A stretch of 64,000 nucleotides of DNA from Candidatus Litorirhabdus singularis (lineage in GTDB: Bacteria > Pseudomonadota > Gammaproteobacteria > Pseudomonadales > Halieaceae). Shown here piece by piece: positions 1-64,000 of the stretch. The stretch is from the NCBI RefSeq assembly GCF_026262625.1, contig NZ_SHNN01000003.1, forward strand, positions 496,001-560,000. The letters are read 5' to 3'. Under the pieces are notes generated by a model that searched no databases, was not told the DNA's origin, and saw nothing but the letters and a program-made list of their open reading frames with translations. The position numbers were made by a program, and so were the translations under genes. Position 1 is the stretch's first letter; the number at the start of each line of letters is the position of its first letter.

Positions 1-809
1 GGTTGAACGCCAGCTACGAAATTGGTGATGACGGTCTGCTATTTGCAACGGTCTCCACTGGTTACAAGCCGGGAGGATTCCGCTTAGGTGCCATGCAAGA
101 TGATCCCACCACCCCGGAAAACGAATCAGTCGTCGACAACGAAGAGCTAACTTCCTATGAGATCGGCTACAAAGGCACCATTGCCGACAAACTTTCATTC
201 AGCACCGCTGTGTTCTTCTACGACTACGAAGATATGCAGGTAGAGCTGGCTATTCTCGATGCCAACACCGGCATTGCGACAGCTAGATTAGCCAACGCGC
301 CCAAGTCTGAAGTCTACGGGTTTGAGTTTGAGTCAACCTGGCTGGCGACAGAAAAGCTGACTTTGCTGGCTAACTATTCCTACCTCAAATCCGAATACAC
401 CGAAGAGTTCATTGTGCAGGATAACAAAGACGGGCAGCTGCGCGATGTACAAGGTAACGAATTGAACCGAACCCCTAACAACAAGTTCACACTGGCGGCC
501 TACTACGTACAACCAGTAGGTCCAGGTGATGTGGTATTGACCGCCAACTACAGCTATATCGATGATCAATATATGACCGTATTCAATGACGACATTGAGA
601 CGGTAGACAGTTATCAACAGGTCAATGCTCGTATAGCGTGGAAGCCCGATAGTGCAAAATATGAAGTAGCCGTGTTTGGCCAAAACCTCACCGACGAACT
701 CAGTTATGCCAATGCCTACGGGGTGAGCGGTGAAGCTGATGGTGTGCGTCGCTCCGGACGCCCCATTAACCCACGCACCTACGGCCTGGAAGCAGTAGTA
801 TTTTTCTAG
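1..809 (+). CDS. TonB-dependent receptor, C-terminal barrel part (5' end outside window)
   Basis: The gene is cut by the window edge; codons run in frame from base 3 to the TAG at 807-809. About 268 residues are visible and they look like the last third of a TonB-dependent outer-membrane receptor: alternating aromatic beta strands, a GYKPGGF motif near residue 21, the ELTSYEIGYKG strand typical of these barrels around residue 49, and a terminal phenylalanine as expected for BAM-dependent barrels. Such receptors import scarce or large hydrophobic substrates across the outer membrane using TonB energy. The plug domain and TonB box are not visible, so substrate class cannot be judged. It precedes a transporter and CoA-linked catabolic genes on the same strand, which suggests it feeds that pathway (inference). 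Confidence 0.9.
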   Translation, partial: LNASYEIGDDGLLFATVSTGYKPGGFRLGAMQDDPTTPENESVVDNEELTSYEIGYKGTIADKLSFSTAVFFYDYEDMQVELAILDANTGIATARLANAPKSEVYGFEFESTWLATEKLTLLANYSYLKSEYTEEFIVQDNKDGQLRDVQGNELNRTPNNKFTLAAYYVQPVGPGDVVLTANYSYIDDQYMTVFNDDIETVDSYQQVNARIAWKPDSAKYEVAVFGQNLTDELSYANAYGVSGEADGVRRSGRPINPRTYGLEAVVFF

Positions 810-882
810 ACCGACGCTAAGCGAGGGCCCGGGGCAGCGCAAGCTGACGCGGCGCCCTCGCACAGAATACTTTCCAGCAATC

Positions 883-887
883 AGGAG
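883..887 (+). promoter_or_regulatory. Shine-Dalgarno AGGAG deciding the start of the GPH transporter
   Basis: AGGAG lies 8 bases before an ATC codon at 896. No ATG, GTG or TTG exists in the transporter frame between the in-frame stop at 845-847 and the TTG at 1025, while transporter-like sequence begins about residue 3 after the ATC. This makes ATC the best-placed initiator. Confidence 0.5.
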
Positions 888-895
888 TAAGGCCC

Positions 896-2314
896 ATCAG
901 CGCTCTGTCCGCCAGGGAAAAATGGGCCTACGCCGTCGGCAACATACCCTTTGCTGCTAAAGATGCAGCATTTGCCAACTTCGTTGTCTTCTATTACACC
1001 CAGATTCATGGCCTCAGCGGCACTTTGGCAGGCCTGGCGATGTTCATCGCCTTATCCTGGGACGCAATATCTGACCCCATTGTAGGTAGTTGGTCCGACA
1101 ACTTTCGTTCACGCTGGGGCCGTCGCCACCCGCTGCTGGTAGCCGGTGGTTTGCCAACGGCGCTGCTGTTCCTGGCCCTGTTCACACCGCCCGAGCAGTT
1201 TGGAGACGCCGGGATCTTCCTCTGGCTATTGGGAGTGTCGATACTGCTGCGCACTTTCCTGACTATCTACTTCATCCCCTACTCCGCCATGGGGGCAGAG
1301 TTATCCACTGATTACGACGAGCGTACGATTATTGCCAAAGCCAGAGTGACCATGGGCTGGCTGGCGGGAATGGCGTTGCCTGCAGTGGCCTTCATACTGT
1401 TTTTTGGCCCGCGCGATGGTGTCGACGGGCGCCTGGTAGCTGTCAATTACTGGCACTACGGGGTGCTATCTGCGCTGGTGGCTGGTATCACCGCCGTGGT
1501 CTGTATCATCGGCACACGCAGCGTCATTCCGCGCCTGCCCACTGCCAGCCCAGCGCACAAGTTCTCCTGGCGCGATCCGCTGAAGGATTTGCAAATGGCG
1601 CTTACGAATCGCAATTTTCGTCTGTCTGTGGGTGCGAACCTGGCCTTTGGCATGAGTGCGGGAGTCTATACAACGCTCTCACTCTATCTGGGCACCTATT
1701 TCTGGGAGTTCAGCGCAGACCAGCTGGCCGGGATGGTCTTGCCCACGGCGATCGCAACACTGATGGCATTTATGGCGCTCCACCGCCTGGGCAGGCGCTT
1801 TGACAAACCACATTTACTGGCGTTTGCCAGCCTGGCACTGGCGCTCAACGCGCTCTGGTTTTTGGGGAGCCGCCTACTGGGCTTCCTGCCAGAAAATGGC
1901 CACGCCATCATCTATCCCTTGTTGTTGCTAAACACCGGAATCGGCGTGTTTATGATCGTTAGCATGCAGGTACTGGCGGCCTCCCTGGCAGCGGATATTA
2001 TCGATGAGCAGGAAATGGCAACCGGTAAGCGCCAGGAAGGCGTGGTATTTGCGGCTGGCGCATTCGTACAGAAGGCAACCACCGGCGCCGGAGCGCTGCT
2101 GGCCGGTATTGTGATCGACTTGTCAGGCATCACGGGAGATTCCGTGCCCGGCAGTGTTGATACCGACGTATTACAAGCACTGGGGTGGTTCACCCTGGCC
2201 ATGACAGCAGGGTTGGCCCTGATCGCCTTCTTCTTTAACACGCGATTGCGGCTGGGGCGCAAGGACCACCATAAGGTGAGAACGCAGCTCGCCGCCTCAA
2301 CTCCCGGGGATTAA
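896..2314 (+). CDS. MFS transporter of the GPH (glycoside-pentoside-hexuronide:cation symporter) type
   Basis: About 472 residues if started at the ATC at 896. The N-terminus reads ISALSAREKWAYAVGN, matching the usual opening of GPH transporters, followed by about twelve hydrophobic segments. The family signature between helices 2 and 3 is present near residues 60-80 (SDPIVGSWSDNFRSRWGRRHP, with the D-P...G..SD...GRR.P spacing). These inner-membrane permeases import sugars or other organic solutes with a cation; in hydrocarbon and steroid degraders related proteins sit in catabolic clusters. The start is unusual: only ATC (896) or CTG (905) precede the conserved start of the protein, and a start at the TTG at 1025 would delete the first helix. 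It lies 87 bases after the TonB receptor and 57 before the decarboxylase-like gene, probably in one operon. Confidence 0.85.
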   Translation: MSALSAREKWAYAVGNIPFAAKDAAFANFVVFYYTQIHGLSGTLAGLAMFIALSWDAISDPIVGSWSDNFRSRWGRRHPLLVAGGLPTALLFLALFTPPEQFGDAGIFLWLLGVSILLRTFLTIYFIPYSAMGAELSTDYDERTIIAKARVTMGWLAGMALPAVAFILFFGPRDGVDGRLVAVNYWHYGVLSALVAGITAVVCIIGTRSVIPRLPTASPAHKFSWRDPLKDLQMALTNRNFRLSVGANLAFGMSAGVYTTLSLYLGTYFWEFSADQLAGMVLPTAIATLMAFMALHRLGRRFDKPHLLAFASLALALNALWFLGSRLLGFLPENGHAIIYPLLLLNTGIGVFMIVSMQVLAASLAADIIDEQEMATGKRQEGVVFAAGAFVQKATTGAGALLAGIVIDLSGITGDSVPGSVDTDVLQALGWFTLAMTAGLALIAFFFNTRLRLGRKDHHKVRTQLAASTPGD

Positions 2315-2371
2315 TCGCATGCTTCGAATAGCCAATGGCACCCGTTCAATATCACGAGGATTAGCAACGAC

Positions 2372-3184
2372 ATGTTTACCTTAGACCCCAACCAGAGCCA
2401 TGTAATGCCAGCGCATTTCGGACCGCGCTATATTGGCGAAAAAACCAGCGGCCGCTACCACGATTGCACAGCAATGACGGTTTCCTATCTGACCGACCGG
2501 GAAAAGCTGGCGGCCTATTTACCGGCACCCTTTGAGGTAGCAGAAGAGGCAGTAGTTACTGTTTACTATGTCTGCAACAAGCAAGTCGACTGGCTGGCCG
2601 GACATGGCTACAACATGATCGCCGTGAACGCAGCTGTCGTTTATAACGGCGAACAAGAGCAGCTGAGCGGCACCTATTGCCTGGTGATCTGGGAAAACCT
2701 GACCGACCCCATTCTGGTCGGTCGGGAGGTGCAGGGTATACCGAAAATTTATGCGGATATCCCTGAGCACAGCATTCACGGCGGCAATTGGAGCTGTAAT
2801 GCCAGCCATTTTGGTCACAAGATTATCGATATCGCCATCAGTAATCTGGAGCCACTCTCTGCTGAAGATGTGGCAGCTGGGCAACAAGCGCAGGAAGGAA
2901 AAGACCATCCAATGACATGGCGCTATATGCCTGCAATCGGCGGATTTGGCGAAGCTGCGGTTAACGAACCGGTGACGTTTCCTTCAGAAAATAACTTCAC
3001 CGATGTGTGGACCGGTGAGGGGTGCGTTGACTGGGCGCGCCTGACCTGGGAACAAAACCCGACCCAATATCATATTGTGAACGCCTTGCAGGCGCTGCCG
3101 GTATTGGCGTATCTACCTGCGCTGGTCACCAAAGGCAGCACAAATTTGGTGCTACCGGAACGTTGGACAAGAACACTCCGTTAA
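2372..3184 (+). CDS. Acetoacetate decarboxylase family protein
   Basis: 270 residues. The family core is visible: YYVCNKQVDW, YNMIAVNAAVVY, GTYCLVIWENLTDPILVGRE and then QGIPKIYADI. The lysine of the PK pair (K125) corresponds to the Schiff-base lysine of acetoacetate decarboxylase. Family members decarboxylate or aldol-cleave beta-keto acids; many large clades are uncharacterised and some act on catabolic intermediates. It sits between the GPH transporter and a 3-hydroxyacyl-CoA dehydrogenase on the same strand, which fits processing of a beta-keto intermediate (inference). A GAGGA about 11 bases upstream of the ATG supports the start. The exact substrate is unknown. Confidence 0.85.
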   Translation: MFTLDPNQSHVMPAHFGPRYIGEKTSGRYHDCTAMTVSYLTDREKLAAYLPAPFEVAEEAVVTVYYVCNKQVDWLAGHGYNMIAVNAAVVYNGEQEQLSGTYCLVIWENLTDPILVGREVQGIPKIYADIPEHSIHGGNWSCNASHFGHKIIDIAISNLEPLSAEDVAAGQQAQEGKDHPMTWRYMPAIGGFGEAAVNEPVTFPSENNFTDVWTGEGCVDWARLTWEQNPTQYHIVNALQALPVLAYLPALVTKGSTNLVLPERWTRTLR

Positions 3185-3220
3185 GCCAGCTCCCAAGCAA
3201 ACCAGAGACTACTGCATACA

Positions 3221-4468
3221 ATGAAGATACCCGAAATAAATAGCGTCTGTTTTGTCGGTGCCGGAACCATGGGCTGCTTTAACAGCCTGATGGCGGCAGC
3301 GGCAGGCTATCAAGCCGTGATTTACGACATCTCCACGGCAGCGCTGGATCAGGCGCCACAGGTACTGGAGGGCATGGCCGGTTTTTTGGCTGCGCAGGGG
3401 TTCTTCCCGCCCGCTGCAATACCGGAGGCGCTTGCCCGTATTTCGGTAAATCCGGTTTTGCGCGACGCTGTCGACGCAGCGGACCTGGTTAGCGAGTCGG
3501 TGGCGGAGCGCCTGGAAATAAAGCGTGATGTGCACCATACCCTGGATGCCATTTGCAGCCCCGCCACGCTCATAACTACAAACACCTCCAATCTTATGGT
3601 GTCCGACATTGAAGATGTACTGGTTCGCGGAGAGCGATTTGCGGCACTGCACTCGCACCTGGGTTCCTACGTGATCGACATTGTCGGCGGCCCAAGAACT
3701 TCGGCGCGGACTATAGATGTACTCGAGCGCTATGTGTTAAGTATCCGGGGCCTGCCGCTGGTGCTAAAAAAGGAAAATCCCGGCTACGTGATTAACGCCA
3801 TGCTGGGGCCGCTGCTAAGAACCGCCAGCGTTCTGGTCGTAGAAGGCCACGCTACGCCCGAAGATGTTGATCGCGCCTGGATGTTGAATCAAGGCGCCGG
3901 CATCGGGCCGTTTGGACTCATGGATTTGTTTGGCCTGAACATCATCTTCGATAGCTGGAAAAAGCCCCAGCTGCAGCAGCTGCCCCTACAGGACAAGCTG
4001 ATCGATTTCATCACACCCTATATAGAGAGTGGCCATTTGGGCATAAAGACCGCAAAAGGTTTTTATGGCTACCCAGAGCCACGCTACCAGCAAACTGATT
4101 TTCTTGAGACAAACAGGGATCTTTCGCTCGTCTATAACGCTCTCATTGCAGTGCTCATCGAAAATGCCATCTTGATTGCACACGATGAGGTGGCCGCGCC
4201 TATCGACATAGACCGCGCCTGGATGACTTCATTTTCGCTGGCCCAGGGGCCGTTTGCTGCACTGGATGAGATGGGTATTGATACTTTCTGCGATACCTAC
4301 AGGGCGTTTATCGGCAAGGGCATCTTGCAGGGCCGAGTGGCAGATCAGGTCGAGTCCTTTTTACAGCCACATATTGAAAACTCTCAGCTGGGCGTCAAAT
4401 CAGGACAAGGGTTCTATGGCTACCCCAACCCCGCATTTAGCGCGCCTAACTTCATTCCTGAACGGTAA
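3221..4468 (+). CDS. 3-hydroxyacyl-CoA dehydrogenase with two C-terminal domains and altered active site
   Basis: 415 residues. An N-terminal Rossmann domain carries GAGTMG (13-18). Two C-terminal 3HCDH domains follow (about 187-288 and 300-405), each with the DRAW helix and a G(I/V)K...GFYGYP tail, so the architecture is duplicated as in FadB-type or PaaH-type enzymes. The family serine (S123 in NTSN), histidine (H144) and asparagine (N192 in PGYVIN) are kept. The HxxNP segment is replaced by HSHLG, and the position of the catalytic glutamate twelve residues after the histidine is G156, next to a three-residue deletion. NAD-dependent oxidation of a 3-hydroxyacyl-CoA is the family reaction, but these changes leave the actual chemistry open. 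It follows the decarboxylase-like gene by 36 bases. Confidence 0.85.
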   Translation: MKIPEINSVCFVGAGTMGCFNSLMAAAAGYQAVIYDISTAALDQAPQVLEGMAGFLAAQGFFPPAAIPEALARISVNPVLRDAVDAADLVSESVAERLEIKRDVHHTLDAICSPATLITTNTSNLMVSDIEDVLVRGERFAALHSHLGSYVIDIVGGPRTSARTIDVLERYVLSIRGLPLVLKKENPGYVINAMLGPLLRTASVLVVEGHATPEDVDRAWMLNQGAGIGPFGLMDLFGLNIIFDSWKKPQLQQLPLQDKLIDFITPYIESGHLGIKTAKGFYGYPEPRYQQTDFLETNRDLSLVYNALIAVLIENAILIAHDEVAAPIDIDRAWMTSFSLAQGPFAALDEMGIDTFCDTYRAFIGKGILQGRVADQVESFLQPHIENSQLGVKSGQGFYGYPNPAFSAPNFIPER

Positions 4469-4515
4469 ATTTTCTACTACCGAGATATTGTGCTGCTACT
4501 GAGGCTGAAATTAGT

Positions 4516-5328
4516 ATGACTCCATCGCTGGATATAAACCGCTTATTCTCCCTATCGGGAAAGGTCGCTCTTGTGACCGGAGGTTCACGGGGCATAGGCC
4601 GCATGATAACCCAGGGGCTTTTACAGGCCGGCGCCAGGGTCTACATTTCGGCGCGCGGCGCCGAAGATTGCGAGCAAGCCGCGCGCGAGCTGACTGAGTA
4701 TGGTGAGTGTATTGCCATTGCTGGTGACGTCACTGACCCGGACGCCCGCGCTGAGCTGTGCCGGCAGATAACCGCCGCAGAGCCAGCACTGAATATTCTG
4801 GTAAACAATGCCGGCACCGCTTGGGGGCAGGAGTATAAAACCTATCCTGAGGCGGCCTTTGAGAAACTGATGAAACTCAATGTTAGCGCGGTGTTTGTTC
4901 TAACCCGGGATCTAACCCCTTTATTGGAAGCGGCAGCCTCACAGGATGATCCCGCACGGGTAATCAACATCGGCTCCATGGACGGCCTGCATGTCCCAAC
5001 GGTGAATCGGCTGGGTAATTTCGCCTATTCAGCAAGCAAGGCCGCGGTGCATCAATTGACTAAAAATCTTGCCGTGGAGCTGGGCCCCAGAAATATAACA
5101 GTCAATGCAGTAGCACCGGGGTTTTTCCCCAGCAAGATGGCCGACCTGGTTATCGAGACTCGCCGCAAGGATATTGAAAGTAACAGCTTGTTAAAACGGC
5201 TGGGGCGCGACGAAGAAATGGCAGGCATCGCCATTTATTTGTGTTCCCGCGCCGGGGCCTATACCCACGGCGCTATCATTCCGGTCGATGGCGGCACATC
5301 GATTAATCACCAACACGCCATGGATTAG
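4516..5328 (+). CDS. Short-chain dehydrogenase/reductase
   Basis: 270 residues of a classical SDR: the cofactor motif TGGSRGIG at 21-28, NNAG near 95, the catalytic serine in INIGSMDG near 153 and the Y-x3-K pair in FAYSASKAAVH near 171-175. The C-terminal GGTS ending is typical of FabG-like enzymes. It would oxidise or reduce an alcohol/ketone with NAD(P)(H). It is the last gene of the plus-strand run that begins with the TonB receptor, 47 bases after the hydroxyacyl-CoA dehydrogenase, and it faces the amine oxidase gene tail to tail. The substrate is not deducible. Confidence 0.9.
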   Translation: MTPSLDINRLFSLSGKVALVTGGSRGIGRMITQGLLQAGARVYISARGAEDCEQAARELTEYGECIAIAGDVTDPDARAELCRQITAAEPALNILVNNAGTAWGQEYKTYPEAAFEKLMKLNVSAVFVLTRDLTPLLEAAASQDDPARVINIGSMDGLHVPTVNRLGNFAYSASKAAVHQLTKNLAVELGPRNITVNAVAPGFFPSKMADLVIETRRKDIESNSLLKRLGRDEEMAGIAIYLCSRAGAYTHGAIIPVDGGTSINHQHAMD

Positions 5329-5355
5329 CGCCCCTGCGCAGATGTCACCGCCCCG

Positions 5356-6657
5356 TCATACGCACTTTCGCCGAGGCGCATGGCGGCTAAGCAAAAGAAT
5401 AAGCTCCGCCTCTCTTACTCCGCTGAGAAATGCCCCATGCACTGTCGCCGGATGCTGGCTGTGAGTGGCTTCACCGGCGAAGAATATTCGGTTATCAATG
5501 GGCGCAGCCAGATCGCACCGCATCTCCGGTGTGGCTCCCATCGCCAGCGCTGAGTAGGACCCGTAACTGAATGGATCGGCAGCCCATCGAGTGATTCTGT
5601 AATCCATGGGTTCTGGCACGTACTCACCATAAATCGATCGCAGCACGCCCATGGCTTCCGCGAGCACATCGGCATCGGTGCCGCCCTCCATTTGTAGCGC
5701 AACCTCGCCACCGTTAAAGGCAAGCAGCACTGGCTCACCGGTTACTGGTTGTAGGTTGAGCCAGTAGGGGAACCTGGCCGGTACCTCGTTAACATAGCCA
5801 AAATTGTGTATATCAGATTCCCAAAAGCCTTTATCAAACCGCAGGTACAGCTTATCGAGGAGCCCCATCTCAAGCGCGTCAATGGCGGCTACTTGTGCGC
5901 TGGGCAGCGCCGGTAAAAATTCAATCACCCCCGCCTTGAGTACACCCAGCGGCACGGTGATCAGAACCCTACTTGCCGTATAGTTTTGAGTCTTTGTCTT
6001 TACAACGACGTTAGTGTCCTCCCGATAATCAACCGCTGTGACCGGGCTGTTCAAGACAATATCCAGCCCTTCGGCGAGTGCAGAGGCGAGGGCGTCGTAG
6101 CCATGAGGAAATACAACCTCAGTATCACCGAAGGCTTCGCCGCCTTCATCGAGGGCGCTAACCGAAAGTCTAGAGGCGTCCAGACCGTAATCGTTCGAAA
6201 ATGTCTGACTGGCCAGTAAAGCTATTTCCGCCTGACTGAAAGCGGCAAGCTCACCCGCTGCCGCTGACTTATCAATAAGTGTTTGCACTGACGCACTATC
6301 TCGCAAACCGGCAACCGCCCTACTCAGCGCCGGCATAAAGCGTTCGGAACCCTCCGAGATCAGATTATTCGTGGTACCGCCGGCGTTATAGGCGCGGTAG
6401 CTATCGTAATCCCACTGCTGCGTCACCACGCCCAACTGCTGACTGTATTCATACAGGGGATTGCCGGCAATGCCGTGTATCCAATTGGCGCCCATATCGA
6501 GAGCTAAGTCAGGCATGCTGCGATCGGTCCAGGTGCGGCCACCGATTCGATCGCGCGCTTCCAGCACAGTCACCTGCAGACCCGCCTCTTGCAGTAAGCT
6601 CGCAGCGCGCAAGCCGGCCATACCTGCACCAATGACGATAACCGATTCCTTCACCAT
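5356..6657 (-). CDS. Flavin-dependent amine oxidase (monoamine/polyamine oxidase family)
   Basis: 433 residues. The N-terminus has the FAD-binding GAGMAGL motif (10-16), followed by LEARDRIGGRTWTDR and DMGANWIHG, the diagnostic flavin-amine-oxidase segments. The C-terminal FAD-contact block reads RIFFAGEATHSQHPATVHGAFLSGVREA. Enzymes of this family oxidise primary, secondary or polyamines to imines and make hydrogen peroxide; relatives also act on cyclic alkylamines or as desaturases. No signal peptide or twin-arginine motif is visible, so it is probably cytoplasmic. It is downstream of the FAH-family gene on the minus strand, 40 bases away, and may be co-transcribed with it. Confidence 0.9.
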   Translation of the reverse strand: MVKESVIVIGAGMAGLRAASLLQEAGLQVTVLEARDRIGGRTWTDRSMPDLALDMGANWIHGIAGNPLYEYSQQLGVVTQQWDYDSYRAYNAGGTTNNLISEGSERFMPALSRAVAGLRDSASVQTLIDKSAAAGELAAFSQAEIALLASQTFSNDYGLDASRLSVSALDEGGEAFGDTEVVFPHGYDALASALAEGLDIVLNSPVTAVDYREDTNVVVKTKTQNYTASRVLITVPLGVLKAGVIEFLPALPSAQVAAIDALEMGLLDKLYLRFDKGFWESDIHNFGYVNEVPARFPYWLNLQPVTGEPVLLAFNGGEVALQMEGGTDADVLAEAMGVLRSIYGEYVPEPMDYRITRWAADPFSYGSYSALAMGATPEMRCDLAAPIDNRIFFAGEATHSQHPATVHGAFLSGVREAELILLLSRHAPRRKCV

Positions 6658-6697
6658 CAGCCTGCTAGCACCCCGCGGCGCAAAAAAGCGGACATGT

Positions 6698-7747
6698 CTA
6701 AGGTTCAGTGATCAAGTTACGCATGAAACCCAAATAACTTCCAACGCTGGTGACCACATCACCATCAGCCAGATACGCCCAGGGATTCCACAGCGTGGCC
6801 GGGTGAAACATTACGCCTTCGGGGGTACCGGTGAGTAGTAAGGTGCCAGCTGGAATGTGATCACAAGCCCCAATTCGAACCATCTCATCAGCCATTTCAT
6901 AGTCGGTCTCGCACGCCGCCAATACCTTTGACAACAGCTGTCGAGGCGACCAGATCATAGACCCAGCTGAAGCGCTTTGTCGCAATCTGCCATTAACAAA
7001 AAGATCCAGTTGCAGCTCCTGATAGAAGTTCTCGTCCTGCGGAATAACCAGTAGTGCTCCAATAGGCAGACGGCTATCGCCACCTTTGGCAAGCACAAAA
7101 CCGGTGAGCCCCATCTCGCCTCCCAGATCAATATCCTTGACGAGTTGCCAGCGGTCGGTAAAGTCATTGCACAGTACATAACCAAGGCGGGCAGGCGTTG
7201 TGGGCTTATGCTCGGTGAGCGGAACCGCACACAACTCCACCTCATAATCCAGCCGCCCTGCGGCCAAAACATCGCTGTTCCAGGCTGTGGCCCGCGACAA
7301 CTTGGGGAACAGGAAAGGATCACCTTCGTGACCCACCTCCTCTGCATGACCGCGAAAATTAGTGCCGGCGGCTACATGGGGGTAATGGCCATCAAGGGGA
7401 GAACCTAGCTGCTCCCACCCCATACGCTTGACCGCTAAGCCACCGTAAAGTTTTTGCAGCCCCCGCTTACCGAGCTCACGAAAGACATGCAGACTATCCG
7501 TATACTCCACGCCAGTCGCGTCACTAATATCAACAGCCGTTATACCCGCTTCGTCCACATCGATCACCAGTAACATCGCTCCTGAACGGTGTCGAGCCAG
7601 GGTCACAGCGCGATCACGCGGCGCCATTTCTAGCGACGCCAGCGCGATTGATTCAGTGATACCGCTAACCACAGGCCGGGTAAGCGCATAGCTAGAGACC
7701 AGTGCGACAACAACCGCTAATAGCAATACTGATACTGCAACTTTCAC
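6698..7747 (-). CDS. Fumarylacetoacetate-hydrolase family protein with N-terminal membrane anchor
   Basis: 349 residues. The C-terminal two thirds is a FAH domain: the metal-ligand cluster DYEVELCAV near residue 170, CNDFTDRW, and the closing loop LLTGTPEGVMF near 313. Family members hydrolyse, decarboxylate or tautomerise oxo-acids from aromatic ring breakdown. The first 25 residues form a strong hydrophobic helix after MK (signal peptide or signal anchor), which is unusual because FAH enzymes are normally cytoplasmic. The start codon is supported by the hydrophobic helix starting immediately. It heads a minus-strand pair with the amine oxidase. Function beyond the fold is uncertain. Confidence 0.8.
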   Translation of the reverse strand: MKVAVSVLLLAVVVALVSSYALTRPVVSGITESIALASLEMAPRDRAVTLARHRSGAMLLVIDVDEAGITAVDISDATGVEYTDSLHVFRELGKRGLQKLYGGLAVKRMGWEQLGSPLDGHYPHVAAGTNFRGHAEEVGHEGDPFLFPKLSRATAWNSDVLAAGRLDYEVELCAVPLTEHKPTTPARLGYVLCNDFTDRWQLVKDIDLGGEMGLTGFVLAKGGDSRLPIGALLVIPQDENFYQELQLDLFVNGRLRQSASAGSMIWSPRQLLSKVLAACETDYEMADEMVRIGACDHIPAGTLLLTGTPEGVMFHPATLWNPWAYLADGDVVTSVGSYLGFMRNLITEP

Positions 7748-7860
7748 TGGCTACTCCAATGCTGACGTTCAGGTGTGGCGGCTATGTCAGTAACATTCTC
7801 ACCGAACAAAACGAATGTGATACTTACATTAACACAATGGCTTGCCGACCCTAACCCTGC

Positions 7861-8091
7861 ATGATGCTAATGGCGAACCTGGACCCGGCACTACGCCCGG
7901 TACTGCGCCCGGTACTGCGCCCGGTACTACGCCCGGAATTTGCAGCGGACATGCCGGAGCGCTGCAGTAATATGACCATGCATCTAATCGAGAGCGCGGC
8001 GCACTTGGTACAACAGGAACAGGCAGAAGTGTTTAGTGGTCACCTGGTTAGTGGGTTAAAGCAGAATTTCCCAACATCTGTGCCCTCTTGA
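7861..8091 (+). pseudogene. Remnant of an alpha/beta hydrolase (epoxide hydrolase type), C-terminal end
   Basis: An open frame of 76 codons reads LRPEFAADMPERCSN followed by MTMHLIESAAHLVQQEQAEVF. This matches the last helix-strand unit of epoxide-hydrolase/haloalkane-dehalogenase proteins, where the catalytic histidine sits in a G(A/C)GHW.QQE context; here the stretch reads SAAHLVQQE. Nothing of the nucleophile or oxyanion part is present upstream, and the front of the frame is made of a 12-base tandem repeat. I take it as a broken gene end rather than a functional small protein. It could still be translated. Confidence 0.5.
7891..7938. repeat. Four tandem copies of a 12-base unit (ct[a/g]cgcccggta)
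   Basis: Units at 7891-7902, 7903-7914, 7915-7926 and 7927-7938 differ at one or two bases; a poorer fifth copy may precede at 7879-7890. In the hydrolase-remnant frame they encode repeated LRPV. The expansion sits at the broken edge of the remnant, as expected of slippage in DNA no longer under selection. Confidence 0.85.
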
Positions 8092-8321
8092 AGCGCAAAC
8101 CAGATGCAGCTTTCGCGGTCGGCAGCGGCACGCCGCCCGAGTTTGATCCATCGCCTGGCTGCTAATGGCTGAGCAGACTTCACCCCTATGTGCGCCGAAA
8201 TAGTCCGGCTGGAGATTTATTTTCAATTGGCAGGGAATTAACTGCGCGGGATGTATCTAAAGGTAGGTCTTTAGCGACAATCAACACTAAAAACTAGGCC
8301 TGGGCCTATCGGAGACTACGC

Positions 8322-8933
8322 ATGATACAGCTACTCAATAAGCTCCAGAATCTACTGGAACTTGGCTTCAAAATAGACTTTATCGCCCCGCTCCTGCTGC
8401 GCCTATATCTGGTGCCAGTTTTCTGGATGGCCGGCACGCAAAAGCTGGGACATTTTCAGGATACCGTGGACTGGTTTGGCAATCCTGACTGGGGATTGGG
8501 GCTGCCTTTTCCTTTAGTCATGGCGACAATGGCGGTTGCCGCCGAGGTTGGTGGCGCCATCTTACTCACTCTGGGCCTGGCCACACGTTGGATCAGTATC
8601 CCGCTCATGTTTACTATGTTGGTCGCTGCAGTATCGGTCCACTTACAGAATGGATGGCTGGCGATTAGCACGGCCAGTGGTCCGTTTGCCACCGAGCGCA
8701 CGATAGATGCGATAGACAAACTCGACCGCATCAAGTCCATCCTGCAGCAACACGGCAACTACGAATGGCTTACCGAAAGCGGCTCCGTGGTGATACTCAA
8801 TAATGGCATCGAGTTTGCTGCCACTTATCTCGTCATGCTGCTGGCACTGTTTGCCCTTGGCGGCGGCCGCTACATCAGTGTCGACTACTGGTTGGCCAAA
8901 CGCTTTCGCGACAACAACATCGCGACGTCTTAG
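8322..8933 (+). CDS. DoxX family membrane protein
   Basis: 203 residues with about four membrane segments. The DoxX hallmark is visible: LLLRLYLVPVFWMAGTQKL (helix 1), then a helix containing AAEVGGAILLTLGLATR, then LMFTMLVAAVSVH. A long hydrophilic loop (about 110-165) precedes the last helix, resembling HvfX/DoxX proteins that sit with metal or peptide-natural-product genes. Function of the family is poorly defined (quinone- or oxidoreductase-associated membrane subunits, redox stress). A GGAG ends eight bases before the ATG. It stands alone between two gene remnants, so context gives no partner. Confidence 0.85.
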   Translation: MIQLLNKLQNLLELGFKIDFIAPLLLRLYLVPVFWMAGTQKLGHFQDTVDWFGNPDWGLGLPFPLVMATMAVAAEVGGAILLTLGLATRWISIPLMFTMLVAAVSVHLQNGWLAISTASGPFATERTIDAIDKLDRIKSILQQHGNYEWLTESGSVVILNNGIEFAATYLVMLLALFALGGGRYISVDYWLAKRFRDNNIATS

Positions 8934-9479
8934 CGCGGCCGACCAAAGGGGACCCTTCGCCGAAGTAGAGCAGTAACTGCGCAGTCACCGCTACCCTCAA
9001 TACCAATCGGTTGGCAGTACATTCTGATCTGGGGCGGACTGCGTGGCGCCATCGCCATCGCCATCGCCATAGCGTTGGTGCTGAGCCTGCCTTTGGAGCC
9101 GGACTACTGGTGGACGGTCCAGTCCATGGTGTTTGGAGTGGTACTGCTCACTTTGCTGGTGCAAGGCCCGACCACCGGCTACTTGATTAAGCATTACACT
9201 CATTAAGCCGGGCGCGGACTGCCACCAACTCAAGAGGAATGCGGTAACTGCATCTAACAATGCACATCCCTCCTTCGTGATCAGCATTTTCCCGGAAATC
9301 CCCTCGAAAACCATAAAAATCCTGCAACGGATCGAAAATTAGCTATAAAAAGGAAATCATATATTCCTATTTGTTCTAAATCTTAATGTTAGCTATCTCA
9401 CAGTTCCGACAATCCCGACAAGCCAAGTGAAACGCGACACGTTAATCTTTTCAACAACCTAATTCCCAGAAGAAAAAAC
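8934..9479. other. Intergenic stretch containing an antiporter remnant
   Basis: The first half contains the antiporter gene end at 9000-9206. From 9207 to 9479 the DNA is AT-richer and has no recognised gene; it holds AGGAA-N7-TTCCT at about 9349-9366 and is the likely promoter region of the pseudopilin gene. No confident -35/-10 pair was found. Confidence 0.45.
9000..9206 (+). pseudogene. Remnant of a Na+/H+ antiporter (CPA1/NhaP type), C-terminal end
   Basis: In the frame beginning at 9012 the translation is WQYILIWGGLRGAIAIAIA..., then LSLPLEP, VQSMVFGVVLLTLLVQGPTT and a TAA at 9204-9206. WGGLRGA followed by a Gly-Val-Val-Leu-x-Thr-Leu-Leu-Val-Gln-Gly helix is the last membrane part of CPA1 sodium/proton antiporters. 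There is no start codon with a ribosome site and no upstream helices; the frame upstream reads unrelated sequence. A 6-base repeat (gccatc, four units at 9048-9071) lengthens the Ala-Ile run. An intact antiporter of another subgroup is at 43292-44521. Confidence 0.65.
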
Positions 9480-9938
9480 GTGCAGAGCGGATTACACAGA
9501 ACGGCAGCGTTTACGTTGATTGAGATACTGATCGCGATGGCGATCATGTCTATAGTCGCAATGGTGGCAGTACCTACCTATAGCGGCTATATGGAACGTA
9601 TCGAAATTGCCAACGTAGAGGCGGATTTCGTCAAAATCGATATGGCGATGCAGGGCTATTGGGTTTCCTATGGCAGTTACCCACCGGACCTGGAAACTCT
9701 TAATCTACAAAAGGATGATCCATGGGGAAGCCCCTACCAGTATCTGAATATGGCACTGACCAAAGGCAACGGGCAAAAGCGCAAGGACCATAATCTGGTA
9801 CCGCTGAATACGGATTACGATCTCTACAGCAAGGGGCCGGATGGGCGCTCGGTAGGCCCATTGACAGCTAAACACAGTCGCGACGATATCATTCGTGCCA
9901 ACAACGGCGACTATGTCGGCGTTGCCTCTGACTACTAA
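9480..9938 (+). CDS. GspG-like pseudopilin / type IV pilin-like protein
   Basis: 152 residues starting at GTG. A short leader ends in A10, followed by FTLIEILIAMAIMSIV: the type III prepilin signal with F+1 and the required E+5, but Ala instead of Gly at -1. A hydrophobic helix follows. The globular part has DPWGSPYQY and LYSKGPDGRSVGP with a late D, the calcium-site pattern of the major type II secretion pseudopilin GspG. Pseudopilins polymerise in the periplasm after PilD cleavage. No other secretion or pilus gene is nearby; the next gene, 19 bases on, is a c-di-GMP enzyme. It may supply a distant assembly system or a dedicated surface fibre. Confidence 0.8.
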   Translation: MQSGLHRTAAFTLIEILIAMAIMSIVAMVAVPTYSGYMERIEIANVEADFVKIDMAMQGYWVSYGSYPPDLETLNLQKDDPWGSPYQYLNMALTKGNGQKRKDHNLVPLNTDYDLYSKGPDGRSVGPLTAKHSRDDIIRANNGDYVGVASDY

Positions 9939-9957
9939 TTATCTGTCGAGGACAATT

Positions 9958-12753
9958 GTGAATCGTGTAAACACAAAGCCTGCGTACAACTCCCCCAACA
10001 ACTCAAGAATTACCCGTCAGCTATTTTCGATATTTTTCCTGTTCGCACTATTACCCGTCAGCATTCTTTCCTACGTCGCGCTGGAAACTACCGCTGCAGC
10101 TTCAAGAAACCAGTCCACGCAAGCACTTGAGGATAAAACCAAGACTCTATCGTATTTAGTCTTAAACCGGCTCGTGTTCGCAGAGAAAACTCTGGGACTG
10201 GCGACAACCGCCGAGGAAACGCCAGACAACAGAGCGAAAAGTGCCTGGGTCGGGTTAGATTACAACAGCTTCCAAATGACACCACAACAACAACAACAAC
10301 TCGCCTTAGGGGGTTATGTTGTGAGCGCCACCACGCTTGCGAACCCTGCGCTCAAACTCATAAGGGCCATTGAGCCCGAGCGCCTTGAAGCCGGCTTCCA
10401 AATGGTGCCGTTGACAGAAACTCTTATTCTTGGTGAGGAAGAAAGTCGCAACCTGAGCATAGATTCCTGCGTCTTTACTGAACACGGTCTCCCTCTGTTC
10501 TCGAGCCATCAGCAATTGTGTGCTGAGTTGGGCGAAACGACCAACGCCCTTGCTGGACACAAGGGTATGGTGAAATTCGGACTGGCAGAAACTGAATATC
10601 AGGCCAGTTTCCGAACTCTGTTTCTGCAGGACCGATACCAGGGTCCAAATTGGAAAGTAGCCGTTATCCAAAAGCAAGACGACCTAACCTCAGCGGCAAG
10701 TCTGTTCAAGAGCAACTTTCTACTGCTGGCGCTGCTGGTAATACTGAGCCTGAGCCTTGCTAGCATCCTGTTGATTCGCCGCCGCATGTCCCCGCTCAGC
10801 GATATAATGGAAGGCATCGCGCGCGTCAGTGAGCAACGTTACGACACGCCGGTACAGGTAACTACCAAGGATGAATTCAATGACCTCGCCACGGCAATCA
10901 ACGGCATGTCACACAAAGTTTCCTCGCAACTCAACATGCTGGAATCGCTGGCTGCTCTTGATCAGCTGATACTAACGCGCAGCGGGCGCGATACTTTACT
11001 ACAAGCAGTAATAGAGCGGACACGGGAGCTGCTTGCGATCGATGCAGTTGGAATCCTTATAATCGAATACGGAGAAGACGGGGAGCACACCACCCTTCAA
11101 ACCTGCAATACACTGAAGCAATTGAACAAACGCACGGTAGCCTTGCAGAACTATCAGCAAGCGCAACTGCTGCAGGAAGACCTTTGGCTATCCAAGGCCG
11201 GAGGACGTCATGATGATATCTTTGAGACACTACCTCATCAGATTACCGAAGCGCATCTGTTGCCTGTGCGCAACGAAGGTGGCGTTAATGTTGTGCTGCT
11301 ACTGGGTTACCAAAAGCGCGAAGATCAGGGTGCCGAGCACACGTCAGTCATCAACACTTACATTGACCGCATTGCCGTTGCGCTGGCCAATTCTGATTCC
11401 GAGGAAAGACTCTTTCGACAGGCAAAATGCGACTCACTGACCGACCTGCCGAATCGACTATCCATGCTAGAACGCCTTAATTCCAGCATTAATCATTCAG
11501 AAAGATCCGGGCAGTCATTTGCCCTGCTGTTCATTGACTTGGACGATTTCAAGCTGGTAAATGACTCTCTGGGCCACATCGCGGGAGACGACATGATCAC
11601 CGCGATGGCGACGCGACTTAAAGAGAATATTCGTGACGGAGACATGGTTGCACGCATGGGCGGCGATGAGTTTGTCGTGATTTCTGACTACTTTGATAAC
11701 GGAAATGCTGCCGCCACAAGAATGGCCAAGTTATGTGACAAAATAATGAAGGTAGTAGACGAGCCAATGCAAATACATGGCCGGGAAATACGTTCCGGGA
11801 CTAGCATAGGTGTCGCGATATATCCCCGCGATGGGCTCGATGCCAATATCTTGCTCCGTAACGCTGATGCCGCAATGTATCATGCCAAGGACAAAGGGCG
11901 CGGCAACTATCAGTTCTTTTCAGAGAGTCTGAATACCGCAACCACCAAACTGATGGAGTTATCGTCGGAGCTAAAACGAGCGCTTGAGAATAATGAGTTC
12001 GTGCTCCACTACCAGCCTAAGTACGAGACAAAAAGTGGCGCGATAGTTGGAGCCGAAGCGTTAATCCGCTGGCAGCACCCCGAGCGAGGCCTGCTCGCGC
12101 CAGGCCAGTTCATAGACGCAGCGGAGAGAATGGGACTTATCACCGCTATTGGCGACCAGACAATGGGTATCGCTGCGCGCCAGATTCAGCTGTGGTCTGA
12201 GCAGGGACTGAACGTTCCAAGAATTGCCCTCAACATGTCGGCGGTACAGGTACAGCAGGAAGATGTGGTGGAGAAACTGATAAGCTGGCAAAAAGTATTC
12301 GGCATACCCTACGAAAAGCTGGAAATCGAGATTGTCGAAGGCGTTTTAGTAAAGGATATAGACGTCACCAGCGAGAAGCTCAATCGCATTCGCGAACTGG
12401 GAGTGGAGGTCAGCATCGATGACTATGGTACCGGTTATTCTTCACTGAGCTACATTCGCAGCCTGCCGGTAGATACACTGAAGCTTGATAGATGTTTTAT
12501 CACTAATCTATGCTCAAGCAAGGCGGACCGCGCCATTGTGTCTTCCACTATACTACTCGCCCACGAATTGGGCCTGCGGGTTATCGCCGAAGGGGTTGAG
12601 ACACTGGCACAGCTACAACTGCTCAAACAACTGGATTGTGACGAGGTTCAAGGGTTCTATCTGAGTAAGCCACTGTCACAGGAAAATCTAGCCATCCTAC
12701 TCTCTGACCGACAAGACGGTGCCGGGATCTGCCAACAGGTCAGTAACTCCTAA
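9958..12753 (+). CDS. Membrane GGDEF-EAL protein with HAMP and GAF-like domains
   Basis: About 931 residues from the GTG at 9958, which has GAGGA five to ten bases upstream. Order of parts: membrane helix (about 20-40), periplasmic sensor segment, second helix (about 247-270), HAMP (about 279-320), GAF-like domain (about 335-480), GGDEF domain with an intact GGDEF near residue 566, and an EAL domain with intact EAL near 699 and DDYGTGYSS. An RxxD product-inhibition site (RDGD) lies five residues before GGDEF. Both diguanylate cyclase and c-di-GMP phosphodiesterase activities are therefore possible. It follows the pseudopilin by 19 bases, suggesting that the pair links a periplasmic signal to pilus or secretion behaviour (inference). 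Confidence 0.93.
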   Translation: MNRVNTKPAYNSPNNSRITRQLFSIFFLFALLPVSILSYVALETTAAASRNQSTQALEDKTKTLSYLVLNRLVFAEKTLGLATTAEETPDNRAKSAWVGLDYNSFQMTPQQQQQLALGGYVVSATTLANPALKLIRAIEPERLEAGFQMVPLTETLILGEEESRNLSIDSCVFTEHGLPLFSSHQQLCAELGETTNALAGHKGMVKFGLAETEYQASFRTLFLQDRYQGPNWKVAVIQKQDDLTSAASLFKSNFLLLALLVILSLSLASILLIRRRMSPLSDIMEGIARVSEQRYDTPVQVTTKDEFNDLATAINGMSHKVSSQLNMLESLAALDQLILTRSGRDTLLQAVIERTRELLAIDAVGILIIEYGEDGEHTTLQTCNTLKQLNKRTVALQNYQQAQLLQEDLWLSKAGGRHDDIFETLPHQITEAHLLPVRNEGGVNVVLLLGYQKREDQGAEHTSVINTYIDRIAVALANSDSEERLFRQAKCDSLTDLPNRLSMLERLNSSINHSERSGQSFALLFIDLDDFKLVNDSLGHIAGDDMITAMATRLKENIRDGDMVARMGGDEFVVISDYFDNGNAAATRMAKLCDKIMKVVDEPMQIHGREIRSGTSIGVAIYPRDGLDANILLRNADAAMYHAKDKGRGNYQFFSESLNTATTKLMELSSELKRALENNEFVLHYQPKYETKSGAIVGAEALIRWQHPERGLLAPGQFIDAAERMGLITAIGDQTMGIAARQIQLWSEQGLNVPRIALNMSAVQVQQEDVVEKLISWQKVFGIPYEKLEIEIVEGVLVKDIDVTSEKLNRIRELGVEVSIDDYGTGYSSLSYIRSLPVDTLKLDRCFITNLCSSKADRAIVSSTILLAHELGLRVIAEGVETLAQLQLLKQLDCDEVQGFYLSKPLSQENLAILLSDRQDGAGICQQVSNS

Positions 12754-12788
12754 GATATCTGGCATCACTCGGCATTAGTATTGCAACG

Positions 12789-14198
12789 CTAGGCAGCCAC
12801 CCAGCCCGCGTGAAATCCATAAGGTACGCGATGAGGAATCATCAGCGTGGCTACAGGACCCGCAGCCAAATCCAATGCGTCAATAATCAGGCATTCACTC
12901 TGCTCAGCCGTCTCATCATGAATGAACGAGATGATATAGCCGTCATCCTCCGACTGTGAATTTACTCGCGGCGCAAACACGGCCTCACCACCAAAGCGGT
13001 TGGCGCCATATTCGTAAGTCACCTTGGCACCGGTGTCGTTGTCATACTTGACCACACCGTTGAAGGTCAGCGGACGCGTTGGGTGAAAGATAGCGCCATA
13101 CACATAACGGTTCTTGCGGCAGGAATACTTTTCGTTAATGCGGGTAAAGTCGCAGTGCACATCACACAGCAGACCCTCCTCTACCTCACCGCTATCGAGG
13201 TCGATGCGCCACTGGTACAGCTGACCCTGGGTTTCGGTAGGGTCATCGCCCAAGGCTTCGCCGGCACCAATGATGTTGGTAGTTTTGGAACGCGCCGCCT
13301 GCAACACAATAACGCGGCCCTCTTCCCAGGCATTCGCTGTGTGAATGACTACGCCGACTTCGACCTCAAACCAGCGCACATCCGCATCGTTACCAAAGCG
13401 AGGCAGAACGCCAATACGCGAGCCGTGCTCAGCATCAAAGCCCAGCGCGGGCCCGCCTGCCATGGCCCGTTCAATATCAAGCGTAATAGGAAAATCGAGG
13501 AATAGGCTGTGGTTTTCAGTCACCGCGAAATCGTGCATGAATATCGGCTTGGGAATATTAATGGGAGTGGTGTGAACCAACTCGCCGGTGGCGCTGATCA
13601 CCGAGTAATTGACGTAAGGCGCCTCGAAAGACGAACCGAATGTCATCATCTCGCCCGTGTGCGGGTCAACCTTCGGGTGCGCTGTAAAGGAGTGAGTCAG
13701 CTTGCCATCGAAATCAGAAGTGCCACGGGTGTCGAGATTCGGAAGACCGATAACCGTAGGCTGGGACGGTTCGTGCAGGGCGTACAGTGTCTTGTTATGA
13801 AACACAAAAGCGGTGTTCGCCAGGTTCTTGGTCCCGGGCATACCTTCAGGAACCCGCGCCGGGGTCGGATCAAGCATGGACAGCATGCCCTTCCAGACCC
13901 AATCACCTGTCTCCTGCTCTAACTTGAAACCCTCGGTCTGTACAAACCGATTGCGATAACGGGCAGTGCCGGCAGAAAACTCTATAGAGTGAATCATCCC
14001 ATCGCCGTCGAAGGTGTGGTAAGTCTCCACGCTAAAAATGTGTACCGGGTTAGGCCCGATCCGCAGGAAGTTACCTTCGAGATCTTTTGGAATCGAACCC
14101 CTGACCTCCATATCCTGAATGTCATGCTCTTCCATGATAGGCCCGAAATTTCCTTCCAGAAATGGATTTCCTGCAGTAACAGCAGCGGCATTAGGCAT
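12789..14198 (-). CDS. Carotenoid cleavage / lignostilbene-type dioxygenase
   Basis: 469 residues of the carotenoid oxygenase (RPE65) family. The N-terminal signature GNFLRIGPNP and YHTFDGDGMIHSIEF are present. Four iron-ligand histidines can be placed: FTAHPKVDP, FMHDFAVTENH, VIHTANAWEEG and the final GFHAGWV. Such enzymes use Fe(II) and oxygen to cleave a conjugated double bond in carotenoids, apocarotenoids or stilbenes. No signal peptide is seen. The gene stands first on its own promoter side (180 bases from the GST gene behind it in transcription order). The substrate cannot be told from sequence. Confidence 0.93.
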   Translation of the reverse strand: MPNAAAVTAGNPFLEGNFGPIMEEHDIQDMEVRGSIPKDLEGNFLRIGPNPVHIFSVETYHTFDGDGMIHSIEFSAGTARYRNRFVQTEGFKLEQETGDWVWKGMLSMLDPTPARVPEGMPGTKNLANTAFVFHNKTLYALHEPSQPTVIGLPNLDTRGTSDFDGKLTHSFTAHPKVDPHTGEMMTFGSSFEAPYVNYSVISATGELVHTTPINIPKPIFMHDFAVTENHSLFLDFPITLDIERAMAGGPALGFDAEHGSRIGVLPRFGNDADVRWFEVEVGVVIHTANAWEEGRVIVLQAARSKTTNIIGAGEALGDDPTETQGQLYQWRIDLDSGEVEEGLLCDVHCDFTRINEKYSCRKNRYVYGAIFHPTRPLTFNGVVKYDNDTGAKVTYEYGANRFGGEAVFAPRVNSQSEDDGYIISFIHDETAEQSECLIIDALDLAAGPVATLMIPHRVPYGFHAGWVAA

Positions 14199-14379
14199 GG
14201 CTTTTTCCTCAGATTAATTCAGCGACCCAGCATAGCCCAAGGCTCCCGAGAAGGACAACATGAGAATCGCCGCCCAGTGTTTTGGAGCCGGCACGGGAAC
14301 GGTGACCGCCGTTGGTCCCCCGTTCAAGATATGCTGATGTGCGCCCTGCCCTTGAGGACGCCCTTTAGCCCGGGAAAAT

Positions 14380-15063
14380 CTACTGGGGCTCGCCAGTCAG
14401 CGCATCTACGCGGTCCATCCATGCGACGACGACAGGGTAGCGACTAATAATCTCTGCACCCAGTTCCGCGACCTTAATCGCATCGATTTCAACAAAAATG
14501 CTGATATCCGCTGCGGACAAACCCGTCGGCAACAAAAAGTCCTGACCCTCAAGCATCGCCGCGATGCTGCCAATGTGGCGATCTATGTCACTCAAAATAA
14601 CTTCTCGGGAGCGACGCCCAGCGCCTTGTGATTCTCCCATCTTGCGCAGCAACCCTGGTACAAAAGGGCCCATCAAACGCTTGACCCATGGCTTCTCGTG
14701 CTGCAGCAAATGGCCCGCCCGCCTTTTGGCGTTCTCGGCGAAAGAAAAGTGCAGCGCTATATCATAGTAATAGAGGCTTTCATCCGCCCAATCTTCCAGC
14801 ACGTTACACAGCGCCAACTGCGCCGGGTCTGCGGGCAGCAGGGGCGGCTCAGGATACTTCTGTTCCAGGTAATGTACGATCTGGGTAGAGTCCTCAATCC
14901 GCGTGCCCGTATCGTCGAGTACCGGCAGTTTCTTGGCGGAACTGTATTTACCCGCACCCAGCAGTGACACTTCCTGCACCGAGAAAGGAATATTCTTATA
15001 GCGCATGGCACGGCGCACCTTGTCACAGAAAGGCGAAACTTCAAATTGGTAGAGCGTGATCAT
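14380..15063 (-). CDS. Glutathione S-transferase family protein
   Basis: 227 residues. The thioredoxin-like N-domain opens ITLYQFEVSPFCDKVRRAM, with the Ser-Pro-Phe-Cys active-site edge, then KKLPVLDDTGTRIEDSTQIVHYLEQKYP, the glutathione-binding cis-Pro and Asp-Ser motif. An all-helical C-domain with a final DISIFVEIDAIK follows. It would conjugate or reduce with glutathione, or isomerise a ring-cleavage product. It lies 91 bases downstream of the saccharopine-dehydrogenase-like gene on the same strand; the two may form a small operon. Function beyond the fold is unassigned. Confidence 0.88.
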   Translation of the reverse strand: MITLYQFEVSPFCDKVRRAMRYKNIPFSVQEVSLLGAGKYSSAKKLPVLDDTGTRIEDSTQIVHYLEQKYPEPPLLPADPAQLALCNVLEDWADESLYYYDIALHFSFAENAKRRAGHLLQHEKPWVKRLMGPFVPGLLRKMGESQGAGRRSREVILSDIDRHIGSIAAMLEGQDFLLPTGLSAADISIFVEIDAIKVAELGAEIISRYPVVVAWMDRVDALTGEPQ

Positions 15064-15154
15064 CGGGTTTTCTCCGCAGCTGGAGGGGTGATTATTAGCT
15101 TGTCACCAGACTCGCCAGCAACAGCTGGCTTATCCGGTGACAAGCACAGGAGCA

Positions 15155-16327
15155 TCAGGACTCTATGGCAAAGGTCAGCCCGGCATGGGCTACCAAACGC
15201 TTGATGAGCTTCTGGCCCATGGCAGGTGCACTGGTGTAGATACCACCGGCCAAGTCTGGACAATCCTGTAACAGGCACACCGCACTTTCAGCAATCATTT
15301 TAGAGGTGGAACCATAGCCGGGGTCCATATCACCGGTAACCGCTGCTCTGATCTCATCGCCAGCGGCTGTGGTGCCAACGAACAACACATCGTAGTTGCC
15401 TGCTTCACGGGACTCCTTAGAGGGACCTTCACCCGGCTGTGGCACATCATCACCCACTAACGGATTGACCGTGGCGACTATTTCCGCAACTGCTTTACCC
15501 TCTTCACCAGCTCCCGTCAGCATCATCTCGTCATACTGAAAATCTTCGCCATAGGCGAAGCCCAGCAAAGCATTGGAGCGGTGTACGTTTTTAGTATTGA
15601 TCGCTGCCATAATAAAGGGTGCCACCCATTGGCCTACCACTTCATCTTCATACGGTTTGTTGTCAGCCGGCTGCTCAGGGCCCTGAAATCCATTGGCCAG
15701 ACTAAACGGGTTAGCGAGCACCGCCAGCAGCTCAGGGTTCTTACCCAGCGCTTCCATTGTCGCGTTCAAGGACGCCGCAGTGCCGCCCGAAAACTCACCA
15801 TTCATGGCACGCACCCGGCCGCGCACGCGGGGACACGTGGCACCAAATTTCTCGCTGGCGGCATCTTGCAGAAACAGCACACCAAGGTCGAACGGTATGG
15901 AGTCAAAACCGCAGCTATGCACAATACGGGCGCCTGAGTTAACTGCCTGCTCATGATAGCGATTGATCATTTCATGCATCCAGCCCGGCTCGCCAGACAG
16001 ATCGACATAGTCGGTACCCAGCTCGGCACAGGCTGCCACCAGATCAGAGCCGTACAATTGATACGGACCCACCGTGCTGATAATGCAGCGGGCATCGCGC
16101 ACCATGGCGCGCACGGATTCAGGATCCGCTGCATCCGCCACAACCAGAGGTGTTGCCGCATCAGCGCCAATTTCGTCGCGCACACTCGCGAGCTTGTCAT
16201 GACTGCGTCCCGCCATAGCCCAACTTAGACCATGCCCCTTGATAACATGCATATACTCAGCCACCAGCCGTCCGGTAAATCCGCTGGCGCCGTAAATTAC
16301 GATATCGAACTTTGCATTGTCGCTCAT
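15155..16327 (-). CDS. Saccharopine-dehydrogenase-like / trans-acting enoyl reductase family protein
   Basis: 390 residues. The N-terminal Rossmann segment reads FDIVIYGASGFTGRLVAEY, and the next conserved blocks STVGPYQLYGSDLVAACAELGTDYVDLSGE and GARIVHSCGFDSIPFDLG are typical of the SCCPDH/Rv2449c group rather than of true lysine-pathway saccharopine dehydrogenases. Mycobacterial relatives reduce a double bond in lipid biosynthesis; others are lipid-droplet proteins of unknown role. NAD(P)-dependent reduction of a lipid or CoA-ester is a reasonable guess. It is transcribed away from the cytochrome cluster. Confidence 0.85.
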   Translation of the reverse strand: MSDNAKFDIVIYGASGFTGRLVAEYMHVIKGHGLSWAMAGRSHDKLASVRDEIGADAATPLVVADAADPESVRAMVRDARCIISTVGPYQLYGSDLVAACAELGTDYVDLSGEPGWMHEMINRYHEQAVNSGARIVHSCGFDSIPFDLGVLFLQDAASEKFGATCPRVRGRVRAMNGEFSGGTAASLNATMEALGKNPELLAVLANPFSLANGFQGPEQPADNKPYEDEVVGQWVAPFIMAAINTKNVHRSNALLGFAYGEDFQYDEMMLTGAGEEGKAVAEIVATVNPLVGDDVPQPGEGPSKESREAGNYDVLFVGTTAAGDEIRAAVTGDMDPGYGSTSKMIAESAVCLLQDCPDLAGGIYTSAPAMGQKLIKRLVAHAGLTFAIES

Positions 16328-16647
16328 AGCTATACACTCCCGTTTACACCATCAGTACCGCCCAAAAAAACGACTACCGAGCTGGGTTTGATAAAAAAAG
16401 AGCGCAATATTATCACGCCAACGCCGGGGGAAGGTAAGCATTATCAGAAGCAGTCAGGAGCACCTGTTCAGGCATTAAAAACGCAGTGGGCAGCGGGCAG
16501 TGTGCAGTTCGCCATCAGAGTGCGGGCTCGCAGCCAAATAAAATTTGGCCTCTGCTTGACCTGTATCATGGCTGTAGCCCTTGTAAGGCGGGGTTACACC
16601 GTCTATCGTTGACCCAATAACCATAATCAACAAAAGGTTAATGTGAC
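16328..16647. other. Divergent intergenic region upstream of the electron-transfer operon
   Basis: 320 bases between the minus-strand reductase gene and the plus-strand cytochrome operon. It contains the 17-base palindrome at 16533-16549 and, just before the operon, AAAGG at 16633-16637 and a two-codon ATG-TGA at 16641-16646 directly ahead of the TTG start. No convincing -35/-10 pair was found for the operon; TTGACC at 16556 has no partner at normal spacing. Confidence 0.5.
16533..16549. promoter_or_regulatory. Palindrome GCCAAAT-aaa-ATTTGGC, operator candidate
   Basis: Perfect 7-base inverted repeat with a 3-base centre, about 100 bases before the first cytochrome gene and about 205 from the divergent gene start. 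Position and symmetry fit a dimeric regulator site. The regulator is unknown and the repeat could be chance. Confidence 0.4.
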
Positions 16648-17229
16648 TTGTCCTCATTACAGCGTTTAAAAGAATTCCTGTTGCGCCCCAGCGCGCGGTT
16701 TTCCGTGCTGGCGCTGCTGGTGACGGGTCTGGTGGCCGGCGTATTCGCCGTCGTCACATTTGAAACCGCATTGCACGCGACCAGCACCGAAGAATTTTGT
16801 ACCAGCTGCCACGAAATGGCTGACAATGCCGGCATGATGCTGGTGGGGACTACCCATTTCGAGAACAAGAGCGGCGTACGCCCCACCTGTTCAGACTGTC
16901 ATGTGCCACAAGAGTTCGTTCCGAAGATGATCCGCAAAGTTGAAGCGGCAAGGGAGGTATGGGGTTCAATAACCGGGGTTATCGATACTCCGGAGAAGTA
17001 TGCCGCCCATGCTCCGGTGATGAAGGCCAGGGAAATCGCCCGCCTGAAGGCCAATGATTCGCAGGAGTGTCGCAACTGCCACGATGTAGAGAAAATGCTG
17101 TGGTCGGCGCAAACCGCCAAGGCCCAGCAATACCACCGCCAGGGCAACGAGGAAGGCAAGACCTGCGTTGACTGTCATGCGGGCCTGACCCACACACCAG
17201 CCGAGCAGCAAGCTCCGGCACAACTCTAG
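16648..17229 (+). CDS. NapC/NirT-family tetraheme cytochrome c, CymA-like quinol dehydrogenase
   Basis: 193 residues from a TTG at 16648; an in-frame TAA at 16639-16641 rules out an earlier start and AAAGG lies ten bases before it. A single N-terminal membrane helix (about 17-38) is followed by four CXXCH sites: CTSCH, CSDCH, CRNCH and CVDCH, in the spacing of NapC/NirT/CymA proteins. These are anchored in the inner membrane, oxidise quinol and pass electrons to periplasmic carriers. It is the first of five closely spaced genes with multiheme cytochromes and an outer-membrane barrel, so CymA-like feeding of the conduit is the natural reading. Length matches CymA/NapC (about 190-200). Confidence 0.93.
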   Translation: MSSLQRLKEFLLRPSARFSVLALLVTGLVAGVFAVVTFETALHATSTEEFCTSCHEMADNAGMMLVGTTHFENKSGVRPTCSDCHVPQEFVPKMIRKVEAAREVWGSITGVIDTPEKYAAHAPVMKAREIARLKANDSQECRNCHDVEKMLWSAQTAKAQQYHRQGNEEGKTCVDCHAGLTHTPAEQQAPAQL

Positions 17230-17247
17230 CCGACGCAGGGGAGCACT

Positions 17248-18753
17248 ATGCGCAAAGTCTGGGTGGTATTATCTGTCCTGTTGCTAATATCGCCATTGGC
17301 ATGGAGCAGCGATTCTCAAAGCTGCCTCGGCTGTCATGACTTTGGTCCTGAGTCACCGGTACACCCCATGCTTGAGGGCCAGCACGGTAGCGCAGAACAG
17401 GGTTGCGCAAGCTGTCACGGTGCCAGTGTCGAACATAGCCAGCGCCCTACCATGCGTAGCCCTGACGTCAGCTTCGGGCCGCGCTGGGGCTCCAGCGTGG
17501 GAGATCAGGATGCGCCATGCCTTGACTGTCACCAGCAAGACGTTGCCAAGCACTGGCAGGACTCCCTGCATATGTCCAACCAGATGACCTGCGTCACCTG
17601 CCATGACCTGCATAGCGAGCAAGACAAGGTCCTTGCCGCCGGCGGCCAGCTTGCCGTTTGCAGCATCTGCCATAAACCTCAGCAGCATGGTATCCATGCC
17701 ATTTCCGAAAAGCTGGATGAAAACCCGGATTGCACCACCTGCCATAACCCCCACGCCGACCAGGTGCCACTGGGGGTGATGTTAGCCAATCGCTCCGCAG
17801 GCTGCCGCACCTGCCACGACCTGGTGCAAATGTCCGCAGAGGGTCAAAGCACCGCCAAAGCGCGCAGCTATCACAAGGTGATGGCGCAGCCTGATCGCAC
17901 CTGTCTGGACTGCCACAGTGGTATAGCCCATGGCCCCGCAGATGCCGTTGCACCCTTCGTACCGCTGGCCGTCGCCAGCAAAACAGTGACCTTATTTAAT
18001 CCAGGACAGTCTGATATTGACTGGATTCTTAGCGAACACCCAGGCGCCCAGCCGTTCCGCCAGGGCAGCAACTGCCAACAGTGTCACCGCGGCGACGAGG
18101 CTGCCATGGGAGAATCAATGGGTGCTAAAGCGCCCACTTCCCGCGATCTTGAGGTCAGCATCAGTACCGAGGGGCCAGACCTGGTGATGCAGGTGAGCTG
18201 GACCGGTGGCAGTGATGACAGCTCGCTGGCCCTGATGTGGGGCGATGGCGGCAATAACGCATTTCGCCGCGGCGGTTGTTGGGCGGCCTGTCACAGTGAT
18301 ATGCCGGGCATGAGTCGTGACCGCGGTCAGGCATTGGGCAAATACCTCGCCGATTCGCGGCAACAGGTCAAGCGTATTGGACAACCGGCACTGGTTAAGG
18401 ACAAGGCTGCGCTGGAAACCATGCTCGCCGCCGGCAACTTCGTGGAAATGTGGCGTGTAGAAATCGCAGCCGGTGACACGGCACAGGCCAATACCGCCAC
18501 GCTGCAGGCTGACCTGACCTGGTCAGACGACTCCCCGTTGCAGGCTACTGCGAGTTTCAAGGCGGGGCGCTGGCAAATGCTGCTGCGCAGACCACTGCAG
18601 GCGGGAGCAAGTCACAAGGCCTTCTCTGCCACCGGGAGCTATACCTTTGGTATGGCCTTGCACGGCAAACAACACCAGGGCGGCTCGCACTGGGTGTCAT
18701 TGCCGATGACGCTAAGCCTGGATGGTGAGGACACCGATTTCCGTGCGGACTAG
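17248..18753 (+). CDS. Ten-heme-site cytochrome: MtrA-like N-half fused to ethylbenzene-dehydrogenase-like heme domain
   Basis: 501 residues. Signal peptide 1-20 (cut near AWS-S). Nine CXXCH motifs start at residues 26, 53, 91, 115, 138, 162, 186, 219 and 276, and a CX3CH motif (CWAACH) at 344. The front half shares with the MtrA gene product the blocks CHGAS-x-EH and SFGPRW before a CL(T/D)CH site, so it derives from the same ancestor. From about residue 298 the protein resembles the heme-binding domain of ethylbenzene/DMS dehydrogenase gamma subunits (RGGCWAACHSDMPGM, then GKYLADS). It is periplasmic by prediction. Its position between the quinol dehydrogenase and MtrA suggests a periplasmic relay or branch point. 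GGGGAG five bases before the ATG supports the start. Architecture is unusual; function is inferred. Confidence 0.88.
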   Translation: MRKVWVVLSVLLLISPLAWSSDSQSCLGCHDFGPESPVHPMLEGQHGSAEQGCASCHGASVEHSQRPTMRSPDVSFGPRWGSSVGDQDAPCLDCHQQDVAKHWQDSLHMSNQMTCVTCHDLHSEQDKVLAAGGQLAVCSICHKPQQHGIHAISEKLDENPDCTTCHNPHADQVPLGVMLANRSAGCRTCHDLVQMSAEGQSTAKARSYHKVMAQPDRTCLDCHSGIAHGPADAVAPFVPLAVASKTVTLFNPGQSDIDWILSEHPGAQPFRQGSNCQQCHRGDEAAMGESMGAKAPTSRDLEVSISTEGPDLVMQVSWTGGSDDSSLALMWGDGGNNAFRRGGCWAACHSDMPGMSRDRGQALGKYLADSRQQVKRIGQPALVKDKAALETMLAAGNFVEMWRVEIAAGDTAQANTATLQADLTWSDDSPLQATASFKAGRWQMLLRRPLQAGASHKAFSATGSYTFGMALHGKQHQGGSHWVSLPMTLSLDGEDTDFRAD

Positions 18754-19627
18754 ACTCCTCTGTGGCGGCGCCCTATTGCTGCAATTAGTGCTGGGGCTGG
18801 GGCTGACGTTTAATGCCTCAGCGCAAGATTGCCAGGTGTGTCACACGGCAGCCGCCGATGAAGCCGTGCACGCCGTGTTTATGACCGCGCATGGGCGCCT
18901 TGATGGCGGCGGTACTGCGGCCTGCCAGTCCTGCCATGGCGCCAGCCCCGAGCACGCCGCCAAGCCTGGCAGCAATCCCCCTGAATACAGCTTTGGCCCG
19001 CGCTGGGCCATGCCGGTGGAAACCGCTAATGCAGCGTGCCTGACCTGCCACCGGGATGATGGCCAACTATTCTGGCTGGGCAGTGAACACGAACAGGAAG
19101 AAACCCGCTGTACCGACTGCCACCAACTGCACGTGAACCAGGACCCGGTACTAACCCCAGCGGGCGAGTTGGATAACTGCCTGCAATGCCATTCGCGAGT
19201 GGAGGCACAAATGCGCCTACCCTCCAGGCACCCAATCCTGGAAGGCAAGACCAGTTGCAGCGACTGCCACAACCCCCATGGCAGCAGCACCGATGCCGCA
19301 CTCCGCGAGCCGACTCTCAATGACCAATGTTATACCTGTCACGAGGAGACCCGCGGCCCCTATCTCTGGGAGCATCCGCCAGTGACCGAAGACTGCAGCC
19401 TGTGCCATGAATCACACGGCTCGGTGCACGATCAACTGCTGACAACCCGCGGGCCATTCCTATGCCAGCAATGTCACTCGGCTGCGTTTCACCCCAGTCT
19501 GGCCAATACCGGCAGCACGCCCAGTAATCGCAGCAGCAATCAGAACATGCTGGGGAAGAACTGTCTGAATTGCCACAGCCAGGTGCACGGCTCCAATCAT
19601 CCCTCCGGCTCAAGGCTAACCCGGTGA
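18722..19627 (+). CDS. mtrA: Decaheme periplasmic cytochrome c, MtrA/DmsE family
   Basis: 301 residues if begun at the ATG at 18722, overlapping the previous gene by 32 bases; a GTG at 18743 would cut the overlap and keep the signal peptide. The signal peptide ends near ASA-Q. Ten CXXCH sites follow: CQVCH, CQSCH, CLTCH, CTDCH, CLQCH, CSDCH, CYTCH, CSLCH, CQQCH and CLNCH. Number, spacing and length (about 300-330) match MtrA, DmsE and PioA, which sit inside an MtrB-type barrel and carry electrons through the outer membrane. The stop TGA overlaps the GTG of the barrel gene (GTGA), indicating coupled translation. DmsE is an alternative name, but no dms reductase genes are present. Confidence 0.93.
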   Translation: MVRTPISVRTRLLCGGALLLQLVLGLGLTFNASAQDCQVCHTAAADEAVHAVFMTAHGRLDGGGTAACQSCHGASPEHAAKPGSNPPEYSFGPRWAMPVETANAACLTCHRDDGQLFWLGSEHEQEETRCTDCHQLHVNQDPVLTPAGELDNCLQCHSRVEAQMRLPSRHPILEGKTSCSDCHNPHGSSTDAALREPTLNDQCYTCHEETRGPYLWEHPPVTEDCSLCHESHGSVHDQLLTTRGPFLCQQCHSAAFHPSLANTGSTPSNRSSNQNMLGKNCLNCHSQVHGSNHPSGSRLTR

Positions 19628-21849
19628 GGTGGTCGCTGCTGGCCCTGGCCGGATGCGCAGCGACCGCACTGGCGCAGGACCCCTTTGCGCCGCTGCTGGA
19701 GGACACGCGTCCACTGGCGACCCGCTGGCAGGTAGATTACAGCTCCAACCTCAAGCTGGGCGTGGGCTATGTCAGCGAGGACAACTTCAAGTTTGGCCAG
19801 TACAACGGCCTGCACAAGGAAGGCGCGGTGCTGCTGGGAGACCTGTTGTGGCGCGGTAACAACGACGCCTCCTATTGGCAACTAAGCGGCACCGATCTCG
19901 GCTTGCAGACTCGTGAGGCCGGTGCCCGCTGGGGCAAAACCGGCAAGTTTGAACTCAGTTTTGAGATGGACAACCAATTACAGGTGCGTAACGACAGTGG
20001 TCGCACTCCCTTTACCGGTACCGATGTATTGAGACTGCCGGAGGACTGGATCGGCGCCAGCGGCACCGGCGGGTTCACCAACCTGAACAACAGCCTGCAA
20101 GGCTTTGACCGCGAATTGAGTCGTGACCACTACGCCGTTGGACTGCAAGCGCAGCTGTCAGCCGCCTGGTCGCTCAGCGCCAACCTGGGCTACGAGGACA
20201 AGCAGGGTACGGCGGAAACCGGCGCCGCTTTTTACAGTGATGCCGCCGACGGCCATGCGGCAATCCTGCCGCAGGAGATTAATTACCAGACTAGCGATTT
20301 TGATCTTGCCCTGAGTTACAGCGGCGACCGCCTGCAACTGACCGGCAGCTGGCAGTACTCGGATTTTGATAACGATGCCGAGCTGCTGCGCTGGCAAAAC
20401 CCCTACAGCGGCTTTCAGACGACGGTGAGCTACCCGGCCGGCGAAGGCGGACTGGGGCAAGCGCCGGACAATACCCTCAACCGGGTTCGTTTATTGGGCG
20501 TCTATACCTTCAACCCGCGCTGGCGCCTGCAGGTAGACGGCAGTTTTGCGCGCACCGAGCAGGATCAGGACTTCGCTGACTACACCGTTAACCCGACCCT
20601 GCAAATTGATGAGCCATTGGCAGTCGCCAGCCTCGATGGCCAGGTGGATACCGGCGTACTGGATGCGCGGCTGTATTTTCGTCCGCTGCCAAAATTGAAT
20701 CTGGAGGCGCGTTTTCACGGCGAAGAGCGCAGTTACCAGGGTGACCGCAACGGCTACCGCTATGTTCCCGGTGACGCCGCCAGCCAGTCTGCAACGGCAC
20801 TGACAGTTTATAACACCCTGCACGACCATAGCCGCAATCGTTTCAGCCTGGAGGGCAGTTACCGACTGCCCTGGCGCAGCAAGCTCTGGCTGGAGTACGG
20901 CTATGAGGAGGTGGAGCGTAAAAATGCCGCTGTGGAAACAACTCAGGAAAATACCCTCGACCTGCGTTACCGCATCAGGCCACTGGACAGCGTCAGCACC
21001 ACACTCAAACTCGGCTACGCCGATCGCGCTGCGGACACCTACCGATGGGATCAGTCGTACTATGCGCGCCTGGATGCGGAGCTGATCAACGCCACCCCGG
21101 CCAGTCAGCGCTACAGTAACCACCCGCTGCTGAGCCAGTATCACCTGGCCAATCGCGAGCGCAGCGAACTGCAGTGGGATGTTAACTGGCAACCGGCGCA
21201 CGCCTGGGACGTGAGCGCGAACCTGCTGTGGCGCGAAGATGACTACGACAAAACCGACCTGGGGCTACGCAATGAAGAGCTGGCGCGGCTGGGCGTTAAC
21301 CTCGGCTGGTTGCCCAGCGCCGGGTTGCGTCTGGGGCTTTACGCCAGCTTTGACCGCTACCAGTCGCAACAGCGCGGGCGCAGTTTCCGCGGTGGCCAGG
21401 AAAAGAACGCCTTCGCCATTTACCCGCCGCTGCCACAGGCGTCCGACCCCGCGCGGGACTGGGACACAGGAACAGATGACGAGGCGACCACGCTGGGCCT
21501 GAATGCCCAATGGCAAGCGGGCGAGGCATTGAGTCTTAGTGCTGACTACAGTTATGTGGCGACCAATGCCGCCTATGACTTTGCCGCTGGCACTGCCAGT
21601 GGTGTTGATACCACGCCACTACCCGACGCTGAAAGTGAGCAGCACCACCTGCTGTTGGAAGCGGCCTGGCATTTACGCGACAACCTGTCGTTGCAGCTGG
21701 CTTATCAATATTGGAACTACAGCCAGGACGACTGGGCGCTGGCGGGAGTGACCACCAGCAGCATTGACAAGGTACTGACCCTGGGTGAACAGGAGGCGGA
21801 CGAGAGCCTCCACTATATAGGAACTTCAGTGATCTACCGCTGGCAATAA
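19624..21849 (+). CDS. mtrB: Outer-membrane beta-barrel of the MtrB/PioB family
   Basis: 741 residues from the GTG at 19624, which overlaps the mtrA stop by four bases. This start gives a normal signal peptide (RWSLLALAGCAATALA-Q) immediately. The rest is a long series of amphipathic beta strands rich in Tyr, Trp and Arg with DLRYRIRPLDSVSTTLKLGY-like strands, ending in VIYRWQ. Size and position match MtrB, DmsF and PioB, the porin sheath that holds MtrA and contacts the surface cytochrome. The Cys-x-x-Cys pair seen near the N-terminus of Shewanella MtrB is absent. A start at TTG 19570 would overlap mtrA by 58 bases and is less likely. Confidence 0.9.
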   Translation: MRWSLLALAGCAATALAQDPFAPLLEDTRPLATRWQVDYSSNLKLGVGYVSEDNFKFGQYNGLHKEGAVLLGDLLWRGNNDASYWQLSGTDLGLQTREAGARWGKTGKFELSFEMDNQLQVRNDSGRTPFTGTDVLRLPEDWIGASGTGGFTNLNNSLQGFDRELSRDHYAVGLQAQLSAAWSLSANLGYEDKQGTAETGAAFYSDAADGHAAILPQEINYQTSDFDLALSYSGDRLQLTGSWQYSDFDNDAELLRWQNPYSGFQTTVSYPAGEGGLGQAPDNTLNRVRLLGVYTFNPRWRLQVDGSFARTEQDQDFADYTVNPTLQIDEPLAVASLDGQVDTGVLDARLYFRPLPKLNLEARFHGEERSYQGDRNGYRYVPGDAASQSATALTVYNTLHDHSRNRFSLEGSYRLPWRSKLWLEYGYEEVERKNAAVETTQENTLDLRYRIRPLDSVSTTLKLGYADRAADTYRWDQSYYARLDAELINATPASQRYSNHPLLSQYHLANRERSELQWDVNWQPAHAWDVSANLLWREDDYDKTDLGLRNEELARLGVNLGWLPSAGLRLGLYASFDRYQSQQRGRSFRGGQEKNAFAIYPPLPQASDPARDWDTGTDDEATTLGLNAQWQAGEALSLSADYSYVATNAAYDFAAGTASGVDTTPLPDAESEQHHLLLEAAWHLRDNLSLQLAYQYWNYSQDDWALAGVTTSSIDKVLTLGEQEADESLHYIGTSVIYRWQ

Positions 21850-21882
21850 CAGGCGCCACGAAGCTGAGAAAAGGTGAACGAG

Positions 21883-24168
21883 ATGTTGAAGAAAGTCACA
21901 AACTTATTCTTGATGCTGGCACTGACCGCGGCTGTCAGTGCCTGCGGTGGCGGTAGCGGCGGCGACCGCGCCGAGGGCGTGCAACCTGGTCCAGATGAGC
22001 CTGGTGGCCAAGTCCCTGTGCCCCCTCCAGAGTTACCGGCTGCGCCCGGCTATGCCGATGCAACGCAAGTTTTCGCCTTTATCACCGCGGCTCAAATTCC
22101 GGAATCCGGCTTCACCGAAGTTACTTTTCAGGTAACCGACGAAAAAGGTGATGCCATTGTCGATCTGGAGCTGGAAGATGTGCGCTTTGTATTGTCCAAG
22201 TTGCGGGCCAGCGAGCTGGGCGGTGCCACCGGCGAGTGGCAATCCTACATCAACACAATCGAAGAGCCAGATAGCAGCGTGGGTCCCGGCACCGAGCCGC
22301 GACTGCAGGCGACTTATGAGGATTTCAGGGCCGGCGGCGACCTGCTCAACAACCTCGATGGTACTTACACCTATACCTACGTCACCGACGTGAACAACCC
22401 GGACCCTGACATTCTGGCCCAGGCGCAGGCCGAGGATCTTGATGTCAGTTACGAGCCCGAGCGCCCGCACCGCGTTGCCATCCAGTTCGGCGGCGGCCCC
22501 AATCCAATCAACCCCTACTACGACTGGGTGCCTGCCACCGGGCTTGCCGCAGCGCCTGCCATGCAGATTGCCGCGACCGCGAACTGCAACCGCTGTCACG
22601 ACCCCTTGGCTATTCACGGCGGCGGCCGCATTGAGGTGGAGTATTGCGTGACCTGTCACAACCCCGGCTCGACTGACGCCCACAGCGGCAATAGCGTGGC
22701 TATGAAAAACATGGTGCACAAGATCCACATGGGCGCCAACCTGCCCAGCGTGCAGGCGGGAGGTAGTTACATTATCTATGGCTATAGGAATAGCGAACAT
22801 GACTACTCGCATGTGCAGTACCCGCAGGATCCCCGCAACTGCCAGAACTGCCACGTTGGCACCGGCACCAGTAATGAGTTTTATCCTGATGTAGCGTTGA
22901 CCAACCAGGGCGATAACTGGGCCGAGTACGCCACCCGCGACACCTGTGGCAGCTGCCATGATCTGGTCGACTGGGATACCCACGCCCGTGGCCAGCCCGA
23001 TGACAGTCGCTGTGCCAGCTGTCACCAGGAAGGCGGCCGTGCCGGCAGTATCGCCAGCAGCCACGCTCTGCTGATTCGTGATGAAGCCGCCCGTTATGAC
23101 GCCGTGGTAGAACACGTGGCCAGTTCCGGGCCTGGCGACAAACCCAGCGTCGACATCCGTGTCACCAACCCGTATACGGGTGAGGATTACGATATTCTTG
23201 GTGACGATCCGTTTATAAATGATGGCGCTTCACTCAACGTCAAACTGGCCTGGTCGACCACCGATTACACCAACACCGGCAACGGTGAAACCAACGCCAG
23301 TACCATTTCCCAGAGTGCACTGAGCAGCGCGACCCCGAACGGCGATGGCAGCTTTAATGTATTGTTTGACCAGGCATTACCGGACTCAGGAACGCCACCC
23401 GGAGTGGCGGCCAGTGGCAGCGGCGTGGCGATCATTGATGGTCATCCCACCGTCGTCATAGAGGAGGGAGAGGACCCGGAAAATATCCCTATCCGCGATG
23501 CGCATGCGTTTTTCTCCATTGATGAGGCTGATGGCATGCCGGTCGAAAGGCGTGATTCGGCAGATATAGGTGCCTGCCTGAGTTGCCACCAGAACCTGGT
23601 ACTGCATGGCCAAAATCGTGCTGACAACCTGCAAAGTTGCGTCGCCTGCCACAACCCGCGCAACACCGATCGCGATACGCGCGCTGTTGCAAACAACCCT
23701 CCTACCGATGGCAAGCAGGAAGAATCCATCGACATGAAAACCATGATTCATGCCATTCACGCCGCGGGCATGAGGGAAAATCCGCTGCAGATTGTCGGCT
23801 TTCGCGGCTTCAATACCTACGTGTTCGACGAAGAGCATGTGCAATACCCAGGTCGGCTTGGCAACTGCGTAACCTGCCATGGCGATGATGGCTTTGAGCT
23901 ACCCCTGGCCGCCGGCGTATTGGCCACTACCGTGGACACCGGCAGCGATCCCAGCGACCCGGCAGATGACCTGGTCACGACAGCGGCAACAGCGGTCTGT
24001 GCCAGCTGCCATGATTCCGACTTGGCCACTGGACACATGATCGATTTCGGCGGACGCTTTGCCACCACACAGGCAGCCATCGATGACGGCACAGAGGCCG
24101 AGGGGTGCGACCTCTGCCACGCCGCAGGGCGTGATCATGAGGTGCGCCGACTGCATGGTGTAGATTAG
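21883..24168 (+). CDS. Decaheme surface lipoprotein cytochrome c, OmcA/MtrC family
   Basis: About 761 residues from the ATG at 21883, which has AAGG eight bases upstream; a GTG at 21874 is possible. A lipoprotein signal ends in AVSA-C (Cys about 21) followed by a Gly/Ser-rich linker. Ten CXXCH motifs form two pentaheme groups: CNRCH, CVTCH, CQNCH, CGSCH, CASCH in the middle and CLSCH, CVACH, CVTCH, CASCH, CDLCH at the end. The VHKIHMG and IHAIHAAG blocks and HVQYP repeats in both groups are characteristic of OmcA/MtrC. These proteins are exposed on the cell surface and reduce minerals, electrodes, shuttles or partner cells. It closes the conduit operon, 33 bases after mtrB. Confidence 0.93.
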   Translation: MLKKVTNLFLMLALTAAVSACGGGSGGDRAEGVQPGPDEPGGQVPVPPPELPAAPGYADATQVFAFITAAQIPESGFTEVTFQVTDEKGDAIVDLELEDVRFVLSKLRASELGGATGEWQSYINTIEEPDSSVGPGTEPRLQATYEDFRAGGDLLNNLDGTYTYTYVTDVNNPDPDILAQAQAEDLDVSYEPERPHRVAIQFGGGPNPINPYYDWVPATGLAAAPAMQIAATANCNRCHDPLAIHGGGRIEVEYCVTCHNPGSTDAHSGNSVAMKNMVHKIHMGANLPSVQAGGSYIIYGYRNSEHDYSHVQYPQDPRNCQNCHVGTGTSNEFYPDVALTNQGDNWAEYATRDTCGSCHDLVDWDTHARGQPDDSRCASCHQEGGRAGSIASSHALLIRDEAARYDAVVEHVASSGPGDKPSVDIRVTNPYTGEDYDILGDDPFINDGASLNVKLAWSTTDYTNTGNGETNASTISQSALSSATPNGDGSFNVLFDQALPDSGTPPGVAASGSGVAIIDGHPTVVIEEGEDPENIPIRDAHAFFSIDEADGMPVERRDSADIGACLSCHQNLVLHGQNRADNLQSCVACHNPRNTDRDTRAVANNPPTDGKQEESIDMKTMIHAIHAAGMRENPLQIVGFRGFNTYVFDEEHVQYPGRLGNCVTCHGDDGFELPLAAGVLATTVDTGSDPSDPADDLVTTAATAVCASCHDSDLATGHMIDFGGRFATTQAAIDDGTEAEGCDLCHAAGRDHEVRRLHGVD

Positions 24169-24217
24169 CCAGCTAACATCGGGTAACTTGCTAAGGTACC
24201 CTCAAGAGCATCTAACC

Positions 24218-25135
24218 ATGGCCGAATCTTCTCTCGCGCTAGAGCAGCGTGCGCTGAAAGTCTCAATAGCAGGCGCGCTATTCATGTCGGTGCTAGGGGT
24301 GGGTTTCGCCATCACCACAAAGTCTGAGGCGATTCTACTCGATGGGGTTTTTTCGGGCATCGGTTTTTTCATGGCGATCGCTACACTTAAAGTAGCAGCT
24401 TTGGTGACCCGCCCGGACGACGAGCGTTTTCATTATGGCTACGCTCACTTTGGCCCACTGATCAACGTGCTGAAGTCATTACTGATGGTGGTACTCTGCG
24501 TTTTTGCACTGCTGTCCTCCGTCAGCGCTCTGCTGGGTGAGGGGCGACCGCTACAAATCGGCAATGCCGTTATCTACGGGATAATTTCGACGCTGGGCTG
24601 TATCTGCTTTGCCCTCTATTTGTCGCGTGCTGCAAAGACAACCGCTTCTTTGCTGGTATCTGTTGACTCCCAGGGATGGATTATCGATTCGATGATGAGT
24701 GGTGCGGTGCTGCTAAGCTTTATTGCCGGGTATCTCGCCATTGGCACCACGCTGGAGGTCTATCTGGACTACCTCGATCCACTAGTGGTTACGGTTCTCT
24801 GTCTACTAGCGCTACCTATGCCGATCAGAATACTCATGCAGAATGGACGTGATGTATTGCTGATGGCACCGGAAAAGGCGGTGCAGGATGATGTGATCGA
24901 ACGAGTAGCGCGGGCAATGAAGGGACTCTCTGTGGCCGATTATCGCCTGCGCATGCTAAAAATGGGCAGCACCATGAACATACTACTGCATATTAAAATG
25001 GGGCCGGATTTCAAACTGAAAAATGTCACCGAGCTTGATGCTATCAGAACGCGCGTGGTGCAGGAACTGAATGCCATGGAGGGCCGAGTCACCGCAGACC
25101 TGGTATTTGTTGATGACATGACATTGGCGGACTAG
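24218..25135 (+). CDS. Cation diffusion facilitator (CDF) family transporter
   Basis: About 305 residues from the ATG at 24218 (an earlier in-frame TTG at 24188 lacks support). Six membrane segments are visible. The CDF pattern is seen: helix 2 with DGVFSGIGFFMAIATL, then RFHYGYAHFGPLINVLKS, a helix 5 containing SVDSQGWIIDSMMSG, and a cytoplasmic C-terminal domain from about 205 on. The metal-site residues differ from textbook Zn transporters, so a subtype with other specificity is possible. The family exports divalent metals in exchange for protons. It is 49 bases downstream of the surface cytochrome gene and could be read through from that operon. Confidence 0.87.
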   Translation: MAESSLALEQRALKVSIAGALFMSVLGVGFAITTKSEAILLDGVFSGIGFFMAIATLKVAALVTRPDDERFHYGYAHFGPLINVLKSLLMVVLCVFALLSSVSALLGEGRPLQIGNAVIYGIISTLGCICFALYLSRAAKTTASLLVSVDSQGWIIDSMMSGAVLLSFIAGYLAIGTTLEVYLDYLDPLVVTVLCLLALPMPIRILMQNGRDVLLMAPEKAVQDDVIERVARAMKGLSVADYRLRMLKMGSTMNILLHIKMGPDFKLKNVTELDAIRTRVVQELNAMEGRVTADLVFVDDMTLAD

Positions 25136-25216
25136 GACAATGGAACAATGCATAAGGCGATGAGTAGCCCAGCACACAAATTTGGCACTAGCGCATACCA
25201 GGCATAAACTAACCCG

Positions 25217-26419
25217 ATGCAGCGCCTCATCTCTTATCCCGTCATCTTTGCCGCTGGCATCAGCATCGGCTGGCTGCTGCATGGTTCACTCGACTCCACA
25301 CCGCCACCTATCGAAAGCATGCCAACCACGGTAATGTCACCAGCGCCGGTTACATCGTCGCGCCGTAGCGTCAGCACGCAAATTGTTGCAGAAAAGGAAG
25401 TAACGCAGCCGTTGTCACGCTCTGAGTTCCTCCAGTTGTTAAATACCCAGTTTGGCAGCGCCATTGAAGTCTACGCTTTTACTCAAAGGCAGAACCCAGA
25501 GGCAGCGGCCCTTTTGCGTCCAGCGCTAGACTCATGGCTGCGGCAATGCATGAGTCATTGCGCGTCAGGTGAATTCTCTGCGAATGTGAACGCTTGGCTA
25601 CATCTATACTACGAAGACATTCCGGTTCTGTTGCTACTGGCGGAGCACCAGACCGCACAGGGCTTTCCCGAAGAAGCGGCCAGAACGCTACAGTACGCCA
25701 GCACTTATGCGTACGAAAAATCACAGCTTAGTGCTGTTGCAGCAGCGCTTGAGAGCTTGGTAGTGACAACCGATCAACGAATGGCAGCAAGCACAAACTG
25801 GGTCGAACTGGCAGGTTTTTACGAACTGCTAGACAGCATCGGCTTAACACAGCCGCAGTATCAACTACGGCAAGCGCTGCTCTATCAACAACTGGGCGAA
25901 TTCAGCAGCGCGCGAGCGCTACTACTAAACTTGGCCGCAGCGGATGAGAACGGCGATGAGGAGTGGCGAGAAGGCGTGCAGGCTGCTCTGCGCAACAGCT
26001 CTGATACAACCCCGCAAGAGATGGCCACTATGACCGCACCCCAGACCATTCCACTACAACGTCTGGGTGAACACTACGTACTGCAGGCGTCCATCGACAA
26101 CATACAGTTATCGCTACTGATCGACACAGGGGCCTCCATAACAACGCTGTCGAGAACCGGCTTCAATAAGCTTGATTCCGCTGGACTGCAGTATCTTGGC
26201 AAACGTCTTTTTAACACCGCTGGTGGCGTGGCCAGCGGTGAGGTCTATCAGACTAACGCTATTACTCTAGGCGACTCTACTTGGCAGCAACTGGATATTG
26301 CAGTGCTGGACTACCCCACCGCCGCGGGTGTAGACGGACTACTCGGCATGAACCTGCTACGTAATTACCGCTTCCAAATCGATCAAGACCAGCTATTGCT
26401 CTATCTACAGCCCCGCTGA
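25217..26419 (+). CDS. Membrane-anchored retropepsin-like aspartic protease
   Basis: 400 residues. The N-terminus has one hydrophobic anchor (about 5-22). A helical, TPR-like middle (about 60-260) precedes a C-terminal retropepsin fold starting at HYVLQASIDNIQLSLLIDTGAS near 285-307; the IDTGAS triad is the catalytic Asp motif of the clan AA family (TIGR02281 type). The second conserved strand GVDGLLGMNLLRNYRFQIDQ is also present. Such single-domain bacterial proteases act as dimers in the periplasm; targets are mostly unknown. It is in its own small unit between the CDF gene and the tail-to-tail NTF2-like gene. Confidence 0.85.
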   Translation: MQRLISYPVIFAAGISIGWLLHGSLDSTPPPIESMPTTVMSPAPVTSSRRSVSTQIVAEKEVTQPLSRSEFLQLLNTQFGSAIEVYAFTQRQNPEAAALLRPALDSWLRQCMSHCASGEFSANVNAWLHLYYEDIPVLLLLAEHQTAQGFPEEAARTLQYASTYAYEKSQLSAVAAALESLVVTTDQRMAASTNWVELAGFYELLDSIGLTQPQYQLRQALLYQQLGEFSSARALLLNLAAADENGDEEWREGVQAALRNSSDTTPQEMATMTAPQTIPLQRLGEHYVLQASIDNIQLSLLIDTGASITTLSRTGFNKLDSAGLQYLGKRLFNTAGGVASGEVYQTNAITLGDSTWQQLDIAVLDYPTAAGVDGLLGMNLLRNYRFQIDQDQLLLYLQPR

Positions 26420-26430
26420 GGACCGCATGA

Positions 26431-26856
26431 CTAAAAAAAGTCGGCCATCATTTCGTCCACTTCCCAAAATGCACGCAGAGACAATACTTTACCTTCCGCA
26501 TCCACCTTGTAGACCATCACCAGTTCACAGCGCCCGACTGCACCCTCCGCTGAGCGCGTGGTAATGGTGCCAACATTGGCGCACTCGTTACCACAGGCAA
26601 AGCTCTCCCGGATATGAAAGCGCACGTTGCCCGTACCGATAAAGTTATCCCAAAAAGCCGCTATGGCATCGATACCGTGGTGGCCTTTACCCTCTGGGTC
26701 CATTGGCGAGACGCCTACCGGGTCCTCCAGCACAGCCTCCGCATGAAAATTTTCCAGCCAGCCTTCCCGGTCGCCGGCTTCTACGGTTTCAATAGAACGT
26801 ATTGCTGCGGCACGAGCCGGATGCGGTGCACGGTTCTTCATTATTTCATGTGACAT
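26431..26856 (-). CDS. NTF2-like / SnoaL-type protein
   Basis: 141 residues with the cone-shaped NTF2 fold pattern: an N-terminal helix with AIRSIETVEAGDREGWLENF, the strand AVLEDPVG, a loop, then AIAAFWDNFIGTGNVRFHI and a C-terminal strand pair ending LSLRAFWEVDEM. This arrangement is typical of nuclear-transport-factor-2-like enzymes such as ketosteroid isomerases and SnoaL cyclases, as well as many non-enzymatic binders. A steroid-isomerase-like role would fit the catabolic flavour of the window but the catalytic pair cannot be assigned with confidence. It diverges from the LigT-like gene. Confidence 0.75.
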   Translation of the reverse strand: MSHEIMKNRAPHPARAAAIRSIETVEAGDREGWLENFHAEAVLEDPVGVSPMDPEGKGHHGIDAIAAFWDNFIGTGNVRFHIRESFACGNECANVGTITTRSAEGAVGRCELVMVYKVDAEGKVLSLRAFWEVDEMMADFF

Positions 26857-26907
26857 GGTAAAAACTCCCTGATTGCAACACAGCGATAAGTGTATACCCT
26901 GACACCG

Positions 26908-27453
26908 ATGCGAGCCTTCTTTGCTTTTAAACCGAAACCGGAAATCTGTCTGAACATCGAGAGTTGGAGGCGGTTGAACTGGCCACTATTAGCGAGACCC
27001 GTGCCGGTGGCTAACTACCACATGACTCTGGCATTTCTTGGGGATATTAATGAACCGCAGCTGGAAGCTCTGATCGACAAAACTTCAACGCTCGAACTGC
27101 CGAGCTTCAAACTGACACTGGATACCACAGGCTTCTGGAGCAAAACCGGCATATTATGGCTGGGGCCATCGACGCCACCAGCGGCTCTGAACCAGTTGGC
27201 GCAGGCGCTGGGCAGCGTTGCAAGTTCCTGCCAATTGCCTGTCGCACGCAGCCAGTTCAAACCGCACCTTACCTTGGCGCGCCGGGTCAACCCGCCTCCG
27301 GGAGCACCGCTCCAATTGCCTGAGTTCTCATGTGCCTGCAGCAGCTTTGCGCTCTTCGAGTCCAGCCAGGGTAAGCACGGCGTGAGCTATCACACCGTTG
27401 CCGAGTGGGCGCTGCATCCCTCTGCCGGGAAACGCCAGCTCAACCAATCTTAG
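26908..27453 (+). CDS. thpR: RNA 2',3'-cyclic phosphodiesterase (LigT/ThpR family)
   Basis: About 181 residues if begun at the ATG at 26908 (MRAFFAFKP, the normal start of this family); an upstream GTG at 26890 would add six residues. Both H-x-T/S-L tetrapeptides of the 2H phosphoesterase superfamily are present: YHMTLAFLGDI and FKPHLTLARRV. These histidine-threonine pairs form the active site that opens 2',3'-cyclic phosphate ends of RNA. It is a stand-alone small gene, convergent with the DUF1232 gene, and no RNA-repair partner is nearby. Confidence 0.9.
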   Translation: MRAFFAFKPKPEICLNIESWRRLNWPLLARPVPVANYHMTLAFLGDINEPQLEALIDKTSTLELPSFKLTLDTTGFWSKTGILWLGPSTPPAALNQLAQALGSVASSCQLPVARSQFKPHLTLARRVNPPPGAPLQLPEFSCACSSFALFESSQGKHGVSYHTVAEWALHPSAGKRQLNQS

Positions 27454-27456
27454 CTG

Positions 27457-27828
27457 CTAATCTGTTTCAATATTTTCATCCGCGTCACTGCCAAACCAAT
27501 GCTGCATTTTGTCGGCTGCTTTAGTACGAACATCATCGTTGATATAGGTCGCCACCGCTGCCACCGCCAGCGCCAGTACGCCAAGGTCATCGGCATAGCC
27601 AACAACCGGGGTCAGATCCACAATAGCGTCCAGGGGTGCGATAAAATATCCCAGCGACGCCACAATAGTTGCTTTGGCCCAGGCCGGGGCTTTCTCCTCC
27701 TGACTGGCATAGTAAAGCCATAGGGCTTTCTCTATCACTTCGCGACCGGCGGTACGCGCATACACGCGCAACTTGTCCCAGAAACCCTGCTCGGACCAGG
27801 CCTTCGAGTAATCCTGCGGTTCATTCAT
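27457..27828 (-). CDS. YkvA family (DUF1232) membrane-associated protein
   Basis: 123 residues. The central block PAWAKATIVASLGYFIAPLDAIVDLTPVVGYADDLGVLALAV is the DUF1232 signature: a helix, the YF-x-x-P-x-D-x-I-x-D-x-x-P motif and a second helix. The function of this family is not known; it is common and often single-copy near housekeeping genes. The gene ends three bases from the LigT-like gene (tail to tail) and starts 30 bases after the end of fabY on the same strand. Confidence 0.9.
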   Translation of the reverse strand: MNEPQDYSKAWSEQGFWDKLRVYARTAGREVIEKALWLYYASQEEKAPAWAKATIVASLGYFIAPLDAIVDLTPVVGYADDLGVLALAVAAVATYINDDVRTKAADKMQHWFGSDADENIETD

Positions 27829-27858
27829 CAGTTGATTCCCTCAGCCTGAAGCCTTTGT

Positions 27859-29802
27859 TTAGCTCATATCAGCGTAAGGGTTGTCAGTGGGCAACTCAAT
27901 AGCACCGGGTAAGCCATCAATAGTTACTCGCAGCTTGTCGATCACTATCGCCTCGTCCGCAATCATACCCTCGCCAAATCGATAAATAGGCGCATAGTCG
28001 CCGCGATCAGCCGCAAGAAAATACGCGCTGGCTGCGGCTTCGCTGATTTCACGCCTGGCGTAATAAGCCGCCATGGTCTCAGCGCTATACCGCCGCTCCA
28101 GCATCCGCTGAGTACGTGCGGGTGATAGCACCACCGCCGAAGCATTGTTGCCCCCAAATCCCTTGGAGTTCAAAATTGCCACCTCCAGATCCTCGGGGTT
28201 ACGTTGGACATGTTCTGGGCCAATGAGCAGACGTTGCTGATGCACATCATCGGCTACCGCCTCAATAGTAGGTATGCCCGGCAGGATACCGTGCACAAAT
28301 GCACCCAACGCTACTACCAGCTGGTCACCACTGGCAGGCGCAATGGTGTGGCCGACATAGGCCTTAACCGCAACCACCGGCCAGTCCTCAATCTCAAAGG
28401 CCGCCGCAACCTGATCAAATATCTGCGATTCTGTCACACGATTCTGTGGCGTACTGGAGCCGTGGGCCAGCACAAAGCTCTTGCTACGCAAGGCTTCTTC
28501 CCCGGCAACAGCGACTACGGCAGCCGCCGCTTTGGCCATGGTGATGTGATTGCCAGGCCCCGGCGCGGTAATCGATTTTTTAATACCGTCGGCATCAATG
28601 AAAACATCGGTTATCGAGCCTAGTAATGGCGCGCCCAATTCAACCGCCAAGGCGTCGTCCATTAACACGAAATACTGACTGGCCTCCCCCATGGTAAATC
28701 CACAGTTCTCGCCAAAGGGGCGACTCGCACGGCGATGATCCACTGCCGCATCACCATAAGTTCGAATCATGTTTTCGTCGGTTGCCAGAGCACCCATAGT
28801 GGCAAACCCATCCATCAATTCAGGCACTATTGGGGCCTCACTATTACCCACCATAGCGACTCGAACTTTACCGGCCTGAATATCCGCTACCGCAATGCGC
28901 AAGTTTGACAAGAAAGTCGCGCAAGCTGCCACCGAACTACTGGCGATGCCGACATTCGCCAGCACATAGGCATTAATGAAGTCCGTTGGCATGGAGTTAA
29001 TACCCATCACCAAGGCCTTGGTGGTGACCCGATCGCCTTTCATGCGTGACTGCTGCATGCCGCCGTAGCCGCTCTGGTCCATCTGTCCGAAACCGCTACT
29101 GGAATAAACCCCGACCTGGTCAGGGTTTACATGGCGCAGAATCTCCTTCCACTCGATGCCCACTGAGCGCAGTGCATCGGTGGCCCCAAACAGCGCCATC
29201 TGCAATCCGCGCGGCTGGAAGCGAGAATTGTATAACTCGCTGATCGCAAAACCACTGGGTAGCTGACCGGCGGCTTTGACCGGAAAGTCGCGCTGATTGT
29301 CGAGCTTCACATTAACAGAGCCGACCACTGTCACCAGGGCCTCCTTATCACCCACCAAATCCAGACTCCAACCTTCCGGCAGCGGTTCCGGCACTTGCGC
29401 CAGAGGCATAGCAAATTGCAAACCAGCGCTGGTATCAGCAGGGCTCAGGCTGGCGTTGGACTGCCAATGCAATGCATCGACGTTGAAGTATTCCGGCGCC
29501 ACCCGGCGCACCAGCGTGCCGGCGCAGACAACTTCTGCAAATCCTGCAGCAACAGCGCTGGCATCGAGTACTGTGCCTTCGGCAAGATCAGTGTTATCGG
29601 TATTTTCAATGCCATGAACTACGCGAAATCGACCGTCAGCCTCTGCAGCAACCAAGCCCATCATTACCGCCAGACCGACCAGAGTCTGGCGACGCTGCGC
29701 CTCGGGTAAGACATCGATAACCATACGCCGGAAACTTTGGAATCCCGAGGTGCGACCGGCGGCATTGACACCACCCATACCCACGATAACTGGTAAACGC
29801 AT
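27859..29802 (-). CDS. fabY: Beta-ketoacyl-ACP synthase, FabY type
   Basis: About 647 residues from the ATG at 29802, which has GAGG six bases upstream and gives the start MRLPVIVGMGGVNAAGRTS. The thiolase-fold ketosynthase has its catalytic cysteine in SSSVAACATF (about 294) and the two histidines in LAHGSSTPQN (about 447) and VGHTIAPASGDQL (about 483). Length and opening sequence match FabY of Pseudomonas, a long KAS that starts fatty acid synthesis from acetyl-CoA and replaces FabH. It therefore probably makes acetoacetyl-ACP. It is divergent from the Rieske oxygenase gene across a 253-base spacer. An alternative reading is another FabB/F-like long synthase. Confidence 0.82.
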   Translation of the reverse strand: MRLPVIVGMGGVNAAGRTSGFQSFRRMVIDVLPEAQRRQTLVGLAVMMGLVAAEADGRFRVVHGIENTDNTDLAEGTVLDASAVAAGFAEVVCAGTLVRRVAPEYFNVDALHWQSNASLSPADTSAGLQFAMPLAQVPEPLPEGWSLDLVGDKEALVTVVGSVNVKLDNQRDFPVKAAGQLPSGFAISELYNSRFQPRGLQMALFGATDALRSVGIEWKEILRHVNPDQVGVYSSSGFGQMDQSGYGGMQQSRMKGDRVTTKALVMGINSMPTDFINAYVLANVGIASSSVAACATFLSNLRIAVADIQAGKVRVAMVGNSEAPIVPELMDGFATMGALATDENMIRTYGDAAVDHRRASRPFGENCGFTMGEASQYFVLMDDALAVELGAPLLGSITDVFIDADGIKKSITAPGPGNHITMAKAAAAVVAVAGEEALRSKSFVLAHGSSTPQNRVTESQIFDQVAAAFEIEDWPVVAVKAYVGHTIAPASGDQLVVALGAFVHGILPGIPTIEAVADDVHQQRLLIGPEHVQRNPEDLEVAILNSKGFGGNNASAVVLSPARTQRMLERRYSAETMAAYYARREISEAAASAYFLAADRGDYAPIYRFGEGMIADEAIVIDKLRVTIDGLPGAIELPTDNPYADMS

Positions 29803-29989
29803 AATTCCCTCATGGGCGGCATCGGGGCCGCCCGCGACTGGCAAAACGTGAATTACACCATTAGTCACCAGCCGGGGTCCAGACCAGCACCTCACCATCC
29901 ATCTGGTGATTGCCTTTTGCAGCGCATTCCAGCCATCACAGCAGCCACCCAAGCCACAACTGCGACTATCTTGATCGAGGTCAGTCCGG

Positions 29990-30009
29990 CTAGCGTAGTA
30001 CTGCGCTAG
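29990..30009. promoter_or_regulatory. 20-base near-perfect palindrome upstream of the Rieske oxygenase
   Basis: CTAGCGTAGTACTGCGCTAG matches its own reverse complement at 18 of 20 positions and ends 46 bases before the oxygenase ATG. TTGATC at 29971-29976 could be a -35 box placing the -10 region inside the palindrome. This is what a TetR- or MarR-type repressor site looks like. The regulator is not identified. Confidence 0.5.
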
Positions 30010-30055
30010 ATTGCTGGACTAGCAGACACACAACAATGATAAGGAGAGATGCCAC

Positions 30056-31594
30056 ATGGTCGAATTTGTTACAGGTAGTAACCGATCAGCGGGAGCCAGC
30101 TACGCCGACATCTTGGATGCAGACTCGCACCCGGTACGCGATATTCTCCGCGCCGAGTCTCCGCTTGAGCCCGGCCCCACCCGCATACCTGCAGATTATT
30201 ACTATTCACGGGAGATCCATGAACGTGAGATAGAGAAAATCTGGAAGCGCAGCTGGCAACTGGCCTGCCACGAAGACGAGCTGCGCGATATTGGTGACTA
30301 TTACGTTTACGATATCGCCACGCTGTCATTCCTGGTGGTCAAGACCGCCGAAGACACCTACCAGGCCTTCTACAATCAATGCCTACACCGCGGACGCCAG
30401 CTCTGTGACCAGAGTGGAAAATCTGCTTATGTATTTCGCTGCCCGTTTCATGGCTGGGCCTGGAATCTCGACGGCTCACTGCAAGAGATACCCTGTGAAT
30501 GGGATTTTCCATCGGTCGATAAAGCCGAATACGGACTGCCGGAAGTCCAGGTAGCACGCTGGGGAGGGTTTTTGTTCATAAACCCCGATCCAGAAGCGGA
30601 GTCCTTTGCCAGTCATATCGGCAACCTGTCAGATCATTTCACTCTGCTGCCCTTCGAAAAGCGCTATAAGGCCGTGCATGTAGCCAAAGTCCTCAAGGTC
30701 AACTGGAAAGTGGCTCAGGAAGCCTTTATGGAGGCGTACCATGTCATCGCCACCCACCCCACTATTCTGGATTCACTGGGTGACAGTAATTCCAAGTATG
30801 ATGTGTTTGGCAATTATTCTCGCGCCATCTCTCCACAGCAGGTGGAGAGCCCGCATATTCGGCCCTACGAGCCTGCGCCTGACTCCCGCATGTTCACCAG
30901 GCTCAAGCACGCGATTACCGGGTTCCTCTACGAACGTATCGAGGACAACCTGGTCGCCGTAACCGACCACAAAGGCCGCGTCAGTCATTTTCACGCCGAC
31001 GGCAGCTGGGTCAATGGACCGATGACCCACTGCGACCCGAACATGTGCAATTGGATTGGCGGCAAACAACTGCCGGGTGCAGAGTCAGTGCCTTATCCGG
31101 CTATGCCAGAGCCTGCGCCTTCCGAAAACCGTCGTTCGGTTGCAGCCAAGCCGATTCGCGAAGACTTACGCGCTACCCTGGGTGATAGCGTCGATGAAAT
31201 TTCTGACGCTGAGTTACTGGACGCTATCTACTTTACCGTCTTCCCGAACTGGCACCCCTGGGGGTCCTTCAACGACATCTTTTATCGTTTCAGCCCGAAT
31301 GGCGACAATCCCGATGAGTGCGTGCACGAGTGCTGGTACATGCGCCCCTCGCCCAATGGTGAAGAACGTCCGGACCCGGCGCCTGTCCACTGGCTGGATG
31401 CCGACGCCGATTATACAGAGGCGCCAGAGCTGGGTTTGCTGGCCAAAGTATTTAATCAGGATGTCCACAACATGCCGCAGGTACAAAAAGGACTCAAGGC
31501 GATGAAGCGTCAGGAAGTGATTTTTGCAGATTACGAGGAATCCAAAATTCGCCACTGGTACCAACTTTATTTGCGGGCAATGGAGCTGGATTAA
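30056..31594 (+). CDS. Rieske non-heme iron oxygenase, large (alpha) subunit
   Basis: 512 residues. The Rieske [2Fe-2S] motif is complete: C109-x-H111 and C129-x2-H132 with 17 residues between (CLHRG...CPFHGW). The catalytic domain has the mononuclear iron motif EAYHVIATH (H229, H234). Such proteins hydroxylate aromatic rings, steroids or quaternary amines with O2 and electrons from a separate reductase. No ferredoxin, reductase or beta subunit gene is adjacent, so it is either a homotrimeric single-component terminal oxygenase or uses a partner elsewhere. AAGGAG lies 10 bases before the ATG. It stands alone behind a likely operator. Confidence 0.92.
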   Translation: MVEFVTGSNRSAGASYADILDADSHPVRDILRAESPLEPGPTRIPADYYYSREIHEREIEKIWKRSWQLACHEDELRDIGDYYVYDIATLSFLVVKTAEDTYQAFYNQCLHRGRQLCDQSGKSAYVFRCPFHGWAWNLDGSLQEIPCEWDFPSVDKAEYGLPEVQVARWGGFLFINPDPEAESFASHIGNLSDHFTLLPFEKRYKAVHVAKVLKVNWKVAQEAFMEAYHVIATHPTILDSLGDSNSKYDVFGNYSRAISPQQVESPHIRPYEPAPDSRMFTRLKHAITGFLYERIEDNLVAVTDHKGRVSHFHADGSWVNGPMTHCDPNMCNWIGGKQLPGAESVPYPAMPEPAPSENRRSVAAKPIREDLRATLGDSVDEISDAELLDAIYFTVFPNWHPWGSFNDIFYRFSPNGDNPDECVHECWYMRPSPNGEERPDPAPVHWLDADADYTEAPELGLLAKVFNQDVHNMPQVQKGLKAMKRQEVIFADYEESKIRHWYQLYLRAMELD

Positions 31595-31627
31595 TTGAAA
31601 TAGCTTGTCCAGCGTTTGATTGCAGGC

Positions 31628-32764
31628 CTAAGTCCCGCCTAACAGTACAGCCTGCAACTGTTGCTGCGCAGCCACATTACTCAGCCTGTCGCGATAAAAC
31701 CGCACGGCGTTGCTGGCCAGTTCGTCTCGCGCTGCCGGTGCATCTGCCAATTCCACAATTGCCTGCGCTAAAGCCTGCGGATCAGCCGCGGGTACCGTAT
31801 GCCATGGCTGATAATCAACCCCGGCACTGAATCTCTCAGTGCATTCGGTGGCCGCAGTGATAATGCAGCGACCTACTCGCGCATAGGCATAAAGCTTCAG
31901 CGGCAGCACCCGCTGGGTTTTCTCGGTATCACCAAAAATACCCAGACAGATGTCGGACTCAGCTATCGCGCCGGCCAACTCCTGACTCGACATCCACTGC
32001 CGTTGCCAGTTCAGGCAACCGGGGTTCGCCGCCAGTACCTGCTCGAGCTCAGCCGCCTGCTGGCCATCACCAATGACACTGATCTCAATATCCACTCGAT
32101 CCGCCAACAGCGCGGCTGCGGCGGTGATAGTTTGCACACCATGTAAGGGTATAAGAGTCCCCACAAATAGCACCCTACAGCGCGCCGGATCAGCCTGCTC
32201 TGTAACGGGGATAAAATTTTCCTCATCAGTCGACAGTGGGATCGCCAACACCTGCTCAGCGCGCAGCCCAAACAAAGCGCACAAGTGGCTGGCGCTTTGT
32301 TCTGTGTCGACAATATTAATGCTCGCGGCGCGCAAAGCGCGACGCTCCAGCAAAAATAGCAGACGGGCCGCCAGACTGTTCTCGCGCAACAGACCACGAT
32401 CCAGAACGACCGTATCGTACAGCGATATAAAAGTATCGACGACAACCCGCTTACTGCGACGCGGCAGAAAAGACAGTGCCCATAAGAGGAGAGTGCCGGG
32501 GTAAGGGACATAGATGCAATCTATAGGAGGATGCCGCAGGTAGCAGAAAAGTACTGCACAATGGGCCGCCAACATCCGCCAGAAATTGCGCAACACGCGG
32601 CCGAGCCCAGCACTGCGCTGGGTGCTGGTGGCCCACGCTGAATAATGTATCTTGCTCACACTGAAGTGCGCGGAATCTTGCAGAGCAGCCACGCGATGAA
32701 GTACGTTCGGGTAGCCTTCAGACTCCAACTGCACCCCCAGAATTAGCAGCGTGGGCTTATCCAT
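31628..32764 (-). CDS. Glycosyltransferase, GT4 (GT-B fold)
   Basis: About 378 residues from the ATG at 32764 (MDKPTLLILGVQLESEGYPN); this start overlaps the end of the GT2 gene by eight bases, and longer forms run deep into it. The second half has a typical GT-B nucleotide-sugar domain: RVLFVGTLIPLHGVQTI, then VSVIGDGQQAAELEQVL and the region SDICLGIFGDTEKTQRVLPLKLYAYARVGRCIIT, where the usual E-x7-E becomes a related acidic patch. It would add a sugar to a glycan or lipid, perhaps in envelope polysaccharide assembly together with its GT2 neighbour. The acceptor is unknown. Confidence 0.85.
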   Translation of the reverse strand: MDKPTLLILGVQLESEGYPNVLHRVAALQDSAHFSVSKIHYSAWATSTQRSAGLGRVLRNFWRMLAAHCAVLFCYLRHPPIDCIYVPYPGTLLLWALSFLPRRSKRVVVDTFISLYDTVVLDRGLLRENSLAARLLFLLERRALRAASINIVDTEQSASHLCALFGLRAEQVLAIPLSTDEENFIPVTEQADPARCRVLFVGTLIPLHGVQTITAAAALLADRVDIEISVIGDGQQAAELEQVLAANPGCLNWQRQWMSSQELAGAIAESDICLGIFGDTEKTQRVLPLKLYAYARVGRCIITAATECTERFSAGVDYQPWHTVPAADPQALAQAIVELADAPAARDELASNAVRFYRDRLSNVAAQQQLQAVLLGGT

Positions 32765-33806
32765 CGCGAACAAATTCGGGGAAGTCATCCATCTTTCCAG
32801 CGATACCATGGCCAATGCCAAACACCAGACATTTCAGGCGGCGCAGCTTATTGGTTTCGAAAACCAGTACTGCCAGCAACTCAGCCGCAAAACCCAGACT
32901 TCTGCGCAGACACCAACGCGGCTCGCGTAACACGTATTCCAGCAGCAGCCGCGTAGTGTTCCGGGCGTTGGTATAGTCCCGCAACGGACTGTGCCGATAG
33001 GGCCGCATGCCACCTAACCAGCTGCCGCTATCATATTCCTCGCCAATGCTATGCCGCATCATCGAACCAGGATACAGCGCAACAAGGCAACCTGCGTTAC
33101 GTGCTCGCAAACAAATTTCGTGATCAATGCCGTCAATAAAAAACTCTTCCCGAAATCCACCGAGGCTGCGCCAGCTATCGAGGTGCATCAAGGTACCCGA
33201 CGTGATGACGGTGGCCACGGGGATCGGCGCTGCGGCGGAGTCCGCAGTAATTTTGTGGAGTCCCCGGGAAACACTGAAATAGTTGCACCCCAGTAGCACC
33301 GGACATACAGAGCTGCGTGACCAGGCGGCTATCATCATAGGCACAAAATCTACCTCCAGCCTGCTGTCCTGATCGAGTGTAACCACCCATTCATAGCCTG
33401 CATCCAGCGCCAGCTGACAGCCCTGATTCAGCGCAACACCCAGCCCCTGATTGATATCGTTGCTATGAAAGTGCAAGCGCGGGTGAGTCACTATGTGCCC
33501 CGCACCCGCTCCAGTGTTATCTACCAAAAATACGGCGTCGAACTCAGACAACAGTAGCTGCAAGTGTGCATCAAATTCTGAATCGGGCTGATAACTGACG
33601 ATGACCGCCGCAGTAGTCTGCACCGAAGGTGCTGCAGCAACGGTCATACGCAGTGCTTCCAGTGGCCGCAGAAAGGGGCTCGGATAGCCGGGCCCGCGCC
33701 AACGGCTGCCAAAGTCGCCAAGAGAGGAGGAAGCATATATCTCATGCCCGCTATTGAAACCCACGGCATCCAGCTTGACAAGCAAAGGGCCAGCGCGACC
33801 AGCCAT
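32757..33806 (-). CDS. Glycosyltransferase family 2 (rhamnosyltransferase-like)
   Basis: Up to 349 residues if begun at the ATG at 33806, which directly follows the stop of the carboxyltransferase gene (TGAATG). The recognisable GT2 domain begins only near residue 58 (TTAAVIVSYQPD), so the ATG at 33647 with GGAAG upstream is a good alternative start giving about 296 residues. Motifs: VFLVDNTGAG, NDINQGLGVALNQGCQLALDAGYEWVVTLDQDS (the DXD-like DQD) and GGFREEFFIDGIDHEICLRARNAG. This pattern is that of dTDP-rhamnosyltransferases. It forms a pair with the following GT4 gene, with eight bases of overlap. Confidence 0.85.
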   Translation of the reverse strand: MAGRAGPLLVKLDAVGFNSGHEIYASSSLGDFGSRWRGPGYPSPFLRPLEALRMTVAAAPSVQTTAAVIVSYQPDSEFDAHLQLLLSEFDAVFLVDNTGAGAGHIVTHPRLHFHSNDINQGLGVALNQGCQLALDAGYEWVVTLDQDSRLEVDFVPMMIAAWSRSSVCPVLLGCNYFSVSRGLHKITADSAAAPIPVATVITSGTLMHLDSWRSLGGFREEFFIDGIDHEICLRARNAGCLVALYPGSMMRHSIGEEYDSGSWLGGMRPYRHSPLRDYTNARNTTRLLLEYVLREPRWCLRRSLGFAAELLAVLVFETNKLRRLKCLVFGIGHGIAGKMDDFPEFVRDG

Positions 33807-35288
33807 TCAATCCAGATACAACGCCTGAATGATCTCATTACGCAGCTCCCCAGGCGCAATCACCTTATCGAAAGCCATAGCGTCAGCCGGCACCCAGGCT
33901 CCTGATTGCAGTTCCTGCATCTGCGCAGACTCTTCGGCACTGGCCCGCGTGGCCTCGGCACCACCAATAGCTGGCACGCCGCCGAGAGTAACACTCGGCA
34001 GTGCCAAGCTGATGGTCTGACGATCCCAGGGGTTCATCCCCATCACCGAACTTCCGAATCCAAACGCCTTGCGCAACGTCGCTACAACCTTGCGACCGCG
34101 ATAACGGCGCTGTGCCGCAAACATCTGTCCGGCAGCGCGCAGCACCCCCTCCCGCTCAGAGGCTGCACCGGGCAATACTCCGGGGTTATCCAACAGGCTA
34201 AGCAATGGCAAACCAAAAGCGGCGGCCACATCAATAAAATGAGTTGCTTTATAGGCACCAGCGGCGGTGATCGCACCGGCCATTACAGCAGGCTGATTCG
34301 CCACGATCATGCAGGCCACACCACCGATTCGCGCCAGCGCCACAATCATGGTTCGACCATAAGCTGGCTGCAATTCAAAGAGGGTCTGGCTGTCTACCAA
34401 CTCCTGTAATACATCGCGCATATCATAGGCGAGGTTAACCTGAGGTGGTATCAAGGTCATCAGTTGATCTACCGCTCGCGGCTGCGCCGCTGGCGCTTCG
34501 CGAGATTCAGGCACCTTCCCACCCGCCCGTGCCGGCAACATCGACAAAAAATAGCGCGCCATAGCCACAGCCTCAGCTTCGCTGTTGGCCAGGTTATGGG
34601 CTACACCGCTTTCTGCCGTATGCATCTGAGCACCACCGAGTTCCTCAGCGGTTGCATCAATACCCAGCGCGGCCTTAACCAACGGTGGACCGGCCGTAAA
34701 CATGGCCGAACCAGCAGTCATGATAATCAGGTCAGCAAACATTCCTGTGAGCGCGCCATGCCCCGCTGAGGTTCCCATAACCAGAGTCACCACTGGCACC
34801 TGCCCCTTGAGGTCGGCTACCAGTTGTAAATCTCCCGGCGCAACCGGATAGCGCTCACTGCCGTTAGTCGCGCGTTCCCCAGCGCCATCCAGCATTAGCA
34901 CAAGCGGCAGCTGCTGCTCAGCCGCCATACGTACCAGACGCGCTCGCTTAGCCGCATTCGGATGTCCAATAGAGCCGCCCTTGACCGTAAAGTCCTCGGC
35001 CATTACAACCACCGAACGGCCATGCACTCGACCGGTGCCGCCGACTAAACCATCACCTGGAACCGCAGCGGCTCCGCCCGGGTGATTACCGCCCGCCAAA
35101 GCCCCTATTTCACTAAAACTGGCTGAGTCGCAGAGGATATCTATACGCTCACGGGCGGTTTGCCGGTTGCGTGAGTGCTGGCGCGCGATCTTATCTTCGC
35201 CGCCCATCGCTTTCGCGGCATCGGTGCGTGCCTGTAGCTGCTGTAACAGACTGTTCCAGGCTTCTGGATTGTGTGTTGCCAAAACCAT
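33807..35288 (-). CDS. Acyl-CoA carboxylase, carboxyltransferase (beta) subunit
   Basis: About 493 residues from the ATG at 35288 (an upstream TTG at 35321 would add eleven). The two crotonase-fold halves of the carboxyltransferase are seen: RQTARERIDIL, FTVKGGSIGHPNAAKRARLVRMA and LMLDGAGER in the N-half, and GGVACMIVANQPAVMAG, FIDVAAAFGLPLLSLLDNPG and KAFGFGSSVMGMNPW in the C-half. It would move CO2 from carboxybiotin to an acyl-CoA (propionyl-, methylcrotonyl- or related). The biotin carboxylase alpha subunit, normally adjacent, is not in the window. It is directly followed by the GT2 gene with no spacer. Confidence 0.88.
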   Translation of the reverse strand: MVLATHNPEAWNSLLQQLQARTDAAKAMGGEDKIARQHSRNRQTARERIDILCDSASFSEIGALAGGNHPGGAAAVPGDGLVGGTGRVHGRSVVVMAEDFTVKGGSIGHPNAAKRARLVRMAAEQQLPLVLMLDGAGERATNGSERYPVAPGDLQLVADLKGQVPVVTLVMGTSAGHGALTGMFADLIIMTAGSAMFTAGPPLVKAALGIDATAEELGGAQMHTAESGVAHNLANSEAEAVAMARYFLSMLPARAGGKVPESREAPAAQPRAVDQLMTLIPPQVNLAYDMRDVLQELVDSQTLFELQPAYGRTMIVALARIGGVACMIVANQPAVMAGAITAAGAYKATHFIDVAAAFGLPLLSLLDNPGVLPGAASEREGVLRAAGQMFAAQRRYRGRKVVATLRKAFGFGSSVMGMNPWDRQTISLALPSVTLGGVPAIGGAEATRASAEESAQMQELQSGAWVPADAMAFDKVIAPGELRNEIIQALYLD

Positions 35289-35411
35289 TCCCTCGCGTGA
35301 AGACTGACGTGCAAAGACCAACGCCTATCTTACCGTGGAATCGCGCAAAGTATGAGGTTTTGGAATTCAGCGAGCGGAGTATCAGTACAAAGCCAGCTAG
35401 GGACAACCATC

Positions 35412-35444
35412 AAAATAGCCGCGGGCACAGGGCTGCACCCGCGG
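35412..35444 (-). terminator. Rho-independent terminator after ppa
   Basis: On the minus strand a GC-rich stem (CCGCGGG...CCCGCGG, extended by further pairs) at 35444-35419 is followed by a TATTTT run. It lies 45 bases beyond the pyrophosphatase stop and before the next minus-strand gene. The opposite strand also shows an A-run, so it may act in both directions. Confidence 0.75.
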
Positions 35445-35489
35445 AAAAATCAAGCAGACACCATCAAATCAGGCGCCTGCAGCATTGTG

Positions 35490-36125
35490 CTAGTCAGCCA
35501 GCTTGTGCAGATGGCCGAAATCTTTCTCATAGTCCGCCTGGGCTGCAGCAATTACCTTAAGCGCCTCTTCACGACCGTAAACATAGTCCACTTTGACATC
35601 ATTCTTCTTGCCGGGAACCATTTTGTAAGTGGAGAAATAGTGCTGTAGCCGCTCTATTTTAATAGCGGGAAGATCAGCAATGTCTTCAACTTCGCCCCAG
35701 ATATTGTCGCCTTCCAGCACTGCAACAATCTTGTCGTCGGCTTCGCCGCCGTCAATCATCTGGATACCGCCAACGACTCGGGCGTTAAGCAGAATGTCTG
35801 CACGGGTGATGTGACGCTCGGAATAGACGCAGATATCCAACGGGTCACCGTCAGCAATATCGGCGTGATGGCAGCGCTTGGCAACCTCATCACCGCAATA
35901 GGTCTGGGGAATGAATCCATACAGAGCAGGCGGTGAAGAAGTCGCACGCTGAGGCCGGTCAACCATCAAAAAGCCAGTATCCTTGTCCAGTTCATATTTG
36001 ACGACATCCGCAGGGGTCATCTCAATATACACCTGCACTATGTCGTCTGTGGCATCGCTACGACGCGCTGTCAGTCCGTGCCAGGGATGGCGACGCCAGC
36101 GATTGAATTCATTGTTACCGTACAT
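35490..36125 (-). CDS. ppa: Inorganic pyrophosphatase, family I
   Basis: 211 residues. The family I signature is present: DGDPLDICVYSE (the D-x-D-P-x-D metal site), GGIQMIDGGEADDKIVAV, and a lysine/glutamate-rich C-terminus. It hydrolyses PPi to phosphate in the cytoplasm and pulls biosynthetic reactions forward. It is somewhat longer than the E. coli enzyme (about 175), like the eukaryotic-type or two-domain variants, with an extra N-terminal stretch (NRWRRHPWHGLTAR) that also occurs in that group. It is a single gene followed by a clear terminator. Confidence 0.9.
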   Translation of the reverse strand: MYGNNEFNRWRRHPWHGLTARRSDATDDIVQVYIEMTPADVVKYELDKDTGFLMVDRPQRATSSPPALYGFIPQTYCGDEVAKRCHHADIADGDPLDICVYSERHITRADILLNARVVGGIQMIDGGEADDKIVAVLEGDNIWGEVEDIADLPAIKIERLQHYFSTYKMVPGKKNDVKVDYVYGREEALKVIAAAQADYEKDFGHLHKLAD

Positions 36126-36378
36126 GGGTTACTCCATTGCTTACGACCCTGGCGACGCGTAAACGTAACGTCAGGACCTGAAGGTTGATAATAAAGGAGG
36201 CCAGATAGTTGAAGTTCCGACCAATAAACGCGCGCGAATTGTACCGGTTCTGGAGTAAAAAAACCGCATAGTATTGGACAAAATGTGAGCGATTACTCAG
36301 TCCAGCCAGAAAGCGTGATTTGGGTCGACGGCCAAACTGGTTTAGTCTTCACCCTCGGCCACCAAAGAGACAGTAAGC

Positions 36379-37278
36379 ATGAGCGACAACGACGGTAATC
36401 ATTATAGTCAGCAAGATTCCAACACAACCCACTACGGCGAGAACGGCTACGATGTTTTACTGATTGACGAGCCTGCTGAGGGCGTGCGCCGACTGACCCT
36501 GAATCGCCCTGAAAAACGCAATGCCCTCAATCACCAACTGCGCGGCGAGGTACTTCACGCCCTGCAATGCGGGGATGCTGATGACTCGGTACGGGTCATG
36601 ATTGTGCGCGGCGCTGGCACATGCTTTTCTGCCGGTTACGACCTGGGCGGCGGTAACAGTGGCCTGTCATATCCGTTTCATACCGCCGGCGGCGACAGCC
36701 AGTGGCCACGCCATGTGGTAGAAAGCTGGATGCGCATCTGGGACCTGCAAAAGCCAGTGATCGCTCAGGTCCACGGTTACTGTTTGGCGGGCGGCAGCGA
36801 GCTGGCTACCGGTTGCGACCTGGTGTACGTAGCCGATGACGCACAAATTGGCTACCCGGCGGTCCGCTTTGGTGTACCGGACATGCAATTTCACCCCTGG
36901 CTGGTAGGTATGCGTAAAGGTATGGAAATGCTGCTGACCGGTGACTCCATCAGCGGCACCGAAGCGGTGGGCTACGGTTGGGCTACCGGCGCCTTTCCCG
37001 AGTCTGAACTGGAGGATCGGGTTCTGGCACAGGCGCAGCGAATTGCGACTATTCCTATGGATATTCTGGCACTGAACAAGCGCGCCGTGCACCGTCAGAT
37101 GGAAGCCATGGGCCTGCGAGACGGACTGCGTCAGGGTACCGAAATTTGCACACTGGCGACTCATCAGCCCACCTTCAAGGCATTTCTAAAAGCCACCGAA
37201 GGCGGCACTAAGCTGACCGATGCCCTGCAGTCTCGTGATGGTCAATTTGGCGACTATCGCACCAGCGAAGATGAGTAA
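36379..37278 (+). CDS. Enoyl-CoA hydratase/isomerase family protein
   Basis: 299 residues. Crotonase fold: RLTLNRPEKRNALNHQLR, VRVMIVRGAGTCFSAGYDLGGG (oxyanion-hole loop with the A-G-x-D-L pattern) and IAQVHGYCLAGGSELATGCDLVYVADDAQIGYPAVRFG. The usual glutamate positions of the hydratase (E144/E164 of the rat enzyme) cannot be confirmed; GGSELATGCD has the first. About 20 extra N-terminal residues precede the domain. Its stop overlaps the start of the bicupin gene by eight bases, indicating joint translation. The CoA-ester substrate is unknown. Confidence 0.87.
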   Translation: MSDNDGNHYSQQDSNTTHYGENGYDVLLIDEPAEGVRRLTLNRPEKRNALNHQLRGEVLHALQCGDADDSVRVMIVRGAGTCFSAGYDLGGGNSGLSYPFHTAGGDSQWPRHVVESWMRIWDLQKPVIAQVHGYCLAGGSELATGCDLVYVADDAQIGYPAVRFGVPDMQFHPWLVGMRKGMEMLLTGDSISGTEAVGYGWATGAFPESELEDRVLAQAQRIATIPMDILALNKRAVHRQMEAMGLRDGLRQGTEICTLATHQPTFKAFLKATEGGTKLTDALQSRDGQFGDYRTSEDE

Positions 37279-37939
37279 AGCTGTGTCTCTCACTAATATG
37301 GACTTCAGCCAGCAAGTCGTTATCGACACCGCCCAGCAAGACTGGGTCGCCAGCCCCATGCCCGGTGTGTGGCGCAAGCCACTGGCACGCGAAGACGCCG
37401 AACGTGGCCATGCGACCAGTATTGTTCGCTATGATCCAGGCGCCAGTTTCTCCACTCATGATCACCCACTGGGTGAGGAGATTCTGGTGCTATCGGGCAC
37501 CTTCTCTGACCAAACGGGCGACTACAAAGCTGGTACCTACTTCCGTAACCCAGAGGGTTTTCGGCATGCACCCTTCAGCGCTGAGGGATGCACTATCCTC
37601 GTTAAACTGCATCAGTTCAGCCCGCAGGATAACGCTCATGTAGTCATAGACACACGGACTGCGCAGTGGTCCCCCGGACAGGGTAATTTGCAGGTAATGC
37701 CACTACACGCCTGCGGCAGTGAACAGGTCGCCCTGGTGAAATGGCCGGCGGGTGAAAAGTTTTTGCCTCACACCCACTTCGGAGGCGAAGAGATTTACGT
37801 CATGGAAGGTGAGTTTATCGACGAACACGGACGCTACCCCGCTGGTACCTGGATTCGCAGCCCACATCTGAGCCAGCACCACCCCTACGTGGAGCAGGAC
37901 ACGCTGATCTGGGTCAAAGTAGGCCATTTGAACAGCTGA
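37271..37939 (+). CDS. Bicupin of the ChrR anti-sigma-factor cupin type
   Basis: About 222 residues from the ATG at 37271, which overlaps the preceding stop; an ATG at 37298 is also possible. Two ChrR-type cupin repeats are present: FSTHDHPLGEEILVLSGTFSD with YFRNPEGFRHAP, and FLPHTHFGGEEIYVMEGEFIDEHG with WIRSPHLSQHHP. Each carries the H-x-H-x4-E metal-binding pattern. The C-terminal cupin of ChrR senses oxidants with a metal, but the N-terminal zinc anti-sigma domain is missing and no sigma factor gene is nearby, so a free-standing metal-dependent dioxygenase or isomerase role is as likely. Coupled to the crotonase gene. Confidence 0.85.
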   Translation: MSKAVSLTNMDFSQQVVIDTAQQDWVASPMPGVWRKPLAREDAERGHATSIVRYDPGASFSTHDHPLGEEILVLSGTFSDQTGDYKAGTYFRNPEGFRHAPFSAEGCTILVKLHQFSPQDNAHVVIDTRTAQWSPGQGNLQVMPLHACGSEQVALVKWPAGEKFLPHTHFGGEEIYVMEGEFIDEHGRYPAGTWIRSPHLSQHHPYVEQDTLIWVKVGHLNS

Positions 37940-37996
37940 AAAATCATCGACGCGTGGCTGGCAAAGTCGTCGCAGCCTGGCTCGCGTGATGCGCAG

Positions 37997-38428
37997 CTAG
38001 TTTTGCTCGGCCACAGCGCCCTGCATAGCATCCTGCAGTGCCCACATTACCACCGCCGTTGATACTCCGATCATCAACACGCCGTTAACCGCTTCTAGCG
38101 GGCCCAATAGACGATGCTGCTCCGACATCACGATATCGCCATAACCGAGCGTCGCAAAGTTTACCGCAGAGTGGTAAACAGCCACCGAGAAAGTGTTGAA
38201 CTCTTCCAGCAACATAAACACTCCAGCCCAAATTCCGATCTGCAAAGCGTTGCCAAGCACCAGCAGTAACATCACCGCACAGAGCAGGAACATAGTGGCT
38301 GCAAAGGAACCACCAACAACCAAATGTTTACGCCGCGCATAGAACCGGACCGCAAGAGACACCAGCAGCGCCTGCATAATAAGGCATAAAACCATGGTTG
38401 CCAGACCTACTAATAAATTCGCCAACAT
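37997..38428 (-). CDS. Two-pore-helix ion channel protein (K+-channel-like)
   Basis: 143 residues with three to four hydrophobic segments. The region SVAVYHSAVNFATLGYGDIVMSEQ matches the pore loop of two-helix potassium channels, where T-x-G-Y-G-D is the selectivity filter. There is no RCK or cyclic-nucleotide domain, so it resembles the minimal ion-trans-2 proteins. The start shares one base with the stop of the DUF2955 gene (TGATG), pointing to coupled translation with the efflux genes before it. Transport specificity is inferred from the filter only. Confidence 0.85.
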   Translation of the reverse strand: MLANLLVGLATMVLCLIMQALLVSLAVRFYARRKHLVVGGSFAATMFLLCAVMLLLVLGNALQIGIWAGVFMLLEEFNTFSVAVYHSAVNFATLGYGDIVMSEQHRLLGPLEAVNGVLMIGVSTAVVMWALQDAMQGAVAEQN

Positions 38429-39489
38429 CAGCCTACCTCAAGTGCGCCCAAGGCGCGGTTAGAGCTGCGAGCTCGCAGCCATTCAAGAAATATCAGTGCC
38501 ATCCATGCGTAAAGGGTGACTAACAAAAACAGTCCCATGCGCACAGCAAATGCCTTATATACATCTTTGCCGCTGGCACTGTCCTCGACCGCGGGTCCCA
38601 GCAGAATCAACATGGTGACCAGCACGTTTTGCCAGAACGAAGGTGGATATCGGGTAGCCAGCACACCATAGAACTTACCCGCCAGAAATATTCCGAGCAG
38701 CAGTGTCCACAGAAAAAACATCCACAAATTGGGCGCAATACTGAGACCGAACCACAGCACCACCGCGAACAAACCGGCTAGCAGCGTAGACCCCAGCAGT
38801 TCCTTGCCCGCGTGCCGCGCATCCAGAATTGAAGTCTGCTGCCCCAGCGATACTGCCTTCATAACGATAGGCATGTAGGCCGCGGGGTTAACCAGAACCA
38901 ACAGAAAGCTGGGGAAGACTATTAACGTAGCACGCAGCGCCAGCCAGTTGGATTCGACCACATCGACCGCAGGTTCAGGCACCGGTGTTGCTGCCGAGTC
39001 CTCAGGGAACAAAGGATACACCAACCAATGGCACACTACGGCGAGAGCAACGCCCAAAACCATGGCGTCAATTATACTACTGGCCACTACATAGCTAACC
39101 GTTCCCGCTGCCGTAATCATGGTTATACCCGCGGTCAACAGCGTCGCAGCAGCACCTTTGCCCAAATTAATACTGAGGAAATTGGTGACAAACAGTCCCA
39201 CGAATACCAACAGCAGACCGGTTAGCGGATAATGCATTAGCACAGGCAGCAGCAACAAACCGACACCCAGTGTCAGTGTCAGCACCAACATCAGTCCCAG
39301 CATGCCTTTGACACCCATGGGTGGCTTTGGCGCAGCGGCGAGCATAAACGCAAATATGGGCGCCAGAAAAGGCATCTCCAGCGGTATGGCATAGGCTGCC
39401 GCCAGCGTCAGTGCAACCGTTAAGCTAAGTCGAAATACCCGCCGCGCCGCGACATCCATAGCCAGCCAGCGGGCTGGCTCAGTAGGCAT
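38428..39489 (-). CDS. DUF2955 / FUSC-like membrane protein of an efflux system
   Basis: 353 residues with about ten hydrophobic segments in two blocks (about 18-165 and 190-340), separated by a short acidic linker. The start ARRVFRLSLTVALTLAAAYAIPLEMPFLAPIFAFMLAA and the tandem block layout fit the DUF2955 group of aromatic-acid-exporter-like (FUSC/AaeB) membrane proteins, which are usually next to an HlyD-type adaptor. The gene starts 11 bases inside the end of the adaptor gene. With the adaptor and the NodT-type channel it forms a three-part exporter for small organic molecules (inference). Confidence 0.82.
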   Translation of the reverse strand: MPTEPARWLAMDVAARRVFRLSLTVALTLAAAYAIPLEMPFLAPIFAFMLAAAPKPPMGVKGMLGLMLVLTLTLGVGLLLLPVLMHYPLTGLLLVFVGLFVTNFLSINLGKGAAATLLTAGITMITAAGTVSYVVASSIIDAMVLGVALAVVCHWLVYPLFPEDSAATPVPEPAVDVVESNWLALRATLIVFPSFLLVLVNPAAYMPIVMKAVSLGQQTSILDARHAGKELLGSTLLAGLFAVVLWFGLSIAPNLWMFFLWTLLLGIFLAGKFYGVLATRYPPSFWQNVLVTMLILLGPAVEDSASGKDVYKAFAVRMGLFLLVTLYAWMALIFLEWLRARSSNRALGALEVG

Positions 39490-40612
39490 ACGACATGACG
39501 CTCATCAAGCGAATGTAGAGCTTACCCAGCCAGGTCAGCAATCCGCCTTCGTCGCTATAGGCCATGACAGATGCCTGTCCGCCTACCCGCAGGCGAGCCA
39601 ACAGAGTCTCGTCCTGCGTCACGTCAAACCCAATGTTGACGGGAAACCGCTGTGATTGCCGCAGCCAGTCGCGACTATTATCGATAGTGGGCAAGGTGCC
39701 AGCAGGCGCTGTGCTGCCCGTGCTGATTCCCAAGCCGATACTGCGCACCTCGCCTTTGAAAACGCGGCCCGGCAGTATGTCAAAAATCAACTCCACCGGC
39801 GTGCCGGGACGCATATTACCCAGGTTGTTCTCAGTGTACTCGGCGCGCACCCAAACATCGCGCACCGCCACCAAAGTCATCACCGGAGTACCCGCACCCG
39901 CGTAGAGCCCGATGTCTGCACGCAAATCAGTTATCACACCTCTCGAGGAGGCCCTGACCACGGTCCGTTCCAGATCCAGCTGCGCTTTCTCTACCGCAGT
40001 TTGTGCCACTTGTACCAAGGTATTGATTTCACCTTTACCACCACCCTTTTGCTCGATAGCGCGTTGTATATCAGCCTCGGCAGCGGCCACTCCTGCCTTG
40101 GACTGATCCAGGGTAGCGCGCGAGATTTCAAGTCGCCTGACGGATATAGTCCCAGGGTCATCCGCACGCAGACGCTCCAGTCGGCTCGTATCTTTTTCAG
40201 CTTTTTCCTGATTGGCCTGCGCGGCGCGCAAGTTCGCACGAGCTGCGTCTACGGCGGCAGAGCCGGCATCCACCTGGCGCAACGTATTTTCAAGGTCCGA
40301 CTGCGCCCTGGAAAGTGCGATTTCGTATTGGTTGGGGTCAATCTTGAACAGCCGGTCACCTTCATTAACCGACTGATTATTCTCTACCCAGACCTCCCGT
40401 ACGACACCTGAGACCTGTGGTGCGACACCAATAACATAGCCCTGAATGCGGGCCTGGTCGGTATAGGGTGTGTAGCGATCAGCCGCCAGATACCAGGTCA
40501 GAGTGAGCAGGATCAAGATGGCGACCAGAGCACCGCCCCATTTGACGACACCGGGCGCCGCGTCTTCATTCAGTGCGGGCTCTTCGGCCTTGGTTGTCTC
40601 GTTACTATCCAT
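39479..40612 (-). CDS. HlyD/EmrA-family membrane fusion protein
   Basis: 377 residues. A short cytoplasmic tail is followed by one membrane helix (about 25-45), then the biotinyl-lipoyl half GYVIGVAPQVSGVVREVWVENNQSVNEGDRLFKIDP, a long coiled coil (about 100-215) and the second lipoyl half VRASSRGVITDLRADIGLYAGAGTPVMTLV. The beta-barrel has NNLGNMRPGTPVELIFDILPG. This is the periplasmic adaptor that joins an inner-membrane pump to an outer-membrane channel. It lies between the NodT-type channel gene (17 bases) and the DUF2955 gene (overlap), as in EmrA- and AaeA-type operons. Confidence 0.92.
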   Translation of the reverse strand: MDSNETTKAEEPALNEDAAPGVVKWGGALVAILILLTLTWYLAADRYTPYTDQARIQGYVIGVAPQVSGVVREVWVENNQSVNEGDRLFKIDPNQYEIALSRAQSDLENTLRQVDAGSAAVDAARANLRAAQANQEKAEKDTSRLERLRADDPGTISVRRLEISRATLDQSKAGVAAAEADIQRAIEQKGGGKGEINTLVQVAQTAVEKAQLDLERTVVRASSRGVITDLRADIGLYAGAGTPVMTLVAVRDVWVRAEYTENNLGNMRPGTPVELIFDILPGRVFKGEVRSIGLGISTGSTAPAGTLPTIDNSRDWLRQSQRFPVNIGFDVTQDETLLARLRVGGQASVMAYSDEGGLLTWLGKLYIRLMSVMSYAY

Positions 40613-40629
40613 GGCTTTCGCTCTCTGTT

Positions 40630-42150
40630 CTATGGTTCTGATGTCGGCAGCGGTGTCGTCAATAAATCACCCCAGTCGGTCCGCTGCTGCATTTTCTCGC
40701 GCAGGCTCTCGGGCACTATTTGCTCAATAGTCGCCTGCTGCCAACCACCCCCCAGTGCCTTGTAAAACGCTATCACAGCATCAATATGCGCACCTTGAGT
40801 AACCGCCCGGTTGTTGGACTGCACAGCCAGCGCGCGCTGTGCATCCAACACCCGCTGAAAATCTGAGTAACCCTCCTGATAACGCGAACTGGAAAGCTCC
40901 AACGAGCGCTCTGCGGCCGCCAAGGACTGTTGCAGAATAGCGTCCTGCTCCAGCGTTTTAACCACGCTGATAGCGGCATTATCAATTTCTCTGGCCGCCT
41001 GCAGAACGGTGTTTTGATAATTTTCAATGGCCTGCTGTAAACGCGCATCCTGCGCCCGCACGTTGTTCTTGATACGCCCGTAATTGAACAGGTTCCAGGT
41101 GAAACTGGGGCCGATACCCGTACTCAGGGTATCGTTGCTGGCGTCTAGCGAGTTGCCCGACCAACCGATAGTGCCAAACAGGGATATCGACGGATATAAA
41201 TCAGCCTCGGCAACCCCGATCTGCGCCGACTGCGCGGCAACCTGCCAGGCCGAGGTACGGATATCAGGACGCCGCATCAGCAAGCGCCCGGGAATATCCT
41301 CAATCATGGTCGCACTCAGCGCTGGCAGCGTTGCCGGCACAGCCTCCAACTCAGGCATCGCTCCGGGCGGACGCCCAAGCAGTATTGCCAATGTATTGCT
41401 CAACTGCCGCTGCGCGATTTCCAGCGCCGGTATGGTGGCCAGTGTAGCCAGATACTGAGTATTGGCCTGCTGTAAATCCAGCTCCGCAGCCTGGCCACTG
41501 TCATAAAGCTTAGTGGTAATTTCGAAGCTGCGAAGCTGCAGTCCAGCATTCTCTTGAGCAATAGCTATCTGCAGCGCGGTGGTGCGATAAGCAAAATAGG
41601 CCTGTGCCACTTGTGCGCTTAGCAACACCTGCACATTCTGTTGATTGCTCACGGAGGCAAAAAATGCCGCATCTGCGGACTCAATACCTCGGGCAAAGCG
41701 TCCCCAGAAGTCCAGTTCCCAGCCAATATTGAAACCCACGTCATAAGCTGTAATATCAGAGCGATCACCCGAGTCATTGCCCTGCGTATCCCAACTGTCA
41801 ACGCGCGCCAATGATCCACTGGCCTGCTGCAACTGGGGATAGCGGCTGCTCTGGACAATGCCCAAGGTTGCCTGGCTTTCAAGAATGCGCAGGCCTGCGA
41901 TACGCAAACCAGGGTTTTCCAGCCGCGCGGTCTCTATCAGTTGATTGAGTATCGGGTCCTCGAACGACTGCCACCAGAATGACAGATCCTGACCCTCAGC
42001 ATCTGCGGCGGGCTGTTCAACCTGGCCATAGAGGCTGGCCTCCCAGTCCTCCACCCAACCTACTCTGGGCTCCTCATAGTCGGGACCCAGGGTGGTACAG
42101 GCGCTCATCACGACGCTTGTCGCGAGCAGCAAGATGCGTAACGCAGGCAT
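40630..42150 (-). CDS. Outer-membrane efflux lipoprotein, NodT/TolC-like
   Basis: 506 residues. The N-terminus is a lipoprotein signal (LLLATSVVMSA-C17), followed by the two-repeat efflux domain: NPGLRIAGLRILESQATLGIVQSSRYPQL, GFNIGWELDFWGRF and, in the second half, RRPDIRTSAWQVAAQSAQIGVAEADLYPSISL and FTWNLFNYGRIKNNVRAQDARLQQAIENYQNTVLQA. These are typical of RND outer-membrane channels (NodT, OprM). It provides the exit duct for the adaptor/DUF2955 pair downstream. It starts three bases after the end of the AI-2E transporter gene. Confidence 0.93.
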   Translation of the reverse strand: MPALRILLLATSVVMSACTTLGPDYEEPRVGWVEDWEASLYGQVEQPAADAEGQDLSFWWQSFEDPILNQLIETARLENPGLRIAGLRILESQATLGIVQSSRYPQLQQASGSLARVDSWDTQGNDSGDRSDITAYDVGFNIGWELDFWGRFARGIESADAAFFASVSNQQNVQVLLSAQVAQAYFAYRTTALQIAIAQENAGLQLRSFEITTKLYDSGQAAELDLQQANTQYLATLATIPALEIAQRQLSNTLAILLGRPPGAMPELEAVPATLPALSATMIEDIPGRLLMRRPDIRTSAWQVAAQSAQIGVAEADLYPSISLFGTIGWSGNSLDASNDTLSTGIGPSFTWNLFNYGRIKNNVRAQDARLQQAIENYQNTVLQAAREIDNAAISVVKTLEQDAILQQSLAAAERSLELSSSRYQEGYSDFQRVLDAQRALAVQSNNRAVTQGAHIDAVIAFYKALGGGWQQATIEQIVPESLREKMQQRTDWGDLLTTPLPTSEP

Positions 42151-42152
42151 AT

Positions 42153-43265
42153 TCAGTCGGCGCTATCTGCGGTTTCGGCGGCCTCGTGCTCAGCAAAAGC
42201 GTCCACCCACTTCATGAACACCTGATAGCCCACCGCCAGAATCACGGCACCAAGGAATAAGCCAATAATTCCTGCAGAAACCATACCACCCAGTGCACCC
42301 AGCAAGATCACCGGCATCGGTGCGTCAACTCCGCGACCTAATAGCATCGGCTTGAGCACGTTGTCGGAAGCCCCGCCCACCAACATATAGACAGTCCAGA
42401 TAACATTACTGGTGCCAGAAGCGTCACCAACCATCCACAAATAGGCAATTACGGGTAGTGATATCAGCAACGCCGGTAGTTGCAGAATACCAAAGAACAG
42501 AACCACCAGCGCGAGGATTCCAGCTGCAGGAACACCGGCAAACATGAACCCGACACCGAGTATCAGTGCCTGTATCAGGGCCACACCCAACACGCCCACC
42601 GCAACCGAACGGGTCGTCAACGTTGCCAGTGTATGCACTTCTGGCCCTGCCACCGGACCGGCAATACGGCATATGATGCGATACATAGCGGCACTGCCGC
42701 TAGCGCCATAGGCCATCATAATACCCGCAACGATGTAGGCAGCGACAAAGAACAGAACTGCACCAGCGCTGCTACCGAGGTAGCCCAGTGTGCGTCGACC
42801 CAGTTCCTCCAGTGAATCTTTGTGGGTTATCAAGAAAGCTTCAATATTGTCAGCAGCATCCGCCCACAACGCAAACAAGCGCTCACCCACCAGCGGCCAC
42901 TGTGCGACTGCCGGATTGGGATCTGGTATCGCTATAGTTCCCGCCTGCCAGGCGGCATAAATCGAAGTAATATGATCTGCAAAAGAGAGCGCCAGCGATA
43001 CTACAGGCACCCCTACCAAGAGCAGGCCAGCAACAATCAGCAGCGTCGCCGCTCGGCCTTGATTACCGCCCAGGCGCGCAGCAATCGATTGATGCAGGGG
43101 GTACAGCGTCACGGCTAACACCAACGACCAGATCATCAAAGAGACGAAGGGGTTGAACACCCGAAAACACAACAGGACCAGTGTGCTTATAAAAGCAAAC
43201 CGAATCAGCCCATCCATAAACTCGTGTGACGTCAAAGCCTGTGTCAGACTCGTGTTGGTATTCAT
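42153..43265 (-). CDS. AI-2E family transporter
   Basis: 370 residues with about eight membrane helices. Family features: an N-terminal helix pair with FVSLMIWSLVLAVTLYPLHQSIAARLGGN, a hydrophilic central part, and a C-terminal block with VPAAGILALVVLFFGILQLPALLISLP and DNVLKPMLLGRGVDAPMPVILLGALGGMVSAGIIGLFLGAVILAVGY, the PF01594 signature. Members were named for autoinducer-2 export (TqsA) but many are Na+/Li+ antiporters. Location beside a Na+/H+ antiporter and a K+-channel-like gene leaves both open. It is the presumed first or second gene of the minus-strand run ending with the channel gene. Confidence 0.9.
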   Translation of the reverse strand: MNTNTSLTQALTSHEFMDGLIRFAFISTLVLLCFRVFNPFVSLMIWSLVLAVTLYPLHQSIAARLGGNQGRAATLLIVAGLLLVGVPVVSLALSFADHITSIYAAWQAGTIAIPDPNPAVAQWPLVGERLFALWADAADNIEAFLITHKDSLEELGRRTLGYLGSSAGAVLFFVAAYIVAGIMMAYGASGSAAMYRIICRIAGPVAGPEVHTLATLTTRSVAVGVLGVALIQALILGVGFMFAGVPAAGILALVVLFFGILQLPALLISLPVIAYLWMVGDASGTSNVIWTVYMLVGGASDNVLKPMLLGRGVDAPMPVILLGALGGMVSAGIIGLFLGAVILAVGYQVFMKWVDAFAEHEAAETADSAD

Positions 43266-43291
43266 CCCAATTTTCCCCTTAAACCTTATTA

Positions 43292-44521
43292 TTAGTGGCG
43301 GTCATTGTAACCGCTACGATTAGTTTCGCCAGCTACCTCTGGGCGGCTTGCAAACAAAGCGCCCACCCACGGGTTAGCTGTCACGCCATGAGCAATCACA
43401 CTGAACAGTATTGTCAGCAGCACCGTTATGACAATCGTCTCGATCTCTGGAAAATTCTCGCCCAACACGATCACGACAAACACGATACTGGCAAGTCCTC
43501 GCGGACCGAACCAGGCCATGAACAACTTTTCATTAAAGCTCAGTGAAGTACCCAAGAGCGACAGCATCACCGGCAGCATCCGTACGACTGTCAAACTGAG
43601 TAGCGCATAGACAAACACCTGCCAACTGAATGAGCCCAAGGCAGGGCCTACCACCGCGGCTCCAAAAATAACCCAGGTAATCATCGCCAGGGTATCTCCT
43701 GTTGCCTCCGCTGATTCCAGCATCGGCTGCTTCTGCGCCCCAGCTATGCGTCCGAATAGCAAACCACCGCAGAAAGCCGCAATAAAACCACTACCCCCCA
43801 ACAGCTGCGCTAACGCAAAACACCCCAGGGCCGTACTGACCACCGGCAGTTGTCGCCAGGCGTTATCCATCCAACCATTCTCTGAGGCAACGTCAAGCAA
43901 CTTGCAGGCAGCGAAGGTAAACACCACGCCACAGAAAACACCAATACCCACTTCAGTAACCATGAAGTGGAAAAAACCAGACTCCGCGCCCTCCGCCGCC
44001 GCCAGGGCCAACAAGGCCAGCAACACGGGTACGCAAATTCCATCGTTGAGACCACTCTCCACATTCAGACTGGTACGAATTCTGGCAGGCACTGAATGAT
44101 CCGAGATAACAGCCTTTCCCAGCGCAGCATCGGTAGGCGCCAGTATGGTCGCCAGTATTGCTGCCTCGAGGTAACTCATTTGATCGAAGAGCAGCAGCGC
44201 TGCGCCAAAACCCAAGCCAAGGGTCAGGGGCAAACCAATACCCAACAGTCTTTCTGGTATGCGCAGATTGCGCTCCAGCACCTCAAAGTCCGCCTCGGCC
44301 GCGTCGCAGAATAACACCACGCCCAGAGTGATTTCGGCAATGAGCCGCAGCCCCTCATTACCGATATCAAGGTTCAACCAACCCAGACCGAGATTACCAA
44401 ACAGCAACCCGAACATCATATAGACCAGTGCACCATTAATAGGACGGCGCTCAAACCAGCCGCTGGTGGCGCTATACACCAACGCCAACACCGCTAGCAA
44501 TCCCAGGGTCTGGTAAATCAT
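43292..44521 (-). CDS. Na+(K+)/H+ antiporter, CPA1 family
   Basis: 409 residues with about twelve membrane helices. The key motif of the family is NVESGLNDGICVPVLL, with the Asn-Asp pair of the ion site; ATILAPTDAALGKAVI is the preceding conserved helix, and FMAWFGPRGLASIVFVVIVLGE is the late helix with the G-P-R-G-L pattern. It exchanges protons for cations at the inner membrane. It heads the minus-strand run of transport genes, 26 bases before the AI-2E gene. It is distinct in subgroup from the remnant at 9000-9206, which has WGGLRGA at the same place. Confidence 0.92.
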   Translation of the reverse strand: MIYQTLGLLAVLALVYSATSGWFERRPINGALVYMMFGLLFGNLGLGWLNLDIGNEGLRLIAEITLGVVLFCDAAEADFEVLERNLRIPERLLGIGLPLTLGLGFGAALLLFDQMSYLEAAILATILAPTDAALGKAVISDHSVPARIRTSLNVESGLNDGICVPVLLALLALAAAEGAESGFFHFMVTEVGIGVFCGVVFTFAACKLLDVASENGWMDNAWRQLPVVSTALGCFALAQLLGGSGFIAAFCGGLLFGRIAGAQKQPMLESAEATGDTLAMITWVIFGAAVVGPALGSFSWQVFVYALLSLTVVRMLPVMLSLLGTSLSFNEKLFMAWFGPRGLASIVFVVIVLGENFPEIETIVITVLLTILFSVIAHGVTANPWVGALFASRPEVAGETNRSGYNDRH

Positions 44522-44892
44522 TGGCCTCGACTACTCCTCAAGATGGCGCGGACGCCGCTACAGATGGCGCTGCCATTGTATAACTCAAATCACCCTTGAT
44601 GCGCGCTCCAGAGAAAACCTTGAGGTAAGTATTTTTCAGCACATAGTGATCTAAAAACGCAAGAATTCACCCTTTTTACCTGTCAGCAAGGTGGTAAAAG
44701 AACCATACCTGCCAATGCCTCAGGTTAAGCGGTAGCTTCACTGAGCAGTCCAGCCAGCAACCCGCGCAACGATACTGGAGCCAATGCTTAAACTGGCGTT
44801 GGGAAATTAGCGCTTTATCAACAGCCACACGTGCCTTGCTAAAGCACCGGGGTTTATAATGAGGAAAAATGTATTAGCACAGTGAGCCGCGC
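44522..44892. other. Divergent intergenic region between antiporter and SRPBCC genes
   Basis: 371 bases with no gene. It contains a 7-base inverted repeat TTTTACC-N12-GGTAAAA at 44674-44699 and a TATAAT at 44855-44860, 33 bases before the plus-strand SRPBCC start, which is a fair -10 box but lacks a good -35. Otherwise nothing recognisable. Confidence 0.5.
44855..44860 (+). promoter_or_regulatory. Putative -10 box TATAAT of the SRPBCC gene
   Basis: Exact -10 consensus placed so that the transcript would start about 26 bases before the ATG at 44893. The best -35 at 17 bases spacing (TGCCTT) is poor, so the promoter may need an activator or the match may be chance. Confidence 0.35.
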
Positions 44893-45357
44893 ATGATTTC
44901 AGATACCGCTGTCAGTTCCAGCCCGATTATTATCCAAGCACCGGTTGAACGCGTCTGGGAGGTACTGGTCGACTTCCCGAACTACATTAACTGGAACCGA
45001 TTCAATCCGGACATCCAGACCCAGCTGAGTCTGGAAACACCGGTGGTGATGCAGGTTGTTATGGCTGGCCAGCAATTTGAAATGACTGAATATATGTCCC
45101 GCATTGAACCCTGTCGGGCACTGGCCTGGCGCATGGAAAATAACCCCGGGGATCCCATACACGCCGAGCGCACCCAGTATCTGGAAGCGCTAGACGCGAA
45201 CAGTTGTAAATATTGGTCTGTGGATGAGTTCAGCGGGGTGGGCATGGCCGCTATGTTGGCAGAGTCGGGGCCGGCGGTTGAAGCGGGTTTTGAGCTGGCC
45301 GCCGACTGCCTCAAGCAACACTGTGAAGCCCTGGTCGGCGCAACAACTTCCAACTAA
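44893..45357 (+). CDS. SRPBCC-fold protein (polyketide cyclase/START-like)
   Basis: 154 residues. The START-like pattern is clear: SSSPIIIQAPVERVWEVLVDFPNYINWNRFNPDI at the N-terminus, central strands of a curved sheet, and a long C-terminal helix (about 122-148). Such proteins bind hydrophobic ligands; some are cyclases or hydratases. Its stop overlaps the stop of the CoA-transferase gene on the other strand by a few bases. It may serve the neighbouring catabolic operon as a ligand binder, but that is conjecture. Confidence 0.82.
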   Translation: MISDTAVSSSPIIIQAPVERVWEVLVDFPNYINWNRFNPDIQTQLSLETPVVMQVVMAGQQFEMTEYMSRIEPCRALAWRMENNPGDPIHAERTQYLEALDANSCKYWSVDEFSGVGMAAMLAESGPAVEAGFELAADCLKQHCEALVGATTSN

Positions 45358-46610
45358 GCCAGCACGCCTGCATCCAGCAGCGCCTGCACCTGCGCGTTGT
45401 CGTAGCCCAGCAATTCCTCAAGAATAACTCGACCGTGCTCACCAGCCTGAGGCGCCAAACCTGGCTCAGGTAGGTTCTCACCGACAAATTTTACCGGAAA
45501 AGGCAGCATATCGGCGACATGGTCTGCTGCCTGTAGCCAGGGCATTCGCGCCTGAAAGTGCGGGTCATCGAGCAGGCTCTGCGGTGTATTGACCGGTGCT
45601 ATCGCCGTGTTGTGGTCACTGGCAAACTGCAGCCACTGGGCACTGGATCTGGTCGCGAAAATTTCTCTTAACTGCGCCTGCAACTCACGGTTATTGCGAG
45701 CGTGATCGCCATAGCGCTGCCCAGGCCACCGTTCAAACAAGTCGCCGCGCTCAATACCGTGGCAGAAGTTTTTCCAGAACTCCTGCTCCGATGCCATGAA
45801 CAACACATGGCCATCGCTGGTCTCGTAGAACTGATAACGCACGCCTTCACGCATACCCGCCGTACCCGGCGCGCGCCGCTCAAAATCATCGCTGGCATTG
45901 CCGGTAACTTCGCTCTGAGGGCGCTGATAGGCCTTCCAGGTTTCACTGCGCAGACGATCCATATAGGCAGCTGCATCGCTCTGACCAAGGTCAAGGTAAG
46001 CACCTGTGCCGCTGCTGCGCGCACGCAACAGGGCCGCGCAGATGGCCATGCCGGCAACCATCGGCCCCGCATGCATCCCCACTGAGGGGTGTTCGGGAAT
46101 ATAACAAAAACCGGCTTCATCATAGGCGGGCGCCACCAAACCGGCCCAGGCATCAAATGCCAAACCATGAGCAGGCATATCACGGTAAGGGCCATCCATC
46201 CCGTAGCCAGAGAGGCAGCAAAATACCAGAGCCGGATTCAACGCACGTAATGCCTCATAGCCCAGCCCCCGCCGCGCCAACGCGCCCGGACGCATAGCTT
46301 CTATAACGACATCGGCCTTGGCTGCCAGCTCGCGGAACACCGCCACGCCCTGCTCATGCCGCAGGTCCAGCACCAGGCTCTGCTTGCCGCGTGACACCTC
46401 GTGGTGCATCAGCGAGTCGCCTTCGATAATAGGCCAGGTCAGTTGGCGCACGTAATCACCGCCGGGAGGCTCAACCTTGATCACCCGCGCACCCAGGTCA
46501 GCCAGATGGGCGGCGGCAGCTCCGGCTGACAACAACGAACAGTCAAGCACCAACACATCGCTCAGTGGTGCTTCCGTTGCATTACCCGAAAGGGTCGTCA
46601 TGGCTGCCAC
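45354..46610 (-). CDS. CaiB/BaiF family CoA-transferase (type III)
   Basis: 418 residues. Family III features: VLDCSLLSAGAAAAHLADLGARVIKVEPPGGDYVR at the N-terminus, GKQSLVLDLRHEQG, VVIEAMRPGALARRGLGYEAL and GYGMDGPYRDMPAHGLAFDAWAG. These enzymes move CoA between carboxylic acids or activate a substrate for dehydration or epimerisation (bile-acid BaiF, carnitine CaiB). It is the last gene of the 13-gene minus-strand operon and overlaps the preceding MaoC gene by 13 bases, which fits its role as an activating enzyme for an acid intermediate of the pathway. Confidence 0.9.
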   Translation of the reverse strand: MAAMTTLSGNATEAPLSDVLVLDCSLLSAGAAAAHLADLGARVIKVEPPGGDYVRQLTWPIIEGDSLMHHEVSRGKQSLVLDLRHEQGVAVFRELAAKADVVIEAMRPGALARRGLGYEALRALNPALVFCCLSGYGMDGPYRDMPAHGLAFDAWAGLVAPAYDEAGFCYIPEHPSVGMHAGPMVAGMAICAALLRARSSGTGAYLDLGQSDAAAYMDRLRSETWKAYQRPQSEVTGNASDDFERRAPGTAGMREGVRYQFYETSDGHVLFMASEQEFWKNFCHGIERGDLFERWPGQRYGDHARNNRELQAQLREIFATRSSAQWLQFASDHNTAIAPVNTPQSLLDDPHFQARMPWLQAADHVADMLPFPVKFVGENLPEPGLAPQAGEHGRVILEELLGYDNAQVQALLDAGVLA

Positions 46611-47071
46611 TCCTCACCCCGTCGCTGCCAGGGATTGTCCGCTACATCAAGGGGCACTGCGCAGCTTACCGCCGAGCTCGAGGCCAGCTCATCTGCTACC
46701 AGCAGTTCCAGGTCAAAATGCAGCCAGCCACAGCCAAAGTCATCAATCGCTTTGTGCGTCAGTACACCGTTAACGGTAACCGCAGAACCGGCATACACCG
46801 GTCGCTTCATGGCAATGCGCAATCGTCCCAGACGTATTCGTGGACCCAGGTTATCGGTCAGCAGGCGCTGAAACAGTGCGCCCTGGTGTATCGTGTTGAG
46901 AAAGATATCGGCATGCCCTGCCGTCTCTGTCGCATACTGGTAGTCGTGATGCAGTGGCGAGTAATCGCGCGTTGCCATTGCGCCAGCAACCACTGCGGTG
47001 GTGGTGACTGCTAATTCCAGCGGCTGTAGTGAATCTCCCACCGCCCGCTCAGAATAGTAGGCTTGGCTCAT
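46598..47071 (-). CDS. MaoC-like (hot-dog) hydratase, catalytic subunit
   Basis: 157 residues. The hydratase-2 motif is present as ATRDYSPLHHDYQYA, giving the catalytic D-x4-H pair, followed by IFLNTIHQGALFQRLLTD and a hot-dog sheet. Its start overlaps the end of the next upstream gene by four bases (ATGA), and that gene encodes a second hot-dog subunit lacking the catalytic pair. Two short, coupled MaoC subunits resemble the ChsH1-ChsH2 enoyl-CoA hydratase of steroid side-chain degradation, which accommodates bulky CoA esters. The partnership is inferred. Confidence 0.87.
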   Translation of the reverse strand: MSQAYYSERAVGDSLQPLELAVTTTAVVAGAMATRDYSPLHHDYQYATETAGHADIFLNTIHQGALFQRLLTDNLGPRIRLGRLRIAMKRPVYAGSAVTVNGVLTHKAIDDFGCGWLHFDLELLVADELASSSAVSCAVPLDVADNPWQRRGEEWQP

Positions 47072-47601
47072 GACTCCACCTCACGGCGATAGCCAAAACA
47101 ATCAAATTGCTCGGTGGCCACCAACGCCTCGTCCTGATTGTGGTAGCGCACCTCAATGACCCAGAAGCGACCGCGACCCAAGCGGGTGGTTTTCTCGGCG
47201 CTGACCTTCTGTAACAGTTGGCTCGAAGACAGACGATCATTGAGGACTGCCGGCTGATAAAACACTGATTCAAAACCACTGACTAGCGCCGTCGGATAAT
47301 CAAACGCGGCCTTAAGGTCATAGTGAAGTTGCAGCGGCATCACCTCGCTATGATCATCTGGGCGCCATAGCTCGGGTCGGGTCCAGCTGGACACCATCGC
47401 CGGTGGTGTGAACTCAGCGCCGAGCAACTCAAGTGCCACCGCTGAGTCCCACCAGGCCGGATTGGCATCTTCAACCGCAGCACACAGCGCGCACACATTA
47501 GTGGCGGCCACCAAGGCCTGCGCCTGCCGCTGGTAGCGCAGCTGACCAACCCAGCCCGCTACCGGCTCAGGCAAATCAATTGACGCATCACTGGGTGTCA
47601 C
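47068..47601 (-). CDS. MaoC-like N-terminal-domain protein, probable non-catalytic hydratase subunit
   Basis: 177 residues of a hot-dog fold (FAS1-type dehydratase N-domain family). At the place of the D-x4-H catalytic pair it reads EDANPAWWDS, so the histidine is Trp. Other conserved parts are EFTPPAMVSSWTRPELW and the C-terminal KTTRLGRGRFWVIEVRYHNQDEALVATEQF. It overlaps the catalytic MaoC gene by four bases, arguing for an obligate heterodimer in which this subunit forms the binding cavity. It starts one base after the end of the large ferredoxin oxidoreductase gene. Confidence 0.83.
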   Translation of the reverse strand: MTPSDASIDLPEPVAGWVGQLRYQRQAQALVAATNVCALCAAVEDANPAWWDSAVALELLGAEFTPPAMVSSWTRPELWRPDDHSEVMPLQLHYDLKAAFDYPTALVSGFESVFYQPAVLNDRLSSSQLLQKVSAEKTTRLGRGRFWVIEVRYHNQDEALVATEQFDCFGYRREVES

Positions 47602-47602
47602 T

Positions 47603-50600
47603 TCACGCCTCCACCGGTTCTACCATTCGCACCGGTTGCACGCCGCCCGCAGAGAACTCGGCTAACAACTGCTCACGCAGTTCCGCCTGTTCGGCAACAG
47701 CCGCTTCCTTGACCACATCAAACCCGCGTATCCGGGCCGGCTGCGACGCCAGCTGCACCGCAGTGCTGTGATTAGCCACCGTCAGCTCTGCCAACACTTT
47801 TTCAATAGTCTGTTCATAGTCGCTGATCAACTGCCGCTCCAGGCGCCGATGTTTGGCGTAACCAAACACATCCAGCGCCGTGCCGCGCAATCGCTTTAGC
47901 GGCGCCAGTAGACGAAACGCCTGCAAAATCCAGGGGCCGAATTCGACCTTGGGGTAGCGGCCGGTCAGCGGATCACGACGCGACAGCAACGGCGGTGCCA
48001 GATGCACGCCGAGACGAAAATCGCCATCAAACTGCTGTTTGAGGCGTGCGGCAAAGGCGGGACTGGAGTACAAACGCGCCACTTCGTACTCATCTTTGTA
48101 GGCCAGTAGCTTGGCATAGTTCTGCGCTACCGCAGCACTCAGCTCACCTTCTACGCCGAGCACGCCACGTTCTGCCGTTGCCACTTTATCCACCAGTGTA
48201 CGATAACGCTGTGCGTAAGCGGCATCCTGATAGTCGGTCAACAGCCGTTCTCTTGCAGCCAACAGACTTTCCAGAGTCTGCTCCTTTACTTCAGTTACTG
48301 CCGGTTCGACTGCAACCACACCCTCACCCATAACCGTCTGCAGTTGCTGTGGATCAACCACCGACAATCTACCCAAACGAAATGCCATCAGATTCATTTC
48401 AATAGCGACTCCATTGAGTTCGATAGCGCGTTCCAGCGACTCAAACTGCAACGGAATATAGCCACGCTGCCACGCGGCGCCCAGCAGAAACGCATTGGCG
48501 CCAATCGCATTGCCCAGCAACTTGGTGGCCACGGCGGACGCATCGACACCATGAGTATGCCCCTCCCGGGTACGCACCTGCAGTGACTGCTCCATAGTGT
48601 CGCTGTCGAAGCTGAGGTCTGCATTCAGGGCAAAGGCACTGGTGGGCGCCACATAACTGTTATAGACCACCGCCGAGCGTTGCGCAGACAGCGCCGGCAA
48701 TACCTGTGCACCGGCTGCCACCACCAAATCGGCGGCCAGCACCAGATCGGCAGCGCCTTGCGGTATGCGCGTGGAAACCTCAAGTTCATTGGCGGCCACA
48801 AAACGTATGTGGCTGGTCACCGCACCGTTGCGCTGCGACAATCCGGTAATATCCAACACGCTGCAAGGTTTGTCCTCCATGTGCGCAGCAATACCCAATA
48901 GCGCACCGAGGGTCACAATGCCACTGCCACCGACACCGGCAACCACGATATTGCAGGCCTGGGCGCTCATGGTCTGCGCCGGCGCAGGCAGATCGCGAAG
49001 CAAGCGCTCGTCAATACCCTCACCGGCCGCTGCCGCGCTGCGCAGCTTGCCACCGTAAACCGTGACAAAACTCGGGCACATGCCTTTGACACAGGAAAAG
49101 TCTTTGTTGCAAACCGACTGATTGATTTTGCGCTTGCGACCCAACTCGGTGGCTACCGGCTCCAGCGCAATGCAATTGGATTGCACGCCGCAGTCACCGC
49201 AGCCCTCGCACACGTCCTCATTAATAAACAGCCGCTGGTCGACGTCTGGTAACTTGCCGCGCTTGCGCAGGCGCCGCCGCTCGGTGGCGCAGGCCTGCTC
49301 ATAAATAATGACCGAGACCCCTTTGTGATGGCGAATATCCCGCTGCACCGCATCCAGTTCATCGCGATGATGGAAGCTGGTGATGGCCGGAAACAAACGC
49401 TTGTCACTATGCCGCTGCAGGTCATCAGTGACCAGGGCAATACGGGTGACGCCTTCCGCATGAACCTGAGCGGCAATATGCGGAGCAGTAATACCACCGT
49501 CAAAGCTCTGCCCTTCAATAGGCTGACCACCGGTCATCGATATCGCACCATTGAGCAGGATTTTGTAGGTCATATTGCTGCGCGCAGCCACATTGGCTCG
49601 CAGCGCCAACAGGCCCGAGTGAAAATAGGTGCCGTCGCCCAGGTTCTGAAACACATGCTCGCGGTCCATAAACGGCGCCTGCCCAATCCAGGTCGCGCCC
49701 TCCCCGCCCATATGCGTCAACGACTGCGTGCGGCGTCCCGGCATCCACGTCGCCAGTCCGTGGCAACCAATGCCACCCATAGCCACCGAGCCCTCCGGTA
49801 CGTTAGTTGAGGTGTTGTGCGGGCAACCGGCACAGAAACTGGGAATGCGCATCAAACCTGAAGCCGCCACCTCGCCTCGACTGGCAGCGGCCAACTGCTG
49901 TTGCAGAGATTGCAGCGACTCCGCCAGCTCCTGATCCGGGTGGGCAGCGAGATAAACCGTTGCGACAATCTGCGCAACCTGAGCCGGGTTGAGTTCACCA
50001 TGACTGGGCACTAGCGCAGCACCGCTGGCATCGTGTTTGCCGATAAGCTGCGGCCGCTCGCTCTGGTTGTAGAGAATGGCCGCCACCTGCTCTTCGATCA
50101 CAGGGCGCTTTTCTTCAACCACCAACAAGGCATCGCAGTCGGCAGCAAAACGCTGCAGACCCTGCGGCTCCAGTGGCCAGACCATCGCTACCTTATAGAC
50201 CGACAGCCCCAGCCGTTCCGCCTCTGCGGCATCAATACCCAGCTGCGCCAGCGCGTCCATGACATCCAGCCAGGCTTTGCCGGAAGATATAATACCCAGC
50301 TTTTTGCCACTCCCCGGATACACGGTGCGATCCAACTGGTTGGCGCGCACGAACGCCCGCGCCGCATCCAGTCGCTCTAGCATCAACTGCTCAGCGTCCA
50401 GCGGTGTAAAGCCAATGCGGATATTGAGGCCATCGGCCGGTAACGAATAATCTTCAGGCTCTACAATCTGCACCCGACCGGCATCAACGCTCACCGAGGC
50501 CGAGCCCTCCACGGTATCGGTTACACATTTAAAACCTACCCAGCAACCGGCGTAGCGAGACAGAGCAAAACCGTAAAGACCAAAGTCCAGGTATTCCTGC

Positions 50601-51121
50601 AACGTCGCCGGGTTAAGAATCGGCATGCCAAAATGAATCAGGGCATGATCACTCTGATGCGCGGTGGTGGACGAGCGCGCACCATGATCGTCACCGCACA
50701 ATACCAGCACCCCGCCATACTGCGCTGAACCGGCATAGTTGCCGTGCTTGAGGGGATCGCCTGATCGATCAACGCCAGGACCCTTGCCGTACCACATCGC
50801 GAACACGCCGTCGTAACTGGACTCACCCAACTCTTTGACCTGCTGGGTACCCCAGACTGCAGTGGCTGCCATGTCTTCGTTAATGCCCGGCGCGAAGTGA
50901 ATCTGATTCTGCTGCAGGAACTCTTCGGCCTGCCACAGCGCCAGATCGTAAACTCCCAGCGGTGAACCCCGATACCCGGAAATGAAGCCGGCAGTGTTCA
51001 GACCAGCGGCAAGGTCACGCTGGTATTGCAGCATCGGCAGGCGCGCCAGCGCCTGACTACCGCTGACATAGATGCGTCCGGACAGGGCAGTATATTTATC
51101 AGCGAGACTGATTTCTTTCAC
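47603..51121 (-). CDS. Fused 2-oxoacid (indolepyruvate-type) ferredoxin oxidoreductase
   Basis: 1172 residues, a fusion of the alpha and beta parts (IorA-IorB order). Front: pyrimidine-binding and transketolase-like domains, with SGYRGSPLGVYDLALW and SFCAGCPHNTSTN near 430. Thiamine diphosphate site: GGEGATWIGQAP, NLGDGTYFHSG and LNGAISMTGGQP (about 480-550). A ferredoxin-like cluster CEGCGDCGVQSNC lies near 637-650. The gamma-type domain from about 725 begins VVAGVGGSGIVTLGALLG. The reaction class is oxidative decarboxylation of a 2-oxoacid to an acyl-CoA with reduced ferredoxin. Finding it inside a ring-degradation operon is unusual; it overlaps the crotonase gene by four bases. Confidence 0.92.
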   Translation of the reverse strand: MKEISLADKYTALSGRIYVSGSQALARLPMLQYQRDLAAGLNTAGFISGYRGSPLGVYDLALWQAEEFLQQNQIHFAPGINEDMAATAVWGTQQVKELGESSYDGVFAMWYGKGPGVDRSGDPLKHGNYAGSAQYGGVLVLCGDDHGARSSTTAHQSDHALIHFGMPILNPATLQEYLDFGLYGFALSRYAGCWVGFKCVTDTVEGSASVSVDAGRVQIVEPEDYSLPADGLNIRIGFTPLDAEQLMLERLDAARAFVRANQLDRTVYPGSGKKLGIISSGKAWLDVMDALAQLGIDAAEAERLGLSVYKVAMVWPLEPQGLQRFAADCDALLVVEEKRPVIEEQVAAILYNQSERPQLIGKHDASGAALVPSHGELNPAQVAQIVATVYLAAHPDQELAESLQSLQQQLAAASRGEVAASGLMRIPSFCAGCPHNTSTNVPEGSVAMGGIGCHGLATWMPGRRTQSLTHMGGEGATWIGQAPFMDREHVFQNLGDGTYFHSGLLALRANVAARSNMTYKILLNGAISMTGGQPIEGQSFDGGITAPHIAAQVHAEGVTRIALVTDDLQRHSDKRLFPAITSFHHRDELDAVQRDIRHHKGVSVIIYEQACATERRRLRKRGKLPDVDQRLFINEDVCEGCGDCGVQSNCIALEPVATELGRKRKINQSVCNKDFSCVKGMCPSFVTVYGGKLRSAAAAGEGIDERLLRDLPAPAQTMSAQACNIVVAGVGGSGIVTLGALLGIAAHMEDKPCSVLDITGLSQRNGAVTSHIRFVAANELEVSTRIPQGAADLVLAADLVVAAGAQVLPALSAQRSAVVYNSYVAPTSAFALNADLSFDSDTMEQSLQVRTREGHTHGVDASAVATKLLGNAIGANAFLLGAAWQRGYIPLQFESLERAIELNGVAIEMNLMAFRLGRLSVVDPQQLQTVMGEGVVAVEPAVTEVKEQTLESLLAARERLLTDYQDAAYAQRYRTLVDKVATAERGVLGVEGELSAAVAQNYAKLLAYKDEYEVARLYSSPAFAARLKQQFDGDFRLGVHLAPPLLSRRDPLTGRYPKVEFGPWILQAFRLLAPLKRLRGTALDVFGYAKHRRLERQLISDYEQTIEKVLAELTVANHSTAVQLASQPARIRGFDVVKEAAVAEQAELREQLLAEFSAGGVQPVRMVEPVEA

Positions 51122-51837
51122 GATTTTTTCCTCACACTCAAAGCGGCTTCGTTAACGAGCGCCTGCGCAAGAGTGGCACCCTGCCCCGTATTCAGCGCCT
51201 GTTTTATTGTGCCGATCATACCCGGCTTACAGTCGGCGGCAGCCGTTGCCAATTGCTGCGCCAATGGCAATACCTCAGCAACCGCTACGGCATGATTAGC
51301 GAGACCCAGCTCAGCGGCACGCGCTCCACTGAGGCGTCGTTCACAGAGCAATAGCTCCCTGGCATTGGCGGCACCTACCAAGCGCGGTAAAAAGTAACTA
51401 GAGCCCAGTCCCGGCACGATACCCAGCTCGGCGAAGTTGAGTACCAGTTTGGCATCCTCAGCTACCACACGGATATCTGCCGCCAACATGCCGGTTATGC
51501 CAATTCCAGCTGCGGCACCGTTGATCGCCGCTATGGTGAGCAACTCCAGCTCAGCGAACTCTTCGGTAAAGCTGGCGATAAATTCCTCCTGCCCCAGCGC
51601 CTTGCCACTACGCGATAATTCACCGCCCAGAAACTCCAGATCGGCACCGGCGCAGAACGCCTTGCCCGCGCCAGTAATTATCGCTGCATGTATCTCTGCA
51701 TCGGCCTCTGCTGCGCGCAACGCGTGCACCAACTCATCGCCCATATCAGGGGTATAGGCATTCAGCTTGTCAGGTCGGTTGAGGGTGATCTGCAACACAC
51801 CGTCAGTCACCGCGGCAATAATTTCCCGGTAGTTCAC
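51118..51837 (-). CDS. Enoyl-CoA hydratase/isomerase family protein
   Basis: 239 residues. Crotonase fold: LQITLNRPDKLNAYTPDMGDELVHALR, IHAAIITGAGKAFCAGADLEFLGG (oxyanion-hole loop) and IAAINGAAAGIGITGMLAADIRVVAEDAKLVLNFAELGIVPGLGSSYFLPRLVG. In the hydratase, glutamates follow AAAGIG and precede GLVPG; here the first place is T in GITGM and the second is E in FAELG, so isomerase-type or altered chemistry is possible. It overlaps both neighbours by four bases, so it belongs firmly in the operon. The substrate is a CoA ester of the pathway. Confidence 0.88.
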   Translation of the reverse strand: MNYREIIAAVTDGVLQITLNRPDKLNAYTPDMGDELVHALRAAEADAEIHAAIITGAGKAFCAGADLEFLGGELSRSGKALGQEEFIASFTEEFAELELLTIAAINGAAAGIGITGMLAADIRVVAEDAKLVLNFAELGIVPGLGSSYFLPRLVGAANARELLLCERRLSGARAAELGLANHAVAVAEVLPLAQQLATAAADCKPGMIGTIKQALNTGQGATLAQALVNEAALSVRKKS

Positions 51838-52631
51838 GATTCAATCTCACTGTAATCACGCCACTGCGGCGGTCTTTGCTCGACAAACGCCTGGCCGCCC
51901 TCGGCTATATCCGGGTGACTGTTATGTTGCATGATAATGTCCCATGCGTGCTCTAAGCCATCCTGCAAGCCGCGATCAGCTCCCTCCCAAATAGCCCGCT
52001 TGCTGCGCGCCATCGCGGCCGGAGAATGCTGCTTGATTAGGTCCGCCAATTCCCGCGCGCGGGGCAGCAACTGCTCGGCTGGCACAACTTCTCCTACCAA
52101 ACCCAGCTGATGAGCCGCGGAGGCTGAGAGGCGTTCACTGCCACCCATCAACACCATTCGCAATACCGACTCTAATGGCATTTTCCGAGCCAGGCTCACC
52201 GGCTCCAGGCCCGCTACCAAACCAACTTTCACGTGGGTATCGAAAAACGTCGCGTTATCGGCTGCAATAACGATGTCACTGTCGGCAACAAAGTGCAGAC
52301 CGCCGCCCACTGCCATGCCATTGACGGCGCAGATGACCGGCTTCCAAACCTGGTTCTGCAATGACGTCCAGCGGATAGACTGCAACGAGCCTTCCATACC
52401 ATCGCCATCGGTCTGCGGCAGGTCGGAAAGATCGGCGCCGGTGCTCAGTGCTTTATCACCCGCACCGGTGAGTATCGCCACCCGCGCCTGCGCATCGTTC
52501 TCAAACTGCCGCCATAGCAGCGGCAGTTCACGACTCATTACCGAGTTCACCGCATTGCGAGCTTGTGGACGATTCAGCGTAATCAGGGCGACCCCATCGG
52601 TTACCGCATAGGTAAGCGTCTCGTAGCTCAT
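51834..52631 (-). CDS. Enoyl-CoA hydratase/isomerase family protein
   Basis: About 265 residues from the ATG at 52631 (MSYETLTYAVTDG), seven bases after the SDR stop; an ATG at 52652 inside the SDR gene is the alternative. Crotonase blocks: VALITLNRPQARNAVNSVM, AQARVAILTGAGDKALSTGADLSDL and VICAVNGMAVGGGLHFVADSDIVIAADNATFFDTHVKVGLV. GGGLHFVADSD has histidine where the hydratase glutamate usually stands, suggesting a specialised activity such as isomerase or ring hydrolase. The second operon crotonase, following by four-base overlap, is clearly a different subgroup. Confidence 0.87.
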   Translation of the reverse strand: MSYETLTYAVTDGVALITLNRPQARNAVNSVMSRELPLLWRQFENDAQARVAILTGAGDKALSTGADLSDLPQTDGDGMEGSLQSIRWTSLQNQVWKPVICAVNGMAVGGGLHFVADSDIVIAADNATFFDTHVKVGLVAGLEPVSLARKMPLESVLRMVLMGGSERLSASAAHQLGLVGEVVPAEQLLPRARELADLIKQHSPAAMARSKRAIWEGADRGLQDGLEHAWDIIMQHNSHPDIAEGGQAFVEQRPPQWRDYSEIES

Positions 52632-52638
52632 GCCTTGC

Positions 52639-53538
52639 TCATTGCTTTGCATCGGGTGCCACCACGCCTTTATGGAAGGGATAGGGTTTGCCGAGAATAC
52701 CGAACACGCCAAACTGCGACGGCATCTCCGCCTGAAACTGTTCCCGCACCGCCTGCACCGTCCAGCCGCCGGGCATCGTCAGCGTCTTACCGTAGTGAGG
52801 CTGAATCATATGGGACAGGCGTTCGCCGCCAACCCCGAACACTTGACCGCTGACGTTAGCCGCCTCATCGCTGGCCAGGTAGACCACCAACGGCGCGTTG
52901 CGCTCTGCCTGCCACAGCTCCGCCGCCGACGTACCATCTTGCGCGTCACTCATCAGCCCGTCGGTCATACGCGTCATGGCGACCGGACAGATAGCATTCA
53001 CCCTAATACCCAAGCGGGCCAACTCCAGCGCCCAGGTATAGGTCATGGACGCAATGGCACCCTTGGCCGCCGCATAGTTGGTCTGACCAAAGTTTCCGAA
53101 ATGCGAGCCGGAGCTGGTGTTGATTATGGCGCCGCCATTACCTTGCTCACGCATCGCCAACGCGGCCAACTGAGCGCAGTGAAAAGTACCCTTCACATGC
53201 ACCCCCCAGACCGCATCAAATTCTTCCTCAGTCATTTTGAGAAAGGAGCGATCACGCAGATTACCCGCGTTGTTAACCATGATATCAATACCGCCCCACG
53301 CCAAAATGCAGGCGTCGATAATAGACTGCGCTCCCGCACGACTGGCAATATCTGCCGCTGCCGCCAGAGCTTCACCGCCCTGGGCAACAATCTCCGCAAC
53401 CACCGCCTCCGCCGCGGTAGCATCAATATCATTGACCACCACCCGTGCGCCCTCTTGCGCAAGCAACAGCGCATGGCCACGCCCAATACCGCCACCGGCG
53501 CCGGTTACGACAGCGCGCTTACCCGCTACGATACCCAT
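52639..53538 (-). CDS. SDR of the MFE-2/17-beta-HSD4 type hydroxyacyl-CoA dehydrogenase
   Basis: 299 residues. Cofactor motif TGAGGGIGRGHALLLAQEGARVVVND (13-20 region), NNAGNLRDRSFLKMTEEEFDAV, GAIINTSSGSHFGNFGQTNYAAAKGAIASMT with the catalytic Ser, Tyr and Lys, and a 50-residue tail. NNAG-x-LRDRSF-x-KM is the fingerprint of the dehydrogenase part of multifunctional enzyme type 2, including ChsB1/Hsd4A of steroid side-chain breakdown. It likely oxidises a 3-hydroxyacyl-CoA made by the MaoC pair of the same operon. It follows the acyl-CoA dehydrogenase gene by 25 bases. Confidence 0.9.
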   Translation of the reverse strand: MGIVAGKRAVVTGAGGGIGRGHALLLAQEGARVVVNDIDATAAEAVVAEIVAQGGEALAAAADIASRAGAQSIIDACILAWGGIDIMVNNAGNLRDRSFLKMTEEEFDAVWGVHVKGTFHCAQLAALAMREQGNGGAIINTSSGSHFGNFGQTNYAAAKGAIASMTYTWALELARLGIRVNAICPVAMTRMTDGLMSDAQDGTSAAELWQAERNAPLVVYLASDEAANVSGQVFGVGGERLSHMIQPHYGKTLTMPGGWTVQAVREQFQAEMPSQFGVFGILGKPYPFHKGVVAPDAKQ

Positions 53539-53563
53539 AAAAATTTCCTGTCCGTCATAGCCA

Positions 53564-54670
53564 TCAATCCAGTATCTCCGCCGCGATTCGCTGCTCCAGA
53601 TAATCCGTATCCCAGTACATCAGCTGCAAATGCTTGGCGCGCCGGTAGTAGAGCTGCGGGTCCGCATCAGCACTGAAACCCATACCACCGTGCACCTGCA
53701 CCCCCGTGACCGTACTGCGGCGGTACACAGCAGTCGCCTGCAACTTCGCCATCATTGCCAGCTGGGCGTAGGGCCGGCCCTGATCGCAGGCCCACGCCGC
53801 CTGATAAACCAGATAGCGCGCACCCTCAATTTCTGTCGCACAGTCAGCCAAATAATGAGCGATCGACTGAAACGCACCAATAGGCTGACCAAACTGTTGC
53901 CGCTGTTGGGCATACTCGTTGGCCATCTGCAGCATACTGCTGGCGCCGCCGATGGCCTGAGCGGCCACCGCAATTTGCGTTTGCAGCATTGCCTGCTCCC
54001 AGGTCGCAGTCGCATCGCCGGCATCCAGCTTGGCGAGCGCGTCAATCTCTACACCAGTGAAGTCCACAGCAAAAAGTTTTTGATCAGCATGATTGGGCTG
54101 CTCGCGAAGTTGCAGCGTATCTGCCGCTACCAGCGCAAAAGCCAGCGCGCCTTTATGCCGCAGCGCAACCAGCACCGCAGCGGCACTATTGGCGAATGGC
54201 ACCAACACCTTTTCGCCGTGTAACTGCAGTTTGCCCGCCGCGGTCACGGCACTGCATTCCCAGTGGTCAGTATTCGGACTACAGGCTGCTTCCTGCCAGG
54301 CTGGAACTAACACTGTGTCGCCGCTAGCGATCTGCGGCAACCAGATTTGTCGCAGCGCTTGAGAGCCACACAGCTGCAGCAGCGACGCACAGACGCCAGC
54401 GGAGTCCAGTAACGGCAGGCTGACCAGACTGCGGCCCAATTCCTCATGCACGATGGCACTGTCGAGGCTGCCCATACCCAAGCCACCATATTCAGGGTCG
54501 ATGCCCATGGCGGTAATCCCAGTGTCCGCCAGAGCCTGCCATAACTCTGTCGAATAACCGCTTGCCGATGTTTCCGCAGCGCGCACTGCAGTGCTACTGG
54601 CGTGATCACGGCATTGTTTGCGCACTGTCTCACGCAGGCGCTCCTGTTCTTCACTGAAGTCCAGTTCCAT
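53564..54670 (-). CDS. Acyl-CoA dehydrogenase, divergent subunit (FadE/ChsE1-like)
   Basis: 368 residues. ACAD features: ELDFSEEQERLRETVRKQC, DTGITAMGIDPEYGGLGMGSLDSAIVHEELGRSL, FGQPIGAFQSIAHYLADC and the final RRSTVTGVQVHGGMGFSADADPQLYYRRAKHLQLMYWDT. FAD-contact signatures in the middle are weak (LVPAWQEAAC instead of the usual TE..AGSD), as in the paired subunits of steroid-type ACADs. A second ACAD is two genes upstream, so an alpha2beta2 enzyme for bulky acyl-CoA is likely. Three bases separate it from the TetR gene. Confidence 0.88.
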   Translation of the reverse strand: MELDFSEEQERLRETVRKQCRDHASSTAVRAAETSASGYSTELWQALADTGITAMGIDPEYGGLGMGSLDSAIVHEELGRSLVSLPLLDSAGVCASLLQLCGSQALRQIWLPQIASGDTVLVPAWQEAACSPNTDHWECSAVTAAGKLQLHGEKVLVPFANSAAAVLVALRHKGALAFALVAADTLQLREQPNHADQKLFAVDFTGVEIDALAKLDAGDATATWEQAMLQTQIAVAAQAIGGASSMLQMANEYAQQRQQFGQPIGAFQSIAHYLADCATEIEGARYLVYQAAWACDQGRPYAQLAMMAKLQATAVYRRSTVTGVQVHGGMGFSADADPQLYYRRAKHLQLMYWDTDYLEQRIAAEILD

Positions 54671-54673
54671 AGT

Positions 54674-55276
54674 CTAGCTCCGCCCCGCAGGCGCGCCGCG
54701 TCGCGCGCTGTCAACGATGGTGCGTATGGTGCTCTTATGCACCGGCAGGTCCAGTAACATAAAACGCATAATCACAGGCCCCAGACACTGATCGGTGAAT
54801 AACTCTACATCCGTCGTCGCCGGCAAATCACCGGCAGCCACCGCCGCCACCACTAATTCCAGCAAGGGCGCGCGACGGGCGCGTATCACTGGTATCAGCG
54901 CTTCGTTCAACGAAGGATTATGCAGACGCTCTGCGGCCAACGCGGGCAGCACAGCGCCCAACGGTGTATCGCGCATAAACTGGCTGAACTGCCATATCAT
55001 ATCCACCAGCTGCGTCAGTGGCTTGCCACGCCGGGAGGCAACCAGTGGAGCGGTACGGTCAAAAGCCGCAATCACCAGATTCTCTTTGGTAGGCCAACGC
55101 CGGTAGATTGTCGCCTTGCTGGCGCTGGCGCGCGCTGCCACCTGATCAACGGTGAACCCGCGAAAGCCAACGTCGGCCAGTAACTGCAAAGTGGCATCCA
55201 ATATGGCATTTTCCGCGCTAAGGCTGCGCGGTCGTCCGCGGCCACGCCGCACTGCTGTATCCGCGAGCGCTGTCAT
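54674..55276 (-). CDS. TetR family transcriptional regulator
   Basis: 200 residues. The N-terminal helix-turn-helix is typical: RGRGRPRSLSAENAILDATLQLLADVGFRGFTVDQVAARASASKATIYRRWPTKENLVIAAF (about 10-70). The C-terminal ligand-binding part is helical. It is embedded in the middle of the 13-gene operon and overlaps the upstream ACAD by four bases. It is the obvious candidate for repressing the operon by binding the inverted repeat at 59088-59121 and releasing it when a CoA ester or other intermediate is present (inference). Confidence 0.93.
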   Translation of the reverse strand: MTALADTAVRRGRGRPRSLSAENAILDATLQLLADVGFRGFTVDQVAARASASKATIYRRWPTKENLVIAAFDRTAPLVASRRGKPLTQLVDMIWQFSQFMRDTPLGAVLPALAAERLHNPSLNEALIPVIRARRAPLLELVVAAVAAGDLPATTDVELFTDQCLGPVIMRFMLLDLPVHKSTIRTIVDSARRGAPAGRS

Positions 55277-56460
55277 TTTGACGGCAGCCCCAAACCACGG
55301 CGCGAAATAATATTTTTCTGAATCTCCGAGGAGCCGCCGCCAATGGTATCAACCACGGTGGCGCGGTAAGAGTGCTCCCACTTACCCGCTGCCGGTGCGT
55401 CGGCAGCACTGCGGCGCAACAGCCCCATGGGCCCCAGGCAATCGAGGGCAAAATCCGCCAGACGGCGTCCCAATTCGGTGCTATAAAGCTTGCACATAGC
55501 CGCTTCCACCGTCGGCACATCGCCGCGCAGCGCTGCTGCTATAACACGGCGCTGCAGCATCGTCGCGGTCTCCACATCACAGGCCAGTCGGGCAATGCCG
55601 CGGCGCACTGAATCTTTTGTGGTTAACGGTTGACCATCGCGGAGCGTCAATTTGAGCAAGTCTACCAGTGCCTCAAACTTGGTCCGCAGCGGCCCGATGG
55701 TATAGAGGGTGAAGCGCTCGTAGTCCAGCGCTTCGCAGACATAGAGCCAGCCTTGATTCTCCTCGCCGACCAGATAGTCGGTATGCACGCGGACATCATC
55801 AAAGAACACCTGATTAGTGCGATGATCACCCATGGTGCGAATTTCTGTGATGCGCAGACCCGGTGCATCCATGGGTATCAGAAACACACTGATACCTTTG
55901 TGCTTGGCCGCTGCCGGGTCGGTGCGCGCCGCCACCCAGTACCAGTCGGCAAAGTGCGCTGAGGTCGTCCACATTTTCTGTCCGTTGAACACCCAGTACT
56001 CGCCGTCACGCTCCGCCTTGAGTTGCAGTGAAGCCAGGTCCGAACCCGCACCGGGCTCCGAGTAGCCCAACGCAAATTCAGTTTCCCCCCGCAGTATTTG
56101 CGGCAGAAACTCCTTTTTCAGTCGCTCAGAACCGTGGTTAATCAGGGTCTTGCCGATACAACCCACACCTTTGCCAATCAATGGCGCACCCACACTCGCC
56201 AACTCTTCATTGAGCAGATAGTCGTAGATACCATCACGGGCCTGACCGCCGTATTGTTCATCCCAGGACATACCCAGATAACCGGCTTTTGCCAGACGCT
56301 GGTTAAACACGCGCCGGGCAGCGCTGTCAGACAGCATGGAGTCGGCCTCGCGGTTCGGCGCAAACACACCATCGGCTTCATCCTGCTCACGATGGGTGGT
56401 CAGGAACTCGCGTACGTCACTGATAAAGGCCCGCTCGCTGGCGGCAAAATCGAAGTCCAC
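55273..56460 (-). CDS. Acyl-CoA dehydrogenase
   Basis: 395 residues with the full ACAD fold: GYLGMSWDEQYGGQARD, the FAD-contact FALGYSEPGAGSDLASLQLKAERDGEYWVFNGQKMWTTSAHFADW, then DYERFTLYTIG and the C-terminal TIGGGSSEIQKNIISRRGLGLP. The base glutamate position of medium-chain ACADs (YEGT) is GGG here, as in steroid-degradation and branched-chain ACADs that take the base from helix G. It probably pairs with the ACAD two genes on. One base separates it from the VOC gene. Confidence 0.93.
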   Translation of the reverse strand: MDFDFAASERAFISDVREFLTTHREQDEADGVFAPNREADSMLSDSAARRVFNQRLAKAGYLGMSWDEQYGGQARDGIYDYLLNEELASVGAPLIGKGVGCIGKTLINHGSERLKKEFLPQILRGETEFALGYSEPGAGSDLASLQLKAERDGEYWVFNGQKMWTTSAHFADWYWVAARTDPAAAKHKGISVFLIPMDAPGLRITEIRTMGDHRTNQVFFDDVRVHTDYLVGEENQGWLYVCEALDYERFTLYTIGPLRTKFEALVDLLKLTLRDGQPLTTKDSVRRGIARLACDVETATMLQRRVIAAALRGDVPTVEAAMCKLYSTELGRRLADFALDCLGPMGLLRRSAADAPAAGKWEHSYRATVVDTIGGGSSEIQKNIISRRGLGLPSK

Positions 56461-56461
56461 G

Positions 56462-56866
56462 CTAGTTCTCCTGAGTTAACTCCACCGTATTACCATCGGC
56501 ATCTTCCGCCTGGGCCACCAGCACACCCGGTCGCAACTCGCGAACAGGTACAGGAATTTTGAAACCGGCGTCAGCCAGAGCTGCGACCACTGCTTCCAGA
56601 TTGCTGATGTAAATGGTCAGATAGCGGATACCGGTCTGGCTGGCAAAACCCTCACGGGACCCCTCGGCGGCCGGCGGTGTCTGTGGTACGAACACGCGCA
56701 GAATACTGTCACCCACCGCGTAGCGGCGGATAAAACCAACTTCCGGAAATTCCACCTCGCCCACCACCGGAAAGCCCAGCAACTCACCATAGAAGCGATG
56801 CGCCGCTGACAGATTCGTGGTGACGAGCCCGGCATCCAGCAGCGGTTTTTGTAAGATGGCGCTCAT
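56462..56866 (-). CDS. VOC superfamily (glyoxalase-like) protein
   Basis: 134 residues forming two beta-alpha-beta-beta-beta units: AGLVTTNLSAAHRFYGELLGFPVVGEV and IRYLTIYISNLEAVVAALADAGFKIPVPVRE, ending with AQAEDADGNTVELTQ. The final glutamate is a metal ligand of the fold, but the usual first histidine of glyoxalase I is replaced, so metal chemistry is uncertain. It overlaps the extradiol dioxygenase gene by four bases. It may be an isomerase or a structural partner; no specific role can be given. Confidence 0.82.
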   Translation of the reverse strand: MSAILQKPLLDAGLVTTNLSAAHRFYGELLGFPVVGEVEFPEVGFIRRYAVGDSILRVFVPQTPPAAEGSREGFASQTGIRYLTIYISNLEAVVAALADAGFKIPVPVRELRPGVLVAQAEDADGNTVELTQEN

Positions 56867-57846
56867 AGTGATTCCTCGTCCTGCTGGTTACCCGCGTTCA
56901 GGTTCTCTTCGATGGTAATTGCATCCAGGCCGCGGTGACCCCAGATATCGCCTTCCACAAATTCGTTGCTACTCCAACTGTCGTCAAGTAGACGTCCATC
57001 CCAACCAATCTCCACTTCGAAACCGGACGGGCTGCGCATATAGAAAGACAGCACATTATCGTTAACATGCCGCCCCAGTGTGGAGGTAATCGCCAGCCCG
57101 GCATCCTCAGCACGTTCCAGACACTTCAAAACCATATCGACTTCCGTCACCTCCAGCATCAGATGATGCAGGCCGACCATGTCACCAATACGCAGCAGGC
57201 CGATACTGTGATGACGGCGGTTACAGTGGAAAAAGTTGGCGGAGTTATCTTCACCAAAGCGAATGTAATCGGTCAGCTCGAAACCCAGTAACTGCGTGTA
57301 GAACTCCCTCGCTGCCATTAGAGGACCCGCAATCAGATTCAAGTGCCCCAGGCCCATGTCGCCAGTCAGGAAGCTCATACCCTGCGGAGAACAAAACTTG
57401 CGGTCCATAGTTATACCGTAGAACAGTTCGATGCAGTTACCCATAGGGTCCTGCGTGTACGCAATACCGGTGACGGCACGGCCACGCGCCTGCTCCTCAC
57501 TACCCAGGCGTGCTTCTATGCCAGCCGCCTGCAGCTCAGCAACCGCCGTGCTGAGCGCAGCCGCGTTATCCAATTCAAAACCTATGTACAACAACCCGCT
57601 CTTATCATCCGAAGGGTGCACCGCTAGCCGCCACTGCCAGTCATCCAGCTTCAGGTAAATACTGCCATCGCTGCCAATACCACTACCGCCACTGGCCGGC
57701 CCCTGACCCGGCACCGCCGGCATCCCCCAACTTTCACCGGGCACCGCTCGCGCCGGCATGGCGCCGATAATATCGGTGGCATAACTTAACCAGGCTTGAG
57801 GATCGGGAGCGGCAAAGCCGGCATAACCCAGACTACGGATTTTCAT
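56863..57846 (-). CDS. Type I extradiol ring-cleavage dioxygenase (BphC/HsaC-like)
   Basis: 327 residues, two VOC domains in the order of 2,3-dihydroxybiphenyl dioxygenases. The catalytic C-domain has H168 (GLGHLNLI), H228 (GLHHLMLEV) and E279 (SGFEVEIGWDG) as Fe(II) ligands, and H213, H260 and Y269 in the positions of the second-shell residues of BphC (NRRHHSIGL, GRHVND, SFYMRSP). All appear intact, so meta-cleavage of a catechol ring is strongly predicted. The steroid enzyme HsaC is the same family. It follows the P450 gene by 25 bases and overlaps the VOC gene. Confidence 0.92.
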   Translation of the reverse strand: MKIRSLGYAGFAAPDPQAWLSYATDIIGAMPARAVPGESWGMPAVPGQGPASGGSGIGSDGSIYLKLDDWQWRLAVHPSDDKSGLLYIGFELDNAAALSTAVAELQAAGIEARLGSEEQARGRAVTGIAYTQDPMGNCIELFYGITMDRKFCSPQGMSFLTGDMGLGHLNLIAGPLMAAREFYTQLLGFELTDYIRFGEDNSANFFHCNRRHHSIGLLRIGDMVGLHHLMLEVTEVDMVLKCLERAEDAGLAITSTLGRHVNDNVLSFYMRSPSGFEVEIGWDGRLLDDSWSSNEFVEGDIWGHRGLDAITIEENLNAGNQQDEESL

Positions 57847-57871
57847 GTTTCAGGTGCCCTCGCTATGGCTA

Positions 57872-59083
57872 CTATTTGGCGGCAATCTGGTGAGACTCGC
57901 GGGTGACCGTGATAGGCACACGGGCAAAGCCCGACAGATGCTCTCCGAACACTCGCTCGCACTGCTCGTGTAACAACTCATAATCACTGATGGCATTAAA
58001 CAATTCTTCCAGCACCACCCGCGCACCCATCGTTGCCAGATGCATACCCAGACACTTGTGACCACCGGTGCCATAGGTCAGGTCGCGTGGATACTCGCGA
58101 AAGATATCAAAGACATCAGCGCGCTCAAATTCCACCTCATCGCGGTTGGCAGAAGCGTAGATATACAGCAGTGCCTGACCCGCCTTGATCTGTGCCCCAC
58201 CTAACCCGAAGTCTTTGACGGCACGGCGGCACAGCATATTGGTGGGCTGATCATAGCGGCAGGTCTCAAAATACAGCGGCGACACCAGGCTGGCATCAGC
58301 CAACACCTGAGTCCGCAGGGCTTGATCCTGACCCAGATAATAGACCGCACCGGCGCAAACCATAGGCGTGGTCTCAGAGCCCAGAATGAGAAAGTTCATC
58401 AGCACATTGACCATACCTTCATCGTCCAGGCGCTCGCCATCAACTTCAGCGTTGAGGTAGGCCGCAGTATGCCCAACCGCCAGATCCGGGTTAGCCCGCA
58501 GGGTTTGCACAAATTCAAACAGGTAACCGCCCAGCTGCGCCGCGGCCGTCTGATTACGTTCGGAACCACCGCCCACCTGACCGGGGTCGCGGTGCAGCAT
58601 GTCGTCAATCAGCGCGCGAAAGGTCACAGCATCAGCCTTGGGCAGGCCCAGGTTGTAGCCGGAGTTCAGACAAAAAACCCGATTGGCGTAGTCGCTATAG
58701 ACATCAAACTCGCCGCGCTCCAGTAACGGCGCCAACACCTCGCGGGCCAGTGCACGAAAACGCTGCTCCTGCTCAGCCACACTGGCCGGCGTATAGTCTT
58801 TGCGCACCACCGCGCGCCAACGCCGGTGTTCAGGGGCATCCATGGTGGTGAAGGCGCGAGGAATCGGCTCGCCGAGAAACAACTGGCCCGGCGTCGCACC
58901 GTCAGTCCAGGTGACATCGCCCTCATGCTGCTGGCTTGCCTCCCATACATCCTCAAAGCGGGCCAGCGCCCAGGCATCATATTTTTCGATGTAGTGGGGC
59001 TTTCCTTCAGCCCGCATGGCGGCATACAGCGGGAAGGGATTACGCATGGCGGCGTCTGAAAACGGATCGTACTCTACGGTCAT
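57872..59083 (-). CDS. Cytochrome P450
   Basis: 403 residues, a soluble bacterial class I P450. The heme-thiolate loop reads YGTGGHKCLGMHLA with C344; the K-helix E-x-x-R is ETCR; the I-helix has GSETTP in place of the usual A-G-x-D/E-T-T. The expected opening PFSDAAMRNPFPLYAAMRAEG is present. It inserts oxygen using a ferredoxin and reductase encoded elsewhere. As the first gene of the operon it likely starts the pathway by hydroxylating the substrate. No ribosome site of normal strength is seen before the ATG. Confidence 0.94.
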   Translation of the reverse strand: MTVEYDPFSDAAMRNPFPLYAAMRAEGKPHYIEKYDAWALARFEDVWEASQQHEGDVTWTDGATPGQLFLGEPIPRAFTTMDAPEHRRWRAVVRKDYTPASVAEQEQRFRALAREVLAPLLERGEFDVYSDYANRVFCLNSGYNLGLPKADAVTFRALIDDMLHRDPGQVGGGSERNQTAAAQLGGYLFEFVQTLRANPDLAVGHTAAYLNAEVDGERLDDEGMVNVLMNFLILGSETTPMVCAGAVYYLGQDQALRTQVLADASLVSPLYFETCRYDQPTNMLCRRAVKDFGLGGAQIKAGQALLYIYASANRDEVEFERADVFDIFREYPRDLTYGTGGHKCLGMHLATMGARVVLEELFNAISDYELLHEQCERVFGEHLSGFARVPITVTRESHQIAAK

Positions 59084-59087
59084 AGGG

Positions 59088-59121
59088 ATAGGTACTTTAT
59101 AACGAAACTGTCAGTACCTAT
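59088..59121. promoter_or_regulatory. Operator candidate: 9-base inverted repeat ATAGGTACT-N16-AGTACCTAT
   Basis: Both arms are perfect (59088-59096 and 59113-59121). The repeat starts in the -10 box and covers the transcription start and leader of the P450 operon, where a repressor would block transcription. The TetR gene of the operon is the natural partner. Confidence 0.65.
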
Positions 59122-59147
59122 TTTAGAAGTCCCGGCCGATCTGTCAA
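59120..59147 (-). promoter_or_regulatory. Sigma-70-like promoter of the P450 operon (TTGACA-16-TAAAAT)
   Basis: On the minus strand TTGACA (59147-59142) is an exact -35 consensus and TAAAAT (59125-59120) a five-of-six -10 box, with 16 bases between. The start would be near 59113, giving a leader of about 30 bases before the ATG at 59083. Confidence 0.65.
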
Positions 59148-59174
59148 GCCGGGATCGACGCGACAGTCGGACTA

Positions 59175-60200
59175 CTAGCTCAACAGTTCTCTGGCATGTT
59201 GCAAGTAAGCATCAATACGCTCGCCAATCGCCTCCAGAGACTGCACCTTCATACCACCGCTGGCGCCCTGCTGCAGCCTTGCCAAAACGCCCTCAACGAT
59301 GCACGCCTGCTTCCACCAGCTGAACGCGTTATACCATTGCATGTGCGTGATGCTGACTGCGGACATTTCACAGTAACAGTCCAACACTTGCTGACGCCCC
59401 GGAAACTCCGGATGCTGTGTGGGAGGCGCCATAAGCCAGGTCAGACTTTCGCCGGGCTCAGCCCAGTAATTCAGCGACCAGATAAAATCTGCGCGCGGAT
59501 CGCCGATTGTGCACAGCTCCCAGTCCAGCACCGCCGCTACCCGGTAATCATCACCAAGAATACAATTGTCAAACCGGTAGTCGCCGTGCGCAAGACCCGG
59601 GGCCAATTCTGAAGGCGGTGAGGTGGCGACCAAGGCCGCATGCAATTCGTCAAACAAGGGCTGCTCACGTTGGCTTGCCACCTCAACCTGCCGCTTCCAG
59701 CGTTTCAACTGACGCTGCAGATAACCGTCGTGCTGGGCCAGATCTGCCAGACCCACTGCCTCCAGATCAATCTGGTGAAACGCCACTTGCGCTGCCACCA
59801 GTGATTCCATGGCCTGCCAACAAGCCGCAGCCGTCATTGCCGCGCAGTCGGACTGTTCACGCAGGGCGAGACCTTCTACCAGCTCCATGCAATAAAACTC
59901 GCTGCCGGTAACGGCCGAGTCATCACACCAGGCGTACAACTGCGGTACCGGCACGGCAGAGCCCTGTAGGCCGCCAATAATTTTGTATTCACGCTGCATA
60001 TCGTGTGCGGTTGCTATGCGGGCACGCACCGGCGGACGTCGCAGAATAAAGCGCGCGGCATTGGCCGCCGTGACCCGGTAGGTCAGATTGGACCCACCGG
60101 CCGCAATCAATTCAAATTCATAGGGTGGCGGCATATCCTGCAGATTGGCCGCTAACCAGGCGGTGACTTGTTCCAGCTCTATACCCTTGGGCGACTCCAT
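59175..60200 (-). CDS. Phosphotransferase (APH-like kinase), ACAD10/11-type partner
   Basis: 341 residues with the small-molecule kinase fold: a P-loop-like ELIAAGGSNLTYRV, FILRRPPVRARIATAHDMQREYKII, and the catalytic loop LAHGDYRFDNCILGD followed by VAAVLDWELCTIGDPRADF (H-G-D-x4-N and D-W-E). The same domain is fused to an acyl-CoA dehydrogenase in eukaryotic ACAD10 and ACAD11, where it phosphorylates 4-hydroxyacyl-CoA. Here the adjacent upstream gene is that dehydrogenase and the start overlaps its stop by one base (TGATG), so the two act in sequence. Hydroxyacyl-CoA phosphorylation is inferred. Confidence 0.87.
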   Translation of the reverse strand: MESPKGIELEQVTAWLAANLQDMPPPYEFELIAAGGSNLTYRVTAANAARFILRRPPVRARIATAHDMQREYKIIGGLQGSAVPVPQLYAWCDDSAVTGSEFYCMELVEGLALREQSDCAAMTAAACWQAMESLVAAQVAFHQIDLEAVGLADLAQHDGYLQRQLKRWKRQVEVASQREQPLFDELHAALVATSPPSELAPGLAHGDYRFDNCILGDDYRVAAVLDWELCTIGDPRADFIWSLNYWAEPGESLTWLMAPPTQHPEFPGRQQVLDCYCEMSAVSITHMQWYNAFSWWKQACIVEGVLARLQQGASGGMKVQSLEAIGERIDAYLQHARELLS

Positions 60201-61543
60201 CAGGGATTCTCCACTGATGAATCAGCAGCATCCCGCTTGGCCGCCGCAACAGCGTCACCATACCTGGCTACCGCCTTCGCCCGCTGACTGGGAATATGCT
60301 CCGAGGGCAAGCCCTCGCGTGGCTCCTGCAACGCCAACACCAGCCGCGAGACGGTTTGCTTATGCACCTCATCGGCACCATCGGCAACGCGCAGCGCGCG
60401 CCCGGTGCGATACATCTGTTCCAGCGGCATATCACTGGAGTAACCCAGTGAACCGTGTAACTGAATAGCGCGATCAATCACCTGCAACATAATATTGGGC
60501 ACTGCAAACTTGGTGGCAGCGATTTCCTTTTGCGAGGCCTTGCTATGCGGACCCTGGTTATCCATGGTCCAGGCTGCCTTAAGCACAAATAGCCGCGCCA
60601 TTTCAATTTCCGCATAACTGTCGGCTATCATCGCCTGCACCAACTGCTGTGACGCCAGCGGTTTGCCACGCGTGTGCCGCGACACCGCCCGCTCCTGCAT
60701 CATTTCAAAAGCTCGATTGCACTGCCCAATCATGCGCATAGCGTGATGAATACGACCACCGCCCAGACGCTTTTGGGCCAGCATAAAGCCCTCTCCGGGT
60801 TCACCGATCATGTTTTCCAAAGGCACCCGGCAATCCGTAAACCTAACCTCGGTATGACCGCCGATACGCGGCAGCAGATCGCCAACGTCAGTGTGACCGG
60901 GATGCGACATGGTGCCGACATCGCGCACCAACTCAACCCCAGGAGTCCCGCGCGGCACAATGACCATGGCGGCGCGGGCATGGGGTGGTGCAGCAGGATC
61001 GGTCACAGCCATCACTACCATAAAGTCAGACACCGACGCATTCGAGGCATACCACTTGTGCCCGTTAATCACCCACTGCTCGCCCTCACGTTCACAGCGC
61101 GTTTGAATACCCGTGGGGTCACTACCGGAGTTATCGAATTCAGTCAGCGCAAAAGTTGAGCGCATCTCACCGCGCAGCAGAGGATATAACCACTGCTCTC
61201 GCTGCGCTTCATTGGCCCCGGCGGCAATCAATTCGGCATTACCCGAGTCCGGCGCCTGACAGCCAAACACTTCAGGGCCCAGATCACAGCGACCCAACAC
61301 CTCATGCATCAAGGCCAGATACATTTGACCCCGCCCCTGCCCACCATCCTCAGGCGGCAAGTGTGCTGCCCACAAACCGCGCTCTTTGACCCGCTGCTTG
61401 AGCGGCTCAAAAATGCGATCCATTTGTGGCTGAGTGACATCACCCAACAACAGCTCCAGCGGAATAATTTCGTCGTCTACAAACTCGCGAATCCAGTCCA
61501 GCTCAGCTTGTACTTCTGGCTCAGTTGAGAAATCCCACGCCAT
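60200..61543 (-). CDS. Acyl-CoA dehydrogenase, ACAD10/11-like
   Basis: 447 residues. The FAD-contact block STFALTEFDNSGSDPTGIQTRCEREGEQWVINGHKWYASNASVSDF, DCRVPLENMIGEPGEGFMLAQKRLGGGRIHHAMRMIG and the C-terminal LHGSLGYSSDMPLEQMYRTGRALRVADGADEVHKQTVSRLVL are present. ADGADEVH carries the catalytic glutamate in the ACAD10/11 form. Together with the kinase it is expected to handle 4-hydroxy or ring-derived acyl-CoA. It is a separate minus-strand unit upstream of the P450 operon. Confidence 0.93.
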   Translation of the reverse strand: MAWDFSTEPEVQAELDWIREFVDDEIIPLELLLGDVTQPQMDRIFEPLKQRVKERGLWAAHLPPEDGGQGRGQMYLALMHEVLGRCDLGPEVFGCQAPDSGNAELIAAGANEAQREQWLYPLLRGEMRSTFALTEFDNSGSDPTGIQTRCEREGEQWVINGHKWYASNASVSDFMVVMAVTDPAAPPHARAAMVIVPRGTPGVELVRDVGTMSHPGHTDVGDLLPRIGGHTEVRFTDCRVPLENMIGEPGEGFMLAQKRLGGGRIHHAMRMIGQCNRAFEMMQERAVSRHTRGKPLASQQLVQAMIADSYAEIEMARLFVLKAAWTMDNQGPHSKASQKEIAATKFAVPNIMLQVIDRAIQLHGSLGYSSDMPLEQMYRTGRALRVADGADEVHKQTVSRLVLALQEPREGLPSEHIPSQRAKAVARYGDAVAAAKRDAADSSVENP

Positions 61544-61723
61544 ACTTTTCCTCCCTCGTTGTCGCCGCTGCGCTGCCGCACGTCACCGTGCCATCGTATT
61601 GCCACGGAGCATTTTGACCAGCATAAACCGGCGCTATGTCACCCACCAGTCAGTTTGAGAATTTGCGCGAGCGTGGTTTAAAAAAGGCGCGCGGCAGCGA
61701 CTGCGCCTGGAATACAAATCAGC

Positions 61724-62668
61724 CTAATCGACTTCAGGTGTTTCGCGGGCACTGCCAGGCCAGCGCAGAGGCGCCAAAAACAAACCCCAGTAAGTCAGCG
61801 GCAACTCAACATCCCCCGTGCCGATATCGGAGCTTTGCTGAACCCTGTCCCGCGGCCAGAAGAAACTACCAAAGACCCAGTCCCAGACAATCGTGTTGTT
61901 ACCGTAGTTGTGATTCGCCAGAGTGACATCCTTGCTGTGGTGCCAACGATGCAGCTCTGCCATCGAGAAAATGTAATTCAGCGGGCCCAGGTGCACGCGA
62001 TAATTGGCGTGCTGAAAATAACCGTGACTGGCACTGAACAATGCCACCAACAGAAAGCATTCCGGCGACGCCCCCAACAGCACCAGCGGCAGCGTGCCCG
62101 ACAGACCGTAGAAGGTGATATCGAGATAATGAAAGCGCGGCGCATTAAGCCAGTACAGCCGATTGGAACTGTGATGCACGGCATGCAGGCGCCAGCCCCA
62201 GGGCCACTCGTGCATCTTGCGGTGATACCAGTAACTGCCGAGGTCCGCGATCAACAATGCCAAACAAAACTGTGGCAGCAACGGCCAGCTGTGCGGCCAC
62301 AGTGACCATGGCATATGCGCTGCCAGATACCCTCCCAGCAAAGCAAACAAGGCCAGGCGCAACGGCTCGGAGACCACAGCCGCCAACAGAGAGTTGATCA
62401 CCAGCGTGGTTATATCGGTGCGTACATTTTCCGTCCAGCTGGGGTGCCAATCCGCACAGTGCGGCTGCACTCGCTCCAACAGCCAGACACAAAGCGGCAC
62501 CGACACCAAACCAACCCCAAATGCCGCGGCGGTTGCCTCCGGGCGATGCTGCATGACCCAGAGCATACCGCCCATGACGGTGATCATAACTAGCGGGTAA
62601 CTGGTCCAACTGATCAGTCGTCGCCACCACAGCGCCGGATACAGGAAATAGGGGTTGTCTGCCGTCAT
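61724..62668 (-). CDS. Sterol desaturase / fatty acid hydroxylase family membrane protein
   Basis: 314 residues with four to five membrane segments. The histidine clusters of the di-iron family are seen: YWYHRKMHEW, LHAVHHSSNRLYWLNAPRFH and ELHRWHHSKDVTLANHNYGNN. Such enzymes hydroxylate or desaturate sterols, fatty acids or carotenoids in the inner membrane with O2. In this context it could act on the same hydrophobic substrate as the P450. It starts 15 bases after the end of the SDR gene on the same strand. Confidence 0.92.
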   Translation of the reverse strand: MTADNPYFLYPALWWRRLISWTSYPLVMITVMGGMLWVMQHRPEATAAAFGVGLVSVPLCVWLLERVQPHCADWHPSWTENVRTDITTLVINSLLAAVVSEPLRLALFALLGGYLAAHMPWSLWPHSWPLLPQFCLALLIADLGSYWYHRKMHEWPWGWRLHAVHHSSNRLYWLNAPRFHYLDITFYGLSGTLPLVLLGASPECFLLVALFSASHGYFQHANYRVHLGPLNYIFSMAELHRWHHSKDVTLANHNYGNNTIVWDWVFGSFFWPRDRVQQSSDIGTGDVELPLTYWGLFLAPLRWPGSARETPEVD

Positions 62669-62683
62669 AAGTCAGAGTCTAGC

Positions 62684-63427
62684 TCAACCGCCAACAAAAC
62701 CGCCATTAATAACCAAGGTATGACCGGTGACCCAGCTGGCCTCCTCAGACGCCAAATAGACTACGCCAGCAGCCACATCCTCGGGGGTACCGATACGGCG
62801 GGTGGCATAGAACTTCTCAGCACCCACGCTGAATTCAGGCGGCACCGTATTAATCAGGCCCAGAGCAATGGAGTTAGCGGTCACACCTTTTTTGCCAACC
62901 TCCAACGCCAAGGAGCGCATAAAACCGTCCATAGCGGCCTTGGCCGCGCCATAGATACTGGAACCGTAATGACCGATACGCCCGGCATCAGAAGTGATGG
63001 CAATCAGCCGCCCCCAACCACGCTCCACCATCGAGTCAGCCACCAGACGCACGCAATTGAGCAAGCCATACAAGTTGTTATCGATGTGCTGCTGCCATTC
63101 GGCTTCCGGCATTTTTAAAAACGGGGTGACGGTCTGCCCATGTGGCAGCGTACCCACGTTGGCGACCAGAATATCCACGGGGCCCACACCCTGTTCTGCG
63201 ACCGCCAAGGCGTTGGCAACCGCGTCCCGGTCAGTGACATCAAACCCGGCTGCAACCGCGGTGTGGCCGGCGGCTACCAACTCGGCTGCCATAGATTCAG
63301 CGCGCTCGGTAAAGTAGTCGTTCACTATCACCGTAGCGCCCTGGGCCGCGAGACTGCGGGCAATGCCCGCCCCGATACCACGACCGGCGCCGGTAACCAA
63401 CGCAACCTTGCCATTCAATTCAAACAT
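62684..63427 (-). CDS. Short-chain dehydrogenase/reductase
   Basis: 247 residues of a FabG-like SDR: TGAGRGIGAGIARSLAAQGATVIVND (12-19), NVGTLPHG region in place of NNAG, RLIAITSDAGRIGHYGSSIYGAAKAAMDGFM with the catalytic Ser, Tyr and Lys, and SWVTGHTLVINGGFVGG at the end. It would oxidise a hydroxyl of a ring or acyl-CoA compound. It lies between the unknown Cys/His protein (31 bases) and the hydroxylase gene. Confidence 0.92.
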   Translation of the reverse strand: MFELNGKVALVTGAGRGIGAGIARSLAAQGATVIVNDYFTERAESMAAELVAAGHTAVAAGFDVTDRDAVANALAVAEQGVGPVDILVANVGTLPHGQTVTPFLKMPEAEWQQHIDNNLYGLLNCVRLVADSMVERGWGRLIAITSDAGRIGHYGSSIYGAAKAAMDGFMRSLALEVGKKGVTANSIALGLINTVPPEFSVGAEKFYATRRIGTPEDVAAGVVYLASEEASWVTGHTLVINGGFVGG

Positions 63428-63457
63428 GCTGTTCGCTCTCCAATAGGGTGCACGACG

Positions 63458-64000
63458 TCAGTGATCACTGCCTACTGCTATCAGGTCAGTCGGCTTCTTC
63501 AGTCCTAAACGCTGGTAATAGCGCTCGGGGATGTTGGAAGCCACTTTATACATATGCACGATGCAAGGTCCGCGCGCCAAATCAGCGGCTGGCTCAACCA
63601 TGAACAACGGCGCACCAAAATGTTTAATGGCCGCGATCTCAGCGGCGGGCTCGTGACAGCAGTAAATCGGCAGGTTGTCGCGGCCATAGGTGAGCGGCCC
63701 CGGTTCTTGCACCAGCGCTCCGCCGCGCTGCTCACTATAAGCGCCCTGCTGAATCAGCCGCGCGCCACTGGGGCAGGTATGTGGCCGGAAGGTCACTTTT
63801 TCGTCGTCCTCACTGAGACTGAACGGCTGCAAATGACAGCGGGTAAACGCAATCAGCCGCTGTACTCGTTCTCGAAACGGCAGGTTTCCCCCGGGGTCAA
63901 GCATCTGCGGTTGCATCACGGCTTCCAGCACCTGCTGCAGCGGCTCGATTCCCCAACCCCGATACAGAATGGATAGCAGCGCGGTTATGCGCGACATCAT
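63458..64000 (-). CDS. Protein of unknown function with conserved-looking Cys/His residues (may be 5'-truncated)
   Basis: 180 codons are visible, starting with two ATG codons at the window edge, so the true start may lie outside. I do not recognise the family. Visible features: ITALLSILYRGWGIEPLQQVL helix, a cysteine/histidine set (FTRCHLQPF, RPHTCPSGARL, YCCHEPAAEI) and a C-terminal block FGAPLFMVEPAADLARGPCIVHMYKVASNIPERYYQRLGL. The spaced Cys and His could bind a metal. It precedes the SDR on the same strand by 31 bases, so it probably belongs to the same catabolic unit. Confidence 0.6.
   Translation of the reverse strand: MMSRITALLSILYRGWGIEPLQQVLEAVMQPQMLDPGGNLPFRERVQRLIAFTRCHLQPFSLSEDDEKVTFRPHTCPSGARLIQQGAYSEQRGGALVQEPGPLTYGRDNLPIYCCHEPAAEIAAIKHFGAPLFMVEPAADLARGPCIVHMYKVASNIPERYYQRLGLKKPTDLIAVGSDH

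Follow-up and report, generated by a model that had tools for sequence, protein, structure and literature searches.

Five adjacent plus-strand genes at positions 16648-24168 of the window (the whole stretch of 64,000 nucleotides analyzed here) form an operon that is a member of the published Group 6 of mtrCAB clusters. We consider it likely that this operon encodes an electron conduit linking the quinone pool of the inner membrane with the cell surface, whose most likely use would be as an auxiliary electron outlet. The existence of such clusters is already known, and what is new, as far as the literature searched shows, is the constraint imposed by the quinone pool, a conserved CX3CH site in the accessory cytochrome of the operon, and a wider distribution of the ethylbenzene dehydrogenase-like (EB_dh) module that carries this site. 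The host is a marine, normally oxygen-breathing bacterium of the family Halieaceae, whose draft genome of 4.83 Mb (20 contigs, 99.1% complete) contains the window on a 601-kb contig.

The operon encodes a complete set of MtrCAB proteins

The genes follow the order cymA-like, hybrid, mtrA, mtrB, and mtrC. The cymA-like gene (16648..17229, plus strand, TTG start, 193 residues) encodes a predicted inner-membrane tetraheme quinol dehydrogenase of the NapC/NirT family, and the second gene (17248..18753, plus strand, 501 residues) encodes the mtrA-DOMON hybrid cytochrome. They are followed by mtrA (18722..19627, plus strand, 301 residues), encoding a predicted periplasmic, barrel-embedded decaheme cytochrome, by mtrB (19624..21849, plus strand, GTG start, 741 residues), encoding an outer membrane barrel of the MtrB/PioB family, and by mtrC (21874..24168, plus strand, 764 residues), encoding a decaheme lipoprotein of the OmcA/MtrC family with a lipobox-like VSAC motif. 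Two of the junctions are gaps of 18 and 24 bases and two are overlaps: the hybrid and mtrA open reading frames (ORFs) share 32 bases, while the TGA stop codon of mtrA (19625-19627) overlaps by 4 bases (GTGA) the mtrB start codon, a GTG at 19624. Translation of mtrC could begin at the GTG at 21874 or at an ATG at 21883. A recount of CXXCH motifs gave 4 in the cymA-like protein, 9 plus one CX3CH in the hybrid, 10 in MtrA, none in MtrB, and 10 in MtrC. These counts, the five adjacent ORFs, and the GTGA overlap all agree with a preliminary description of the locus. When the residues of each protein were shuffled 2,000 times, two CXXCH motifs at most were obtained every time, and no other frame with at least two of them was found in the window. 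All operon frames are intact and all heme sites are kept.

Profile searches placed MtrA, MtrB, and MtrC, all three, above the curated NCBIfam cutoffs. MtrA scored 265.6 bits against the DmsE/MtrA model TIGR03508 (cutoff, 192.2), MtrB 373.6 bits against TIGR03509 (cutoff, 240.05), and MtrC 484.7 bits against TIGR03507 (cutoff, 209.3). The barrel also matched the Pfam family MtrB_PioB (PF11854) over its full length (1-635/635; E = 6.7e-119), and MtrC additionally contained two PF22113 domains and one PF22112 domain. The cymA-like protein matched PF03264 (E = 6.6e-62) but scored 224.9 bits against the NapC/NirT model TIGR02161, under its cutoff of 310.6. Solved relatives of the operon proteins are chains A to C of 6r2q (an MtrCAB complex), MtrF (3pmq), and OmcA (4lmh); MtrB matched 6r2q_B with an E value of 1e-26 and MtrC matched 3pmq with an E value of 1.2e-39. 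In the PDB, chain 6r2q_A is labeled cystathionine beta-synthase, apparently a labeling error by the depositors. The locus thus combines an MtrA above its cutoff, a full-length barrel, and a decaheme predicted surface lipoprotein of the OmcA/MtrC family, encoded by adjacent mtrA, mtrB, and mtrC genes. The preliminary description had read it as a trans-envelope electron conduit with its barrel in the MtrB family and its last cytochrome in the OmcA/MtrC family; both placements held, and the reading is backed by these profile searches, by synteny in relatives, and by published precedent.

The operon belongs to Group 6, a recurrent feature of Halieaceae

A published survey found mtrCAB in 148 species and defined the Halieaceae-dominated Group 6, with an accessory cytochrome termed "nonaheme mtrA-DOMON" (Baker et al. 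2022, PMC8805035). The operon shares with this group its family, the mtrA-mtrB-mtrC order, a single Group 6-type MtrC, a nonaheme MtrA-family-DOMON cytochrome, and a tetraheme inner-membrane partner. It differs in not lying immediately upstream of hemH, in the tenth, CX3CH site reported here, and in that no neighboring small monoheme gene was found in the window. As the preliminary description had suggested, we searched related genomes with profiles and checked synteny. A strong MtrB match was present in about 14 of 36 same-family genomes, and adjacency of mtrA, mtrB, and mtrC was kept in these loci wherever the contig permitted, the exception being the divergent locus L044. The hybrid gene stands next to mtrABC in Haliea, Parahaliea maris HSLHS9, Seongchinamella, Kineobactrum, and Pseudohalioglobus, as well as in a few Pseudomonadales and Ketobacter bins, where a second MtrC is encoded; a second MtrC has been reported for non-Halieaceae members of Group 6 (Baker et al. 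2022, PMC8805035). In a quick MtrC tree, the window's protein fell within Halieaceae, in a clade with two Halieaceae metagenome-assembled genomes (MAGs) (support, 98). Sequence identity to the operons of relatives is approximately 45 to 70%, with invariant heme motifs. Such a conduit had initially seemed an unexpected partner for a degrader, a view that does not survive the recurrence of mtrCAB in Halieaceae, both in the published survey and in the genomes searched here. Clusters of the same type occur in a MAG named Biocath_Gamma_022 and on a contig labeled metal_reducer, which are names only, and no experimental test of any Group 6 member was found in the literature consulted.

Several observations were made in the relatives themselves. 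Two Halieaceae genomes, G007 (loci L041 and L057) and G031 (locus L043), carry PufLM reaction-center genes (PF00124) together with mtrAB, which makes them candidates for aerobic anoxygenic phototrophy combined with an Mtr wire. Among the nearest MtrC relatives of the window is the PL25a MAG (L057). In the single-contig genome G032, the hybrid gene and mtrB are each split over two frames (L045:10404-15346), reflecting either sequencing errors or real decay.

Genomic location and base composition are compatible with a separate insertion or relocation

Most Halieaceae Group 6 clusters are located immediately upstream of hemH, with two exceptions listed (Baker et al. 2022, PMC8805035). Among the relatives' loci that we searched, 14 of 35 contained hemH (some genomes being counted twice), directly downstream of mtrC where coordinates were compared. 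In the window, the gene after mtrC encodes a cation efflux protein rather than hemH, and the host hemH is found at C14:147005, 365 kb from the operon. The GC content of the operon is 0.599 versus 0.529 and 0.547 for its flanks, i.e., 5 to 7 points higher, while the operon-minus-flank difference in seven relatives ranged from -0.004 to +0.035. Outside the operon, the flanks have almost nothing in common with the relatives' loci. Relatives do encode copies of the left neighbor, a saccharopine dehydrogenase (61 to 77% identical), but with almost none of the window's other neighbors beside them, and the flank itself is therefore not conserved. No empty insertion site was found among relatives with so little flank conservation. 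Location and GC content fit a separate insertion or relocation of the operon.

The raised GC content, the unshared flanks, and the distant hemH are also what would be expected if the operon were a nonfunctional relic of horizontal transfer, carried as recent cargo only. Against this stand the intact, overlapping frames with every heme site retained, and the moderate identity to relatives combined with invariant heme motifs, which implies selection. We consider a relic extremely unlikely.

The host is probably not limited to oxygen and appears to encode only a ubiquinone pathway

The neighborhood of the operon includes genes for an RPE65-type carotenoid oxygenase, a P450, a Rieske ring-hydroxylase, acyl-CoA enzymes, and efflux, which is consistent with the aerobic degrader initially proposed. 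The host is nevertheless not simply aerobic, as a napA-napB-napC set, read from translations, is present on another contig (C11; L046:6734-10305) and provides a potential for periplasmic nitrate reduction. Together with three heme-copper oxidase matches and CcmF in the genome, this set indicates that oxygen is probably not the sole acceptor and fits a host whose respiration is in part anaerobic.

The presence of NapA bears on a further reading, in which the operon would be a DmsEF-type module respiring a soluble extracellular substrate (DMSO- or nitrate-like) with a reductase encoded elsewhere. The decaheme protein falls within a "DmsE family" model, which also covers MtrA. However, the last gene of the operon encodes an OmcA/MtrC-family decaheme cytochrome of the cell surface, no molybdoenzyme is adjacent, and NapA has its own napB and napC alongside, making this reading very unlikely. 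The absence of a reductase from the operon, noted in the preliminary description, was confirmed, but neither the acceptor nor the direction of electron flow deduced from it can be read from that absence.

No MenD match over the cutoff was obtained in the host or in any same-family genome searched (seven control genomes passed), an absence that for the host rests on a draft genome that is 99% complete; the sole match over the cutoff came from another family of the order. MenD matches under the cutoff were judged to be other thiamine-diphosphate enzymes. MqnA/MqnD (PF02621) was found in none of the 38 genomes searched, and four controls were positive. UbiA is present in the host (331.8 bits; cutoff, 275.45), and most Cellvibrionales have ubiquinone 8 as their major quinone (Spring et al. 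2015, PMC4391266). Since no menaquinone pathway was found while UbiA is present, the conduit is probably fed from ubiquinol, unlike that of Shewanella, judging from gene content.

MtrCAB respiration in its textbook form depends on menaquinol. The potential of ubiquinol is higher than that of menaquinol, so that most iron oxides would be uphill to reduce. With ubiquinol as its source, a conduit could pass electrons to Mn(IV) or strongly oxidizing shuttles, whereas crystalline iron oxides would hardly be within its reach; it would be equally suited to electron uptake. The recurrence of MtrCAB in a family without detected menaquinone genes constitutes a natural test of whether such a wire can run from ubiquinol and, if so, in which direction. 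Carrier strains exist (Kineobactrum sediminis F02, Seongchinamella spp., Pseudohalioglobus spp., and Parahaliea maris), which makes the question testable. A transferred mtrCAB cluster has been said to need menaquinone genes, ubiquinone being unmentioned (Baker et al. 2022, PMC8805035).

The match to Shewanella-type extracellular electron transfer proposed initially therefore stands in part. The two systems share a homologous barrel, a decaheme MtrA, a decaheme surface lipoprotein, and a NapC-type quinol dehydrogenase. In the window, however, mtrC comes last (first in Shewanella) and cymA lies inside the operon. The periplasmic relay of Shewanella is FccA/CctA, whereas that of the window is a multiheme-DOMON fusion reported from Group 6 only. 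In addition, Shewanella uses a menaquinone pool, while only ubiquinone genes were found in the host genome.

Outward electron flow is favored

In the path that we propose, ubiquinol would be oxidized by the CymA-type tetraheme protein, which would pass electrons to the periplasmic mtrA-DOMON relay, from there to the MtrA decaheme within the MtrB barrel, and finally to MtrC, the decaheme lipoprotein at the cell surface. The inner part of this path is not fixed, because two Halieaceae loci (L038 and L039) have the operon without the hybrid gene and several relatives lack a close CymA adjoining it. Outward flow appears fairly likely, and its most likely use would be as an auxiliary electron outlet at oxygen shortage. 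Acceptors of fairly high potential would be favored because ubiquinone is the only quinone for which a pathway was found; they may include Mn(IV) oxides, ligand-bound Fe(III), oxidized shuttles, or an electrode.

Alternatively, the conduit could be inward or reversible and work in the manner of Pio/Mto systems. MtrC would then accept electrons from a donor such as Fe(II), Mn(II), a cathode, or a partner cell, and these would reach ubiquinone and an oxidase by way of MtrAB and the relay. The operon and PioAB/MtoAB have in common an MtrA- and MtrB-family pair and a ubiquinone host, ubiquinone being the expected partner of uptake systems. The three heme-copper oxidase matches, the cluster of a close relative from the MAG called Biocath_Gamma_022 (by name only), and the co-occurrence of reaction-center genes and mtrAB in the two photosynthetic genomes G007 and G031 are compatible with uptake. 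However, the window encodes an OmcA/MtrC-family surface MtrC, a component absent from known Pio/Mto systems, and its operon contains no extra small electron-carrier gene such as HiPIP PioC or MtoD. Furthermore, neither RuBisCO nor a photosynthetic reaction center (PF00124) was found in the host genome; uptake for carbon fixation is therefore unlikely, and inward flow would supply maintenance energy to a heterotroph. Photosynthetic electron uptake in the host was ruled out on the same two absences. Overall, we regard inward or reversible flow as rather unlikely.

The hybrid cytochrome carries a conserved candidate tenth heme site

The hybrid consists of a multiheme N-terminal part, a linker with heme 9, and a C-terminal EB_dh/DOMON domain. 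Residues 1-235 contain eight CXXCH motifs, the first part being most like the N-terminal half of MtrA/DmsE and the remainder NapC-like, and residues 240-501 contain heme 9 and the EB_dh domain (PF09459; E = 8.6e-12). Accordingly, the profiles matched were TIGR03508 (partial), PF03264, PF22678, and PF09459. In the AlphaFold model, confidence is high mainly for the C-terminal domain; the N-terminal multiheme half, with block means mostly <60 (low confidence), was left uninterpreted. In a Foldseek comparison, the C-terminal domain best matched EbdC, the gamma subunit of ethylbenzene dehydrogenase (2ivf_C; E = 2.5e-9), and next best a nitrite oxidoreductase subunit (7b04_C; E = 1.8e-7), and the domain is thus predicted to have the ethylbenzene dehydrogenase gamma-subunit fold. 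In contrast to EbdC-type subunits, it is fused to a multiheme cytochrome, carries an invariant CX3CH, and has no molybdopterin alpha or Fe-S beta subunit among the operon genes.

The CX3CH site (CWAACH, residues 344-349; 18277..18294, plus strand) is invariant in all 23 sequences aligned, as are Cys276, Cys279, and His280 of heme 9 and His481, while Met330 is conserved in at least 90%. Every EB_dh-bearing homologue in the genome-contig set has C-x3-C-H (CWAACH or CFAACH, once CWGVCH), although this set is biased because one of its two search patterns contained the CX3CH motif. In an independent family-level set, found via MtrB, the site was present in six of six EB_dh bearers. This invariance suggests that the site probably binds a tenth covalent heme, for which His481 or Met330 is a possible distal ligand.

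The EB_dh module occurs beyond Group 6

In Methyloprofundus bins (L072 and L074), the gene order is cymA, a gene for a 312-residue EB_dh protein (one CXXCH and one CX3CH), mtrA, and mtrB. The same small EB_dh protein is encoded before mtrA-mtrB in bins of Rhodospirillales, Acetobacteraceae, and "Marinimicrobia". The N-terminal half, in turn, also occurs by itself: an eight-heme protein that aligns to this half of the hybrid and lacks the EB_dh part is encoded in three Halieaceae loci (L034, L040, and L068). With the module free-standing in some lineages and the N-terminal half alone in some Halieaceae loci, the hybrid resembles two separable relays that have been fused at the position between CymA and MtrA. 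The Group 6 cytochromes have been called unique to Group 6 (Baker et al. 2022, PMC8805035); the C-terminal EB_dh module, at least, is not. A literature search combining mtrB and ethylbenzene dehydrogenase yielded no description of an EB_dh module beside mtrAB.

Its free-standing and fused forms make the module a concrete candidate for the step that is missing in the periplasm. As a tentative possibility, the two-heme EB_dh module may be a general, unrecognized MtrAB relay that stands alone in several distant lineages and is joined to an octaheme arm in Halieaceae. It would then set the potential to a level at which a cell with ubiquinone alone could drive, or be fed by, MtrCAB.

An identification of the published "ohc" with the eight-heme protein of L034, L040, and L068 was considered and dropped because a different octaheme protein is also encoded in L038 and L040. 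There, it forms a divergent pair with a distant NapC-like tetraheme protein beside the mtr operon (L038:4705-6701 and L040:4911-6802), a pair not seen in the window. In three loci of Rhodospirillaceae or "Marinimicrobia" bins (L076, L078, and L088), where no MtrC was found, two genes for larger proteins, one of which has a Tat-like start, come after the EB_dh-mtrA-mtrB genes. These loci look like a different MtrAB-type system.
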